From Actinomycetes bacterium (GTDB taxonomy: Bacteria > Actinomycetota > Acidimicrobiia > Spongiisociales > UBA5794), in the NCBI GenBank assembly GCA_024638645.1, contig JAHEJX010000001.1, positions 53,097 to 109,650 on the forward strand: a stretch of 56,554 nucleotides of DNA, read 5' to 3'. This document shows, piece by piece, positions 1 through 56,554 of this stretch; positions within the stretch are counted from its first letter, which is position 1; each line of letters opens with the position of its first letter. The notes beneath the pieces were generated by a model. It was not told the origin of the DNA. It saw only the letters and a list, made by a program, of their open reading frames with translations, and made no database searches. A program made the position numbers and the translations under genes.

Positions 1-2
1 CG

Positions 3-2231
3 CTCGCGCTCGTCGCCGACGAGGTGAACGAGGTCCGCGAACGCGACCCGGATCTGGTTCTTTGGCAGAAAGGCAGAAGCAAGGCAAAGAGCTTTTACGA
101 CACGGCCTTCGTCAAGGCCATCGGCTCCAGCAAGCTCGGCCACGGGGCATTCTGCTCCGACGCCGGCTACCGAGCCCTCGAGTACACGATCGGCACCCAC
201 GCCGTGCTGCACCCAGATTTCAGATTCTGCAACTACATGCTCTCGTGGGGATGGAATATCACAAATGCTGGCGGGAACAAGTTCTGCTGGCTGACATGGC
301 CACAACACATGGTGAAAGCCCGTGACCGCGGGATGAAGATCACTCACATCGACCCGAGGCTCCGCAGTGCGGGGCCTTTCGCAGATAACTGGCTCGCCAT
401 CCGGCCCGGCACCGATATGGCACTCGCTCTGGCGCTCTGCCATGAGTTGATTGCCCAGGACTTCATCGATCGTCCCTACTTGCGCACCTATACCAACGCA
501 CCGTTCCTCGTCCGCGAGGACGGCACGGTTGTCAAGGTGACGGTGGGCGAAGGCGATGAAGCGACGGATGTTGCGCTCGTGTGGGATGAGGCTTCTGGTG
601 CTGCTGTCCCGTTCGGTGAAGCGACAACCCCGGCACTCGAAGGTTCGTACGAGATCGAAGGGCAGGCCGTCAGGCCGGGCTACGAGGTCTTCAAGAGCCA
701 CGTGGCCGAATCGACTCCCGAATGGGCCGCCGACATCACCGGTCTCCCGGCCGAGCAAATCCGCAGGGTGGCCACGGAGTTCGGAGAAAACGCTCTGATC
801 GGCTCGACGCTCGTGGTCGATGGGGTCGAGGTGCCGCACCGACCGGTCGGCATCATGGCTTACCACATGGCCCAGCAGGAGCTGGGTTTCCAGACAGCAC
901 GAGCGATGACCATGGTGCCGATGCTCGTCGGTGCGGTGGGAGCTGCCGGAGGGCAGCTTTCGGACTTCACGTGGAAGCTCCACAAGAACTACGCGGCGTT
1001 CGAGACCATCGACGTTGCGGATCCACCGTACGACTTCATGCTCAACAAATCGAAGTACTACCCCATCAACACCGGAAACCCCGGAGTCGTGGCCCAGGTG
1101 ATGCTTGACCCGGACCGCTACGGGGTAGAAAGACTGCCAGAGGTGGCGATTCTCCATATGGTGAATCCGCTGACCGCATTCCCGTCGCAACCCGAGTACA
1201 TGGAGTCGTACAAGAAATTCAATTTCGTCGCCGTGATCAGCCCGTGGCTGTCGGAGACGGCCGACTACTTCGCAGATGTTGTGTTGCCATCGGCCACCAT
1301 CGAGAAGTACGAGGGCCCGATCTCGGCCACCAACCAGTACGTCGAGGCGACCACGATGCGGATTCCACCGATGGAGCCGCTGTTCGAATCCAAAGGCGAG
1401 ATCGACATATACATGGACCTGTGTGAGGCCATGGGCACCCTGTTCGGAGAGGGCGGCTACCTCGAGCAGGTCAACAAAGCCTTGGGTTTGGTAGACGACA
1501 AAGCGTCATTCGCCATTCCCACAGACAGCAAACCAACAGTCAGGCAGATCTTCGACAACTGGTCGCTATCGCAAGGCATCGATGAAGGAATTGCCTTCTT
1601 CGAGGACCCCAATCAGAGCGTCTTCGTGAAGGGCCCGATGTCGCCAAAGAAGATGTACGGCTACGCATACGACCCGCCGTTCGCCGGAGCGCTCCATCGC
1701 TTCTATGGCGAGAGCCTGCTCGACGCCCAGCGCCAGATGAAGGAGAAAGGAGCTGAGGAGATCTACTGGCAGGACTACACAGCCCTGCCGACATGGCGCC
1801 CACCCACCATGGAGGGCTCACCGAGCGACTACGAGTTCTACCTGATCAGCTATCACATGATCGAGCACAAGCAGTCACGAAGTAGCTTCGTACCGTTGCT
1901 CGCAGAGCTCGCACCGGCCGCTCGGATGGATATCAACCCGATGTCGGCTTCACGGCTTGGCATCGAAGACGGTGATGTTGTGACCGTTGAGTCCCACAAC
2001 GCAATCACAGGGGAAACCCGCAGCCTGGTGACCACGGCTGCCTTCTGCGACGGCCTCAGGCCGGACACTGTCGGCGTGCCCCATCACTTCGGCGGTTGGA
2101 CCCATCCCCAGAACAAGGGACAGGGCGCCTCACCGAATGAGATCTACTTCATGGGTGAGGGATATGTGAGCAACACGGCCGACCAGGCGTTCCACGTGAA
2201 AGTCAAGATCTCGAAGGGAGGTGAGCTCTGA
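3..2231 (+). CDS. Molybdopterin oxidoreductase catalytic subunit, PsrA/PhsA-like (5' partial)
   Basis: Large catalytic subunit of a complex iron-sulfur molybdoenzyme, probably bis-MGD dependent. The frame is open to the left edge, so the N-terminus, where a Tat signal and first [4Fe-4S] motif are usual, is missing. A Cys in GHGAFCSDAGY (bases 153-155) sits where Cys-ligated members such as NapA, Fdh and PsrA hold the Mo ligand. The last ~130 residues look like the C-terminal molybdopterin-dinucleotide domain (RMDINPMSASRLGIEDGDVV). The stop overlaps the start of the ferredoxin subunit by one base (TGATG), and an NrfD anchor and TorD chaperone follow. The substrate cannot be read from sequence; polysulfide, thiosulfate, tetrathionate, DMSO-like or another oxyanion are all possible. 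Confidence 0.9.
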   Translation, partial: LALVADEVNEVRERDPDLVLWQKGRSKAKSFYDTAFVKAIGSSKLGHGAFCSDAGYRALEYTIGTHAVLHPDFRFCNYMLSWGWNITNAGGNKFCWLTWPQHMVKARDRGMKITHIDPRLRSAGPFADNWLAIRPGTDMALALALCHELIAQDFIDRPYLRTYTNAPFLVREDGTVVKVTVGEGDEATDVALVWDEASGAAVPFGEATTPALEGSYEIEGQAVRPGYEVFKSHVAESTPEWAADITGLPAEQIRRVATEFGENALIGSTLVVDGVEVPHRPVGIMAYHMAQQELGFQTARAMTMVPMLVGAVGAAGGQLSDFTWKLHKNYAAFETIDVADPPYDFMLNKSKYYPINTGNPGVVAQVMLDPDRYGVERLPEVAILHMVNPLTAFPSQPEYMESYKKFNFVAVISPWLSETADYFADVVLPSATIEKYEGPISATNQYVEATTMRIPPMEPLFESKGEIDIYMDLCEAMGTLFGEGGYLEQVNKALGLVDDKASFAIPTDSKPTVRQIFDNWSLSQGIDEGIAFFEDPNQSVFVKGPMSPKKMYGYAYDPPFAGALHRFYGESLLDAQRQMKEKGAEEIYWQDYTALPTWRPPTMEGSPSDYEFYLISYHMIEHKQSRSSFVPLLAELAPAARMDINPMSASRLGIEDGDVVTVESHNAITGETRSLVTTAAFCDGLRPDTVGVPHHFGGWTHPQNKGQGASPNEIYFMGEGYVSNTADQAFHVKVKISKGGEL

Positions 2232-2977
2232 TGGCGAAGTACGCAATGGTCGTCGATTTGAATCGTTGCCAAGGCTGCCGCGCCTGCACGGAGGCATGCA
2301 AGATCGAGAACAACACCGGTCAAGGGATGTTCTGGATGCATGTATTCCGTTTCGAGGACGGTGCGTTCCCCGAGACGCGAATGAGCTTCCTCCCGCGGCC
2401 ATGTCAGCACTGCGACAACGCCCCGTGCGTCAAGGTCTGTCCTACAGGAGCGCGGTTCAAGCGGGAGGACGGCATCGTCCTCACCGACCCGGATCGTTGC
2501 ATCGGCTGCCGCTACTGCGAACTGGCTTGCCCATATGGAGTGAACTACTTCAACTGGCAGAAGCCGAAGGACTCGCAGTACTCGGACGTCATCAGCTGGG
2601 ACGACCCAGACATCCAGGCAATCACCGGTGGGGCATACCCGCCGTACAAGAACCCGGACCTAGACAAGGAGTGGGGTCCGGAAGGGCGCAGGACGGCTGG
2701 CGGTAACCACGCCAAGGGTGTGATGGAGAAATGCACCTTCTGCGTACAGCGCGTTGAGCAAGGCAGCCTGCCGGCATGTGTCGACACCTGCCCAGTCACG
2801 GCGTTGCGCTTTGGCGACATCAGTGATTCGGAGTCACCGGTGAGCCGCTTCATCAGAGAAAACGAGGCTTGGTCCTTGCTCGAAGAGGCCGGCACCAAAC
2901 CGAGCGTCTTTTACGTCGGCGGCAAGCCGCCGTCGCATTCGTACAAAGAAGTCGAACGGCCGAAGGCGAGGGTGTGA
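2231..2977 (+). CDS. Four-cluster ferredoxin electron-transfer subunit (PsrB/NrfC/DmsB-like)
   Basis: 248-residue subunit expected to carry electrons between the NrfD-type quinone site and the molybdenum subunit. Four Cys groups for [4Fe-4S] clusters are visible: CQGCRACTEAC near residue 14, CQHCDNAPCVKVCP near residue 58, CIGCRYCELACP near residue 91, and CTFCVQRVEQGSLPACVDTC near residue 174. This is the normal PsrB/DmsB pattern and length. It starts at ATG 2231 in a TGATG overlap with the catalytic subunit and ends 2 bases before the membrane subunit. It has no signal sequence, as usual for a subunit that travels with a Tat-exported partner. Confidence 0.94.
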   Translation: MAKYAMVVDLNRCQGCRACTEACKIENNTGQGMFWMHVFRFEDGAFPETRMSFLPRPCQHCDNAPCVKVCPTGARFKREDGIVLTDPDRCIGCRYCELACPYGVNYFNWQKPKDSQYSDVISWDDPDIQAITGGAYPPYKNPDLDKEWGPEGRRTAGGNHAKGVMEKCTFCVQRVEQGSLPACVDTCPVTALRFGDISDSESPVSRFIRENEAWSLLEEAGTKPSVFYVGGKPPSHSYKEVERPKARV

Positions 2978-2979
2978 AC

Positions 2980-4287
2980 ATGGCTACCCAAATAGACACA
3001 CATCCAACCGCACTGCCGCAGCAAGTAGGCCAGCTCACAACAGGATGGAAGCTCGCCATGGGCGCCAGCTTCTTGTTGCTGGTCGTCGGCATCGTGGCGT
3101 TCATTCGCGAGCTGTCGACGGGAATGATTGCAACCGGGATGCGCAACGTCGGCACTATGGGCGGAGCATCTTGGGGCTTGTACATCACAATGGTGGTGTA
3201 CTTCATCGGTGTCAGCTTCGCCGGTATCACGATCGCCGCGCTGGTGCGGATATTCAACCTTCGCCAGCTGCGGCCGATCGCACGAATCGCTGAGCTGCTC
3301 ACCGTGGTCTTCCTGCTGATGGGGTCCTTGGCCATCATCGTGGACCTCGGTCAGCCGGTACGGGGCGTGATCAATCTGTTCCGATATGCCCGGCCGCAGT
3401 CACCGTTCTTCGGGACGTTCTCGCTGGTCATCGCCGGTTATCTGGCAGCCAGCCTGATCTATCTCTACCTAGGTGGCCGTCGCGATGCAGCCAAGATGGC
3501 GGAGTACCCGAGCCGGCTGCAGCGGTTCCATCGCTGGTGGGCCGCAGGCTATTCAGACACCCCGGAGGAACAAGCGAGGCACAGAAAGACGAGCTTCTGG
3601 CTCGCCGTGACGATCATCCCGTTGCTGGTTATAGCCACCTCGACGCTCGGATTCGTTTTCGGGCTTCAAGTTGGCCGACCCGGCTGGTACGGGACGCTGC
3701 AGGCCCCGGCCTTCGTCACCTTGGCAGGAGTGTCGGGCACCGGTTTGATCATCGTGCTGGCTGTCATCGTGCGTCGGATGGTCCACGACAAGACCGCCCT
3801 CGGCATCGATGTGTTTGCCTGGCTCGGCAAATTCCTGCTTGCTCTCGTGATCGTCTACCTGTACTTCATGACGGTTGAGCTTCTGACCCTGTTGTATTCG
3901 ACCCCTGAGGTGGAGAAGCAGTTGTCGGACGCTCTGCTGTTCGGGCAGTACGCCTGGATCTATTGGGGATCGGTGGCATTGCTGGCGATCCCGGCGATCG
4001 GCCTTATGTGGCAGGCGCTCACCAGACGCTGGAATGTCGGTTGGCTCGTGGCGGCAGGCATCGCGGTCAATCTGGCTGCGATCGGCAAACGATTCTTGAT
4101 CGTCGTGCCGTCACAGACACACGGCACTCTGTTGCCATACGAAGTCGGGTCTTATAGCCCAAGCTGGGTCGAGTACGGAGTTGTGTTGGGACTCTTCGGT
4201 CTGGGTGCCCTGATGATCGGGGCCTTTGTGAAAGCGTTCCCGCCGCTGCCGTTGGGAGACCGAGAGGAGGTGACCGCAGATGCGTAG
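2980..4287 (+). CDS. NrfD/PsrC-type polytopic membrane subunit
   Basis: 435-residue integral membrane protein with about nine to ten hydrophobic segments, matching the NrfD/PsrC family that anchors molybdoenzyme complexes and exchanges electrons with the quinone pool. ATG 2980 is preferred because it lies 2 bases after the upstream stop and gives the N-terminus MATQIDTHP; the frame stays open upstream only as overlap with the ferredoxin gene. It overlaps the next small membrane gene by 8 bases. Its size is nearer the longer NrfD/DmsC-like forms than the ~320-residue NrfD proteins. Confidence 0.9.
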   Translation: MATQIDTHPTALPQQVGQLTTGWKLAMGASFLLLVVGIVAFIRELSTGMIATGMRNVGTMGGASWGLYITMVVYFIGVSFAGITIAALVRIFNLRQLRPIARIAELLTVVFLLMGSLAIIVDLGQPVRGVINLFRYARPQSPFFGTFSLVIAGYLAASLIYLYLGGRRDAAKMAEYPSRLQRFHRWWAAGYSDTPEEQARHRKTSFWLAVTIIPLLVIATSTLGFVFGLQVGRPGWYGTLQAPAFVTLAGVSGTGLIIVLAVIVRRMVHDKTALGIDVFAWLGKFLLALVIVYLYFMTVELLTLLYSTPEVEKQLSDALLFGQYAWIYWGSVALLAIPAIGLMWQALTRRWNVGWLVAAGIAVNLAAIGKRFLIVVPSQTHGTLLPYEVGSYSPSWVEYGVVLGLFGLGALMIGAFVKAFPPLPLGDREEVTADA

Positions 4288-4489
4288 GAACGTCACTGCA
4301 GCGATGATCGCAGGAGGGATCGTCCTCATGCTTGTGGGCTACCTGGGTGCCGCTCCATGGGGAGCCGACACGGTGGCCAACAGCGATCCTCGCTTCAGCT
4401 TCGCCCCTGCTGTCTTCGTGATCGGCGTGATAGTCGCGTTGTCGGCGGCATTGGTGTATGAACTGATGCCCGACAGGCGCAATAAGTGA
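4280..4489 (+). CDS. Small two-helix membrane protein in the molybdoenzyme operon
   Basis: 69-residue protein with two predicted membrane helices (about residues 8-26 and 43-62) and a short charged tail, MPDRRNK. I do not recognise a family. ATG 4280 overlaps the end of the NrfD gene by 8 bases, and its own stop overlaps the chaperone start by 4 bases, so it is almost certainly co-translated with the complex. By position it may be an accessory membrane subunit or assembly factor; that is inference. Confidence 0.75.
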   Translation: MRRNVTAAMIAGGIVLMLVGYLGAAPWGADTVANSDPRFSFAPAVFVIGVIVALSAALVYELMPDRRNK

Positions 4490-5151
4490 CTCAGGCTGCC
4501 GAATTGGCCCGGCTACGCCAGGGCCTGTATCGGTTCTTCGGAGGCGCACTTGCTCCCCCCGAGCAAGTGCGCCTCGAGCAGTTGAGAGAGTCCGTGGAGC
4601 TGCTCGAATCGATGGACCTCGTCGGATTCGCCTTCTATCGGGAGTGGCGTCCATTCGCTGCCGTCCTGGAGTCCGGTGCTACGGTCGCCAACCTCGCCCC
4701 TGAGTACGTGCGGCTGTTTGCATCCGGCACCAAAGGGGTCCTGTGCCCTCCCATCGAGTCGTTTTACCGCAGCAACGGCCGCCGGGAGGCTATTGCAGAG
4801 ATCGTGACCGAAATACAGGACGACTATCGCGCTCTCGGGCTGACCACCACAACGGACAGCGAGGCTCCAGATCACGCCACTACCCAGCTCGAGATAATGT
4901 CAACATTGGCTGCCCGCGAGTCGGCGGCGTGGGAGATGCAACTCTTGAAGGAGGCTGAATCGGTGCTCGAGGCTGAGGACCGATTCAGCAGCCGCCACCT
5001 GGCGCTCTGGATTCCGCATCTGCGGGCTCGCGTGCACTCGGCTGGTCCTAACGACTTCTACGCAGCATACGTCGACGCCTTGCACGCCTTCGTGATCCAT
5101 GACAAGGACATCATCGCCGGGCTCCGGCGTTGGTCAGGGGTCGGTGCGTGA
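4486..5151 (+). CDS. TorD/DmsD-family molybdoenzyme chaperone
   Basis: 221-residue, mainly helical protein of the TorD/DmsD/NarJ chaperone group, which binds the catalytic subunit, assists molybdenum cofactor insertion and proofreads Tat export. Typical features are an N-terminal LARLRQGLYRFFGG helix, the segment PEYVRLFASGTKGVLCPPIES, and a late HLALWIPHL helix followed by DFYAAYVDALHAFV. The GTG start at 4486 overlaps the upstream stop (GTGA) and the end overlaps the following polyferredoxin start. The presence of a dedicated chaperone supports a Tat-exported catalytic subunit. Confidence 0.85.
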   Translation: MTQAAELARLRQGLYRFFGGALAPPEQVRLEQLRESVELLESMDLVGFAFYREWRPFAAVLESGATVANLAPEYVRLFASGTKGVLCPPIESFYRSNGRREAIAEIVTEIQDDYRALGLTTTTDSEAPDHATTQLEIMSTLAARESAAWEMQLLKEAESVLEAEDRFSSRHLALWIPHLRARVHSAGPNDFYAAYVDALHAFVIHDKDIIAGLRRWSGVGA

Positions 5152-6590
5152 AGGTCAAAGTTTTGGCTTGCGCCTCTCCGGGCAGCTCTGCCATTCCTAC
5201 TGATCTTGAAGGCGTCGATTACGTGGAAGACCTGTGCCGCAAGCCTGGAGATCTCACCGCAATGATCGGTGGAGCCGATCGTGTCGTAATGCTGGTCCAT
5301 CCGCATGAATTGGCGCTGGCGGACGTGCAGCAGAGCGTTCGAGATGCCGACATTGATCCTCTCGGGGTGCAATTCATCTCGGCTGAATCCGTAGCTGGGG
5401 ACGCGCAGCGGGCTCGCACCATCGTTGCCGGCTCGGCGGCACGTGCGGCAGCTTCTAGTGACAGTCGGCCTGAGCACTCCCGGGCCACCTTTGGAGGTCA
5501 GCGCTCCCGCCGCGAGGTACTCAAACTGCCAAAGCCTTACTACGAGGCGGTACCACTCATCCATGCCGATAGCTGTGCCGCGGCGGACGGGTGCCGTGCC
5601 TGCGTCGGCGAATGTCCCGAGACTGCATACAGGTGGGCGGCCGGGAAGATTCAGTTCGATCGAGACGCGTGCGTCACGTGTGGCCGCTGCATTACTGCTT
5701 GCCCGACGGGTGCGATCGAGAGCCCAGCCGTCAGCGACCGGGCTCTTGTCGCCCAGATCGAGTCGCTCGTCACCGCGACTCTGCCCCACGCCATCAGCGT
5801 GGCGTTCGTGTGTAGGCAGCGTGGTCTGTCGGTCAGTGCGCCGGGTTGGGCCGAGATCGAGGTGCCATGCAGCGGAATGGTCCCGGCTACGTGGCCGATT
5901 GCCGCGCTGCTGATGGGTGTGGCCGGTGCCGCGGTTGTGCCGTGCTCGTCGGCTGGCTGCGATCTCGGCAACGATGACAAAGTGGCCCACACGGTTGCAT
6001 TGGCAGCAAGCCTGCTGGAAGCGGCCGGTGTCGATCCTTCCCTGGTGGGATCTTCGCCTGGGTCGGCGGCTTCGGAACTTGGGCAGCGGGAAATGCAAGA
6101 TCCCTTCGGGACGCATGGTCCGACCGAAGTGGTCATGGCGCTTCAGGCCATCAGCAACACAGACCACCCAATCGCAGTGTCCGGTTCGATGGCCTTCCGG
6201 GGCGTTGTCGACATTGATTTGGACGCCTGCACGTTGTGCCTGACCTGTGCCGAGACCTGTCCGAGCGGAGCGTTGAGCCATGCTTCGAGCGAAGGACGCG
6301 TCGCCGTATCGTTCGACGCGGCGCTCTGTACCGGGTGCATTCAGTGTGTTCCGGCGTGCCCGGAGGTCGAACGTGGTGCGATCTCAGTGGAGCGTCGCAT
6401 CGACGCGGCATTGCTTGCGGCCGGGCGCCAGACCATTGCCGAGGCGGCAACGGTGCAGTGCGAGTATTGCGGTCGGCCTATTGCTTCCTCTGCAATGCTC
6501 GGGAGAATCTCCGAGCTGCTCGGCGACGAACACGACGCGGCAATGAGTTACCTGGCGCGGCGATGTATGGAGTGCCGCGGCGCAAGCTGA
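5148..6590 (+). CDS. Polyferredoxin with central MvhD/FlpD-like domain and C-terminal Cys-pair motif
   Basis: 480-residue cytoplasmic iron-sulfur protein. After an N-terminal ~120 residues without Cys clusters come a degenerate group (C-x5-C-x2-C-x3-CP) and CVTCGRCITACP. A central stretch follows (AFVCRQRG, then PCSGMVPATWPIAALLMG, then PCSSAGC) that resembles the MvhD/FlpD electron-transfer domain. Then come CTLCLTCAETCP and CTGCIQCVPACPE, and finally a CEYCG...CMEC pair that looks like a zinc ribbon. GTG 5148 overlaps the TorD stop (GTGA) and is chosen over an upstream GTG inside torD. Position suggests it links the molybdoenzyme to a soluble carrier; the partner is unknown. No heterodisulfide reductase gene is in view. 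Confidence 0.82.
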   Translation: MKVKVLACASPGSSAIPTDLEGVDYVEDLCRKPGDLTAMIGGADRVVMLVHPHELALADVQQSVRDADIDPLGVQFISAESVAGDAQRARTIVAGSAARAAASSDSRPEHSRATFGGQRSRREVLKLPKPYYEAVPLIHADSCAAADGCRACVGECPETAYRWAAGKIQFDRDACVTCGRCITACPTGAIESPAVSDRALVAQIESLVTATLPHAISVAFVCRQRGLSVSAPGWAEIEVPCSGMVPATWPIAALLMGVAGAAVVPCSSAGCDLGNDDKVAHTVALAASLLEAAGVDPSLVGSSPGSAASELGQREMQDPFGTHGPTEVVMALQAISNTDHPIAVSGSMAFRGVVDIDLDACTLCLTCAETCPSGALSHASSEGRVAVSFDAALCTGCIQCVPACPEVERGAISVERRIDAALLAAGRQTIAEAATVQCEYCGRPIASSAMLGRISELLGDEHDAAMSYLARRCMECRGAS

Positions 6591-6591
6591 T

Positions 6592-7017
6592 TCACTCTTG
6601 GACGGTCAGCGTGCCGACCATCCCGTTGGCGATGTGGCCCGGAATCGGACAGACGACGGTGTATTCGCCCGGTTCGAGCGCCGGTAGCTCGAGCTGCGCC
6701 GTGCCCCCGGTGTTGACCTTCAACTGTGCGAGAACGTTGACTCCACTGAGCTCAGATTCTCTGGTCACCGGCCCGTCGACGACCGCCCACTCGTGCAAGA
6801 CGGATCCGACATTGCGTAGCTCGACGATTGCGGGACTCGTACCCGCGACCACGACGTCCTGTGGGGAAAACCTCCATTCGCTCATTGTCACTACGACGTC
6901 GGCCGAGCGAGGCGCGGCGGTCGTCGTTGGAGTCCCATTCGAGCATCCGGCGAACAACAGCACACCAGCCAGGGCCAAAACGACGATGCGATGCATACTC
7001 ATGGCAAAGGTGTCCAT
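6592..7017 (-). CDS. Cupredoxin (plastocyanin-like) lipoprotein
   Basis: 141-residue exported copper protein. A hydrophobic leader ends in the lipobox LFAGC, so it should be lipid-anchored outside the membrane, followed by a low-complexity TTTAAP linker. The type 1 copper ligands are present: His in LHEW, then Cys, His and Met in the C-terminal stretch VVCPIPGHIANGMVG (C-x4-H-x4-M). Probable role is small electron carrier or copper handling. Starts at ATG 7017, 7002 and 6996 are all possible; the inner ones give a more typical signal peptide. It lies 11 bases after the NfuA-like gene and ends tail-to-tail with the polyferredoxin gene. Confidence 0.85.
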   Translation of the reverse strand: MDTFAMSMHRIVVLALAGVLLFAGCSNGTPTTTAAPRSADVVVTMSEWRFSPQDVVVAGTSPAIVELRNVGSVLHEWAVVDGPVTRESELSGVNVLAQLKVNTGGTAQLELPALEPGEYTVVCPIPGHIANGMVGTLTVQE

Positions 7018-7028
7018 TCGCTGATGGG

Positions 7029-7655
7029 CTACTTCTTCGACTGTTCGTAATAGGGGTTGTCACCCGAGGCATGGTCGGTGACATCCATGACTCTGGTGAT
7101 CTCGGGTATGAGCGAGCTGATCGTCGACTCGATGCCTTGGGAGAGGGTGACTGAGGCCATGCCACAGCCTTGGCAGCCTCCGGCGAATCGGACGTAGACC
7201 GTTGGGCCCTCCACCGCGACCGCGCTCACCGACCCGCCGTGGGACGCGATGGCCGGATTGATGACCTTGTCGAGCACTTGAGCGACTCGTGCGGCGACGT
7301 CGCCTGTCAATGTGACGTCTGAGACATCGCCGAGCACTGCCGGGCTGGGCGAGTTGGGGTTGTCGATTCGAAAGCCCGGATTGAGCAGATCTCGCTTCAA
7401 CGTCAGCGTTGCGCCCCGCAAATTCTCGATGTCGTTTGAGCTAATCACTACGGGAATCTCACCTTCGACCACGACGTCACCAGGGGCGGCATGTTCCGGA
7501 AGCATCAGCGCCATCTCGTATGCGAACTCGTCACCGTTGACCCCTGATATCGCGATGGCGAGCGCCAGTAGCTCTCCATCGGGCTGGGAGTGGCGAATCT
7601 CGTTCAGCTTGGGAACCGCCCTGGGATCAATTGTGAAGGTGGATTCGGTAGTCAC
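7029..7655 (-). CDS. NfuA-like Fe-S carrier: degenerate A-type domain plus NifU C-terminal domain
   Basis: 208-residue protein with an N-terminal region resembling HesB/IscA (residues about 8-100), in which I see no cluster-binding cysteines, and a C-terminal NifU domain with CQGC at residues 161-164 (GGCQGCGMAS). NfuA-type proteins carry [4Fe-4S] clusters to target enzymes; loss of Cys from the A-type domain is normal in NfuA. GTG 7655 begins the protein. The end NPYYEQSKK resembles tails I recall from actinobacterial homologues. Neighbouring iron-sulfur enzymes (the molybdoenzyme operon, Mrp) fit a cluster-delivery role. Confidence 0.82.
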   Translation of the reverse strand: MTTESTFTIDPRAVPKLNEIRHSQPDGELLALAIAISGVNGDEFAYEMALMLPEHAAPGDVVVEGEIPVVISSNDIENLRGATLTLKRDLLNPGFRIDNPNSPSPAVLGDVSDVTLTGDVAARVAQVLDKVINPAIASHGGSVSAVAVEGPTVYVRFAGGCQGCGMASVTLSQGIESTISSLIPEITRVMDVTDHASGDNPYYEQSKK

Positions 7656-7707
7656 GGGGGCCAGAGTAGAGACTTGCGTATGCCTGTCATATCGGCATTA
7701 TCTCTAG

Positions 7708-8982
7708 ATGGCGCCAATCGTTCTCGTCGCTCCGGAAGACAGCTACCGGACCAGCGCATTCCTACGTGCTGCGGCAACGCTGCATGCTGATGTCGTCGTG
7801 GCCGGGTTAGCTCCCCACCCGCTGTCCGATGTCGTTGGTCCTTTTGCGGCAATCGCCATCGACCTAGAGGACCCGGAGGCTGCCGGAGCGGCTATTGCGC
7901 GCGAAGCACCAGAGGCTGCAGCCGTTATTGCAGTGGACGACGAAGGTGTCCTGGCTGCGACAGCGGCGGCGCGTTTGCTCGGACTCAACCACAATCCGCC
8001 TGGAGCCGTTGCTGCGACTCGGGACAAGCTGTTGCTGAGACGCCTGCTCGACGAGGCAGGAATTGTCCAGCCCAGGTTTACCGCCGCCGGCCCTGGTGAG
8101 GTGGCAGATGCGGCTGTAACACTCGGGTTTCCCGTGGTGATCAAACCGACCGGGCTCAGTGCGGGCCGAGGTGTGATCCGGGCCACCGACGCCGCCACAG
8201 CGGCGACTGCGGAACAGCGCATCCGACAGATGCTTGTTGCCGAGTGTGGCCGGGGCGACGAGCCGCTGATAGTGGAGGAGTTCATCGCCGCCGAGGAGTT
8301 GGCCATCGAGGGTTTGCTCGGGCCGTCCGGTCTCGAGGTCCTGGCGGTGATCGACAAACCAGAGCCTGCTTCTGGCCCGTACTTCGCCGAAACCTTCCTT
8401 ACGACGCCGTCTCGGCTGGCTACTGACCGTCAAGACGCTGCCACAGCGTTGGTTCGAGATTCCTGTTCCGCCCTCGGGCTGGTGATCGGTCCCGTCCACG
8501 CTGAGGTTCGATTCGACGCTGTGGGGTCTCCATATCTAATCGAGATCGCAGCGCGTTCGATCGGCGGCTTGTGCTCGCGGGCGCTCACGTTCGGGTTTCT
8601 AGGTGAGTCTCTGGAAGTGCTCATCCTCAGGGCGGCGCTCGGCTGGGATCAATCCGTCGCTCCGCCGGCCCGCCCTGCCACCGGAGTGCTGATGCTGCCA
8701 ATTCCAACGACCGGGACCTTCTCGACCTTGGAAGGCGTAGATCGGGCACTGCAGGTGAGTGGGATCGATGAGATCGAGGTGACCGTCAGCCCAGAGTCGC
8801 GCGTCTCCGCGCTGCCCGAAGGCGACCGCTATCTGGGTTTCGTGTTCGCATCTTCAGACACGCCGGCAGGCGTCGAAGATTCGCTCCGAGCTGCCGCGAC
8901 TGAGCTTACGGTCGTGGTCGACGGCGAAGCGGTGGATCCGCTTGCGGGTCAGCCATGGGAGAGCGTCTCGTCGGCAGAATAG
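7708..8982 (+). CDS. ATP-grasp domain carboxylate-amine ligase-like protein
   Basis: 424-residue enzyme with an ATP-grasp fold like the biotin carboxylase, GARS and L-amino-acid ligase group. Visible are TRDKLLLRRLLDEAGI at the start of the fold, the lysine strand FPVVIKPTGLSAGRGV, the hinge IVEEFIAAEELAIEG, and the metal-binding region EVRFDAVGSPYLIEIAARSIGG. It would couple ATP cleavage to acyl-phosphate formation and ligation; the substrate is unknown. ATG 7708 is 52 bases from the divergent NfuA-like gene. It ends 13 bases before the convergent dipeptidase gene. Confidence 0.8.
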   Translation: MAPIVLVAPEDSYRTSAFLRAAATLHADVVVAGLAPHPLSDVVGPFAAIAIDLEDPEAAGAAIAREAPEAAAVIAVDDEGVLAATAAARLLGLNHNPPGAVAATRDKLLLRRLLDEAGIVQPRFTAAGPGEVADAAVTLGFPVVIKPTGLSAGRGVIRATDAATAATAEQRIRQMLVAECGRGDEPLIVEEFIAAEELAIEGLLGPSGLEVLAVIDKPEPASGPYFAETFLTTPSRLATDRQDAATALVRDSCSALGLVIGPVHAEVRFDAVGSPYLIEIAARSIGGLCSRALTFGFLGESLEVLILRAALGWDQSVAPPARPATGVLMLPIPTTGTFSTLEGVDRALQVSGIDEIEVTVSPESRVSALPEGDRYLGFVFASSDTPAGVEDSLRAAATELTVVVDGEAVDPLAGQPWESVSSAE

Positions 8983-8995
8983 GTTGCTCAGCCTG

Positions 8996-10105
8996 TCAGT
9001 ATGCATCGCTGGCCGCTTCAGCTTGCTCCAACGCCCGCAGCACATTGTTACCCAGTAGTCCTCGCAAGTCCTGCTCTTCCCAGCCGCGTTCGAGCAGCTC
9101 GGCCGTGAGGTTGGGGTACATGCTGACGTCTTCGAGGCCAGGGATGAGGATGTCCATGCCGTCGAAGTCGCTGCCAATGCCCACTGCATGGGGACCAGCG
9201 ACTCGAGCGATGTGCTCGACGTGGTCGGCAACCTCCGCCACAGTGCCGCGGGGTAGTTCAGAACGTCGATCTGCCAGGGCTTCGTCCACAGCTACTGGGT
9301 CGCCAAGCTCTGCCATCAAAGCGCGACCGTCGGCGAACATTTCGACCGACAGCTCTGCAGCGGTCCAATTCACGAACGCCGGGTAGAAGTTGACCATTAC
9401 GACGCCGCCGTTCGCTCCGACCTGGCGCAGTACGTCATCGGGCACGTTGCGCGGGTGTGGGGCAAGCTCCCGCGCGTTGGAGTGAGAGGCGATCACGGGC
9501 ACACCCGAGGCGCTGACTGCGTCGCGCATCGTGTCCGCAGATACGTGCGATATGTCGACCAGGATGCCGAGGCGGTTCATCTCGGCGACGACTGTTCGCC
9601 CGAAGTCGGTCAGCCCGCCGTGGCGGGCGACGTCTGTGGCGGAATCGGCCCAGTCGATCGTGTCTGCATGGGTCAGCGTCATGTAACGCAGCCCCCTACC
9701 GGCAAGCGCTCGCAACTTGTCGAGGGAGTTCTCGATGCAATGGCCACCCTCTGCCCCCAGCATTCCGCCGACGCGGCCGGCCTCGCGGGACTCGCGCACC
9801 TCGGCGGCGGTCCGTACGAAATCGAGGCGAGGGTCTCGTTCGCACATGGAGATCGTCAGGTCGATCTGTTCGTTGGTGGTTTGATACGGATGCTCGGTCC
9901 AGGCCGGGACGTATACGGACCAGAACTGGCCACCGACGCCACCCGCGATGAGGCGTGCGGTGTCGGTGTGTCTCATTGCCAAGTGGCTCGTGGTGTCGGC
10001 GTCGTCCAGGCCGTCGTGATACAACCTGATCGCCCACGGAAGGTCGTTGTGGCCGTCCACGACCGGCAGGCTGGCGTGGATCGCTCTAGCCCGTGCCAAG
10101 CTCAT
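8996..10105 (-). CDS. Membrane dipeptidase (renal dipeptidase), peptidase family M19
   Basis: 369-residue zinc dipeptidase-like protein. The first metal motif HxD is in VVDGHNDLPWAIR, a metal-bridging Glu is in GMLGAEGGHCIE, His residues are in ISHVS and IASHSNAR, and GIGSDFDGMD lies near the C-terminus. Length and order match M19, whose members cleave dipeptides and some lactams; the natural substrate here is unknown. There is no signal peptide, so it is probably cytoplasmic. Its ATG overlaps the stop of the upstream selenoprotein gene (ATGA), so translation is probably coupled. Confidence 0.92.
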   Translation of the reverse strand: MSLARARAIHASLPVVDGHNDLPWAIRLYHDGLDDADTTSHLAMRHTDTARLIAGGVGGQFWSVYVPAWTEHPYQTTNEQIDLTISMCERDPRLDFVRTAAEVRESREAGRVGGMLGAEGGHCIENSLDKLRALAGRGLRYMTLTHADTIDWADSATDVARHGGLTDFGRTVVAEMNRLGILVDISHVSADTMRDAVSASGVPVIASHSNARELAPHPRNVPDDVLRQVGANGGVVMVNFYPAFVNWTAAELSVEMFADGRALMAELGDPVAVDEALADRRSELPRGTVAEVADHVEHIARVAGPHAVGIGSDFDGMDILIPGLEDVSMYPNLTAELLERGWEEQDLRGLLGNNVLRALEQAEAASDAY

Positions 10106-10656
10106 TCTTCAGGAGCCATCCACGTCTCCATTGACACACCGAGTCCGTCGGCAATCCGGTTCACGTACGCGTAATAACCGACCACCTCGGCGATATCGAG
10201 AATGTCCCGGTCGCTGAAAGCGGCTCGGCGCAACGCATCAACATCGGCCGGCTCCATCTCGCCGGGAGTGAGCGTCAGCTTCTCGGCATAGGTGAGCATT
10301 GCTATGCGCTTGTCGCTCAGACCAGCGTTACGCCACCCTGCATCGATGCGCTCCAGAAGCTGGTCGTCCTTCAATAGCCGCCGCAGACCGCGGCGGTGGT
10401 GGATCGTTCAGTAGTCGCAGCTGTTGAGCCTGCTGACCGTCAGTGCAATCAGCTCTCGCTCGACCTTGCGCAGCGTCTTTGTCCCGGCCATTGCGGATCG
10501 ATAGAGGGCGTCGTGAGCCGCCATCGCCGCCGGGTTCAGTGAGTGGATCTGCATGATGTTGTCGACCCGGCTGGCTGCGGTGTCGGCCACTAACTCGTAG
10601 AGATCGGCGAGCGGTCCATCCCACTCGTCCTCACGGATGGTTTCGATCCAAGCCAC
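10102..10656 (-). CDS. AhpD-like/peroxidase-related selenoprotein with CxxU motif (in-frame TGA read as Sec)
   Basis: One continuous frame of 185 codons is interrupted only by TGA at 10408-10410. The first 82 residues and the last 101 are two halves of one carboxymuconolactone decarboxylase/AhpD fold (peroxidase-related branch). The family motif is CxxC followed by His, as in SCDYCxxHH. Here it reads C80-D-Y-TGA83-T-I-H-H, so the stop replaces exactly the second redox Cys. A hairpin with a GGTCT loop follows at the distance expected for a bacterial SECIS. This supports selenocysteine at 83 and a 184-residue CxxU thiol-peroxidase-like enzyme. Start is GTG 10656; the final TGA overlaps the dipeptidase ATG. 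The alternative, a nonsense mutation or sequencing error, does not explain the hairpin. AhpD-like selenoproteins have been reported from marine metagenomes, as I recall. Confidence 0.9.
10378..10396 (-). promoter_or_regulatory. Bacterial SECIS hairpin
   Basis: On the minus strand, the arms CCGCCGC and GCGGCGG form a perfect 7-bp GC stem around the pentaloop GGTCT. Exactly 18 bases separate the TGA from the loop. From memory, the E. coli fdhF SECIS has the same GGUCU apical sequence and the same 18-base distance, and SelB recognises guanines in that loop. Unlike fdhF I see no bulged U in the stem. The hairpin codes for RRGLRRL within the protein. Confidence 0.87.
10408..10410 (-). other. In-frame TGA, proposed selenocysteine codon (Sec83)
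   Basis: Reading the minus strand in the frame of GTG 10656 gives ...L N S C D Y, TGA, T I H H R R G L R R L L K.... Both sides remain in the same frame without any indel, and the protein family expects Cys here. The TGA lies 18 bases before a GGTCT hairpin loop. Confidence 0.88.
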
Positions 10657-10705
10657 GACGGCACGTTAACGGTGTCCTGGAGAGGACCCCAGCTACGCTG
10701 CCGCT

Positions 10706-11332
10706 ATGGCTATGCGACCCGCCGCCGAACTGCTTGTTGTAGAGGCCGCCGCCATCGAGCCCATCCTGCAATCGGCAGATGACACGGATTTCGATCTGCC
10801 AACCGTGTGCACCGGATGGAGTGTTCGCGACGTGATGGCACACTGCGCGGCGGCGCTCACTCGGGTGGCCGCGAACGATCTGCACGATTTCTCGCCGGAG
10901 GCCAACGAGGCCGACGTGGCCGCCCGCCGGGGCCAGTCGCCAGGTCAGGTTCTTGCAGAGCTGATCACAGGCTACGAGCAAGCTGCCGTCGCCATCGACG
11001 CCGCAGCGGGACGCCTCGATGGTATTGGGCTGGGAGAGTGGATGCATGGCGGCGACATCCGTGACGCGCTTAGCCTCGAAGGCGCGTACGAGAGTGAGGG
11101 CATCGAGCTCGCATTCGGATTGCTCGTCGACCGCTCCCACAATCTGGGGAAACCGCGGGTCATCGTGAACATTGGAGACGCAACGTTCGACTTCGGAGTC
11201 GGTGAGGCGATGACCACCGTGACGACCGACCGAGCCACGTTTGTGCGGATCTGCGGCGGCCGCCAACCTGATCCTGAGCGGTATCGAATCGAGGGCAAAG
11301 CCGGAATCGAGGACATGATCCTGTTCTCGTGA
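10706..11332 (+). CDS. DinB-like/mycothiol-dependent maleylpyruvate isomerase-family protein
   Basis: 208-residue protein of the actinobacterial TIGR03083-type family. The N-terminal four-helix DinB-like domain has the signature PTVCTGWSVRDVMAHCAAAL, with the metal-site His in MAHC and a further His in EWMHGGDIRDAL. Members include mycothiol-dependent isomerases and S-transferases; most are uncharacterised. The C-terminal part (FGVGEAMTTVTTDRATFVRICGGR) resembles an SCP2-like ending. It is divergent from the selenoprotein gene with 49 bases between them. Mycothiol use is inferred from the family. Confidence 0.75.
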   Translation: MAMRPAAELLVVEAAAIEPILQSADDTDFDLPTVCTGWSVRDVMAHCAAALTRVAANDLHDFSPEANEADVAARRGQSPGQVLAELITGYEQAAVAIDAAAGRLDGIGLGEWMHGGDIRDALSLEGAYESEGIELAFGLLVDRSHNLGKPRVIVNIGDATFDFGVGEAMTTVTTDRATFVRICGGRQPDPERYRIEGKAGIEDMILFS

Positions 11333-11407
11333 AGGCCGGTGCGTTGCCGAATTCCACGGTGCGACCTCTCCCTATACTTTTGCTTTCACCCCACTGAGGA
11401 GACTGAA

Positions 11408-12508
11408 TTGGTCGATGCCGCCGCTGTTCGCGCTGCAGTAGGTCTGGTCGAAGATCCCGAGCTCCATCGCAGCCTCGAGGAGCTCAAGATGCTCCGGGAG
11501 CTCGCGGTCGATGAGTCGGGCGTCGTTCGAGTCCTCGTTGCTCTAACCATTCCAGGGTGTCCATTGAAGGACAAGCTCAATTCTGATGTCACGGCTGCAG
11601 CCATGAGCGTCGATGGTGTAACCGCTGTTGAGGTCTCGTTCACTTCTATGACCGACCAGGAGCGCGCCGACTTGATGGTTGATATCCGCGGGGGTGCCGC
11701 CGCACGAGAAATCACTCTCGGCAAGGCAGGCTCGAAGACCCGAGTACTCGCGATCGGCTCCGGCAAGGGTGGCGTCGGCAAGTCCTCGGTCACCGCCAAT
11801 CTTGCAGTTGCTCTGGCTGAGATGGGCAAGAAGGTCGCCGTCATAGACGCCGACGTTTGGGGATTCTCGATTCCGAAGATGCTTGGCATCGACCGAAACC
11901 CGACAGTCATCGACGAGACACTGATTCCCCCTGAGGCTTACGGCGTTGCGGTGATGTCCATGGACTACTTCGTCAAGCCGGACCAGGCTGTCATATGGCG
12001 TGGCCCGATGCTCCACAAGGCACTCGAGCAATTCCTCGCCGATGTCCACTGGGGCGAGCCGGACTATCTCCTCATCGACATGCCCCCAGGTACGGGCGAC
12101 GTTGCGATCTCCATGTCGCAGTTCTTACCGCGGGCCCAGGCCATCGTGGTGACTACGCCACAGCCAACTGCACAGCGAGTCGCCAAGCGGGCCGGTTTGA
12201 TGGCCGGGAAGGTCAATCAGGAGATTCTCGGCATTGTCGAGAACATGTCCTGGTTCACGGGCGACGACGGTAAGCATTATCCGATCTTCGGCGAGGGCGG
12301 GGGAGAGGCTCTGGCCACCGATCTCGGCGTGCCACTACTAGCGAAGATCCCGTTGGTGATAGCTCTGCGCGACGGGGCCGACTCGGGCAAGCCGGTCCTG
12401 CACAACGATCCCCACGGCGAAGCGGCGGAAGCATTCCGCGTCCTCGCAAAGGAAATCGACGAACGCAAACCTCGCGTGCGAATGCATCCGGAGTTGGTGA
12501 TCAGCTAG
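11408..12508 (+). CDS. mrp: Mrp/ApbC (NBP35-like) P-loop Fe-S cluster carrier ATPase
   Basis: 366-residue protein: an N-terminal DUF59/MIP18-like domain (about residues 1-85) followed by a deviant Walker A ATPase (GSGKGGVGKSSVTANLA), then VIDADVWGFSIPKMLG and LLIDMPPGTGDVA. Mrp/ApbC proteins bind and transfer [4Fe-4S] clusters. I see no obvious CxxC pair in the C-terminal region, where many Mrp proteins have one. Start is TTG 11408, preceded by GAGGAG at 11396-11401 with 6 bases between; the frame is open further upstream, but without a better ribosome site. Confidence 0.9.
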   Translation: MVDAAAVRAAVGLVEDPELHRSLEELKMLRELAVDESGVVRVLVALTIPGCPLKDKLNSDVTAAAMSVDGVTAVEVSFTSMTDQERADLMVDIRGGAAAREITLGKAGSKTRVLAIGSGKGGVGKSSVTANLAVALAEMGKKVAVIDADVWGFSIPKMLGIDRNPTVIDETLIPPEAYGVAVMSMDYFVKPDQAVIWRGPMLHKALEQFLADVHWGEPDYLLIDMPPGTGDVAISMSQFLPRAQAIVVTTPQPTAQRVAKRAGLMAGKVNQEILGIVENMSWFTGDDGKHYPIFGEGGGEALATDLGVPLLAKIPLVIALRDGADSGKPVLHNDPHGEAAEAFRVLAKEIDERKPRVRMHPELVIS

Positions 12509-12527
12509 CGGCGGCCGCGCCGTGGCC

Positions 12528-12571
12528 AGTAGCCGGTAGCTGGTAGCCGGTATCCGGTATTCGGTAGCTGG
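12528..12571. repeat. Intergenic heptanucleotide repeat (SGTATCY type), copy 1
   Basis: Tandem degenerate 7-base units of the GGTAGCT/GGTATCC type fill much of the gap between mrp and the DUF3107 gene. The same unit recurs in other gaps across the window. Confidence 0.75.
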
Positions 12572-12631
12572 AATTGAGGGCGGTGTGAGGGTCTAGCATC
12601 TCAGTTCGCACCGCAGATTCTTGGAGGGAAG

Positions 12632-12859
12632 TTGGCTGACACTGTGACGGTTCGGATTGGGCTGCAATCCGTCCGCGAATTGGAGATCGAAGTAGAGGAC
12701 GCTGACACGGTTGTCAACGCCATCACCGCGGCGATGTCGGTAGCCGATCCCGTCGCCTGGATTACGGACGCCAAAGGCACCCGCCACGGCATCGCCGTAG
12801 ACAAACTGGGCTTCATTGGTGTAGAAGGCGCCGAGGACAAGACAGTCGGATTCGGGTAG
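12632..12859 (+). CDS. DUF3107 family protein
   Basis: 75-residue protein matching the short actinobacterial DUF3107 family, with an N-terminal VTVRIGLQSVRELEIEVED strand pair, a middle WITDAKGTRHGIAVDKLGFI and the family ending VGFG. No biochemical function is known. Start is TTG 12632 after TTGGAGGGAAG, a strong ribosome site. It is followed by the terminator shared with whiB. Confidence 0.82.
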   Translation: MADTVTVRIGLQSVRELEIEVEDADTVVNAITAAMSVADPVAWITDAKGTRHGIAVDKLGFIGVEGAEDKTVGFG

Positions 12860-12932
12860 GCGGAACCTCGGCTACGCCTCACGGGTTCGGAGCTCGGTCG
12901 GCATTGGGCGGTTCTCCCACGCGCCCAAAGCA

Positions 12933-12957
12933 AAACCCCGACTCACGGCCGGGGTTT
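12933..12957 (-). terminator. Terminator between the convergent DUF3107 and whiB genes
   Basis: Arms AAACCCCG (12933-12940) and CGGGGTTT (12950-12957) form an 8-bp stem with a 9-base loop. On the minus strand the stem continues into TTTTGCTTT, supporting intrinsic termination of whiB; it may work in both directions. Confidence 0.75.
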
Positions 12958-12958
12958 C

Positions 12959-12988
12959 GTACTGGATACCGGATACTGGCTACCGGCA
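12959..12988. repeat. Intergenic heptanucleotide repeat, copy 2
   Basis: Units GATACCG, GATACTG and CTACCGG (antisense form of GGTATCC) lie directly after the terminator and run to within a few bases of the whiB stop. Confidence 0.7.
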
Positions 12989-12994
12989 AGCCAG

Positions 12995-13267
12995 CTAGCT
13001 CGCCTGGCGAGCCTTGCGGCGCTCGGCCAGCCAGCGCTTACGGCGGCGGCGACGGTCGTCCTCTGCGAAACCGCCCCAGACTCCAGCTTCCTGGTTTGTC
13101 TCGAAGGCGTACTGCAAGCAGGCTTCACGGACGGAACAGGTGCCACAAATGGCAACGGCTTTCTCGATCTGATCCACGGCTGGCCCGGTGCTACCGATAG
13201 GGAAGAACAGATCGGGGTCGGAGTCGCGGCAGGCCGAGAGTTCACGCCAATCAGTGAGAGTTAGCAC
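12995..13267 (-). CDS. WhiB-family iron-sulfur transcription regulator
   Basis: 90-residue Wbl protein. Four cluster-binding cysteines are present at residues 13, 41, 44 and 50 (CGTC then C), followed by the GVWGG turn at 62-66 and a very basic C-terminal segment (RRRRRKRW) for DNA contact. WhiB proteins bind [4Fe-4S], associate with sigma factor A and respond to redox or developmental signals; they are confined to Actinobacteria and their phages. GTG 13267 follows a GAGGAG ribosome site. A palindrome lies about 90 bases upstream. The subclass (WhiB1/2/4-like) cannot be fixed. Confidence 0.92.
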   Translation of the reverse strand: MLTLTDWRELSACRDSDPDLFFPIGSTGPAVDQIEKAVAICGTCSVREACLQYAFETNQEAGVWGGFAEDDRRRRRKRWLAERRKARQAS

Positions 13268-13354
13268 TTTGAATCTCCTCTAGGGCCTTGTGTGTCAATG
13301 GAATCGGCGTCGAAGGTTTACGAACCTGGCGGCGTTTCCGGATTTGGGGAGTGC

Positions 13355-13378
13355 TTGTGAAAGTGAATTCTTTCACAA
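13355..13378. promoter_or_regulatory. Palindromic operator candidate between whiB and yqeY
   Basis: Perfect 9-base inverted repeat TTGTGAAAG / CTTTCACAA with a 6-base spacer TGAATT. Inside it, AGTGA-ATTCTT-TCACA (13362-13377) is one base away from the CRP/GlxR pattern TGTGA-N6-TCACA. It lies in the 242-base divergent gap where both promoters should be. Confidence 0.5.
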
Positions 13379-13509
13379 ACTCGAATGAACCATATACGAC
13401 GCGTAGGCGCCATGCAACGAATTTCCGGGATTTTCTCGGGAATTGTGGGTTTTTGCCGCGACCTGACGAATTATCCTCCCGCCACACCCTTTCAGGAGAT
13501 ATCAGTCAC

Positions 13510-13965
13510 GTGACCATTCACGAACAGCTCGCAGCCAACCTCAAAGATGCAATGCGAGCCAAGGACAAGCCGCAAATCAACGTGATTCGCCAAATCGAAA
13601 CCGAAGTGACGATGGAGAAGTCGGCGCCGGGCTTTGCCGGCGAGGTAGACGATGACCTATACCGCAGCGTGATTGCCTCGTACGTCAAGAAAATGAAAAA
13701 GGCTCAGGGCGAGTTCGAGGCGGCAGGGGAGCGCGGAGCCGAGCAGGCGGCCAAGCTGGCATACGAAGTCGAGTACCTGTCGCAGTGGTTGCCGGAACAG
13801 ATTGGCGAAGACGAGACTCGTGCCATCGTCAAAGGCGCAATGGCTGAGCTCGGAGTCGACGATGCGAAGCAGATGGGCCGCGTGATCGGCCACATCATGA
13901 GGAACCACAGCGAACTCGACGGCGGCCTCGTCAACAAGCTGGTGCGAGAAGAGCTGGGCGCATAG
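13510..13965 (+). CDS. yqeY: GatB/YqeY domain protein
   Basis: 151-residue YqeY-family protein, related to the tail domain of GatB that binds tRNA in amidotransferases; the free-standing function is unclear. Typical features are LKDAMRAKDKPQINVIRQIETE near the start, YVKKMKKAQGEFEAAGE in the middle, and EVEYLSQWLPEQ and MGRVIGHIM later. GTG 13510 follows AGGAGAT at suitable spacing. The frame is open for ~220 bases upstream, but that stretch is the divergent promoter region and does not look like the family. Confidence 0.88.
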   Translation: MTIHEQLAANLKDAMRAKDKPQINVIRQIETEVTMEKSAPGFAGEVDDDLYRSVIASYVKKMKKAQGEFEAAGERGAEQAAKLAYEVEYLSQWLPEQIGEDETRAIVKGAMAELGVDDAKQMGRVIGHIMRNHSELDGGLVNKLVREELGA

Positions 13966-13976
13966 CCGGCACGACG

Positions 13977-14939
13977 TTGCCCAATCATCTCCCGATGCTG
14001 GCCCAGACCGGCACCGGTACTCCGCCCGCCGGGGACTCATGGCTCCATGAGCTGAAATGGGACGGCGTGCGCGCCATCACAGCATGGGATGGCGACTCTA
14101 TCGCGATGCGGTCTCGCAACGACAACGAGATGTCCGCGACGTACCCCGAGCTGGCGAGTGGTGCTCGGCAACTGGAACCCGGGGTGATTCTCGATGGTGA
14201 AGTGGTCACTCTGGACGTAGATGGCGTTCCGTCGTTCGAGCTGCTGCAACGGAGGATGAATCTTCACGCTCCCGGCCTTGTCAGCGACGCCGTTCAGGCG
14301 GTCCCGGTTACCTACATCGTGTTCGATCTGTTGGCGAGCGCCGCCGGCAGTCTTCTCACCACGCCGCTCGAGAGTCGCCAGGCCCAGCTGGCCGAGCTCG
14401 AGCTCCCGACCGGGTTTGTGTTGTCCGCAATCCACTACGACCCCGATCCGATCTGGCGATTTGCTCAGGACCGCGGAATCGAGGGCGTTGTGTCGAAACG
14501 ACGGGGTTCGCTATATCGCCCTGGGGTGCGCTCGCCAGACTGGGTAAAGAGCGTCGTGTTCCGCTCGGTGAGGGCTCTCATTGTTGGGTTCACGGAGGGT
14601 GAGGGTGGGCGGAGCGGCGGCTTCGGCGCTTTGGTCCTGGGTCTGCCGGATGGAGAATCCATGCGTTGGATCGGGTCGGTGGGCAGCGGCTTCTCGGAGT
14701 CCGCCGTCCGCAGTATCCGCGAAGCGCTCGATCAGATGGCCGTTCCGGACTCACCCTTCGAGCCTGTGGTGCAGGTACCGGGCCAGATCACTTGGGTGCA
14801 GCCCGCTCTTGTTGCAATGGTCCAGTACAAACAGTGGACCGGCGCCGGCCGCCTCCGCGGCCCCAGCTTCAAGGGCTTCACAGATAGCCCGCTCGAAACG
14901 ATCACGTGGGACTCTGAAGGGCCAAACGCCGTCGGTTAA
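13977..14939 (+). CDS. ATP-dependent DNA ligase (LigC/LigD ligase-domain type)
   Basis: 320-residue ligase with adenylation and OB domains only. Nucleotidyltransferase motif I is HELKWDGVRA with the AMP-accepting Lys27; RSRNDNE, ELLQRRMNLH, YIVFDLLA (motif III), EGVVSKR (motif IV) and DWVKSV (motif V) follow. It lacks the polymerase and nuclease domains of full LigD. Ku is encoded 1.3 kb away, so it probably seals breaks in non-homologous end joining. TTG 13977 is taken as start; ATG 13995 (MLAQTGTG) is an equally good choice and nearer the usual N-terminus. Confidence 0.9.
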   Translation: MPNHLPMLAQTGTGTPPAGDSWLHELKWDGVRAITAWDGDSIAMRSRNDNEMSATYPELASGARQLEPGVILDGEVVTLDVDGVPSFELLQRRMNLHAPGLVSDAVQAVPVTYIVFDLLASAAGSLLTTPLESRQAQLAELELPTGFVLSAIHYDPDPIWRFAQDRGIEGVVSKRRGSLYRPGVRSPDWVKSVVFRSVRALIVGFTEGEGGRSGGFGALVLGLPDGESMRWIGSVGSGFSESAVRSIREALDQMAVPDSPFEPVVQVPGQITWVQPALVAMVQYKQWTGAGRLRGPSFKGFTDSPLETITWDSEGPNAVG

Positions 14940-15019
14940 GGCTGCAATCGGTGATCTGTATCGTCGACGAGTAGGGGCCGGCCAGCAGTATGCAGTCGGC
15001 ACGATCAAAAGGGGCTCGA

Positions 15020-15837
15020 GTGACGCGCAGATTGTTAGTCGTAGCCATGGCGCTGACGATGATCTTGGAGTAGTCGGTGCCGCCGGCGGCATTACCAACG
15101 GTGAACTTGACGGGGAAGACCACCCCTACGTCGGACTGATGGTTGCCGATGACGCTGATGGGAATCCGCTCTGGCGATGCAGCGGGACCCTGATATCGCC
15201 ATGGATGTATCTCACGGCGGGGCACTGCACAGAGGACCCGGCGGCCAGTGCGACGATCTGGTTCGAGTCGGACGTCGAGTCCGGTATCCCCGGCAATGGA
15301 TATCCATTCGGCGGCGCGGCCACCGTGGATGGCACGACATACAGACATCCGCAATACGACCCGAACGCGTTCTTCCTCTATGACCTCGGCGTCGTCGTTC
15401 TGGACGAACCGGTCTACATGGCCGAATACGGCAAGTTGCCGGAGCTGGATCAGCTGGATGACCTGAAGACCCGCCGTGGCCGCCAGGACACGACATTCAC
15501 GGCAGTGGGCTATGGCCTGCAGCGAATCAATCCGGTGTTCGTAGAGGCGGAAAGGGTTCGGATGGTGGCTCAGCCACATCTGATCCAGATCAACACCCCC
15601 GGCTTCACGGGTAACTTTTCGCTGCTGCTTTCGAACAACCACTCCACGGGCGGCACTTGTTTCGGTGATTCCGGAGGCCCCAACTTCCTGGGTGAGTCGA
15701 ACGTGATTGCAGGCGTCACGTCATTCGGCATCAACGGGAACTGCGCCGGGACCGGCGGTGTCTACCGCGTCGACCGAGAGGACGACCTCAACTGGCTGTG
15801 GGACATGTTCGGTGACTTGATTGACGCTGGCGCATAG
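15020..15837 (+). CDS. Secreted trypsin-like (S1) serine protease, apparent one-base frameshift after the signal peptide
   Basis: The protease domain is intact in one frame: ITNGELDGEDHPYVGL at the mature start, TAGHC with the catalytic His, YDLGVVVLD with Asp, and GDSGGP with Ser. That frame has no ATG, GTG or TTG between the ligase stop and the domain. A matching signal peptide, VTRRLLVVAMALTMIL from GTG 15020, is in the next frame and hits TAG at 15071. Adding one G in TTGGAG (15065-15070) would join them as ...ALTMILGVVGAAGG.... So the sequence shows either a one-base deletion in a G run, a real frameshift, or an assembly error. It should be a small secreted endopeptidase if intact. Confidence 0.78.
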
Positions 15838-15864
15838 ATAACCCGCTAGACGACAACTTCAGAG

Positions 15865-15890
15865 AGGGTCGGGTGGCAATGCCCGGCCCT
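15865..15890 (+). terminator. Hairpin terminator after the serine protease
   Basis: Arms AGGGTCGGGT and GCCCGGCCCT pair over 10 bp (two G-U pairs) around GGCAAT and are followed by TTCT. It lies 28 bases after the protease stop. The T run is short. Confidence 0.55.
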
Positions 15891-16215
15891 TTCTGCATCC
15901 GCCCGGTTGCGACGCAGGATGGGGACCGTGGATCGGGAATGGCCGCGATCACGGCACGCGAAATCTCCGCGTGAAGAAACTGGCGGCAATTGCCGATGAC
16001 TAGTCCATGGGGATTGTGCAGGCAGTGATGGTGGCGATGACGATGCTTCTCGTCGTCTTCGCATGGCAGCTGACGTTCCAGCTTGAAATCCTCGAAGAGA
16101 GCGTCGGCGTCGAGTACTAGAGGTTGGTTGCCCCGCAGGGGGAACAGATGGCCGAAGGCACTTCCAAGCTCGTTGCGCTTGCATGTGCCCCTACGTGTGG
16201 ACGACACGGCAGCTT
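15891..16215. other. Gap between protease and ku without a recognised gene
   Basis: The 378 bases between the protease stop and the Ku stop hold the hairpin above. They also contain open frames on the minus strand whose translations have skewed composition and resemble no family I know. No RNA gene or repeat was seen. Confidence 0.5.
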
Positions 16216-17004
16216 CTAGCCGGCCTTTTTCGCCTTGGTGGCTTCGACGCTGGCCTTGAGCGCTTCCATCAGATCCACCACTCCTGTTGGCTGCGGTGCT
16301 TCCGGAGCAACGATCTCCTGGCCGTCGATCTTCAGCTGCGCGGCAGCCTCGATCTTCTCTCGGCTCTCGTCGTTCCAAGCTGACGGGTCGAAAGTGCTGG
16401 TGAGGTTGTCGATGATCATTTCAGCCATCTTCACCTCTTCCTCCCGAACCTCCTGATCTTCCGCGCCTTCAAGCGTCTCGAATGCAGGCTCGCGGATCTC
16501 GTCCGGCCAGTACATCGTCTCCATGAGGATGACGCCGTCATCGGCGCGTAGGGTGGCGAGGTACTCCTTTTCCCGGATAGCGACCTTGGCGATACCCACC
16601 ATGTTCTTGTCTGTGAGCGCCTTTTCGAGGATCCGGTATGCCTTGACGCCCGTCTTCTCCGGGGCGAGGTAGTACGTGGTGCGGTAGTAGATGGGATCGA
16701 TCTCCACCTGGTCGACGAACTGGACGACGTCGACGACTCCGCCGCTGACACCTTTGGCAATGTCGGAGAGTTCGTCCGAGGTGAACACCACGTATCGGCC
16801 CTTGTCGACCTCGTAGCCCTTCACGATGCTCTCGTATGGGACTTCCTCGCCGTCGGTCTCGGCGACGCGCTTGTACTTGATCGGCGAGTGGTCTGTCTCG
16901 CGGAGTTGGCGGAACTTCGGGCGTTTGTTCTCGGTTGCGGCGTACAAACCCACCGGAATTGTCACCAGTCCGAAGGAGATTGCGCCCTTCCAGATCGATC
17001 GCAT
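16216..17004 (-). CDS. ku: Ku protein for non-homologous end joining
   Basis: 262-residue bacterial Ku. It begins MRSIWKGAISFGLVTIPVGLY, the family signature, with the continuation FRQLRETDHSPIKYKRVAE, YYLAPEKTGVKAYRILEKAL and ETMYWPDEIRE through the bridge and beta-barrel core. Ku homodimers ring DNA ends and recruit a ligase. The C-terminal tail is short (TKAKKAG), without the long lysine-rich extension of some actinobacterial Ku proteins. It is convergent with the ligase/protease side, so not in the same operon as the ligase. Confidence 0.95.
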   Translation of the reverse strand: MRSIWKGAISFGLVTIPVGLYAATENKRPKFRQLRETDHSPIKYKRVAETDGEEVPYESIVKGYEVDKGRYVVFTSDELSDIAKGVSGGVVDVVQFVDQVEIDPIYYRTTYYLAPEKTGVKAYRILEKALTDKNMVGIAKVAIREKEYLATLRADDGVILMETMYWPDEIREPAFETLEGAEDQEVREEEVKMAEMIIDNLTSTFDPSAWNDESREKIEAAAQLKIDGQEIVAPEAPQPTGVVDLMEALKASVEATKAKKAG

Positions 17005-17100
17005 TACGGCCCCCGTTTACATAGCGGCTCGGGATATCGCGAAAACCATAGTTGTTGGCGAGTGCCTTGGGAACAGGGTCGGTCCTTACACTGCGGCGCC

Positions 17101-17868
17101 GTGAGGGAACGCTTTTGGCCAGATCACACCGACTTCACATGGGAGGAGAAGGATCGCGACGCCCTCGTCGTGATGCTCACTGCGACGGTCCTGCTGCTCG
17201 TCTTCTTCTACTGGGGGCGCCCGGCCTTCTACTTCACGAGCGGCATCTCCGGATGGGTGGCCGACCTGGCCACGACCGGTCCGCTCGACGAATTCCCCGG
17301 GGTTGGCGCTTACCTGTGGTGGGGGCTCACGTCGATGGTGCTACGAGTCGGGCTGCCCCTTGCGATCGGGGTGTGGTGGCTGAGACGGCTGCCGGGCGAC
17401 TTCGGCTTCCGGGTCCGCGGTATTGCTCGCCACTTGCCCGTGTACGGGGCGATGTATCTCGTGATGCTGCCTGTGCTGCTGTGGGTGTCTAGCTTCGACA
17501 ACTTCGTCACGTACTACCCGTTCTACGACAGGGCGATCGAAGGGGGCGCCGCCTTCTGGCTCTACGAGCTCGGATACGGCCTGCAGTTCGTTGGCGTAGA
17601 AGCCTTCTTCCGCGGATTCCTGGTGTTCGGTCTCCTGCCGCGGTTCGGCTCGCTTTCGGTCGTGGTGATGACCATCCCCTACACAATGATCCACTTCGGC
17701 AAACCGATCCAAGAAGCATTTGCCGCCATCATCGCCGGCCTGATCCTCGGGACGATGGCGGTGCGTTCCAGGAGTTTTGTGCCAGGGATTTTCCTTCACG
17801 TTGCCGTGGCGATCACGATGGATCTGCTGGTGCTGTGGCGGATTGGGGCGTTGGGGAACTTGTTGTAG
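17101..17868 (+). CDS. CPBP-family intramembrane protease-like protein (degenerate first motif)
   Basis: 255-residue protein with about six to seven membrane helices. The CPBP/Abi region shows VEAFFRGFLVFG where the family has EExxxR, so the first Glu is Val and the second Glu and Arg are kept. It also has YTMIHFG in place of FxxxH, and LHVAVAITMD for the third motif. The family includes CAAX prenyl proteases and bacteriocin self-immunity proteins. Loss of one catalytic Glu makes proteolysis uncertain. GTG 17101 begins immediately after a 96-base gap from divergent ku. Confidence 0.75.
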   Translation: MRERFWPDHTDFTWEEKDRDALVVMLTATVLLLVFFYWGRPAFYFTSGISGWVADLATTGPLDEFPGVGAYLWWGLTSMVLRVGLPLAIGVWWLRRLPGDFGFRVRGIARHLPVYGAMYLVMLPVLLWVSSFDNFVTYYPFYDRAIEGGAAFWLYELGYGLQFVGVEAFFRGFLVFGLLPRFGSLSVVVMTIPYTMIHFGKPIQEAFAAIIAGLILGTMAVRSRSFVPGIFLHVAVAITMDLLVLWRIGALGNLL

Positions 17869-17887
17869 CGGCGGCGTTCGCCGCCGC

Positions 17888-17913
17888 GGTATCTCGTATC
17901 TGGTATCTCGTAC
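17888..17913. repeat. Intergenic heptanucleotide repeat, copy 3
   Basis: Clean tandem units GGTATCT-CGTATCT-GGTATCT-CGTAC between the CPBP gene and the lyase gene; the clearest single-strand copy of the repeat. Confidence 0.8.
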
Positions 17914-18011
17914 GTCCCACAGGCGGACCAAAGCCTCTACGACTGCCGCTCTAGCTTGCAGATACTGAGACTCAGCACATCAGAACTGCGCGCTCGTATC
18001 AGGAGTCATTG

Positions 18012-19400
18012 ATGATCAAGAGTTGGGCAGAGCCCTTCAAGATCAAAATGGTCGAGCCGATCCGCATGACCACACACCAACAGCGGGAAGTCGCCATCGA
18101 GGGCGCCGGGTACAACACCTTCTTGTTGCGCTCAGACGACGTCTATATCGATCTGCTGACTGACTCCGGCACGTCTGCGATGTCCGACTACCAATGGGCT
18201 GGGTTGATGGTCGGGGACGAGGCATACGCCGGCAGCCGCAGCTTCTATCACCTGGTCGACGCCGTCCGTGAGGTGTACGGGTATGAGGAGCTCGTTCCGA
18301 CCCATCAGGGGCGCGGCGCCGAGCACATCCTCAGCCAGATCCTCATCAAGCCGGGGGACTACATCCCGGGCAACATGTACTTCACAACGACTCGGTTCCA
18401 TCAGGAGCACGCCGGCGGCAAATTCGTCGACGTGATCATCGACGAGGCTTTTGATCCCGAAGATCAGCATCCCTTCAAGGGCAATGTCGATCTCGACAAG
18501 CTCAGCGCTCTCATTGATGAGGTGGGAAGCGAGCAGATTCCGTACATCTCGGTCGAGACCAACGTGAACATGGCGGGCGGCCAGCCGTTGTCGATGGCGA
18601 ACCTGCGGGCGACGTCCGAGCTGTGTCACAAACACGGGATCCTCGTGATGCTCGACGCCACGCGGGCACTCGAAAACGCCTGGTTCATCAAGCAGCGGGA
18701 GGGCGGCTACGAAGACAAGTCCGTCGCCGAGATCGTGCGCGAGATCTGCTCGTACTCAGACGGCGCCACGGTTTCCTCGAAGAAGGACAACCTGGTCAAC
18801 ATCGGTGGATTCCTAGCGCTGCGCGATCCGAAGCTCGCGGAGAAGGCACGAGCGCTGCTCGTCGCATTCGAGGGTCTCCACACCTACGGCGGCATGTCCG
18901 GCAGGGACATGGAGGCGCTGGCCAGAGGCATCGAAGAGATGGTGGCTTCGGACGACCACGTGCGTGCTCGAGTTGGCCAAGTCGAGTATCTCGGCAACCG
19001 GCTGCTCAAGGCGGGCATCCCGCTGGTGCAGCCCATCGGCGGCCACGGCGTCTTCATCGACGCCATGACCATCCTTCCCCACATTCCACAGGACGAGTTC
19101 CCTGCCCAGGCACTCGCCGCCGAGCTCTACCTGGCCTCTGGAGTACGGGGCATGGAGCGCGGGATCGTGTCCGCCGGCCGCGACCCGGCAACGGGCGACC
19201 ACCATTACCCCAAGCTTGAATTGGTGCGCCTCGCCATCCCACGGAGGGTCTACACCCAGGCCCACATGGATGTGGTTGCGGAGTCGGTCCTAGAAGTTCA
19301 CGAGAACCGTGAATCTGTCGGCGGACTGCGCTTCACGTATGAACCCGAATCCCTGCGCTTCTTCCAAGCAAGGTTCGAACCGATCACTAATCGGCCATAG
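18012..19400 (+). CDS. Tyrosine phenol-lyase / tryptophanase family PLP lyase, features favour tyrosine phenol-lyase
   Basis: 462-residue beta-eliminating lyase that would split tyrosine (or tryptophan) to phenol (or indole), pyruvate and ammonia. The PLP lysine is in VSSKKDNLVNIGG (Lys257/258). Residues recalled as deciding substrate point to tyrosine: an Arg in MERGIVSAGR at the place of TPL Arg381, and LRFFQARFEPI with Phe at TPL Phe448, where tryptophanase has His. The ending RLAIPRRVYTQAHMDVV also resembles TPL. ATG 18012 follows AGGAG by 6 bases. No transport or tnaC-like leader gene is nearby. Confidence 0.87.
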   Translation: MIKSWAEPFKIKMVEPIRMTTHQQREVAIEGAGYNTFLLRSDDVYIDLLTDSGTSAMSDYQWAGLMVGDEAYAGSRSFYHLVDAVREVYGYEELVPTHQGRGAEHILSQILIKPGDYIPGNMYFTTTRFHQEHAGGKFVDVIIDEAFDPEDQHPFKGNVDLDKLSALIDEVGSEQIPYISVETNVNMAGGQPLSMANLRATSELCHKHGILVMLDATRALENAWFIKQREGGYEDKSVAEIVREICSYSDGATVSSKKDNLVNIGGFLALRDPKLAEKARALLVAFEGLHTYGGMSGRDMEALARGIEEMVASDDHVRARVGQVEYLGNRLLKAGIPLVQPIGGHGVFIDAMTILPHIPQDEFPAQALAAELYLASGVRGMERGIVSAGRDPATGDHHYPKLELVRLAIPRRVYTQAHMDVVAESVLEVHENRESVGGLRFTYEPESLRFFQARFEPITNRP

Positions 19401-19428
19401 CGGTCGAGGAGTACACTGCATCTCGGTC

Positions 19429-19471
19429 TGTTGTGCTTACAGACCGGATATCGCGGCCTGTAAGCACAACA
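19429..19471. repeat. 14-base perfect inverted repeat before tRNA-Arg
   Basis: TGTTGTGCTTACAG (19429-19442) and CTGTAAGCACAACA (19458-19471) are exact reverse complements with a 15-base spacer. It lies between the lyase stop and the tRNA. No T run follows on either strand, so it may be a Rho-type or other terminator, or a protein site. Confidence 0.7.
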
Positions 19472-19485
19472 AAGATCAAGGCCGA

Positions 19486-19557
19486 GCCCCAGTAGCTCAG
19501 GGGATAGAGCATCGGCCTCCGGAGCCGGGTGCGCAGGTTCGAATCCTGCCTGGGGCG
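19486..19557 (+). tRNA. tRNA-Arg (anticodon CCG)
   Basis: Complete 72-base cloverleaf: acceptor GCCCCAG / CTGGGGC, D arm GCTC...GAGC, anticodon stem TCGGC / GCCGG with loop CTCCGGA (anticodon CCG, codon CGG), 4-base variable loop, T arm GCAGG-TTCGAAT-CCTGC, discriminator G. CCA is not encoded. It lies just upstream of argS, which charges it. Confidence 0.96.
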
Positions 19558-19559
19558 CA

Positions 19560-19592
19560 TTGAAGGGTGGCGACGTTGTCGCCGCCCTTCAA
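19560..19592 (+). terminator. Strong hairpin after tRNA-Arg
   Basis: A 15-bp stem (one G-U pair) with arms TTGAAGGGTGGCGAC and GTCGCCGCCCTTCAA around a GTT loop starts 3 bases after the tRNA. No T run follows; probable transcript end or processing signal. Confidence 0.6.
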
Positions 19593-19694
19593 TGCGCTTC
19601 GCGCAGACATCATCGTGTTCCAAGGATGGTGATTCCACGCTCGGCGTTTCGCCCGAACCACGGCCTTGCCACGCCCTAACATTGCCCGCCACTT

Positions 19695-19727
19695 GGTACC
19701 CGATACGTAATACCCGATACCTGATAC
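19695..19727. repeat. Intergenic heptanucleotide repeat, copy 4
   Basis: Units of the antisense form (CCGATAC, CTGATAC) end 16 bases before the proposed argS start and abut its ribosome site. Confidence 0.7.
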
Positions 19728-19743
19728 TCCCGAAGGGAATTCC

Positions 19744-21510
19744 ATCTCTCTCCTCCAAGACCTCTCCGCCATCTTCGGTGCTGCTTTCGAAGCGGTGGGA
19801 CTCGACGCGTCTGATGGGGAAGTGGCGGTTTCGCAGCGCCCCGAACTTGCACAGTTTCAGTGCAATGGGGCGTTGGGGGCCGCCAAGCGGGCCGGGCAGA
19901 ATCCGCGGGAGTTGGCTGAAGCAGTCATCGAGGCACTCGAGGACACCTCGCAGTTCAGCGATCTGTCAATTGCCGGGCCTGGGTTCATCAACATATCGCT
20001 GACCGACGAAGCTCTTGCCGAACGTATCGAGGGCTTGCGCCAGGCCGACCACGTCGAAGTGACGCCTGCCGATCCCGCCGTGAAGATGATCATCGACTAC
20101 GGCGGCACCAACGTCGCCAAGGCTCCCCACATCGGACACCTGCGGCCCGCAGTGATCGGGGAGAGCCTCAAACGCATCATGCTGGCTTTGGGTCACGATG
20201 TCACAGGCGACGTTCACCTCGGCGACTGGGGCGCTCCTATGGGCCAGCTCATTGCAGAGCTGGAGCTCCGCCAGCCCGATCTCCCTTACTTCGATGAGAA
20301 CTACGCAGGTCCATATCCCGAGGAGTCGCCCGTGGTCATGGCGGATTTCGACGAGATGTACCCAGCCGCGGCAGCTCGGGTCAAGGACGATCCGGAGTTC
20401 GCAGAGAAGGCCAGCCAGGCCGTCGTTGCGCTCCACGCTGGTCGACCCGGCTACCGGGCCCTGTGGCAGCACTTCAGAGACATCTCCGTCGACGCCCTCA
20501 AGGAGGTATTCGACGACCTTGGAGTCGAGTTCGACCTCTGGTACGGCGAGAGCACGATCCACGATCGGCTCGCCCCGCTCATCGGACGGATGCTCGAAGA
20601 CGGCGTGGCGCGCGAAAGCGAAGGCGCGATCGTGGTCGACGTGGAGGAGCCGGACGACAACAAGGAGTACCCACCCCTCATCATGGCGAAGTCAGACGGC
20701 GCCACGCTCTACTCCAGCTGGGACGTGGCGACGATCGAAGACAGAGTTGAGCGATTCGACGCCAAAGCCATGCTCTACGTCGTGGACGTCCGCCAGTCAC
20801 TGCACTTCGAGCAGGTGTTCCGCGCAGCTCGCAAGGCAGGCATCGTTGGCGAAGACGTCGTTCTGGAGCACCCGGGCAACGGCACCATCAACGGGCCTGA
20901 TGGGAAGCCGCTGAAAACACGTGCCGGCGGCACCCCACCGCTGCGAGGCGTCATGGACGAGGCGATTGCCAAAGCAGCCGAGCGACTCGAAGAGAACGAT
21001 CTGGCGTCCGAGTACGACGAGGGCGAGCGGGCGCAAATCGCCGAACTGGTCGGACTTGCCGCCCTCAAATACGGCGAGCTGCAGAACCACCGAGCCGGCG
21101 ATTACCTCTTCGACTTGGACCGGTTCGTTTCTTTCGAGGGTCGCACCGGCCCGTATCTGCTCTATAGCGCTGTGCGAATGAAGTCGATCATCCGCAAGGC
21201 TGCCGACGAGGGCCTGGAGGCGGGGACCATTCGGCCTGCCACCAATGAGTACGACCGCAATCTGATGCTCGAGTTGCTCCGGCTGCCCGAGGTTCTGTTG
21301 CGTGCTGCCGAACACCGGGCCCCCAATCACGTTGCTCTCTACGCATACGAACTCGCCGCCCAATTCAGCCGCTTCTTCGAGCATTGCCACATCCTCAGCG
21401 AAACCGACCCGGTGCGGCAGGCGAGCTGGCTCGGGCTCGTCGAACTCTGCCTACGCGAATTGACGTTCCTGTTGGACCTGCTCGTTCTCGAGGTTCCGGA
21501 GCGGATGTGA
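19744..21510 (+). CDS. argS: Arginyl-tRNA synthetase
   Basis: Class I synthetase joining arginine to tRNA-Arg. It has an N-terminal Arg-N domain, HIGH at about residues 129-132 (APHIGHLRP), a degenerate KMSKS region at PLKTRAGGTPPLRG, and a C-terminal anticodon-binding domain ending in LLVLEVPERM. The first standard start, GTG 19795, would cut 17 residues (ISLLQDLSAIFGAAFEAV) that align with the family N-terminus. ATC 19744 is preceded by GAAGGGA at 19732-19738 with 5 bases between, so a rare ATC start is proposed; GTG 19795 is the conventional alternative. Its stop overlaps lysA. Confidence 0.92.
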   Translation: MSLLQDLSAIFGAAFEAVGLDASDGEVAVSQRPELAQFQCNGALGAAKRAGQNPRELAEAVIEALEDTSQFSDLSIAGPGFINISLTDEALAERIEGLRQADHVEVTPADPAVKMIIDYGGTNVAKAPHIGHLRPAVIGESLKRIMLALGHDVTGDVHLGDWGAPMGQLIAELELRQPDLPYFDENYAGPYPEESPVVMADFDEMYPAAAARVKDDPEFAEKASQAVVALHAGRPGYRALWQHFRDISVDALKEVFDDLGVEFDLWYGESTIHDRLAPLIGRMLEDGVARESEGAIVVDVEEPDDNKEYPPLIMAKSDGATLYSSWDVATIEDRVERFDAKAMLYVVDVRQSLHFEQVFRAARKAGIVGEDVVLEHPGNGTINGPDGKPLKTRAGGTPPLRGVMDEAIAKAAERLEENDLASEYDEGERAQIAELVGLAALKYGELQNHRAGDYLFDLDRFVSFEGRTGPYLLYSAVRMKSIIRKAADEGLEAGTIRPATNEYDRNLMLELLRLPEVLLRAAEHRAPNHVALYAYELAAQFSRFFEHCHILSETDPVRQASWLGLVELCLRELTFLLDLLVLEVPERM

Positions 21511-22784
21511 GCGCCGTCCGTCGCGACCTGCTCCCCGACTCGGCGTGGGTCGACGGGTCAGGTTCACTCTGGATCGGGGGCTGTGAGGTCACCGCGCTGG
21601 CCGCCGAATACGGCACGCCCCTATTTGTGTACGACGAAGAACACCTGCGGGCTCGGTGTAGGGAGGCCGTGGCGGCATTCCCCGACGGCGCGGCATATGC
21701 GACCAAGGCGTTCCTGTGCGGGGCAATGGCGCTCCTGGCCCACGAGGAAGGGATGCAGCTCGACGTCGCCACCGGCGGAGAGCTACAAGTGGCGTTGCGA
21801 GCCGGAGTACCGGCCGATCAGCTCATCTTTCATGGCAACAACAAGTCGGCCTATGAGTTGGCAATGGCGCTCGATGTGGGGGTCCGCCACATCGTGGTCG
21901 ACAACGCCGACGAGCTCGATCGCATCGAGCACCTGCACCACGCTTCCGGCGTGGTCGCCAAGGTGCTCGTCCGACTCAATCCGGCCATAGAGGCCCATAC
22001 CCATGAATACCTACAGACCGGCGTTGCCGACTCCAAGTTTGGATTCGCCGTCGAGGGCGGAGTGGCCGCAGATGCCGTCAGGCGCGTCAAAGGCTCCGCT
22101 GCCTTCGAATTCGCCGGGGTTCATGCCCACATCGGTAGCCAGGTGTATGCGACGAGCTCGTTCGCCAAGACGATCGAGGTGCTGGGAGCTTTTGCAGGCG
22201 ACACAGACGCTTCAGAGCTTTCGATAGGTGGCGGCCTTGGGGTGGCTTATGTGGGCGACGAGCAGGCGCCGACGATCACGCAGTGGGGCGAGGCGGTGCG
22301 AGATGCGGCGGTGGCCGCCGGCGTGAACGCGAAGATCACAGCGGAGCCGGGCCGCAGCATCGTGGCTTCAGCTGCAGTCACGGCCTACTCGGTTGGCGTC
22401 ATGAAGCCGATCGCCGGGGTCCGCACTTATGTCGCCGTCGATGGTGGCATGTCGGACAACCCGCGCCCCGTCCTATACGGGAGCGGCTATGAAGCATTCC
22501 TCGCCAGAGCGACGGCGGCTGAGCGGGACTTGGCGGTGCGCATTGTCGGCAAACATTGTGAGTCCGGGGATGTGATTGTCGCCGAGGCGTACATTCCACG
22601 AGAAACCGCCGTCGGCGACGTGTTGGTCACGCCCGTCACCGGCGCATACGGACATTCGATGGGCTCCAACTACAACATGGTCGTACGCCCACCTGTCGTG
22701 TTCGTCCGTGACGGTTTCGCTCGACTGGTTGTGCGGCGCGAGACCTACGACGATCTCGTGGCGCGCGACCTAGTAATCGGCTGA
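21507..22784 (+). CDS. lysA: Diaminopimelate decarboxylase
   Basis: 425-residue PLP enzyme, fold type III, converting meso-diaminopimelate to lysine, the last step of lysine synthesis. The PLP lysine is in AAYATKAFLC, the glycine loop in SIGGGLGVAY, and the second active-site segment is KHCESGDVIV with the catalytic Cys. AEPGRSIVASA and TGAYGHSMGSNYN are also family hallmarks. GTG 21507 overlaps the argS stop (GTGA). The argS-lysA pair is a conserved actinobacterial arrangement. Confidence 0.95.
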   Translation: MSAVRRDLLPDSAWVDGSGSLWIGGCEVTALAAEYGTPLFVYDEEHLRARCREAVAAFPDGAAYATKAFLCGAMALLAHEEGMQLDVATGGELQVALRAGVPADQLIFHGNNKSAYELAMALDVGVRHIVVDNADELDRIEHLHHASGVVAKVLVRLNPAIEAHTHEYLQTGVADSKFGFAVEGGVAADAVRRVKGSAAFEFAGVHAHIGSQVYATSSFAKTIEVLGAFAGDTDASELSIGGGLGVAYVGDEQAPTITQWGEAVRDAAVAAGVNAKITAEPGRSIVASAAVTAYSVGVMKPIAGVRTYVAVDGGMSDNPRPVLYGSGYEAFLARATAAERDLAVRIVGKHCESGDVIVAEAYIPRETAVGDVLVTPVTGAYGHSMGSNYNMVVRPPVVFVRDGFARLVVRRETYDDLVARDLVIG

Positions 22785-22785
22785 C

Positions 22786-23271
22786 TCACTGCTCCTGCGT
22801 CTCGCAGGATTCGAAGCGATCCTCGCTTCCTCCTCCGCCTCGACAGAGGTCGGTGCCGGCCTCGCCTCGCAGGTCGTCGTTGCCGGCGCCACCTCTCAGC
22901 ACGTCATTTCCCGCGCCTCCACATACGACGTCATCGCCACCAGATGCCCTCACGGTGTCGTTGCCGCGGCGAGCGTGAATCACATCGTTGCCGGCGGTGC
23001 CAGTTATGTCGTCGTCGCCGTCTGTTCCGACGATCGTGGCGGCGCGTCCGGCGCAGACGTAGATCGCCGGCTGGTTGTTTGCTCCCCGTTCTTCTTCGGT
23101 CCGCTGTCCCCAGAGAACGACCGTGGTGACAATGATGCCGAACCCAACTACCAGTGCGGCTGCGATCCCGAACGCTGATGCGATGCTCGGCGCTTTCTTG
23201 CCGCCCGACGCATTCGTTCGCGGCTCGTGAAAGAGCTCAACGTAAGGGTCCTGTTCTTCGTGATCTGTCAT
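22786..23271 (-). CDS. Membrane-anchored RTX (hemolysin-type calcium-binding) repeat protein
   Basis: 161 residues: a cytoplasmic N-terminal ~30 residues, one membrane helix at about 31-55 (ASAFGIAAALVVGFGIIVTT), then an outer domain of RTX nonapeptides (GTDGDDDITGTAGNDVI through GGAGNDVLRGGAGNDDLRG) expected to form a calcium beta-roll. Cys residues flank the repeats (YVCAGR at the start, DLCRGG and FESCET at the end), perhaps as disulfides. Family function is structural or surface binding; no specific role is known. It ends 1 base after the convergent lysA and overlaps the MOSC stop by 4 bases. Confidence 0.78.
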   Translation of the reverse strand: MTDHEEQDPYVELFHEPRTNASGGKKAPSIASAFGIAAALVVGFGIIVTTVVLWGQRTEEERGANNQPAIYVCAGRAATIVGTDGDDDITGTAGNDVIHARRGNDTVRASGGDDVVCGGAGNDVLRGGAGNDDLRGEAGTDLCRGGGGSEDRFESCETQEQ

Positions 23272-23735
23272 TTGGTCACCGTTACGGACGAGCCGATCTC
23301 AATGGTCCCTGGCGTCAATACCTTGGCGTACCAACGGCTCCATCCGGGGTGGAGGTCGTAGCTGATCCGGTTCGAGTCCCGGTCGGCAAACCATCGCGAG
23401 TTCTTGCCGCATGGGATTGCGGGCCATGTGATCTCGAGTTCGACCTCATCGCCGATGAGCATCCGCTGCCCGCGCGCCAGGCCGGCCCAGTCCAGGCCTG
23501 AAATGGTGATGTTCTCGCCGGACGCTCCGGGATGGATCGGATGGCCCTCGGCACGCAGAGCTTCAATGACCTCTAGCGAGAAGAGACAAACGTGTTGCTC
23601 GGGGCCGCCGTGATGCTTCTTGTCGGCCTGGTCGTCTCCGGACACACCTGACTCGTGGACACGCACCGGGCCGTCGACCGGCAGCTTGGGGACGCCCCCG
23701 GAAGATACGGCGATTTGGTGCACCCGGCCGTCCAT
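23268..23735 (-). CDS. MOSC domain protein
   Basis: 155-residue stand-alone MOSC domain related to YiiM and the C-terminal part of molybdenum cofactor sulfurase. The conserved Cys is in WPAIPCGKNSRW; HHGGPEQHVCLFSLEVIEAL and PGASGENITISGLDW are typical. These proteins are thought to handle sulfur or bind Mo cofactor. ATG 23735 (MDGRVHQIAVS) is taken as start; the frame is open 30 codons further, but that stretch has no family likeness. It may relate to the molybdoenzyme operon at the left end only by theme. Confidence 0.8.
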   Translation of the reverse strand: MDGRVHQIAVSSGGVPKLPVDGPVRVHESGVSGDDQADKKHHGGPEQHVCLFSLEVIEALRAEGHPIHPGASGENITISGLDWAGLARGQRMLIGDEVELEITWPAIPCGKNSRWFADRDSNRISYDLHPGWSRWYAKVLTPGTIEIGSSVTVTK

Positions 23736-23775
23736 GGCTCCGACGATACCGGGCAAAAGGACAGTGGTGGAGGAC

Positions 23776-24804
23776 CTATTCCGCTGGTATCCAGAGCGGA
23801 ATGGACGCTGCACAGGCGGCAGCAAAGGCCTCCCATAGATCTGCGTCGTCCTCGTCCAACCGTGCCTTGCAGCGGAAATAGCGGTCGGCTCGATCGTCCC
23901 ATCGGGTCACCACCACCTCGACTGGCGTGATCGTGGTGTCCTGTCGATATGCCACAAGGCGCCCCATGGGCTCAAGCAGCGCTTCGTCGCGCAGAATCTC
24001 CGTGGCGTCTGCCAGCCCGGAGAAGGGGCCGAAGTCGGCATCGTCCATCAGGCTTCCCCAGTCGCGCGGCGCACATATGCCGTCACAGTGTGCGCCCACC
24101 TCCATTTGGGTGAAGAATCCGAGTTCCTGTCCCGGTTCGAAAGATGTCCCGATGAAGTCGCTGGTGTCCCAACCCACCGGGGCCGCGGTCAGGACGGGGT
24201 ATTCCTCATCGTCTGTCGTCGTGAAACTGGCAAAGGTGAGATCCACGCCTGCCGGGACCAGGCCATTGATCGCAGCGAGGATCTCCGCATCGATCTCCGT
24301 CACATCACTCCTGAGCGGGAGAGGGCGATCGTCGTTTCCGCCGCCTCCGCGTCCGGCAAGAGCTTCGACGTCGAGACCGCACTCGTTGCTCGCGTAGTTC
24401 TGGACACGGAGCATCGGGCCGACAAGGGCGAAAGCGCGTTCAGCGAGGCCTTCATCGGTTGGATCGACTGCGCTGTCGCGTACGAAGTCGGCCAGATCGT
24501 CGAGTGCCTCAAGCTGGTCGCCCGGCGCCAGCTCGGCCGCAGCTTCAATCGTGGTGGCGTAGGCGTTCATGGCGTCGCCGAAGCCATCTCCGACGAATCC
24601 GCCGGCCGGCTGCGAGGCGAGCATTGTTTCGAGGGCCGCGCAATACACGGCGGGATCGGCCCCTGCCGCCGAGGATGTGGTGGTGTCGGCTGCGATCGAA
24701 GTTGTCGGTCCACCCGCACCGTCATTGCCGCTGCACGCAGCTGCCAGCAGCGACAGAGCGAGTATCAGGATCACAGGCCGTTTCTTCACCGCACAAATAG
24801 CCAT
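23776..24804 (-). CDS. Lipoprotein of unknown function
   Basis: 342 residues beginning MAICAVKKRPVILILALSLLA with the lipobox LAAAC, then a Thr/Ser-rich linker. The mature part has several Cys (YCAALE, NECGLD, HCDGICAP, FRCKARL, AAACAAS) that could form disulfides. I do not recognise a family. ATG 24804 is used because it gives a proper lipoprotein signal; the frame is open 23 codons upstream. It is divergent from hom with 77 bases between. Confidence 0.65.
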   Translation of the reverse strand: MAICAVKKRPVILILALSLLAAACSGNDGAGGPTTSIAADTTTSSAAGADPAVYCAALETMLASQPAGGFVGDGFGDAMNAYATTIEAAAELAPGDQLEALDDLADFVRDSAVDPTDEGLAERAFALVGPMLRVQNYASNECGLDVEALAGRGGGGNDDRPLPLRSDVTEIDAEILAAINGLVPAGVDLTFASFTTTDDEEYPVLTAAPVGWDTSDFIGTSFEPGQELGFFTQMEVGAHCDGICAPRDWGSLMDDADFGPFSGLADATEILRDEALLEPMGRLVAYRQDTTITPVEVVVTRWDDRADRYFRCKARLDEDDADLWEAFAAACAASIPLWIPAE

Positions 24805-24881
24805 TTCCTGGATGTCGGTTCCGGTTGACCGACGGTTGAGGTTCTTCGCGTACCATCCTGGCCTCTTAAACAAGGAATGCT

Positions 24882-26168
24882 GTGAAATCAGTAGGAATCG
24901 GAATGCTCGGCGCCGGCGTGGTCGGCGGGTCGCTCATCAGGCGCCTGGTCGAAGAGCACGCGGCAATTGAGGCCAAGACCGGCCTGGATCTCGAGCTGCG
25001 GCGCGTAGCGGTTCGTGACATTGCCAAGGCGCGGGCGGCAGCGGTCGATGCTGCCCTCATCACGGTTGATGCGGCGCAAGTCGTCGACGATCCTTCCGTA
25101 GAACTCGTGGTCGAAGTAATGGGCGGTCTGGACCCGGCCGGTGAAATGGTGTTGCGGGCGTTGCGGGCGGGCAAGCCGGTGGTGACGGCCAACAAGGCAC
25201 TGCTGGCTGAACGTGGTCCCGAGCTCTTCTCGGCCGCCGAAGAGGCCGGTGTCCCGCTGCTGTTCGAGGCGGCCGTAGGTGGCGGCATCCCGATCATCAG
25301 ACCCCTGTCTGAAACTCTCGCCGGCGAGCAAGTCACCAGGGTCATCGGCATCGTCAACGGCACTACCAACTTCATGCTCACGCAGATGGCCGAACACGGA
25401 GCCTCCTACGGCGACGTGCTGGCCGAGGCGCAGCGGCTCGGTTTTGCAGAGGCCGATCCGACCGCGGACGTTGGGGGAGGGGACGCCGCAGCAAAGGCGG
25501 CCATCCTGGCTTCGCTCGCCTTCGGGACATGGGCCGGCATCGACAACGTGTACCACGAGGGCATTGACAAGCTGACAGCCGCCGACATGAAGTGGGCGGC
25601 AGAGCTCGGCTACACCATCAAGCTGCTGGCGATTGCGGAGCGTCTGGAAGACGGCGTGAGCGTCAGGGTCTACCCGGCGATGCTGCCGGTGTCCCACCCG
25701 CTGGCATCAATCCGCGGGGCCACCAATGCGATATTCATCGAAGGTCCCTCGGTGGACGAGCTCCTGTTTGCCGGCCCTGGAGCCGGGGGAGAGCCGACAG
25801 CCACCGCCGTCCTCGGTGACGTGATCGATGCGGCTCGCGAGATTCTGGCGGGTGCCCAGGTCGCCCCTCGCATCCGCCTTGCTCCAGGCGAGCTCGTCGA
25901 ATTCGAAGATGTAGCAACCAAGTGGTACGTCCGCCTCGAAGTCGACGACCAGCCCGGCGTGCTCGCCCAAGTGGCCGGCGCATTCGGCAACCATGATGTC
26001 TCCATCAAGTCCGTTCTCCAAGAGGGCCGCGGCGACGATGCCACACTCATGATCGTCACCCACCTGGCCGCCGAGCGGCAGCAACAAGCTGCAAAGAACG
26101 AGATTGCGGCGCTTCCCAAGGTTCGATCGGTGGCGTCTGTAGTGCGGGTTGAGTCGCCGGATGTATAG
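24882..26168 (+). CDS. hom: Homoserine dehydrogenase with C-terminal ACT domain
   Basis: 428-residue NAD(P)-dependent enzyme reducing aspartate semialdehyde to homoserine for threonine and methionine. It has the Rossmann start GIGMLGAGVVGGSLI, the segment GKPVVTANKALLAE, NGTTNFMLTQM, and DVGGGDAAAKAAILASLAFG. The ACT domain (WYVRLEVDDQPGVLAQVAGAF) suggests threonine feedback. GTG 24882 is the start. In mycobacteria thrC and thrB follow hom; here a repeat and rho follow instead. Confidence 0.95.
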   Translation: MKSVGIGMLGAGVVGGSLIRRLVEEHAAIEAKTGLDLELRRVAVRDIAKARAAAVDAALITVDAAQVVDDPSVELVVEVMGGLDPAGEMVLRALRAGKPVVTANKALLAERGPELFSAAEEAGVPLLFEAAVGGGIPIIRPLSETLAGEQVTRVIGIVNGTTNFMLTQMAEHGASYGDVLAEAQRLGFAEADPTADVGGGDAAAKAAILASLAFGTWAGIDNVYHEGIDKLTAADMKWAAELGYTIKLLAIAERLEDGVSVRVYPAMLPVSHPLASIRGATNAIFIEGPSVDELLFAGPGAGGEPTATAVLGDVIDAAREILAGAQVAPRIRLAPGELVEFEDVATKWYVRLEVDDQPGVLAQVAGAFGNHDVSIKSVLQEGRGDDATLMIVTHLAAERQQQAAKNEIAALPKVRSVASVVRVESPDV

Positions 26169-26172
26169 AGGA

Positions 26173-26237
26173 GTATCTGGTAGCTGGTATCTCGTATCTG
26201 GTATCCGAGTCGAGGTACGAGATACCAGATACGAGAT
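26173..26237. repeat. Intergenic heptanucleotide repeat, copy 5, in inverted-repeat form
   Basis: Sense units on the left meet antisense units on the right. ATCTCGTATCTGGTATC (26189-26205) is the exact reverse complement of 26221-26237 with a 15-base spacer, giving a 17-bp hairpin directly after the hom stop. Confidence 0.85.
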
Positions 26238-26514
26238 GCGGGCCGGAATTTCCCGAGCTCAAACTTGTTAACCAAGCAGCGGATACATCCGATTCTTTTG
26301 CTAATCCACCCAATCGGGTTAATATCAATCTCGGATCGTTATCCGCTCCCCAACAAGCGCCGTAGCGCTGCTGCGTGTGCTGGCTTACGCCAAGTGGGGA
26401 TTTCCAACTAACCGTGGTGGGGCTTCTACGTGTGCGACGCATCTCGCACGAGGTTCCACTCAGGTTCAGTTTCGAGAACAGGCCTTTCATAGTTGCCGAA
26501 AGGGGCAAAGGCAC
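26238..26514 (+). other. Untranslated stretch and leader before rho
   Basis: About 275 bases without a recognised gene. It is less GC-rich around 26260-26345 (for example GGGTTAATATCAATC), a plausible promoter region, and has a small hairpin AGCGC-CGTA-GCGCT at 26356-26369. Rho leaders are autoregulated in several bacteria; here that is only a possibility. Confidence 0.4.
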
Positions 26515-27945
26515 ATGACCACCAGAGCCAGACTGCAAGAGCTCGGCCTCGACGCTCTGCGCGAAATGGCGACCTCGGTCGACGTTGAGCATGACGGACT
26601 GCAGAAGTCCAAGCTGATCGCGGCCATCGTCGGCAGTGAGAAGTTCGAAGAATCGATGCTTCCGGAGCCAAAGGAAGAGCCGGCCAAAGAGGCCAAGGCT
26701 GATTCCAAGGACGAGAAGAACCCGGACGATCGGTCCAAGGACGGCGACCGCGATCGCGAGGGTGGCAGCAGTCGCAATCGTCGCCGACGCAGTCGAGGCC
26801 GCAGCCAGGAGCCCATCGACGAGTCGGAGCTCGAGGTGCGCGAGGGAATCCTCGACATTCTCCCTGAGGGGTACGGCTTTCTCCGCTGCACCGGCTATCT
26901 GCCAGGCGACAAGGATGCGTACGTCGCCGCCAATGTGATTCGTAAGAACCGTCTTCGCAAGGGTGACATTGTCTCCGGTCCGGTCCGCCCCGCCCGTGCC
27001 CAGGAGAAGTTCCCCGCGCTGGTTCGGCCCGTCAAGGTCAACGGCATCGAGCCAGATGAGGCTCAGGAGCGCACCAAGTTCTCGGCGCTGACTCCTTTGT
27101 TTCCAGATGTCAGGCTTCGTCTAGAGGTTGACGGTCAGCCGATGCAGATGCTGCCCCGCATCATCGATTTGATTGCCCCAATCGGTAAAGGTCAGCGTGG
27201 ACTGATCGTGTCGCCCCCGAAGGCCGGCAAGACGACAGTTCTCAAGGAGATCGCCAATTCGATTTCCGTCAACAACCCAGAGTGTCACCTCATGGTCGTG
27301 CTCGTCGACGAGCGACCTGAAGAGGTCACGGACATGCAGCGTTCGGTGAAGGGTGAGGTCATCTACTCGACCTTCGACCGGCCCGCCGAGGAGCACACCC
27401 AGGTCTCTGAACTGGCCATCGAACGGGCCAAGCGCCTCGTCGAGATGGGCCAGGACGTAGTAATCCTGCTCGACTCGATCACTCGGCTGGCTCGTGCGCA
27501 CAACCTGGCTACGCCAGCCTCCGGTCGAATCCTCTCCGGTGGTGTCGACTCGACCGCTCTCTACCCGCCCAAGCGGTTCTTCGGTGCGGCCCGCAACATC
27601 GAGGAGGGCGGCTCGTTGACGATCATCGGCACCGCACTTGTCGAGACCGGGTCCCGCATGGACGAAGTCATCTTCGAAGAGTTCAAGGGAACCGGCAATA
27701 TGGAGCTGCGCCTTGACCGCAAACTTGCGGACAAGCGGATCTATCCGGCGATCGACATCGAGGCCTCCGGTACCCGGCGCGAAGAGCTGCTATTCCATCC
27801 GGACGAGCTGACCGAGGTGTGGAAGTTGCGCCGAGTCTTGCTCGCATTGGAGTCAGGAGCGTCTCTCGAACTGCTCATCGACCGCCTCAAGTCGGCGAAG
27901 AGCAACGCGGAGTTCCTGGTTTCGGTAGCTAAGTCAGGCACCTAG
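26515..27945 (+). CDS. rho: Transcription termination factor Rho
   Basis: 476-residue hexameric RNA helicase. It has an N-terminal Rho_N helix domain ([15 protein letters not shown]), then an acidic-to-basic insertion of ~50 residues ([11 protein letters not shown] through [11 protein letters not shown]) typical of actinobacterial Rho, the RNA-binding cold-shock-like domain ([13 protein letters not shown]), Walker A PPKAGKTT, Walker [17 protein letters not shown] and the Q/R loops ([25 protein letters not shown]). ATG 26515 follows AAAGGGGC; the open frame upstream has no family likeness. Confidence 0.96.
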
Positions 27946-27951
27946 TCAATA

Positions 27952-27998
27952 GGTATCTGGTATCTCGTACCAGCTACTAATACGAGGTACCAGATACG
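27952..27998. repeat. Intergenic heptanucleotide repeat, copy 6, in inverted-repeat form
   Basis: ATCTGGTATCTCGTA (27955-27969) pairs with TACGAGGTACCAGAT (27981-27995) with one mismatch and an 11-base loop, directly after the rho stop; it is the same structure as copy 5. Confidence 0.8.
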
Positions 27999-28065
27999 AG
28001 ATCACTCCGATCCGACGGAGCAAACTTTCACTACAATCCAGCCCTCGCCACAGGAGTAAGCCAAG

Positions 28066-28461
28066 TTGAAACCCGACATCCACCCCGAGTATCGAATGGT
28101 CGTGTTCCAGGACACGTCTTCGGATCTCAAGTTCCTGACTCGCTCGACCATCTACAGCAGCGAGACGATCGATTGGGATGACGGCAACACCTATCCGTTG
28201 GCGAAGGTGGAGATCTCGAGCGAAAGCCACCCCTTCTACACCGGCAAACAAATCCTCGTCGACTCAGGTGGACGCGTGGAGCGGTTCCGCAAACGCTATG
28301 CCAAGACTGGCAAGGCTGCCGCCGGATCTACCCCTCCGGCTGCTCCGTCTGCTCCGGCCCCCGCGGCGCCGGCCGATGAGGCTTCGGCCGACAGCCCAGA
28401 GAGCCCCGACAGCCCCGACAGCCCTGACAGCCCTGACAGCGCAGACAGCGCCGAAAGCTGA
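28066..28461 (+). CDS. rpmE2: Ribosomal protein L31, zinc-free type B form, with repetitive acidic tail
   Basis: The first ~85 residues are L31 type B ([20 protein letters not shown], then [24 protein letters not shown]), without the CxxC zinc pairs of type A. A ~45-residue extension follows: an Ala/Pro stretch, then repeats of SPD encoded by 9-base units. TTG 28066 follows GGAGTAAG. The place after rho is that of rpmE in actinobacteria. In many bacteria the type B form is the zinc-starvation copy under Zur; here it holds the housekeeping position. The tail is unusual and would be disordered. Confidence 0.9.
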
Positions 28462-28623
28462 GAGCCCGCAGCAGCGATCTATGCACAGATTTCGCCGGCC
28501 CACGAACCCGCTGAGCGTGTCCTCCGCCTCGACGCATTCACGAATGCGCCTTCGTTGTGCGTCCCTCTCCGCGATTCCGTGGACTCGGCCAAATGGGCAC
28601 CAGACCGTTACTGAGGGCTCTTA

Positions 28624-29577
28624 ATGTCCCGCCCTCCTGGCGCCACTGTCGGCGGCCAGGCAGTCATCGAGGGCGTGATGATGCGGGCACCGTCTGCTTG
28701 GGCCGTTGCCGCTCGACGGCCCGATGGCGTGATCGAGGTGCAAGGCCACGAGCTCCCTCGCCTTTCTTCACGCTCCAAAGCGGCTCGGCTCCCCTTCTTG
28801 CGCGGTGTCATGGTGCTGGTGGAATCGCTCAGCCTCGGTTTCAGAGCGTTGTCGTGGAGCGCCCAGCGCGCTGGTGAGGAAGAAGAGGAGCTGACTCGAG
28901 CCCAGACCATCGGCACGATGGTGATCGCCGTTGTCTTCGCCGTTGCGCTCTTCATTCTGCTGCCCGCCTTTGCGGCTGGGTGGCTGAAACGGTTCTTTGA
29001 TGACTCTTCGCTCACGTTCGTGATTCTCGACGGCGTGCTCCGCATCGTCCTGATCGTTGGCTACATCTGGGCAATCTCGCGTGCCAAGGAGATCCAGAGG
29101 GTCTTCATGTACCACGGAGCTGAACACAAGACGATCCACGCATATGAAGCCGGCGACCCCATGCAGATTGAGGCCATCCAGAAGTACAGCCCCCGTCACC
29201 CGCGTTGCGGCACCTCCTTCCTCATCATCGTTGCGTTCGTTGCATTCTTCGTATTCCTGACTCTGGCGCCGCTTCCGATCGGCTGGCAGATTGCAGCTCG
29301 CGTGGTGTTCATCCCGGTGATTGCGGGGCTCTCTTACGAGATCTTGAAACTGGCGGCCAACGCCCGCTGGATGGCTTGGGCCAGCCGGCCCGGGATGTGG
29401 CTCCAGGCGATAACCACCAAGGAACCATCCGACGATCAGGTCCAGGTGGCCATAGCTTCGCTGCTGGCGGCGCTGGATGAAGATGAGATGGCAGACGTCT
29501 CTGCCCGAGGGCCCATCGACGAGGGTGCCCTTGGGGCGGAACACACGGAGGACGTCGAGGAGGCGTCCGCCGAATGA
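28624..29577 (+). CDS. DUF1385 family membrane protein
   Basis: 317-residue protein with the family start GGQAVIEGVMMRAP and the central motif YHGAEHKTIHAYE, plus PRHPRCGTSFL. There are about four membrane helices in the middle and a charged C-terminal tail. The His/Glu/Cys pattern suggests a metal site, but the function is unknown; the gene often lies beside prfA and rpmE in actinobacteria and Firmicutes. Its stop overlaps the prfA ATG (ATGA). Confidence 0.88.
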   Translation: MSRPPGATVGGQAVIEGVMMRAPSAWAVAARRPDGVIEVQGHELPRLSSRSKAARLPFLRGVMVLVESLSLGFRALSWSAQRAGEEEEELTRAQTIGTMVIAVVFAVALFILLPAFAAGWLKRFFDDSSLTFVILDGVLRIVLIVGYIWAISRAKEIQRVFMYHGAEHKTIHAYEAGDPMQIEAIQKYSPRHPRCGTSFLIIVAFVAFFVFLTLAPLPIGWQIAARVVFIPVIAGLSYEILKLAANARWMAWASRPGMWLQAITTKEPSDDQVQVAIASLLAALDEDEMADVSARGPIDEGALGAEHTEDVEEASAE

Positions 29578-30659
29578 GCCTCAATGATCGTGTCCTGAAC
29601 CGCCTCGAAGAGATGGAGACGCGTTTCGAGGAAACATTGGCCGACATGGCGAAGCCCGAGATCACAGGGGACGCCAACAAGCTCAAGGATTTGGGCATCT
29701 TGCACTCCGAGCTCAAGCCGGTGGTCGACGCTTTTCGCACCTATAAGGAAGCCGCGGCAGAGCTCGGTGAGGCCAAAGAGATGATGGGTTCCGAGGAAGA
29801 TCCGGAAATGCGGGAGTATCTGTCTTCACTTCAGACCGAGCGGAACTCGGACCTCGAACGTATCGAAGCTGAGCTGCGGGTCCTCCTGATTCCAAAGGAC
29901 CCCAACGACGACAAGGACGTTATCGTTGAGCTGCGTCCTGCGGCAGGTGGCGACGAGGCGGCGCTGTGGGCAGGTGACTTGCATCGCATGTATGAACGGT
30001 TTGCAGAGCGTCACGGCTGGTCGGTCGAGCCGATCAGCATCTCGTGGGCCGACGGAGGCGGGATGGCGTTCGGGCAGTTCGCGGTGAAGGGTAAGGGCGC
30101 CTACAGCAGGTTCAAGTGGGAGGCCGGCCCGCACCGGGTGCAGCGCGTCCCAGAGACAGAATCACAAGGCCGCATCCACACATCAATTGCGACGGTGGCC
30201 GTATTGCCCGAGGTGGAAGAGGTGGAGGTCGCGATTCTCGAGAACGATCTCGACATCGAGACGATGCGATCGCAGGGCCCGGGCGGCCAGTCAGTCAACA
30301 CGACAGACTCGGCAGTCCGTATTACTCACAAGCCCACCGGGATCGTCGTGTCGTGCCAGGACGAGAAGTCCCAGCTCCAGAACAAACTCAAGGCGATGCG
30401 AGTGTTACGCGCCCGGCTCTATCAACAACAGCTCGAAGAGCAAATGGGGGAGCGGTCGGATGCGCGCCGACAACAGGTCGGTTCCGGGGAGCGTGCCGAG
30501 AAGATCAGAACATACAACTACAAGGAGAATCGGGTCACCGACCACCGGGTAGGCATGACGCTGCACTCGTTGCCGACCATCCTCGACGGCGATCTCGATC
30601 CGTTCCACCAAGGTCTGATGGCTCAAGAAGCCGCCGACCTCTTGGCAGGCGACGCATGA
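29574..30659 (+). CDS. prfA: Peptide chain release factor 1
   Basis: 361-residue RF1, which reads UAA and UAG and releases the peptide. The GGQ catalytic motif is in GPGGQSVNTTDSAVRITH, the RF1 form of the sequence, and the domain 2 segment RVQRVPETESQGRIHTS is intact. The N-terminal coiled domain covers about residues 1-100. As RF1 it does not decode UGA, which is relevant because the window holds a UGA-recoded gene. It overlaps DUF1385 and prmC by 4 bases each. Confidence 0.96.
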   Translation: MSLNDRVLNRLEEMETRFEETLADMAKPEITGDANKLKDLGILHSELKPVVDAFRTYKEAAAELGEAKEMMGSEEDPEMREYLSSLQTERNSDLERIEAELRVLLIPKDPNDDKDVIVELRPAAGGDEAALWAGDLHRMYERFAERHGWSVEPISISWADGGGMAFGQFAVKGKGAYSRFKWEAGPHRVQRVPETESQGRIHTSIATVAVLPEVEEVEVAILENDLDIETMRSQGPGGQSVNTTDSAVRITHKPTGIVVSCQDEKSQLQNKLKAMRVLRARLYQQQLEEQMGERSDARRQQVGSGERAEKIRTYNYKENRVTDHRVGMTLHSLPTILDGDLDPFHQGLMAQEAADLLAGDA

Positions 30660-31489
30660 CCACGGGTCGTCGCGTGATCTCCGCACGTTCGCTCGTCGCC
30701 GATGCGGAATTGCCGGTGCACGAAGCCGCCCGGCTTCTCGAGACGGCAACGGGCCGCGATCGAGTGAGCATTGCGCGCGACGATGCCGTCCACCCAGAAC
30801 AGGTCAAGCTGTTCGACCACCTCGTCGCCCGCCGGCGCACCGGGGAGCCACTGCAATACATCGAAGGTTCCAGCCAGTTCGGACCGGTCGAGGTTGCGGT
30901 TGACTCTCGAGTTCTGATCCCTCGCGCGGAGACAGAGCAGCTTTGGGAACTCGTCGTTGCGAACATGAGTGCGCTGCCGCCGGCGGTCATCGTCGATCTC
31001 GGCACCGGATCCGGGAATCTCGCTCTTGCCCTCAAGCACGCCTTCCGAGACGCCGAAGTGCATGCCGTCGAACTGTCACCTCAAGCGTTTGAGCTGGCGC
31101 AGATGAATGTGGCACGTTCAGGGCTCGACGTCCAGATGTATCTGGGCGACCTATTCGAACCCCTTCCCGGCGGTCTGCGAGGAGCGATCGATCTCCTCAT
31201 CTCCAATCCGCCGTACATTGCAACCGGAGAACGCGACTCGCTGCCGGCGGAGGTGCGCGATCACGAACCGGAGATGGCGCTCTTTGCGGGCGATGATGGT
31301 CTCGACGTGCTGCGGCGGATCGTCGGCGCAGCACCGGAATGGCTGTCCCCTGGCGGGCTGCTCGCCTGCGAGATCGGCGCCGACCAAGCCGAGCGCGCGA
31401 GCGAGCTCGTTACCTGGGGTCGTCCTGAGATCGTCAAGGATCTCGCCGGCCGCGACAGATTCCTGCTCATTACGAAAGGCGATGTATGA
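30656..31489 (+). CDS. prmC: Release factor glutamine methyltransferase PrmC (HemK)
   Basis: 277-residue SAM-dependent enzyme that methylates the Gln of the GGQ motif in release factors. It has an N-terminal helical recognition domain, SAM loop VDLGTGSGNLAL, acidic residue in VHAVELSP, and the catalytic NPPY in LISNPPYIATGE. ATG 30656 overlaps the prfA stop (ATGA), the usual prfA-prmC coupling. Confidence 0.95.
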   Translation: MTTGRRVISARSLVADAELPVHEAARLLETATGRDRVSIARDDAVHPEQVKLFDHLVARRRTGEPLQYIEGSSQFGPVEVAVDSRVLIPRAETEQLWELVVANMSALPPAVIVDLGTGSGNLALALKHAFRDAEVHAVELSPQAFELAQMNVARSGLDVQMYLGDLFEPLPGGLRGAIDLLISNPPYIATGERDSLPAEVRDHEPEMALFAGDDGLDVLRRIVGAAPEWLSPGGLLACEIGADQAERASELVTWGRPEIVKDLAGRDRFLLITKGDV

Positions 31490-32052
31490 ACACTGAGATC
31501 TCTCGGGCTGTTGGTCATCTCGGCGCTGGAGACCTGGTCGGCTTTCCGACTGACACCGTCTACGGGATTGCAGCCGACCCCTACCAGGAAGATGCCGTCC
31601 GTCGTCTTGCCAAACTGAAGGGACGCGATTTCGCCAAGCCGCTCGCCGTGCTCGTCGCAGATATGGATCAGGCAATCAGCCTCGTCAAGTTCGACGATGT
31701 GGCGCTCGACCTAGCTGAGGAGCACTGGCCCGGTGGCCTGACCCTGGTATTGCGCCGCATTGAGTCTGTGCCGGAGTGGATCGGTGACTCCCACTCCCGC
31801 ACGGTGGGGGTGCGGTGCCCAGATCATCCACTGGCATTGGAACTACTCAAGACTTTCGGACCGTTGGTTGTCACATCGGCGAACCGATCTGGAGAGCAGC
31901 CGGCCAACACTGCCGACGAAGCTATCGCCGTTCTCGGTGACGGTGTCGCTCAGTACATCGACGGTGACAGCGGGGGAGTACCGCCGTCGACGGTGGTTGA
32001 CTTGACTAAGCCGGCGCCATTCGTTCTTCGCCAAGGTTTGGTCTCGATCTAG
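31486..32052 (+). CDS. tsaC: L-threonylcarbamoyladenylate synthase (TsaC/Sua5/YwlC)
   Basis: 188-residue short form making threonylcarbamoyl-AMP for t6A at position 37 of ANN-decoding tRNAs. Family features are LVGFPTDTVYGIAAD at the start, KLKGRDFAKPLAVLV, GVRCPDHPLALELL and VVTSANRSGEQPA. The extra Sua5 C-terminal domain is absent. ATG 31486 overlaps the prmC stop by 4 bases. Same order as in mycobacteria. Confidence 0.93.
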   Translation: MNTEISRAVGHLGAGDLVGFPTDTVYGIAADPYQEDAVRRLAKLKGRDFAKPLAVLVADMDQAISLVKFDDVALDLAEEHWPGGLTLVLRRIESVPEWIGDSHSRTVGVRCPDHPLALELLKTFGPLVVTSANRSGEQPANTADEAIAVLGDGVAQYIDGDSGGVPPSTVVDLTKPAPFVLRQGLVSI

Positions 32053-32131
32053 CTTCGGGGGCAGGCGGCGACGCGATGCGGAGCGGCTACGCTGCCGGAG
32101 ATTTGGCCGCAAACACAATGAGGAACGCTAG

Positions 32132-33403
32132 ATGATCGACTCGCGGGGAATTGACCAGGTGGACCCGGCCCTTGCCCGACTGCTTGCTGCGGACTCGGAG
32201 CGGCAGTCGACCCATATCCAGCTGATCGCATCTGAGAATTTCGTTTCTACCGCAATGATGCAAGCTTCTGGCTCGGTCCTCAACAACAAGTACTCAGAGG
32301 GCTACCCGGGCCGCCGCTACTACGAGGGTTGCCAGGTCGTCGACGAGGTCGAGCAACTGGCCATCGACAGGGCTAAGAAGCTGTTCTACGCGGAGCATGC
32401 AAATGTGCAAGCTCATTCCGGATCGTCGGCCAACCTCGCGGCATATCTGGCTGTGCTCGAGCAGGGCGACACCATCCTTGGGATGCGGCTCGACCAGGGC
32501 GGCCACCTCACCCACGGCTCGCCTGTGAACTTCTCAGGTCAGCTGTTCAACTTCGTGGCGTACGGGCTCGACCCGGATAGCGAGATCATCGACATGGACG
32601 AAGTCCATCGGCTCGCCAAAGAGCACCAGCCGAAGATGATCGTGGCCGGATACTCGGCTTACTCCAGGTTGATCGACTGGGCCGCGTTTAGGGCGATCGC
32701 CGACGATGTCGGTGCCATCTTCTTGGTCGATGCGGCGCACATCATCGGCCTCATCGCGGGCGACGCTCACCCCAATCCCGTCCCGCACTCGCATATCGTC
32801 ACTGCCACAACACACAAGGCACTGCGCGGCCCTCGCGGGGGCCTGATCCTCTGTACCGAGGAATACGCATCTGCCATCGACAAGGCCGTCTTCCCGTCCG
32901 CTCAGGGTGGTGCCATCAATTCGCAGATTGCCGGCAAGGCCCTGTGTTTCGAGCTGGCGGCTAGGCCGGATTTCCGGGCATACGCGGGGCAGATCGTTCG
33001 CAATGCTGCGGTTTTGGCCGAGACCATGTCGGCCGAAGGAGTCCGCATCGTCAGCGGCAAGACCGAAAATCACATGTTCCTCACCGATGTGCGTTCGATC
33101 GACGACGAGCTGACCGGCAAAGAAGCGGCAACACTCCTCGACGAAATGGGCATCACCCTCAATCGCAACTCGATTCCAAACGACCCGCGTTCGGCCTTCG
33201 TGACGTCTGGTATCCGCATCGGTACTCCGAGTGTCACCACTGCAGGCATGAAGCAAGAGCAGATGACGACCCTCGGCAGCCTCATAGTCGAGATACTGCG
33301 CAAGCGCGGCGACGAGGGCGCGTTGCGCAGCCTCAAGGCGCAAGTCTCTGAGCTGGCCGAAGCCTTCCGGCCGTATCCCGCTGGTTACTCTGGCCACGCC
33401 TAG
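32132..33403 (+). CDS. glyA: Serine hydroxymethyltransferase
   Basis: 423-residue PLP enzyme interconverting serine and glycine with tetrahydrofolate, the main one-carbon source. It has HIQLIASENFVS near the start, SNKYSEGYPGRRYYEGC-like sequence (here NNKYSEG), HAQ-type segment NVQAHSGSSANLAAY, and the PLP lysine motif VTATTHKALRGPRGG. ATG 32132 is 79 bases after tsaC, so it may have its own promoter. It is an insertion relative to the mycobacterial gene order. Confidence 0.96.
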   Translation: MIDSRGIDQVDPALARLLAADSERQSTHIQLIASENFVSTAMMQASGSVLNNKYSEGYPGRRYYEGCQVVDEVEQLAIDRAKKLFYAEHANVQAHSGSSANLAAYLAVLEQGDTILGMRLDQGGHLTHGSPVNFSGQLFNFVAYGLDPDSEIIDMDEVHRLAKEHQPKMIVAGYSAYSRLIDWAAFRAIADDVGAIFLVDAAHIIGLIAGDAHPNPVPHSHIVTATTHKALRGPRGGLILCTEEYASAIDKAVFPSAQGGAINSQIAGKALCFELAARPDFRAYAGQIVRNAAVLAETMSAEGVRIVSGKTENHMFLTDVRSIDDELTGKEAATLLDEMGITLNRNSIPNDPRSAFVTSGIRIGTPSVTTAGMKQEQMTTLGSLIVEILRKRGDEGALRSLKAQVSELAEAFRPYPAGYSGHA

Positions 33404-33785
33404 AGCCCAGATCGAGATCGCAGCCCCTGCCGACGAGGTATGGCGGCTACTGGCCGAATTCGAGTTCTGGCCTCGATGGGGACCAACCGTTCGGGCCGTC
33501 GAGAGCGCCGACTCCAGAGTCGGTCCTGGCGTCACCGGGCGCGTGCAGACGCCGCTGCGGCTGTGGCTTCCGTTTGAGATCATCAATGTGGCATCAGCGC
33601 GCTCTTGGGACTGGAAGGTGGCCGGAATCCAGGCCACGGGCCATGAGGTCTTCGCTCTCGATCGAAATCGATGCCGCGTCGTTTTCACGGCGCCGCGCTG
33701 GGCAGCTCCCTACCGCATGGTCCTAGCAGCCGGTCTGCGCCGGTTGAAGCGTCTTGCCGAGCAACGGCCACCCACTGAACAATGA
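33381..33785 (+). CDS. SRPBCC/polyketide-cyclase-like protein without a standard start
   Basis: The frame from 33381 encodes AQIEIAAPADEVWRLLAEFEFWPRWGPTV, the usual opening of a START/SRPBCC lipid-binding fold, and ends in GLRRLKRLAEQRP. Full-length homologues are ~140 residues. No ATG, GTG or TTG occurs at the right place; the first GTG, at 33543, would remove a third of the fold. CTG 33381 or CTG 33390, both within the end of glyA, could start it by translational coupling. It may also be a decaying gene. Ligand unknown. Confidence 0.5.
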   Translation: MVTLATPRAQIEIAAPADEVWRLLAEFEFWPRWGPTVRAVESADSRVGPGVTGRVQTPLRLWLPFEIINVASARSWDWKVAGIQATGHEVFALDRNRCRVVFTAPRWAAPYRMVLAAGLRRLKRLAEQRPPTEQ

Positions 33786-33916
33786 AACGTTGCGGGGCCG
33801 CCACAGCGGCACCCAGGTGCTTCGTAGTACGTTGTATGCCCACGAGGAACGTGTGGGGCTATTACCTCAGAGAGAGTTGCCTCCCGCAAACCGTTGTGGT
33901 TAAAGTGCCATCGTGA

Positions 33917-33938
33917 GCTTGTGAAACAAATCACAAGC
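33917..33938. promoter_or_regulatory. CRP/GlxR-type palindrome before the ATP synthase operon
   Basis: Arms GCTTGTGA and TCACAAGC are perfect inverted repeats separated by AACAAA. The core is TGTGA-N6-TCACA, the consensus of CRP-family regulators (GlxR in corynebacteria). It lies 13 bases before the start codon of the first atp gene, touching its ribosome site, so a bound regulator would more likely repress; it could instead act as an RNA hairpin. Confidence 0.55.
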
Positions 33939-33951
33939 AGGAATCACAACT

Positions 33952-34263
33952 ATGGGAGAGTCCGAAGAAGAAGTCCCCTCAGCAGGGGAAACGCCCGACT
34001 CCGCCGTCATGATGGGGGATTGGTCGGCGGCGGGAGGGTTCTTCAGCTCGATTCTTTCCGGTCTTCTGATCGGATTGGCCGCGGACTTCTTCCTGGGAAC
34101 GGAGCCGTGGCTCGTGATTGTCGGCGTGGTTGCCGGCTTTGTGATTGGGTTCTGGCGGATGATCGCTTTCTCCGATCGGATCCTCGAGCAAGCGAGCAAC
34201 CCTCGCCTGCGGCGGATCGCCAAAATGCGGCGAGAACTAGAAGATGAAGACGATGACACCTGA
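33952..34263 (+). CDS. AtpZ/AtpI-like two-helix protein
   Basis: 103 residues with an acidic N-terminus, two membrane helices (FFSSILSGLLIGLAADFFLG and WLVIVGVVAGFVIGFW) and a charged tail. This matches the small AtpZ/putative F0F1 assembly family found at the head of atp operons, proposed to help c-ring assembly or ion uptake. ATG 33952 is 10 bases after AGGA. It overlaps the next gene by 20 bases. Confidence 0.75.
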   Translation: MGESEEEVPSAGETPDSAVMMGDWSAAGGFFSSILSGLLIGLAADFFLGTEPWLVIVGVVAGFVIGFWRMIAFSDRILEQASNPRLRRIAKMRRELEDEDDDT

Positions 34264-34711
34264 AGAAGACCAACTCACGATCGACGAGGCTTACAACAAG
34301 CCGAGCGTCGTGGACACTGCCATCGAGGCGAAGATTGCCCGCAAGATGGTTTTACGAGTCTGGTGGCTCGGCCCGATCATCGTGGGCGCTGCCTGGGCCC
34401 TGCGAGGCGTCGACGGAGCTGTCGCAGCCGCTGTTGGTGTGGCAATCGTCGCCGTCAACTTCCTTGTCGCGGGGGAACTGCTTTCGCGAGCTGCGCGGGT
34501 TTCTCTTAAGGTCTATCATGCGGCCGCCTTGCTCGGGTTTTTCGTCCGGCTGGGCTTCATCACGCTTTCGATGTTGATAGTCGCGAGCCTGGTTGAGATT
34601 GATCGTCCTGCCATGGGCGTAGCGGCTGTCGTCGCATACATGGCGTTGTTGACGCTTGAGGCATGGGCCTTGATGAACGGTGAGCGAAGGGAGCTCGAGT
34701 GGAGTCGGTAA
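34244..34711 (+). CDS. atpI: ATP synthase subunit I-like membrane protein
   Basis: 155-residue protein with four hydrophobic segments after a 45-residue hydrophilic start, in the place and with the topology of AtpI, a non-essential assembly factor for the c-ring. Sequence likeness is weak, as usual for AtpI. It overlaps both the preceding gene and atpB (13 bases). The start could also be ATG 34253 (MTPEEDQ). Confidence 0.65.
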   Translation: MKTMTPEEDQLTIDEAYNKPSVVDTAIEAKIARKMVLRVWWLGPIIVGAAWALRGVDGAVAAAVGVAIVAVNFLVAGELLSRAARVSLKVYHAAALLGFFVRLGFITLSMLIVASLVEIDRPAMGVAAVVAYMALLTLEAWALMNGERRELEWSR

Positions 34712-35517
34712 TCCTCGCAGCAAGCGAGTGCGATGTTGAAGCAGAGATCATCTGCGCGCCAAGCGACGTTCTCGAGCTGTTCGAGTTCACCAAGCCGCTC
34801 TTCAGCATCGGTGGTTTCGACTTCACTCGCACGGTGTTTCTCATCTTCTTGGCGATGTTCATCGTCCTGGCGATCCTGTATTACGGGCTGCGCAAGGGCG
34901 AGAAGGTGCCCTCCAAGTTCGGGGCGGCGGTCGAATCCCTCGTCACGTTCGTGCGTGACGACATCGCAATCGGCATCATCGGCCCGGAGGGCATCAAGTA
35001 CGCCCCATATCTACTGACTGTCTTCACATTTGTGATCGTCGGAAACCTCTTTGAGGTGACGCCGCTGATCAACTTCCCAATCACCTCTCGGATGGCGATC
35101 CCGGCGTTCATAGCCGTGGTCACGTGGGTGATCTTCGTCATCGTTGGCTTCAAGAAGAACGGTCTGCACTACCTGACAGATCTTGTGTGGCCGAAGTCCG
35201 TGCCGCTCGCGCTGCGTTGGCTCGTGGGCATCATCGAGTTCGTTTCCACGTTCGTACTGCGCCCGATCACTCTCGCAGTCCGACTCTTTGCCAACCTCGT
35301 TGCCGGCCACTTGATGCTTTCACTGCTGCTGGCATCCGGATACATCTTTGTCACAGCTATTCCCGACGTGGGACTCAAGGGCTTCGTTGGGGTTGCTTGG
35401 TTCGTCTTCGGGCTTGGCATCTACTTGTTCGAGATCGTGGTGGCCGTACTGCAGGCGTACATCATCACGCTTCTCTCAGCGGTTTACGTACAAACATCTG
35501 TTCACCCAGAGCACTAG
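34699..35517 (+). CDS. atpB: ATP synthase F0 subunit a
   Basis: 272-residue membrane subunit forming the proton half-channels. The essential Arg is in ITLAVRLFANLVAGH, facing the c-ring carboxylate. Five to six helices follow an N-terminal outer segment; ALQAYIITLLSAVY-like sequence (VLQAYIITLLSAVYV) ends the last helix. GTG 34699 lies within the end of the upstream gene. Confidence 0.96.
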   Translation: MESVILAASECDVEAEIICAPSDVLELFEFTKPLFSIGGFDFTRTVFLIFLAMFIVLAILYYGLRKGEKVPSKFGAAVESLVTFVRDDIAIGIIGPEGIKYAPYLLTVFTFVIVGNLFEVTPLINFPITSRMAIPAFIAVVTWVIFVIVGFKKNGLHYLTDLVWPKSVPLALRWLVGIIEFVSTFVLRPITLAVRLFANLVAGHLMLSLLLASGYIFVTAIPDVGLKGFVGVAWFVFGLGIYLFEIVVAVLQAYIITLLSAVYVQTSVHPEH

Positions 35518-35748
<231 letters not shown>

Positions 35749-35758
35749 GAGCAGCGTT

Positions 35759-36319
35759 ATGTTTGCAAGCGCATTGCCGGTGTTCCTGGCAGCCTCCGAG
35801 GGAGCAGAGGAGAGCAGCGGCATCGACCTGCTGCTGCCAGCCACTTCCGAGTTGGTTGCCGGGATCCTCGCTTTCGTCATCATCTACATCATGGCGTGGA
35901 AGTGGGTCTTCCCCCAGATCACGAAGACGCTCGAGAACAGGCAGGCTGCCATCAAGGCCGACTACGAGGCGGCTGAAGCTGCCAAGGTCGAGGCGGAAAG
36001 CCTGAAGAACGACTACCAAGCCCAGCTGGCCCAGGCCCGTGATGAGGCAAGCCGCATCGTCGAAGAAGCACGCCAGGCAGGCGAATCGGTTCGCGCCGAT
36101 GTCGTGGCCCGTGCCGAGACCGAGGCCACCGCCATCAAGGAGCGAGCCACCGCCGACATGTCTGGCGAGCGGGATCGAGTCGCCGCCGGTCTCAAGCGTG
36201 AGGTCGCAGACCTGTCGCTCGACGTCGCGGAGAAGGTGCTCGGCACCAGCCTCGACCGCGGTGCCCAGCAGGCACTGGTCAATCAGTACATCGACGAGCT
36301 CGGAGGGCTCGGAAGCTGA
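35759..36319 (+). CDS. atpF: ATP synthase F0 subunit b
   Basis: 186-residue stator subunit: one membrane helix (about residues 29-47, SELVAGILAFVIIYIMAW), then a long charged coiled coil and an end DVAEKVLGTSLDRGAQQALVNQYIDEL. It is a single normal b, not the b-delta fusion that mycobacteria carry in addition. Confidence 0.94.
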   Translation: MFASALPVFLAASEGAEESSGIDLLLPATSELVAGILAFVIIYIMAWKWVFPQITKTLENRQAAIKADYEAAEAAKVEAESLKNDYQAQLAQARDEASRIVEEARQAGESVRADVVARAETEATAIKERATADMSGERDRVAAGLKREVADLSLDVAEKVLGTSLDRGAQQALVNQYIDELGGLGS

Positions 36320-36322
36320 CAC

Positions 36323-36865
36323 ATGGATGACACGACACACACACGGGTCCTAGACGGATACGCCACCGGGCTGCTGGCAATCGCCGGCGCCGAGGGAGAT
36401 GCCAACGAGCTCGCCAACGAGCTGTTTGCTATCGGGCGTGCAATCGATGGATCTGACGAATTGAGGGACACAGTTACCGATGTCCGCGTGCCCGTCGAAC
36501 GCAAGCAGAATCTGCTTGCCGACGTCCTCGACGGCCGCGCTTCGAGCGTTGCTATTGCTCTGGTGAACATGCTCGTGGGCGCCGGGAAGTCCCGGGACAT
36601 AACTGAGGTTGGCCGTCTGATGATCGACAAGGCTGCCAAGAGCCAGGAGCTGACCGTCGCTGAGGTGCGGTCTGCCATCGATCTCGATGAAGCCACCATC
36701 GTTCGCCTCGAAGAGAAGCTTGCCGGAGCGACCGGCAAGCGGATCAAGGCAAACGTGATCGTTGATCCCAAAGTCGTCGGCGGGTTGGTCGCCAAGGTCG
36801 GAGACACGGTATTTGACGGGTCGGTTGCCAGCCGACTCCAGGAACTGCGAGAGGCATGGGCATAG
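36323..36865 (+). CDS. atpH: ATP synthase F1 subunit delta
   Basis: 180-residue stator subunit joining b to the alpha3beta3 head. It has an N-terminal helical domain (VLDGYATGLLAIAGAEGD) and the C-terminal DPKVVGGLVAKVGDTVFDGSVASRLQEL signature. Normal length, 3 bases after atpF. Confidence 0.95.
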   Translation: MDDTTHTRVLDGYATGLLAIAGAEGDANELANELFAIGRAIDGSDELRDTVTDVRVPVERKQNLLADVLDGRASSVAIALVNMLVGAGKSRDITEVGRLMIDKAAKSQELTVAEVRSAIDLDEATIVRLEEKLAGATGKRIKANVIVDPKVVGGLVAKVGDTVFDGSVASRLQELREAWA

Positions 36866-36868
36866 CAA

Positions 36869-38386
36869 ATGGCTGAACTGACCCTTGATCCCGGAGATAT
36901 CACCGCAGCGCTGAAGCGCAATCTCGGTGACTGGTCTCCATCAATCGAAAGTGAGACCGTCGGCTATGTGGCTTCGGTCGGTGACGGTGTGGCCCGGGTT
37001 ACGGGTCTGCCGAACGCGATGGCTTCGGAGCTCCTCGAGTTCCATGGGGGACTGCTCGGCGTAGCGCTGAACCTCGACGAGGACTCCATTGGCGCCGTCA
37101 TCATGGGCGACTCTGCTGAGATCGAAGAGGGCGACGAAGTCCGAGCGACGGGCCGCGTCTTGTCCGTACCGGTGGGTGACGAGATGCTCGGCCGCGTGGT
37201 CGACCCGCTTGGCAACCCGATGGACGGCAAAGGCCCGATCGATGCGACTGAGCGGCGCTTGCTCGAGGTGCAGGCGCCGTCCGTCGTGCAGCGCCAGCCC
37301 GTCCACGAGCCGCTGCAGACAGGCATCAAGGCTATCGACGCCATGACACCGATCGGCCGTGGACAGCGCCAGCTGATCATCGGTGATCGACAGACCGGTA
37401 AGACTGCGGTTGTCGTTGACACGATCCTCAATCAGAAGACAACCGGCGTGAAGTGTGTGTACGTGGCAATCGGACAGAAAGCTTCAACTGTTGCCGAAGT
37501 TGCCGCAGTACTCGAAGAAGCCGGCGCCATGGACTACACAGTCATCGTCAATGCGCCGGCGTCCGCTGCGGCTGCTTTGCAGATGTACGCCCCGTATTCC
37601 GGTTCGGCGATCGGCCAGTACTGGATGTACAAGGGCGAGCACGCGCTGATCATCTTCGACGACCTCTCGAAGCAGGCCGTTGCATATCGCGAGATTTCGC
37701 TGTTGCTGCGACGCCCTCCTGGTCGTGAGGCCTATCCCGGCGATGTGTTCTATCTGCACAGCCGCCTGCTCGAGCGCTGCGCCAAGCTCTCCGACGAGCT
37801 CGGCGCAGGTTCCATGACGGGCCTACCGATCATCGAGACCAAGGCCAACGACGTTTCGGCCTACATCCCGACCAACGTGATCTCGATCACAGACGGTCAG
37901 ATCTTCCTCGAGACCGACCTGTTCTTTTCGGGTATCCGCCCGGCCATCAACGCAGGTATTTCGGTATCCCGGGTCGGTGGTAACGCCCAGATCAGCGCCA
38001 TGAAGAAGGTGGCGGGACCGCTGCGACTGAACCTGGCACAGTTCCGCGAGCTCGAAGCTTTCGCCGAGTTCGGTTCTGAGCTCGACGCCGCCTCGCTGGC
38101 TCAGCTCGAGCGTGGTCGCCGCGTCGTCGAGGTCCTCAAGCAGGGCCAGTTTGCGCCGGTCCCGGTTGAGGAGCAGGTTGCCGCCATCTTTGCCGTGACC
38201 GAGGGTCACATGGATGACGTCGACGTGAGCGCCATCCCCAGGTTCGAGAAGGGCTTGCTCGAGTTCATGCGAACTCGGTTTAGCGGCCTTCTCAGCCAGA
38301 TTGCCGACACCGGACAGCTTCCGGCTGACGAACTGATAGCAGCCATCGCCGACTACAAGGCAACCTCCGGCGCCGGCGCCGAATGA
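36869..38386 (+). CDS. atpA: ATP synthase F1 subunit alpha
   Basis: 505-residue non-catalytic nucleotide-binding subunit. Walker A is GDRQTGKTA at about residue 172, with [26 protein letters not shown] and the Arg-finger region [25 protein letters not shown] sequence (ISVSRVGG). Starts 3 bases after atpH. Confidence 0.97.
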
Positions 38387-38424
38387 TGGCGCATCGGACG
38401 GAGCGTTAGGAGAGTTACGAAAGC

Positions 38425-40758
<2,334 letters not shown>

Positions 40759-40759
<1 letters not shown>

Positions 40760-41094
40760 TGGGCAAGCCATTCAACGTCGACGTCGTCACTCCCGAGGCT
40801 GTCATATGGCAGGGCGAGGCCGACTTCGTTGCGGCACGCACCACGGAGGGTGAGATCGGCATCCTCGCCGACCACGAGCCAACGATGGGAGCCCTCTCTG
40901 CGGGGGCAGTCGTGGTCAACGCAACCGATGGCTCGACGATCACGGTGGGTGTCAACGGAGGCTTCCTCCAGGTGTTCCACAACCAAGTGACGCTGCTGAC
41001 CGACCGCGCCGAACTCACAGAGGGCGGCAAGGAAGAAGCTCTGCGGCTCGCAGAACAACTGGGTAGCGAGGAAGACAACGGCGGCGCCGAGTAG
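40759..41094 (+). CDS. atpC: ATP synthase F1 subunit epsilon, short C-terminal domain
   Basis: 111 residues. The beta-sandwich (VVTPEAVIWQGEADFVAARTTEGEIGILADH) is complete, but only one short acidic helix follows; usual length is 120-139 with two helices. The two-helix C-domain inhibits ATP hydrolysis in several bacteria, so inhibition may be weakened here. Its ATG overlaps the atpD stop (TGATG). Confidence 0.93.
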
Positions 41095-41324
41095 TCAGTA
41101 GTTGGTAGCCAAGATTCGGATCTGAACGGGCCCCTAGTGGCCGGCGCCTGCATGCGATACCGAAAGCGACCAACCGCTCGGGATCCGCACGATGTGGGTG
41201 TATGGCTGTGGCAGGGAGACACCTTGGCAGCGGCGCCGGCTCGAGGATTCGTGATGTTGGACGCTGTAGTCCGGCTCCTGGTGGCGTCGAATCGGGGCGT
41301 TGCGAATGCCAGGCTCTTGGCGTC

Positions 41325-41789
41325 CTAAACCGGCCTGAGCTTCTTGCCGTTCTCATCACCGTTGAGCGCTGCGGCGAATTCCTCGACCTGCCGCGGCAGT
41401 CCACGTCCGATTGCCTCAGCAATGATCGGGAAGAACATGGATGCAAGCGCTCCCTTCGAAGCCACTTCGAGAGTCACCACCAGCGATGGCGAATCGTCTT
41501 CGGCTATGTCTGCAATCAAGGCTCCGCTCAACTCGTTGCTTTCGAGATGTAGCTTCATGTGATGCGGCGCTGCTGCGACCGCGACTCTGGCAGAACCCTC
41601 GTACTTGGTGGGACCGACGTGGGCACTCCAACGAAAACCCTGGAGGTCGCCCCCCTCATCGTGGGCGGCATCCCATACGTCATCGACGGGGCCGATGCCT
41701 GACCAGGTGGATGCGTGCTGCAGCGCCTCCCACACAGCGATGGCGGGCCTAGAAAGCGGCGCATTGTGGCTAAATGAGGCTCGTGGCAC
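41325..41789 (-). CDS. SRPBCC (CoxG/START-like) family protein
   Basis: 154-residue protein with the START-like opening SRPAIAVWEALQHASTWSGIG, a central FRWSAHVGPTKYEGSARV and a final amphipathic helix (AIGRGLPRQVEEFAAALNG). The fold binds hydrophobic ligands; the role is unknown. GTG 41789 (MPRASFSHNAPLSRP) is selected; the frame runs 31 codons further into the promoter area of the next gene. Confidence 0.7.
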   Translation of the reverse strand: MPRASFSHNAPLSRPAIAVWEALQHASTWSGIGPVDDVWDAAHDEGGDLQGFRWSAHVGPTKYEGSARVAVAAAPHHMKLHLESNELSGALIADIAEDDSPSLVVTLEVASKGALASMFFPIIAEAIGRGLPRQVEEFAAALNGDENGKKLRPV

Positions 41790-41875
41790 GACAGCGAGGC
41801 TAGCCGCGCTCGATTTCGACCGTTCGTATCTTTTGCACCTCGTTAACACCTGACAGCGCAAGAACGTTGTAATCT

Positions 41876-43171
41876 GTGCCAACTCATATGCGTGGTCGAT
41901 TTCTCCTCATAACCCTCGTCGGTGACGTCGCGGCCTTGGTCCTCGGCTTTGTCGCTGCGTCCGCACTCGTCTTTGGAACTGCGGCGCCTTGGGACGCACC
42001 CGTACCGACCGGCGAATCACTCTGGCCCCTCATGGGGATGCTCGGGGCCGGAGCTTTGCTCGGCTCATACATGAGCCTGCGTATGTGGCTCCAGACAACT
42101 CCGCGAGCCTCCTACGGGCGGGCGCTCACGATTGTCGGAATCGCAGCAGCTTTCACGGCTGTCGGAGTTGTGATCGGCCGTGTGTATTGGTCACGACCCT
42201 TCCTCGCCGTGGCGCTCAGCAGCTGGCTACTCGGGGCGCTTGCATTGCGTGCGTTGCGGCGTCGTCGACCGTGGACTGAGCGTGTGGTGCTTGTCACTGC
42301 TGAAAAGGGGCTTGTCGACGATCTGCGCCTCTCGCCCCACCTCGACGTGGACGGCGTCTTCGACCCGGCGGGGGAGAAGCCGGACGGACCGCTCGATTTC
42401 GCGTCGACGCTCGTCGTCGACCTTCGTCCGGTCATGTCCGAAGCCATGGCTCAGTTCGTCGCCTCGTCCAACCTGGCCGGAGTCAACCTTCGCTCCCTGT
42501 CCTCCGTCTACGAGGAGCACACCGGGCGCCTCCCGATGGTGCACCTCGCCGAAGGCTGGGAGTTGTCGGCTCCTGTGTCGCGGAACCAGTACGCCGACTT
42601 CAAACGGACGATCGATTTTGTGCTCACGATCCTGACAGGACCGTTGTGGCTGTTGCTCGCCGGCCTGATCTGGGTAGCAGTGAAGCTGGACTCACGTGGA
42701 CCTGCCATCTACACCCAGGAGCGTGTCGGCCACGATGGCTCCACATTTACGCTCTACAAGTTCCGCACAATGGTGACGGATGCCGAGGCCAACGGCCCCC
42801 AGTTCGCTTCGGCTGAAGACGACCGACTGACGCGAGTCGGCCGCTATCTGCGCCGGATCCGCCTCGACGAGATTCCCCAGCTATGGAACGTGCTCAAAGG
42901 CGATCTGTCACTCGTCGGCCCTCGCCCGGAGCGGCCTGTATGGACCGAGCAGTTCGAAGAGACCATTCCGTTCTACGGGTACCGCCATCTCATTCGTCCC
43001 GGCGTGACCGGTTGGGCGCAGGTCAATTACGGGTATGCCGATGACGAGGCCGACACCGTCGAGAAACTCACGTTCGACCTCTATTACGTCAAACACATGA
43101 GCCTGTGGCTGGACCTACGCATTCTCGGGTCCAGCATGTGGACAGTGTTGTCAGGCTTCGGCGCAAGGTAA
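41876..43171 (+). CDS. Polyprenyl-phosphate sugar-1-phosphate transferase (WbaP/PglC-like)
   Basis: 431-residue initiating enzyme for surface polysaccharide synthesis, moving a sugar phosphate to a lipid carrier. Four N-terminal helices are followed by a variable domain. The conserved transferase domain has KRTIDFVLTILTGPLWLLL, GPAIYTQERVGHDG, LYKFRTMVTDAE, RRIRLDEIPQLWNVLKGDLSLVGPRPE and RPGVTGWAQVNYGY. Start is GTG 41876 or ATG 41888. Two GT2 genes 4-6 kb further on fit the same pathway. Confidence 0.92.
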   Translation: MPTHMRGRFLLITLVGDVAALVLGFVAASALVFGTAAPWDAPVPTGESLWPLMGMLGAGALLGSYMSLRMWLQTTPRASYGRALTIVGIAAAFTAVGVVIGRVYWSRPFLAVALSSWLLGALALRALRRRRPWTERVVLVTAEKGLVDDLRLSPHLDVDGVFDPAGEKPDGPLDFASTLVVDLRPVMSEAMAQFVASSNLAGVNLRSLSSVYEEHTGRLPMVHLAEGWELSAPVSRNQYADFKRTIDFVLTILTGPLWLLLAGLIWVAVKLDSRGPAIYTQERVGHDGSTFTLYKFRTMVTDAEANGPQFASAEDDRLTRVGRYLRRIRLDEIPQLWNVLKGDLSLVGPRPERPVWTEQFEETIPFYGYRHLIRPGVTGWAQVNYGYADDEADTVEKLTFDLYYVKHMSLWLDLRILGSSMWTVLSGFGAR

Positions 43172-43195
43172 GTCGGGAAGCGGAGCTTCCTGACC

Positions 43196-43218
43196 TTATC
43201 CGGTATCCGGTATCCAGG
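43196..43218. repeat. Intergenic heptanucleotide repeat, copy 7
   Basis: Units TATCCGG-TATCCGG-TATCC follow the sugar transferase stop in the gap before the convergent MFS gene. Confidence 0.75.
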
Positions 43219-43305
43219 GTGCCGTGATCCAAGCTTCCGGAGCATCACATGCTTACGCGCAAATCCCATGAACGGCACGAACTACCGGATATGGGAATCG
43301 GTTGT

Positions 43306-44637
43306 TCAGGCCCTCTGCAGCTCCCTGGAGTCGTCCTGTTGATCACGTTCAAACAAATGCGCATTGTGCAGGAACCCGTGAACACTGAACGGTCGTTGCG
43401 CTTCGTCGCGATGGGGCGGGAAGACCAAGAACGAGGCGATGGCGCCGAGCATGCACAAGACACCTGCGATGGAGAAAGCAAGTGGGAAGTTGCCGGCATC
43501 GCCGAGCCATCCGCCCAGAATCGGGAAGATGATGCCACCCGCTCCGTAGGCCAGGAATACCCACGGATAATTCTTGCCGACGGCCCCGTTGCCGAACTCG
43601 TCGGCAGTGAGCGCAGGGAAGAGGGCAAAATTGCCACCGAAGTTGAATCCGATCAGTGCCGCGAAGAGATAGAGCGTGTACTCGTTGCCTGCCATCGAAG
43701 TGAAGAGCAGTAGCAAGAGGCCCTGGCTAGCGGCCATGGTCACGACGGATACCTTGCGGCCGAGCTTGTCGCCGAGGACGCCCCAAGCGAGGCGGCCGAC
43801 GCCGTTGGCGATGCTGAAGAACACTGCCATTGCGGTGCCGGCGATCGCATCCGCCCGGTCCAGGGCGAACCCGTTCTCCACAAGCGCTTCAGTCGGATAG
43901 AGCTTCATCAGTCCGATGGCCATGAGGCCCGCCCCGGCGCTGACGAGGAAGGTCAATGAGATGAGGTGGAACTGTGGAGTGCGCAGCATCTGGCGCGGCG
44001 TGAAGTCCTCAGCGCCTTCGCCGAGGGCCTCCGGCGCTTCATAGCCGGCCGGGGCCCACCCGGCCGGGGGCATGGTCATCCACATGCTGCCGAGAACTAC
44101 GAATACGGCGAATGCCACGCCGTAGATGGCGAATGTGGAACCGAGACCGAGCGAATCGATGAGCCCGCCCCAGGAACCGGCTAGCTTGACCCATCCCATC
44201 GCACCGAAGCCGAAACCGGCGACCGCGACGCCTGTGATCATTCCCTTGTGGTCAGGGAACCAACGCATTCCCACTGCGATCGGGACGACGTACGCCAGTC
44301 CAATACCCGCACCACCCACCAATCCGACGCCAAGCAGAACAAGTCCGAAGTTGGTGCCGCCGAGCGGGCTTGCGATGAGATAACCGAGTCCCAACGTGAG
44401 CCCGCCGAGCAATGCCAGCCGTCGGGGGCCCCAGTCGGTGAGTTTGCGGCCCGCCAGAACCATGACCACGGCGAACGTGGCGAGACCCACCGAAAAGACG
44501 ATCTGCGTATCGAGTTTCGACCAGCCTGCCGCTTTCAGCTCGGGGGTGAAGACCGACCACGCGTATATGGCCCCGAGGCACAGCTGGATCAACAGAGCGC
44601 CGACGGCGACGCGCCACCGGCTTGCCAAAACGGACAA
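43306..44637 (-). CDS. MFS transporter, oxalate/formate antiporter (OFA) family-like
   Basis: 443-residue transporter with 12 predicted helices. The opening VGALLIQLCLGAIYAWSVFTPEL is typical of OFA members, followed by the MFS motif GRKLTDWGPRRLALLGG and RWFPDHKGMITGVAVAGFGFGA. OFA proteins exchange or take up small carboxylates; the substrate here is not determined. TTG 44637 follows AAGGAGAG. A 290-base gap lies upstream, with no clear operator. Confidence 0.85.
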   Translation of the reverse strand: MSVLASRWRVAVGALLIQLCLGAIYAWSVFTPELKAAGWSKLDTQIVFSVGLATFAVVMVLAGRKLTDWGPRRLALLGGLTLGLGYLIASPLGGTNFGLVLLGVGLVGGAGIGLAYVVPIAVGMRWFPDHKGMITGVAVAGFGFGAMGWVKLAGSWGGLIDSLGLGSTFAIYGVAFAVFVVLGSMWMTMPPAGWAPAGYEAPEALGEGAEDFTPRQMLRTPQFHLISLTFLVSAGAGLMAIGLMKLYPTEALVENGFALDRADAIAGTAMAVFFSIANGVGRLAWGVLGDKLGRKVSVVTMAASQGLLLLLFTSMAGNEYTLYLFAALIGFNFGGNFALFPALTADEFGNGAVGKNYPWVFLAYGAGGIIFPILGGWLGDAGNFPLAFSIAGVLCMLGAIASFLVFPPHRDEAQRPFSVHGFLHNAHLFERDQQDDSRELQRA

Positions 44638-44898
44638 CGAAACACTCTCCTTGTGAGCTCACCATCGTTATATGCCCACTTGACCAGGCGCGTTAGAGGC
44701 GAAATTGGCCCCCAGCTGGACAAAATGCCCGAGGTGAGTCTCGATCGAATCAGGATCGATCGAGGGCCGAGGTGCCACTTGGTCGGCACCGCGTAGCTAT
44801 GCGCCCTTGCGGCCGCGCCTGTCGCTCGCTTCGATGCGACGGGGACTAAGGATCGTTCCGCTCGCGATCCCCTCAGCTTCCGGCCGACACCTCCCTGA

Positions 44899-44924
44899 TT
44901 CGAGCAAATCCTGATTTGCTCGAA
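44899..44924 (-). terminator. Perfect hairpin after the RraB-like gene
   Basis: Arms TTCGAGCAAATC and GATTTGCTCGAA pair over 12 bp with a 2-base loop, ending 1 base from the stop of the minus-strand gene. No T run follows, so it may stabilise the mRNA end or terminate without a U tract. Confidence 0.5.
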
Positions 44925-44925
44925 A

Positions 44926-45636
44926 TCACTGTCCTACGACGGGGGCGCATCCCCAGCCGTCGAATGTACCGTTCACTTCTTGGGCTCGTTCGTGGAGCTC
45001 CCAAGTGATGTCCGTGATCAGTTCGATGTCGATTGCGGCGGTGAAATAGGCGCGAACCCCGAGCTTCCCCTCTGTCTCGATCGCTTCGGCGTCCAGACCG
45101 ATACTGGCCACCTCGCGGAGGTACCGGTCCCTGTCGAGTTCGCGATGGAAGTAGACGAAGAATTCGATGAGACGGGGTTGGTCCAGGTGGTCGCCGGCCT
45201 GCAGGAGCTGATAGACGACGAGGCCGTTACGGGCGCGGTGGAGGTCCTTGTGACGCGGTAAGAGCTTGTCCCTGTAATGCCTCCAGTTCGGGTCCTCATC
45301 GGTCGTGAGGTGCGCATCCGGATTGTCCCGGAGAGCCCGATGAAACTTGCGGTCGAGACCAGGCGGGCCATACCACGCCAATTCCCAAGTGTTGAAACCG
45401 CGCCGGCGGCCCACTGAGACCATTCCGAGCTCATCCGCTTCCTCGTTGAGCCGATCCTCAAATGGATGGAACCGACTGACCTCGGCCTCGTCACCGTGAC
45501 CGTGAGGGCCCGGGGAGGTCATGGGTGCTTTGACGATGTAGACGTGGTCCATGTCCGCCGGATGCCGCTTCTCGTAGCGCGCATCCACCATGATCATGCG
45601 GTCATCCGACCGATATGACATCCAGGTTTGCTCCAC
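44926..45636 (-). CDS. RraB-domain (DUF695/RraB-like) protein
   Basis: 236 residues in two parts. The first ~130 residues resemble DUF695-type sequence (WMSYRSDDRMIMVDARYE). The last ~90 (FFVYFHRELDRDRYLREVASIGLDAEAI through NGTFDGWGCAPV) look like RraB, a protein that binds and inhibits RNase E in E. coli. Any RNase E link here is inference. GTG 45636 begins the protein, 29 bases upstream of the GMC gene's end on the same strand. Confidence 0.6.
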   Translation of the reverse strand: MEQTWMSYRSDDRMIMVDARYEKRHPADMDHVYIVKAPMTSPGPHGHGDEAEVSRFHPFEDRLNEEADELGMVSVGRRRGFNTWELAWYGPPGLDRKFHRALRDNPDAHLTTDEDPNWRHYRDKLLPRHKDLHRARNGLVVYQLLQAGDHLDQPRLIEFFVYFHRELDRDRYLREVASIGLDAEAIETEGKLGVRAYFTAAIDIELITDITWELHERAQEVNGTFDGWGCAPVVGQ

Positions 45637-45665
45637 GCCACCCCCTAGCGGCTACCTGCGATTGT

Positions 45666-47651
45666 TCAAGAGTATGTCAGGCGCGCGGCCAAACCCGTGG
45701 CACCTCGGTGGGCGATGGTCTGGATCGATATCATCGGATTCACCCCGCTCGACGCAGGGAAGGTCGACGCGTCGAGCACGAACAGGTTCGGCGTTTGGTG
45801 GACCTCATTGTCTCCGTTGACCACCGACTTCTTGGGGTCGGCTCCCATGGCCGCGGTGCCCATCTGGTGCCACGATGCGAGCGAGAACTGGCCCGCTCCA
45901 TACCCTGCGCTGTCCACGCGCAGGATGAAATCATCGGAGGTTTCGCTGCCCTTGGGATTCCACACCACTTGGCGCGATGTCGGCGTTCCCACTTCGTTGG
46001 CCCCGGCGGCGGCCAGGACCTCGGAGGCTCGGATGACACCCTCCCGTAGATGAGCCACGTCGTATTTGTTGAGGCGGTACTTCCACACAGGGCGCCCCTT
46101 GCGGTCGATCGTGACCCGTCCGGCAGAGGTGTCCCTCAGCAGTACGCCGACGAGATTCTTGTGCCGGTATCTGGTGATCAGCCGTTTGAACTGCGGCCCA
46201 CTGTTCCACGGGTTGAGCACGCCGAGGAAGACAGGATGAATCGGCGCCGTCTCGAACTTCACGCCGTAGCCCTTGCCGTCGAGATTCGCGAACTGGTCCG
46301 AATAGAGCGCCTGCATGATTCCGGACCACGGTTCGAGAGCCTCGTCGAAGTCTCCCCACACGGGGAAAGCAGGATGCAAACGCAGGTTGCGGCCAACGGC
46401 AGGCGCCTTGATGCCACTGCGAAGCATGATCGCCGGCGTGTTGAGAGATCCGGCAGCCAACACCACCGCTTTGGCTCGAACGGTGAGGCGATGGGCACCC
46501 ACCCGGCCTTCGACACCGGTCGCAGCGTCGGCAACGGTCGTTACGCGCTCGACGTGGGCGCCGACGATGATCCGGGTGCCGAGCTCGAATGCGTGCTGGA
46601 GATAGGTGCGCATTGTTGACTGTTTGGCAGCGTGGCGACAACCCATGGTGCAGTATCCGCACAAATCGTCGTCGCACCCATCCACGTTGCGAGGCATAGC
46701 GGCTACATGCCAGCCCAGGTCACGGAGCCCCTTTTCCATCATGCCGTCTCGGTGTGAGGGCTGGTTGTGGTCCTGGTTGACTCTGAGACGCCCGTGCACT
46801 GCCGCAGACGACGTCGCAAAGTCTGGTCCGGTGAATACGCCGGGTAGCCCCGATATCTCGTCCCACTCGGCGCGTACCTCGTCCGGCGTGGCAAACGAAG
46901 TCGTGTAGTTGATGACCGTGCCACCGCCGAGCGTCGACCCGGCCACGATGCTCACGCCGCCATCTGCCGTCGTCGTTTGCAGCCCGTCCAGATACATGCG
47001 GCGATACGCCTCGGACTCATAGTGGGTGAAATCGGACTCGTTTTGATATCCGCCCTTCTCGAGCACTATCACGTCGAGACCAGCCTCAGCGAGCACAGAC
47101 GCCGCTACACCGCCGCCTGCACCCGACCCGACGATTACGACGTCGCAGTTGAGCGTGGTGTCTGCGGCGATCGTCACCGGCTCGATCGACTTGGGAACGT
47201 CAGGCGGTGGCCCATTCGGTCCGGGGTAACCCATGGCCGGCCAGGCGAGTGGTTCAGGCTCGGTTGAGTCGGCGGCGAAGGCTGCGAGCGACACGAGACG
47301 TTTCAAGCCGGAGTAGACCTGTCTGGCCTGACTCAGCTTGCTCGTTGCCATGGCGAGCAGCGCTTGGCGACGCCCCGTAGCGTCGAGTGCGGTGAAGGCC
47401 ACGGGTTTGCGATATAGCAGCAACCCGCCCGCTCTGGTTCCGAGCAGCTTCAACGCCAGCGCCAGATCTGTTCCGATTCGTTCGTCGGGTAGGTCATCGA
47501 GGATGTGCTCGAGGCGAGCAGGTAGACCAAGTCCGTTGATGTTGTTGATCTCGAATTCGGTTTCGCCGGCTACCGGCGGAAGGAGGGCGTCGGCGACTGC
47601 CAGGAGAGTCTCGAACTGGCCTTCGCTGAGGTTGGCTTGGTATGAGCTCAT
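45666..47651 (-). CDS. GMC-family FAD oxidoreductase (long-chain alcohol/cholesterol oxidase-like)
   Basis: 661 residues. The first ~130 form a helical domain like the gluconate 2-dehydrogenase subunit 3/FAO N-terminal region (LSEGQFETLLAVADALLPP). The FAD-binding start is DVVIVGSGAGGGVAASVLAEAG, then GSTLGGGTVINYTTSF. The C-terminal GMC part has a His in ASWHQMGTAAMG and the ending VLDASTFPASSGVNPMISIQTIAHR. A CGYCTMGCRH cysteine cluster is present. It oxidises an alcohol; the substrate is unknown. ATG 47651 is the start; the frame is open far upstream but into the divergent gene. Confidence 0.87.
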   Translation of the reverse strand: MSSYQANLSEGQFETLLAVADALLPPVAGETEFEINNINGLGLPARLEHILDDLPDERIGTDLALALKLLGTRAGGLLLYRKPVAFTALDATGRRQALLAMATSKLSQARQVYSGLKRLVSLAAFAADSTEPEPLAWPAMGYPGPNGPPPDVPKSIEPVTIAADTTLNCDVVIVGSGAGGGVAASVLAEAGLDVIVLEKGGYQNESDFTHYESEAYRRMYLDGLQTTTADGGVSIVAGSTLGGGTVINYTTSFATPDEVRAEWDEISGLPGVFTGPDFATSSAAVHGRLRVNQDHNQPSHRDGMMEKGLRDLGWHVAAMPRNVDGCDDDLCGYCTMGCRHAAKQSTMRTYLQHAFELGTRIIVGAHVERVTTVADAATGVEGRVGAHRLTVRAKAVVLAAGSLNTPAIMLRSGIKAPAVGRNLRLHPAFPVWGDFDEALEPWSGIMQALYSDQFANLDGKGYGVKFETAPIHPVFLGVLNPWNSGPQFKRLITRYRHKNLVGVLLRDTSAGRVTIDRKGRPVWKYRLNKYDVAHLREGVIRASEVLAAAGANEVGTPTSRQVVWNPKGSETSDDFILRVDSAGYGAGQFSLASWHQMGTAAMGADPKKSVVNGDNEVHQTPNLFVLDASTFPASSGVNPMISIQTIAHRGATGLAARLTYS

Positions 47652-47720
47652 CGCTTGCCAACGGTACTGGCAACGGCGAGGCGCCGCATCACAGTCCGGC
47701 CGCTCTAGCCTGCAGCCGGC

Positions 47721-48731
47721 ATGAGCGACGCTGCCCGCCAGAAACCGGAGGTATCGATTGTGATGCCGGCGCGCAATGAGGAAGCCACAATTGGCACGGC
47801 GATTCATAGTGCCCTCGGCCAGGTCGGTGCGCCCCCGCTCGAGGTGGTAGTGGCAGTCGGGCAGAGCGAAGACGACACCCGCAGGGTGGTGTCGGAAATG
47901 GCCCACGAGGATCACAGGGTGCGGATGATCTCGGTAGGGGCAGGCAACACACCGGTTGGGCTCAATGCCGCCATTCGCGAGGCGCAGGGCGCCGTGATCG
48001 TCCGCTGTGATGCCCACAGCAACCTCCCGCCACAGTACGTGGCGACGGCGCTACGAGTGTTGGAGGAGACGGGAGCCGACGTAGTCGGCGGCACCCAACA
48101 AGCCGTCGGGAGCAGCTTCTGGCAGCGCGCCGCCGCAATCGCCATGACAACACCTGTTGGAGTGGGCGATGCGAAGTTCCACATGGGAGGACGTCCTGGA
48201 TCCGTCGACACCGTCTATCTCGGTGTATTCAAACGCAGTGCGCTAGAACGGGTCGGGCTGTTCGATGAGTCTTTGACTCGCAACCAGGACTACGAACTCA
48301 ACTTCAGAATCCGTGACACCGGAGGAGTGGTCTTCTACGACCCGGGCCTGGCTGTCGACTACTTCCCTCGGGAGAGCCCACGCCGCCTTGCCTCGCAATA
48401 TCGCCAATACGGCGCGTGGAAGCGTGTAGTCATACGACGGTTTCCCGAGTCGCTTCGTTGGAGGCAACTGGCGGCGCCGCTCCTCGTCGTAGGACTGGTC
48501 GTGTCCACAGTTCTCCTTCTCTTCAGGCAGGTGGCGCTCGCGTCCGTTGTGCCGGCCGCATATCTCGCAGCGGTGTTGGGTACGACCGTCGTCGAGTTGA
48601 TCCGCAGGCGTGATGCTGCAGCACTTGGCTTGCCGGTCGTGCTGCCGACAATGCACCTCAGCTGGGCATTCGGTTTCATGACCGACGACATCGTCGATTC
48701 GGGCCCGCAGATACCGAGGCTCGAAGAGTGA
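47721..48731 (+). CDS. Family 2 glycosyltransferase with C-terminal membrane helices
   Basis: 336 residues. The GT-A domain opens EVSIVMPARNEEATIGTAIHSAL, with RCDAHSNLPPQYV carrying the DxD-like acidic site and LFDESLTRNQDYELNFRI the acceptor-side acidic motif. Two helices near residues 245-290 anchor it. It probably adds sugars in surface-polymer synthesis. ATG 47721; overlaps the next GT2 gene (GTGA). Confidence 0.88.
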   Translation: MSDAARQKPEVSIVMPARNEEATIGTAIHSALGQVGAPPLEVVVAVGQSEDDTRRVVSEMAHEDHRVRMISVGAGNTPVGLNAAIREAQGAVIVRCDAHSNLPPQYVATALRVLEETGADVVGGTQQAVGSSFWQRAAAIAMTTPVGVGDAKFHMGGRPGSVDTVYLGVFKRSALERVGLFDESLTRNQDYELNFRIRDTGGVVFYDPGLAVDYFPRESPRRLASQYRQYGAWKRVVIRRFPESLRWRQLAAPLLVVGLVVSTVLLLFRQVALASVVPAAYLAAVLGTTVVELIRRRDAAALGLPVVLPTMHLSWAFGFMTDDIVDSGPQIPRLEE

Positions 48732-49588
48732 GAGCAGCCTCCTTCATCTTCCTCACCCAAGGAGACAGGCCGGAAGAGCTGCATCGCGCCATCGAGTCGG
48801 TCAAGGCGCAGAAGTTGGTCGACCCTGAGATCGTTGTCATATCCAACGGTGGCGGGGAGATTGACATACCAACGGGTGCCAGACTGTTCGTCTCCCGCGA
48901 GAACCTCGGCATTCCAGGCGGCCGCAATCTCGGGGCGGCCGACAGCGCCCACCCGGTGATGTTCTTCTTAGATGACGATGCCTGGTACTCGGAGAGCGAC
49001 CTGGCAGCCAAGGCACTGGATACGTTCGACGCTGATCCGAAATTGGGGATTCTCAGTTTCCGATTGCGCGACCCTGTGACCGGCCTGAGCGAACGGCGTC
49101 ACGTGCCCCGGCTGCGGGTCGGTGACCCCGCGCAGAGCTCGGATGTGACGTCCTTCCTCGGGGGAGCGTGCGCCATTAGACGCGAGGTGTTTGAGCGTTG
49201 CGGGCCTTATCCCAAGGCATTCTTCTACTCCCATGAGGAATCAGACCTTGCCTGGCGAGCGATCGACGAGGGGTTCAGGGTGCAGTATCGGGGCGACCTC
49301 ACCGTTCTGCACCCTGCCGCACCTCCGAGCCGCCATGCCGAGTATCACTACCGGTCGTCGCGCAATCGCGTCTGGCTGGCGCGACGCAGGCTGCCGTGGC
49401 TGATAGCGATACCACACATTGCCTTGTGGACGATGCGATCGCTGTTCAGTGCTGGGTCAGGGGAGGCGAGGGGCCAAGTGCTGCGCGGCTTCAAGACAGG
49501 TTGGAGTGAGTCGCCAGGGGAGAGATCCCCTATCTCATGGCGATCTGCATGGACCATGACGCGGCTGGGTCGCCCACCGGTCTTCTGA
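48728..49588 (+). CDS. Family 2 glycosyltransferase (rhamnosyltransferase-like)
   Basis: 286-residue GT-A enzyme with ASFIFLTQGDRPEELHRAIESV, MFFLDDDAWYSESD (metal/nucleotide-sugar site) and FFYSHEESDLAWRAIDEGF. The GTG start at 48728 overlaps the previous GT2 stop, so the pair is co-translated. It probably acts on the same glycan; the donor sugar cannot be assigned. Confidence 0.87.
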   Translation: MRAASFIFLTQGDRPEELHRAIESVKAQKLVDPEIVVISNGGGEIDIPTGARLFVSRENLGIPGGRNLGAADSAHPVMFFLDDDAWYSESDLAAKALDTFDADPKLGILSFRLRDPVTGLSERRHVPRLRVGDPAQSSDVTSFLGGACAIRREVFERCGPYPKAFFYSHEESDLAWRAIDEGFRVQYRGDLTVLHPAAPPSRHAEYHYRSSRNRVWLARRRLPWLIAIPHIALWTMRSLFSAGSGEARGQVLRGFKTGWSESPGERSPISWRSAWTMTRLGRPPVF

Positions 49589-49731
49589 CCCTTCGTTCGC
49601 CATCGTCCAACGGTTCCGGTCTTCACTTCAGCTTCGGCATTCCTTATCCCATTACGGCCTCGCGATCCCTACAGTCAAAGGTAGATCGAGCCGATTGAGC
49701 TGGTGGAGCGCTCAAGAGGAACCGACACGGA

Positions 49732-52700
49732 ATGAAACGCCGAATTGCGTTGACAGCTTTGGCTTTGGCGGTGGCGCTGGCCCCGGCCACGGTGAGCGCA
49801 GACGAGCGTGCCCCGGGCGATCTCGAGCCTGTGCCGCTCGAAGGCCATAGCGAGCTGGAAGACGGCCACGAGTCGCACTCGGAAGAAGAGCTGTACCTGC
49901 TCGATGCCGCCTCTTCGGCGCCGGGGGCCACCTTCTTCAACGAGTCGTCTGGCTGCGGTGAGAACAGCGGCGCCATGACACCGGCGACGACAACCAACTC
50001 GACCTCCAACCGCTCCATACCGTCCGGCCATCAAGTGCGAGGACCGTGGGGCGACTTCTTCGGGCGCGATTACAGCGACGTTGCGAACTCCATGGTTGAG
50101 TGGACGGTGCCGATGAGCGGTGGGCGCAAGGTGTTCGTCCATCAGCATGCGTATCCCGCATTCCAGCTCGTTTCGCAGAACCTCGCCGCCCGCGCCGCAG
50201 AAGGCAAGCACTACAACGTGCGCATTGCAGCGAGTTGGGTATGGCGGCGCATCGGCGGTAGCTTTCGCATGTCGACTCACGCCTTCGGCACGACAATCGA
50301 TATCAACTGGGATACCAATCCGTATCAGGGCGACAACGAGCTTGTCACCGATATGCCCTCGTGGTTCGTACAAGCTTGGAAGGATGCCGGGTTCTGCTGG
50401 GGTGGCGACTGGCTGTACATCAAGGATGCGATGCACTTCTCGTGGATGGGGCCCAAGGCAACCCCCGGCTACGGCAATCTCCCGTCGCCATATCCGCCAA
50501 ACACTGCCAAGGCCAACTTCACGGATGAGGCATGGAGCGGCTCAAGCGGCTTCGCTACCGCGGATGGCGGTTCACTCGTCGTGGCAGACGGAAACGGCGA
50601 CGGCGCACCCGACTTGGTCCGGATCAGGGATCACGGAGCAGACGGCGTGCAGATCTCATTTGCCCGCTCCTCGAAGAACTTCCGTCGTTGCGGTGTTTCG
50701 TCGTGGACGGCGCACGGCGCCAAGGGTGCGGACGATTACATCGTTGCCGACTTCGACGGCGACTCCCGACCCGACCTCTGGGCCCTCGACACGGGGGGAT
50801 CCAAGGTAAGGGTCGAAGCATTCACGTATGAGAGCGCTTATCGAGATTCGGTCACCGTAACGACTGGGGCAACGCCGCGTTCCGGCGCTTCCTATCTCAG
50901 CGGCGACTACAACAGAGACGGAAAAGCAGACCTCATCATCGTCACCCCGGGCTCGAACACGCGTATTGAGGTGTGGAGCGGGTCCAACAGTTTCGGGAGC
51001 CGACTCGTAGATGCGTCTACCACCCTCGACACAACCGGCAGTTGGCAATTCTCGATCGGCGACCACGACGTAGATGGACGGGATGACGTCGTAGCCATCG
51101 ACTCGGCAGGTTCGGTGAGGTTGCGGACTCTCCTTGCCAAGGATGCCTACGAGGGAAGCCCCGTGGCATCTCCGACAGGTGCGACGGCGTTAGGTGGCGA
51201 TCGCTTCGCCATGGCCGACCTTGACGGTGACGGGAGGCCAGATCTGTGGCAGATCGGGTCCAACGGCAGCGTGTCCGTTCGCCGCGGAGGAAACTCGACG
51301 CTGCCCGTTCACTATTGGTACCGCACTCCGAATTGGAGCTGTACCGGGCTTTCCCCGGCAGACCCGTGGGATTTTGATGGCGACTCGTTCCACGAAATGG
51401 CTCTCGGCTCGCCGGGGGAGGACATCGACACAATTGCGAATGCAGGGGCCGTGAATGTGATCTACGGATCGAAGAACGGGCCTATCACGGACAACGATGA
51501 CCTGCTCTATCACGACCTCACCTCAATCGAAGGCGTCTCGGAGCCCGGCGACCGCTTCGGTGCCGCCATGGCCTCCGGCGACTTCGACCACGATGGCCGG
51601 GCCGATCTGGCGGTAGCCGCTCCGCTCGACGATGTGGGTACCGTCGTCGACGGCGGCCTGATCAACGTCATCATGGGCACGGCAGACGGCCTCGGCGCCA
51701 CGGACGGCCAGCTGTGGCACCGCGACAGACCCGGTGTGCTCGATGCGGCCGGCACCGGCGACCGCTTTGGAGCTTCCCTCGTATCCGGCGACTTCGACGG
51801 CGATGGATTCTTCGACCTCGCCATTGGAGTCCCCCGTGATCGAGTCAACAACCACCAGGGAGCCGGATCTGTCAACGTGCTCTACGGCACCAAGACGGGT
51901 CTGACGGCTGCGGGTGATCAACTATGGCACCAGGACAGCTCGGGAATCATCGGCTTGGCCGGGGCCGGAGATCGGTTCGGCACTTCTCTGGCAGTGGGTG
52001 ACTTCGATGGCGACGGCTACGACGACTTAGCGATCGGAGCACCGGGGGATATCGTCGGCTCAGCCGGCGGAGCTGGTCAGGTGCACATCATCTACGGGTC
52101 CGGCAACGGGCTCACCTCATCCGGCAACGACCGCTTCCATCAGGACAGCAGCGGGATCCTCGAGGTTGCCGGGCGCAACGACCGGTTCGGTAGCTCGTTG
52201 GCTGCTGCTGACTTCGATGGCGACGGCTACGACGACCTGGCAGTCGGTGCCCCCAAGGACGACGGAGATGGCAAGAAGAACATCGGCAAGGTCCACATCC
52301 TGTTCGGCTCTTCCGGTGGGATATCGAGTAGCGGCAACGAGCTGTGGAGCCAGGCGAGCTCGGGCGTCGGTGACCAGCCGCAGGCATCCGACCGGTTCGG
52401 CGCGGCGCTTGCCGCCGCCGACTTCGATGATGACGGATTTGGCGATCTCGCCGTCGGCACGCCGGGCGAAGACATCGCGGGAGAAAAGAACACGGGCGCA
52501 GTCACTCTTCTCTACGGCAGGTCCTCAGGCCTCGAGGCACGGAGCCAAAACTTCCTGAGGCAAGGCCGCAACGGCCTCGTGGGTCTGGCTGAAGCCGACG
52601 ACAGGTTCGGAGCGACAGTGCGGGCAATCGACGTCGACGGCAACAATCGATGGGACCTCGTCATTGGCATGCCAGGCGAGGATCTCGGTGCCGTCGATGC

Positions 52701-52827
52701 TGGTGCCGCCATCCTGATCCTCGGCTCCAACTCCGGCCTCAACCTCAGCTCTTCCACCGTATGGCATCAAAACAGCCCGGGCGTCCAGGGTACCGTTGAA
52801 GCGGGAGATGGCTTCGGCAAGATGTGA
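49732..52827 (+). CDS. Secreted M15-type (VanY-like) peptidase with long FG-GAP repeat region
   Basis: 1031 residues. A signal peptide (MKRRIALTALALAVALAPATVSA) is followed by an acidic linker and a peptidase M15-like domain with zinc ligands His183 and Asp190 in STHAFGTTIDIN and His235 in DAMHFSW. From about residue 270 to the end run VCBS/FG-GAP integrin-alpha-like repeats (for example GDFDGDGYDDLAIGAPGD), each with a DxDGDGxDD calcium-type loop; six or more complete FG-GAP repeats lie in the last ~470 residues. Expected to cut peptidoglycan peptides, with a beta-propeller for binding. No LPXTG or membrane anchor is seen. Confidence 0.87.
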   Translation: MKRRIALTALALAVALAPATVSADERAPGDLEPVPLEGHSELEDGHESHSEEELYLLDAASSAPGATFFNESSGCGENSGAMTPATTTNSTSNRSIPSGHQVRGPWGDFFGRDYSDVANSMVEWTVPMSGGRKVFVHQHAYPAFQLVSQNLAARAAEGKHYNVRIAASWVWRRIGGSFRMSTHAFGTTIDINWDTNPYQGDNELVTDMPSWFVQAWKDAGFCWGGDWLYIKDAMHFSWMGPKATPGYGNLPSPYPPNTAKANFTDEAWSGSSGFATADGGSLVVADGNGDGAPDLVRIRDHGADGVQISFARSSKNFRRCGVSSWTAHGAKGADDYIVADFDGDSRPDLWALDTGGSKVRVEAFTYESAYRDSVTVTTGATPRSGASYLSGDYNRDGKADLIIVTPGSNTRIEVWSGSNSFGSRLVDASTTLDTTGSWQFSIGDHDVDGRDDVVAIDSAGSVRLRTLLAKDAYEGSPVASPTGATALGGDRFAMADLDGDGRPDLWQIGSNGSVSVRRGGNSTLPVHYWYRTPNWSCTGLSPADPWDFDGDSFHEMALGSPGEDIDTIANAGAVNVIYGSKNGPITDNDDLLYHDLTSIEGVSEPGDRFGAAMASGDFDHDGRADLAVAAPLDDVGTVVDGGLINVIMGTADGLGATDGQLWHRDRPGVLDAAGTGDRFGASLVSGDFDGDGFFDLAIGVPRDRVNNHQGAGSVNVLYGTKTGLTAAGDQLWHQDSSGIIGLAGAGDRFGTSLAVGDFDGDGYDDLAIGAPGDIVGSAGGAGQVHIIYGSGNGLTSSGNDRFHQDSSGILEVAGRNDRFGSSLAAADFDGDGYDDLAVGAPKDDGDGKKNIGKVHILFGSSGGISSSGNELWSQASSGVGDQPQASDRFGAALAAADFDDDGFGDLAVGTPGEDIAGEKNTGAVTLLYGRSSGLEARSQNFLRQGRNGLVGLAEADDRFGATVRAIDVDGNNRWDLVIGMPGEDLGAVDAGAAILILGSNSGLNLSSSTVWHQNSPGVQGTVEAGDGFGKM

Positions 52828-52846
52828 GTTCGGCTTGGGGCCGAGC

Positions 52847-52879
52847 GGTATTCGGTATCGCGTATCCGTTATCTCATAC
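52847..52879. repeat. Intergenic heptanucleotide repeat, copy 8
   Basis: Units GGTATTC-GGTATCG-CGTATCC-GTTATCT after the M15/FG-GAP gene. Confidence 0.72.
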
Positions 52880-52974
52880 TGATCTGCTGACGCGACCCTT
52901 GTAAAGCAGCTCCAACATGGAAATGAGCCCTTTGAGTTCGCCTCGCATCGCTGGGCTGCGTCACCTGCAGTCCA

Positions 52975-52992
52975 GATGCGAGATACGAGACC
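52975..52992. repeat. Intergenic heptanucleotide repeat, copy 9 (antisense form)
   Basis: AGATGCGAGATACGAGAC lies ~100 bases from copy 8 in opposite orientation, in the gap before the SMP-30 gene. Confidence 0.6.
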
Positions 52993-53040
52993 CCGAAGTT
53001 GCGGCAGAATGGCGCAGCCTCGCTACGGGTGGGAGCACCC

Positions 53041-53910
53041 TTGGACCTGATAGAAGTGATTCCGGTTGAGACGGTGCTCGGAGAGTCGCCGTTGTGGGAT
53101 CAGCGGACAGGGTTGCTGTATTGGATCGACATCCATGGGGAAGAGATCGGTGCGCTGAGTGTGACCAGCCGTCGCTGGGTGACGTGTCCCACCGGCCGTC
53201 GCTACGGATCGATCGGCCTCACTGCAGAGCCCGGGGGTCTTCTCGCGGCGACCGCAAGCGGCCTCGAGATCGTCAAGCTCACCAACGACGGAATACATGA
53301 GGTGCTCTCCATCGCTACGCCGGAGGCGCACATTCCGGGGAATCGATTCAATGACGGCAAGACGGACCGCCAGGGGCGCTTCTGGGCCGGAACCATGGAG
53401 GACGCCGAGACCGGGCAGCGAACCGGATCGATGTATCGACTCGACCCGGATGGCGGTCTGACGCGCGCGTGGGGGGATGTCGGCATTCCGAATGGGCTCT
53501 GCTTTTCGCCAAGCGGGGAGACGATGTACACGGCCGATTCGATGGACGGCACCATCTGGGCCGCCCCGTACGACATGAGTACGGGCGAACCCGGTCCTCG
53601 GTTGCCCATAGCCGTAATCAAGGATCCGGGCGGACCAGACGGGTCTACCGTCGACGAGTTCGGCGGGATCTGGAATGCCGAATGGGGCTCATCACGACTC
53701 GTTCGCTACCTCCCGGACGGAACGGTCGATCGGGTGCTCGAGGTGCCGGCGACCATGCCGACGTGTGTTGCCTTTGGGGGGCCCAACCTCGACATGATGT
53801 TTGTCACGACTGCTCGGGTCGGTGGCGACGGCGGCCGGTACGGCGGGTCAATCTTGGTGTACGACGTCGGTATCAGCGGCATCGCCGAAACCCCGTACCA
53901 ACGCGTGTGA
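53041..53910 (+). CDS. SMP-30/gluconolactonase (LRE-like) family lactonase
   Basis: 289-residue six-bladed beta-propeller. It opens DLIEVIPVETVLGESPLWDQRTGLLYWIDI with the metal-binding Glu in GESPLWD. RFNDGKTDRQGRFWAGTM and IPNGLCFSPSGETMYTADS carry the Asn and Asp ligands. Members hydrolyse sugar lactones with a divalent metal. TTG 53041 follows GGGAG by 5 bases and gives the family N-terminus; longer starts at GTG 53029 and TTG 52999 are possible. Confidence 0.9.
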   Translation: MDLIEVIPVETVLGESPLWDQRTGLLYWIDIHGEEIGALSVTSRRWVTCPTGRRYGSIGLTAEPGGLLAATASGLEIVKLTNDGIHEVLSIATPEAHIPGNRFNDGKTDRQGRFWAGTMEDAETGQRTGSMYRLDPDGGLTRAWGDVGIPNGLCFSPSGETMYTADSMDGTIWAAPYDMSTGEPGPRLPIAVIKDPGGPDGSTVDEFGGIWNAEWGSSRLVRYLPDGTVDRVLEVPATMPTCVAFGGPNLDMMFVTTARVGGDGGRYGGSILVYDVGISGIAETPYQRV

Positions 53911-53933
53911 GATGGCGCAGCGCCTGGTCGCCG

Positions 53934-54860
53934 CTAGGGAAGGCCCGCTACAAGCTCGATGATCTCGAGGGCGAGCTCTGACGCGTCCTCGACGGTCATC
54001 TGCCCTTCGAGTCGCCACCCGTAGCCACGCTGATCCCAGATCACAAAGGTGCGCCGCTGACTCGCCGACTCGCCGACAACTACCGGCCTATTTGCATCGA
54101 TCAGTCGGGGTTTGGGAATCCAAGGAGCCATGGTCGGAACGTATAGCTCGTCGGCCGCAAAGAGTCGGAGGATGACGACAGAGGTGAAGACCGATGCTTC
54201 GAGATCGCGTCGTGTCACCCTGACCTGCTCTCCGAGGTTCCCTAACAGGCCCGTCAGCTGCTCATCGGTCACGTCCTCGAGCGCGAGCGGCAACTCGTAT
54301 TCGCCGTAGAGCGAGCCTCTGCTGCCGACAAGAGGAATGCTCTCGGCAATCGCCAGTAAGACTTGTTCCGGTATCACCGCACTGGTGACTACCACAACAT
54401 CTCCTGTGCTGAAAGGGAACGCAGCCTCGATTCGGTCCACTCTCGACAGCCAGACACCGCTCGCCGACCCCTCGATGCTCTCGCCGAGGTCCAAACGCAC
54501 GCGATCCGCAGGCTTTGTGGCTATTTGAAGCCAGGCTTCTTCCTCATCAGGCGGGCAGAATCGATCTCCGGTATCAGCTCGTTCCAGATGGCGGCAAAGC
54601 TCCCAACCCTCCGGCAGAAGTGTTGGATGATTGAGGAATGACTCCTCAGGTTCATATGCCGCCACTGCCATGGGCTCCGGCTGTGAAGTGTCGGAAGCAA
54701 TCGTCGTCAGCGCCTCAGTTGACGCCGGTACATACGATCCGCACGCCGCGGCCAGCAGAGCTGTGGTTGCGAGGCCGCTGAGTAGGGCGGCGTGTCGGGG
54801 CCTGGTGATGCGGGTTTGCGCAAAGAGCGACTTCGCGAGCTGAGCGCCGACTCGGTTCAT
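53934..54860 (-). CDS. Lipoprotein of unknown function
   Basis: 308 residues. A basic N-terminus and hydrophobic segment lead to the lipobox LLAAACGS. The mature part has no motif I know; it contains FPFSTGDVVVVTSAVIPEQVLLAIAES and a late segment RRTFVIWDQRGYGWRLEGQ. The long 33-residue n-region suggests the true start may be internal. Overlaps the DUF402 gene stop by 4 bases, so likely the last gene of a pdxH-DUF402-lipoprotein operon. Confidence 0.65.
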   Translation of the reverse strand: MNRVGAQLAKSLFAQTRITRPRHAALLSGLATTALLAAACGSYVPASTEALTTIASDTSQPEPMAVAAYEPEESFLNHPTLLPEGWELCRHLERADTGDRFCPPDEEEAWLQIATKPADRVRLDLGESIEGSASGVWLSRVDRIEAAFPFSTGDVVVVTSAVIPEQVLLAIAESIPLVGSRGSLYGEYELPLALEDVTDEQLTGLLGNLGEQVRVTRRDLEASVFTSVVILRLFAADELYVPTMAPWIPKPRLIDANRPVVVGESASQRRTFVIWDQRGYGWRLEGQMTVEDASELALEIIELVAGLP

Positions 54861-55378
54861 GTCCTCATGTTGTTCGCCATGGCCTGAGCTCTCGTCACCA
54901 TGGCATCGCCAACCTCACCGAATGGCTCTTCTCGGCGCTCCAGCCGCTGCTTCAAGGCGGCGGTCGTCTGCCACGCTCTTTCAATGACATAGGCGGGGTA
55001 ACCGTACCTTCTCTGGTGATCTGCGAACTCTTCCTCATCTTCGATGGTGACTTCACCGTCTGCCCTGCGCACCAGATCCAGATCGATATCGACCATCGTG
55101 ACAATATCTGGACTTATGGCGGCCGGAGTGATGATGTCGATGTAGAGGTCGTAGCGGCGGCCGTCGTTCCAGATCGCGGTCCACCAGTCGCCGGGGCTGA
55201 CCAGCTTCACATTGGCGTGATTGAATATTTGCCGCGGCTCGTCTCCGCGCTGGGCCGTCGACCCGGCCGGCGTCCACAGCCAGAGACCCCATTCGTCCTG
55301 GTCAAGGTAGTTCATCGTGAATTGCCAGTGGCGTCGTGTGATCCACTTGCGGAAGTCGATGTGGACGAGGCGGTTCAA
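54857..55378 (-). CDS. DUF402 (FomD-like) protein
   Basis: 173 residues with the family core WWTAIWNDGRRYDLYIDIITP, VTMVDIDLDLVRRADG and IEDEEEFADHQRRYGYP. DUF402 proteins include FomD and are reported as nucleoside diphosphate/triphosphate hydrolases with acidic metal ligands, which are present here. Overlaps pdxH by 4 bases. Confidence 0.85.
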   Translation of the reverse strand: MNRLVHIDFRKWITRRHWQFTMNYLDQDEWGLWLWTPAGSTAQRGDEPRQIFNHANVKLVSPGDWWTAIWNDGRRYDLYIDIITPAAISPDIVTMVDIDLDLVRRADGEVTIEDEEEFADHQRRYGYPAYVIERAWQTTAALKQRLERREEPFGEVGDAMVTRAQAMANNMRT

Positions 55379-56007
55379 GGGGCCAGCCTCTGCACCTTCC
55401 AGCCGTCGCCGACCCTGGAGAACTCGATCCGGTCGTGCATTCTGTTCGGACGGCCCTGCCAGAACTCGACACGATCGGGTACCAAGCGGTATCCGCCCCA
55501 GTGATCTGGACGAGGAATGGCGCCGTCGTTCGCTTCGGCGACTGCGGCGAAGGCATCCTCGAGCTCGGCACGATCGGAAAGTGGAGAACTCTGAGGCGAA
55601 GCGGCCGCGGCGATTTGTGAACCACGGGGGCGAGTCGCGAAATAGTCGTCAGACTGCTGAGGGGTGAGCTTGGCAACAGATCCGCTCGCGCGTACCTGGC
55701 GGTGAATGTTGAGCCAGGTGAAGTTGACTGCCGCAACTCCGGTTGCCGCCAGATCCGTGGCTTTGGTTGACGTGTAGTTCGTGAAGAACAACAAGCCATG
55801 GTCGAGGCCCTTGAGCAGCACGGTGCGCAAAGAAGGAACGCCTGTGGCGCTCACCGTGGCGATACACATGGCGTTCGCCTGCGGTTCGCCCTGATCCCAG
55901 GCGTTTTGGACCCAAGCACCGATCGCCGCCACCGGGTCTTTGCCAATCTCGTCGGCTGCGAGGGGTTGACCCTCGTAGTCCTCGCGTCTAATCCACAGGT
56001 CTGCCAT
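55375..56007 (-). CDS. pdxH: Pyridoxamine 5'-phosphate oxidase
   Basis: 210-residue FMN enzyme making pyridoxal phosphate. It begins MADLWIRREDYEGQPL, with NAMCIATVSATGVPSLRTVLLKGLDHGLLFFTNY forming the FMN site, and ends in the signature WGGYRLVPDRVEFWQGRPNRMHDRIEF...RLAP. PLP serves lysA, glyA and the lyase in this window. Confidence 0.95.
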   Translation of the reverse strand: MADLWIRREDYEGQPLAADEIGKDPVAAIGAWVQNAWDQGEPQANAMCIATVSATGVPSLRTVLLKGLDHGLLFFTNYTSTKATDLAATGVAAVNFTWLNIHRQVRASGSVAKLTPQQSDDYFATRPRGSQIAAAASPQSSPLSDRAELEDAFAAVAEANDGAIPRPDHWGGYRLVPDRVEFWQGRPNRMHDRIEFSRVGDGWKVQRLAP

Positions 56008-56036
56008 AGGGAGGAGACGTTAACGCGTCGTGCGGG

Positions 56037-56554
56037 TCAATCGACAGTCCAGGTTCCGCCGCTGCGGATGAGTTCCTTCAGCTCGCCCGGGCCCTTGGCC
56101 GCCTGGGCATCGACAAGTTGCTGAGCGAGAAGGCCGTCGTAGCTGGGCTGGTTCACGTTGCGGAATATGCCAATTGGCGTCGGCCCGTATGGTCCGTGCG
56201 AAAGACGACTCAGCGCGAACGCTGAACTTGGATCTGCAACAGATGGATCGTGGACGTGAATGGCGGCGTCGCCGACGTCGGCCACCGCAACAACGCGAGC
56301 ACCGCGCCCATCGAGAACGACCCCGTTTTCATTGTCCTTGCCAAAGCGGATCGGCTGGCCGTCGACGAGGTTGATGCGGTTGGTGTCCCGCTCCTCTCGA
56401 CCCGTTAGCTGAACGAAAGCCTTGTCGTTGAACACGTTGCAGTTCTGATAGATCTCGATGAGAGCGGCTCCCTCGTGCTCGTAGGCCGCCTCGAGCATTT
56501 CTGTGGTGTGGGAACGGTCCATGTCGATTGTCCTGGCAACAAACGTCGCCTCAG
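56037..56554 (-). CDS. korB: 2-oxoacid:ferredoxin oxidoreductase beta subunit (5' partial)
   Basis: C-terminal part of a TPP-binding beta subunit, most like the 2-oxoglutarate enzyme. The frame continues to the right edge as EATFVARTIDMDRSHTTEML, then ALIEIYQNCNVFNDKAF and the domain of unknown detail HGPYGPTPIGIFRNV. The TPP motif and Cys ligands lie beyond the edge. The alpha subunit korA would be expected upstream (to the right). It feeds low-potential electrons to ferredoxin. Confidence 0.88.
   Translation of the reverse strand, partial: EATFVARTIDMDRSHTTEMLEAAYEHEGAALIEIYQNCNVFNDKAFVQLTGREERDTNRINLVDGQPIRFGKDNENGVVLDGRGARVVAVADVGDAAIHVHDPSVADPSSAFALSRLSHGPYGPTPIGIFRNVNQPSYDGLLAQQLVDAQAAKGPGELKELIRSGGTWTVD

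Follow-up and report, generated by a model that had tools for sequence, protein, structure and literature searches.

An AhpD/TIGR01926-type selenoprotein is very probably encoded on the minus strand of the window, a stretch of 56,554 nucleotides from the actinobacterial contig JAHEJX010000001.1. The coding unit would be one gene (10656-10102), whose internal UGA is decoded as selenocysteine. The original prediction had proposed such a CxxU protein, hidden by its UGA codon, and it is supported by conservation of the UGA, by covariation in the hairpin that follows and by the presence of selA, selB and selD in the same genome. The features discussed below are the following.

10102..10656, minus strand: predicted selenoprotein gene, AhpD/TIGR01926 type, 184 codons plus a TGA stop
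10408..10410, minus strand: in-frame TGA, codon 83, predicted selenocysteine at the second position of the CxxC pair
10417..10419, minus strand: Cys80 codon, predicted partner of Sec83, invariant in 22 aligned rows
10378..10396, minus strand: putative bSECIS hairpin, 7 bp, loop GGTCT, identified by pairing, covariation and folding
8996..10105, minus strand: M19 membrane-dipeptidase gene, whose ATG overlaps the selenoprotein stop (ATGA)
10706..11332, plus strand: divergent gene of the mycothiol-dependent maleylpyruvate isomerase family (TIGR03083)
11339..12508, plus strand: Mrp/NBP35-type iron-sulfur carrier ATPase

The frame begins with GTG and consists of 185 codons including the terminal TGA. 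It contains a single internal TGA, as originally described. The residues around this codon read S-C-D-Y-TGA-T-I-H-H, and the TGA takes the place of the second Cys in the AhpD CxxC motif. Alignment with Cys homologues had been suggested as a check; five full-length homologues (P0008-P0012) carry Cys at the site and align through it. In all 6 pairs among the window gene and three congeneric genes, dN/dS lies between 0.03 and 0.22 both before and after the UGA, with several dS values high and rough. These ratios indicate that purifying selection acts on both sides of the UGA.

The UGA codon is conserved among relatives. A scan of genome contigs showed TGA at the site in 17/17 loci, two of which (L021 and L022) have the same gene sequence. 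Across the order, 59 of 138 genomes carry the clade, in 60 copies at an E-value of 1.4e-76 or better, and TGA is present in 59 of the 60; this count omits G086, which has a partial copy with a weaker score and with TGA. The class was sampled with 395 genomes, and at most eight candidates per genome were scored at E 1e-45. This yielded 79 clade copies in 78 genomes. Other stop codons at the site in close relatives had been named as evidence against the prediction, and none was found there: 78 of the 79 copies have TGA and one has a Leu codon. This sole exception, from G094 (L040, G094:C116:218-763), has TTA at the site and an intact stem, and represents either a recent loss of selenocysteine or a sequencing error. 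No Cys copy of the window clade was observed in the class sample. One extra stop was seen in two copies, at the gene end.

Some record titles in the set made up of L025, L032 and L021 do not agree with their DNA. The DNA of records titled Armatimonadetes and Acidobacteria is the same as that of contigs from genomes that are placed in the window's own family, and the gene in a Planctomycetaceae-titled record is identical to an Acidimicrobiaceae one. The titles or bins look wrong.

The hairpin downstream of the UGA has the sequence CCGCCGC-GGTCT-GCGGCGG, with a GC stem and a folding energy of -14.0 kcal/mol. The distance from the TGA to the loop is 18 nt. The bSECIS model quoted in PMC13188914 has a loop of 3-9 nt, a stem of 4-16 bp, a minimum free energy of at most -7.5, a G in the first two loop bases and a spacing of 16-37 nt. 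The window hairpin, with its 5-nt loop and 7 bp, falls within all of these limits as quoted there. It had been called a textbook SECIS, and this holds for its form. As evidence from a single sequence, however, the hairpin alone is weak in this GC-rich window, because a stem of at least 7 bp follows 128 of the 1596 TGA triplets on the two window strands under the same loop and spacing limits. Of 200 shuffles of the 46-nt stretch, 8 reached as good a fold (z -2.1). There was no Rfam match to a SECIS family at gathering and E-value thresholds.

It is the comparison among relatives that decides. We compared 61 distinct sequences of the TGA plus 60 nt, or 62 when the Leu form is included. The nucleotides at offsets 15 and 27 occupy third codon positions, and both codons encode Arg in 58/61 sequences, so changes at these offsets are mostly synonymous. 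A standard pair is present at 15-27 in 62/62 sequences, with five pair types; in 2000 shuffles, the mean was 39.2 and the maximum 47. The pair type requires at least 12 changes on the protein tree. Of all column pairs, this one also ranks first in corrected mutual information (0.695; the next is 0.416). In register, 400 of 434 stem cells are paired, and the best of eight slides gave 248. Failures to pair (n=61) occur once at 14-28, once at 18-24, in 6 sequences at 13-29 and in 25 at 12-30; the outer pairs are thus weaker and the steady stem is about 5-6 bp. The loop is GGTCT in 59 sequences and GGGCT in 2. The hairpin is maintained by selection, and the TGA in 78/79 relatives and the 15-27 pairing in 62/62 sequences exceed chance by a wide margin.

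The search of the genome for selA, selB and selD, proposed with the original prediction, found all three in the same assembly above cut-off (420.7, 332.4 and 417.2 bits, respectively). The selA gene adjoins selB on contig C184, and selD is on contig C211 (L036:1378-2427). The selD gene itself contains an in-frame TGA in its active-site motif, HGAGUACKLG, with a GC hairpin after the TGA. It is predicted to encode a second selenoprotein of this genome; it shares the in-frame TGA and the GC hairpin in a redox/selenium gene with the window gene and belongs to a different family.

The selC gene was not found in the assembly, which is 84.7% complete. The selC region of the congener G087, used as a DNA query, gave nothing in it, and neither did a tRNA-Sec pattern that matches 4/6 genomes. 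The best RF01852 match in the genome (47.7 bits) was rejected as selC, as ARAGORN calls it tRNA-Ser(GCU). Two of the three congeners, G087 and G088, have selC, with identical sequences, and in both it is adjoined by an aldolase-like gene. This aldolase-like gene has no match in the window's assembly, and only a remote match in the third congener, G089, which is also without selC. As this neighbor is missing together with selC from an incomplete assembly, selC is likely missing through an assembly gap. A complete genome without selB or selC had been regarded as counting against the prediction. Here selB is present; selC is missing, from an assembly that is incomplete, and is found in two of three congeners.

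The machinery was also surveyed across the order, in the 39 genomes that have the clade and a completeness of at least 90%. selB was found in 38 of them and a tRNA-Sec match over cut-off in 36, two of these matches being below 60 bits. In G066 (95% complete) the gene is present with two tRNA-Sec matches and no selB over cut-off. The co-occurrence of the clade with selB is weak support for the selenocysteine reading, because selB occurs in 113/138 genomes of the order anyway.

With Cys put in for the TGA, the protein contains a CMD/AhpD domain and matches the TIGR01926 peroxidase-related enzyme model with 129.3 bits (cut-off 81.8). The (seleno)protein model NF041238 (AhpD_rel_CFYUT) shares the AhpD-like character and the CxYU motif, but it is about twice as long and the window protein scores 53.9 bits, far below the cut-off of 175, and is not a member. 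The AlphaFold2 model, in which Cys stands in for Sec, has a mean pLDDT of 91.7. It has the same fold as the Cys-type AhpD-like proteins 6k40 (D. radiodurans) and 2pfx (Silicibacter), each with a TM-score of 0.86, and 3c1l (M. loti), the range being 0.83-0.86. The CxxC motif is at the same position in these proteins, which are 31-32% identical to the window protein and have Cys where it has Sec. Comparison with the Mycobacterium-type AhpD (1knc) gave a TM-score of only 0.50.

Glu68, Cys80, Tyr82, position 83 and His87 are invariant in 22 aligned rows. The catalytic set of the Mycobacterium-type AhpD peroxidase is Glu, Cys, His, Cys, His, with the same spacing; its second Cys is the reactive one. 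The window protein, with E68, C80, Y82, U83 and H87, differs from it in having Tyr for the middle His. In D. radiodurans, an AhpD-like protein gives protection against H2O2; its mutant is sensitive to H2O2, and the CxxC motif matters (PMC8945050). Because of the reactive second Cys of the mycobacterial enzyme and the role of CxxC in D. radiodurans, the selenol is predicted to be the reactive group and Cys80 its partner. The protein is likely an antioxidant enzyme of the AhpD type and may have thiol-peroxidase activity.

A mechanism can be proposed. SelB, guided by the hairpin, would decode the UGA as selenocysteine, and the product would be an all-helical protein of the AhpD fold with an active site of Glu68, Cys80, Tyr82, Sec83 and His87. 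If thiol AhpD enzymes are a guide, a peroxide or a disulfide would react with Sec83, which would then form a selenenylsulfide with Cys80 and be re-reduced by a cellular dithiol of the lipoyl, thioredoxin or mycothiol type.

The gene neighborhood was surveyed at 54 distinct loci (59 searched minus 5 repeats). In 12 of them, all in the window's family, the next gene downstream on the same strand is the M19 dipeptidase gene, and a divergent Mrp-type ATPase is nearby in 20 of the 54. At 8 distinct loci, an HTH gene on the same strand ends at most 70 nt upstream; it is weakly similar to the ArsR and SufR models and under the SufR cut-off, and it has no match in the window. The divergent mycothiol-type isomerase was considered as a partner and rejected, as it adjoins only one other locus. 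On contig C55, a molybdopterin-oxidoreductase-like gene (L018:4643-7328), which runs into the start of the window, is read in two frames that are separated by a few N.

These neighbors suggest the hypothesis of a role in iron-sulfur or thiol redox balance. Together with the M19 dipeptidase and the iron-sulfur genes, the selenoprotein could then make up a redox unit in which its main job would be thiol/disulfide reduction or shuttling rather than peroxide removal, either serving another peroxidase as its reductase or acting on a thiol of low molecular weight. We consider this possible but somewhat less than probable. The downstream dipeptidase, the divergent ATPase and the HTH gene are in keeping with it, and AhpD proteins are described as reductases of AhpC or, in C. 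glutamicum, of Ohr/OsmC peroxidases (PMC8945050). Against it stands the H2O2 protection by the D. radiodurans protein, described in the same paper. The M19, Mrp and HTH neighbors were also not found beside the gene in loci of other families, and so may reflect shared descent.

If the UGA were an ordinary stop, the frame would be a decayed gene or would encode two short proteins. The missing tRNA-Sec gene in this assembly agrees with this, as does the fact that most listed database entries hold the second half only: C-terminal pieces make up 75 of the 120 listed protein-search matches, and 62 of the 75 start with M-x-HH-x-RGLR, just after the UGA codon. The codon after the TGA is GTG in 25/61 loci, which gene callers can take as a start. 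The original prediction had anticipated that ordinary annotation would split the gene, and these pieces bear it out. In a decaying gene, frameshifts and other stops would be expected, whereas the relatives keep UGA with no other stop at the site, purifying selection is indicated on either side, the Cys homologues run through and the hairpin covaries. We regard an ordinary stop as very improbable.

The remaining 45 listed matches have Cys (30), Trp (11) or Leu (1) at the site, with 3 unreadable by the pattern. The Trp entries are P0003-P0007, P0015-P0018, P0021 and P0045, and are most simply explained as TGA translated by code 4. Readthrough of the UGA as Trp or another ordinary residue, with no selenium involved, would account for these 11 entries and for the Leu codon in one genome, but is just as improbable as an ordinary stop: the same gene ends at TGA, so the codon is also a normal stop here and a general TGA=Trp code is no explanation of the internal one, and the hairpin pairing, the redox-Cys position and the selenocysteine machinery favor Sec.

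Selenoproteins of this kind are already known. The 2026 review PMC13188914 lists an AhpD-like TIGR01926 CxxU selenoprotein, credited to the Sargasso Sea survey PMC1088965, and PMC2398784 lists AhpD-like 1 and AhpD-like 2. The listed protein (example entry MCB9421940.1) and the window protein share the family model, the CxxU motif, the UGA at the second Cys and a bSECIS. The known examples, as described in these sources, come from marine surveys, and the window clade differs in being actinobacterial and in having its own hairpin and neighbors. Within the open-licence literature, mostly at the level of listings, we found no description of the actinobacterial clade, of how nearly strictly it uses UGA, or of its neighborhood. 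The present analysis adds a well-supported selenoprotein clade, often halved by public annotation, in an order with selB in 113/138 genomes. With its covariation at synonymous codons, the hairpin offers a clean natural set of sequences on which to test bSECIS function, and the loss of selenocysteine can be tested directly on the Sec, Leu and Cys forms of the relatives.

A broader joint reading is doubtful, and we give it as speculation. AhpD proteins that depend on Sec would have radiated in Acidimicrobiia-type actinobacteria, and the window gene would represent one of the branches. Three separate TIGR01926 clades (CxYU..HHRRGLR, CxYU..AHLHDLR and CHYUMM.HG) would each keep the UGA, with a hairpin that differs from clade to clade, and loss of Sec would have given rise to the Cys forms P0008-P0012. 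For the window's family, this reading proposes a redox unit made up of the gene, the M19 dipeptidase, the Mrp iron-sulfur carrier and the ArsR/SufR-like regulator, which would act on a thiol and not on alkyl peroxides. In a quick tree, the Cys forms branch from within the Sec clade (SH-aLRT 96); this nesting was not accepted as firm, as the AU test does not reject a tree that keeps the Sec rows together with the Trp rows (p 0.09). The two further TIGR01926 clades with CxYU occur in the same order. The CxYU..AHLHDLR clade (L138-L150, L152 and L155) has its own hairpin, GACCTC-loop-GAGGTC, which is paired at all six positions in 15/15 distinct sequences, with a double change in two. The CHYUMM.HG clade, seen at three loci (L151, L153 and L154), has the hairpin GGAGCC-loop-GGCTCC.
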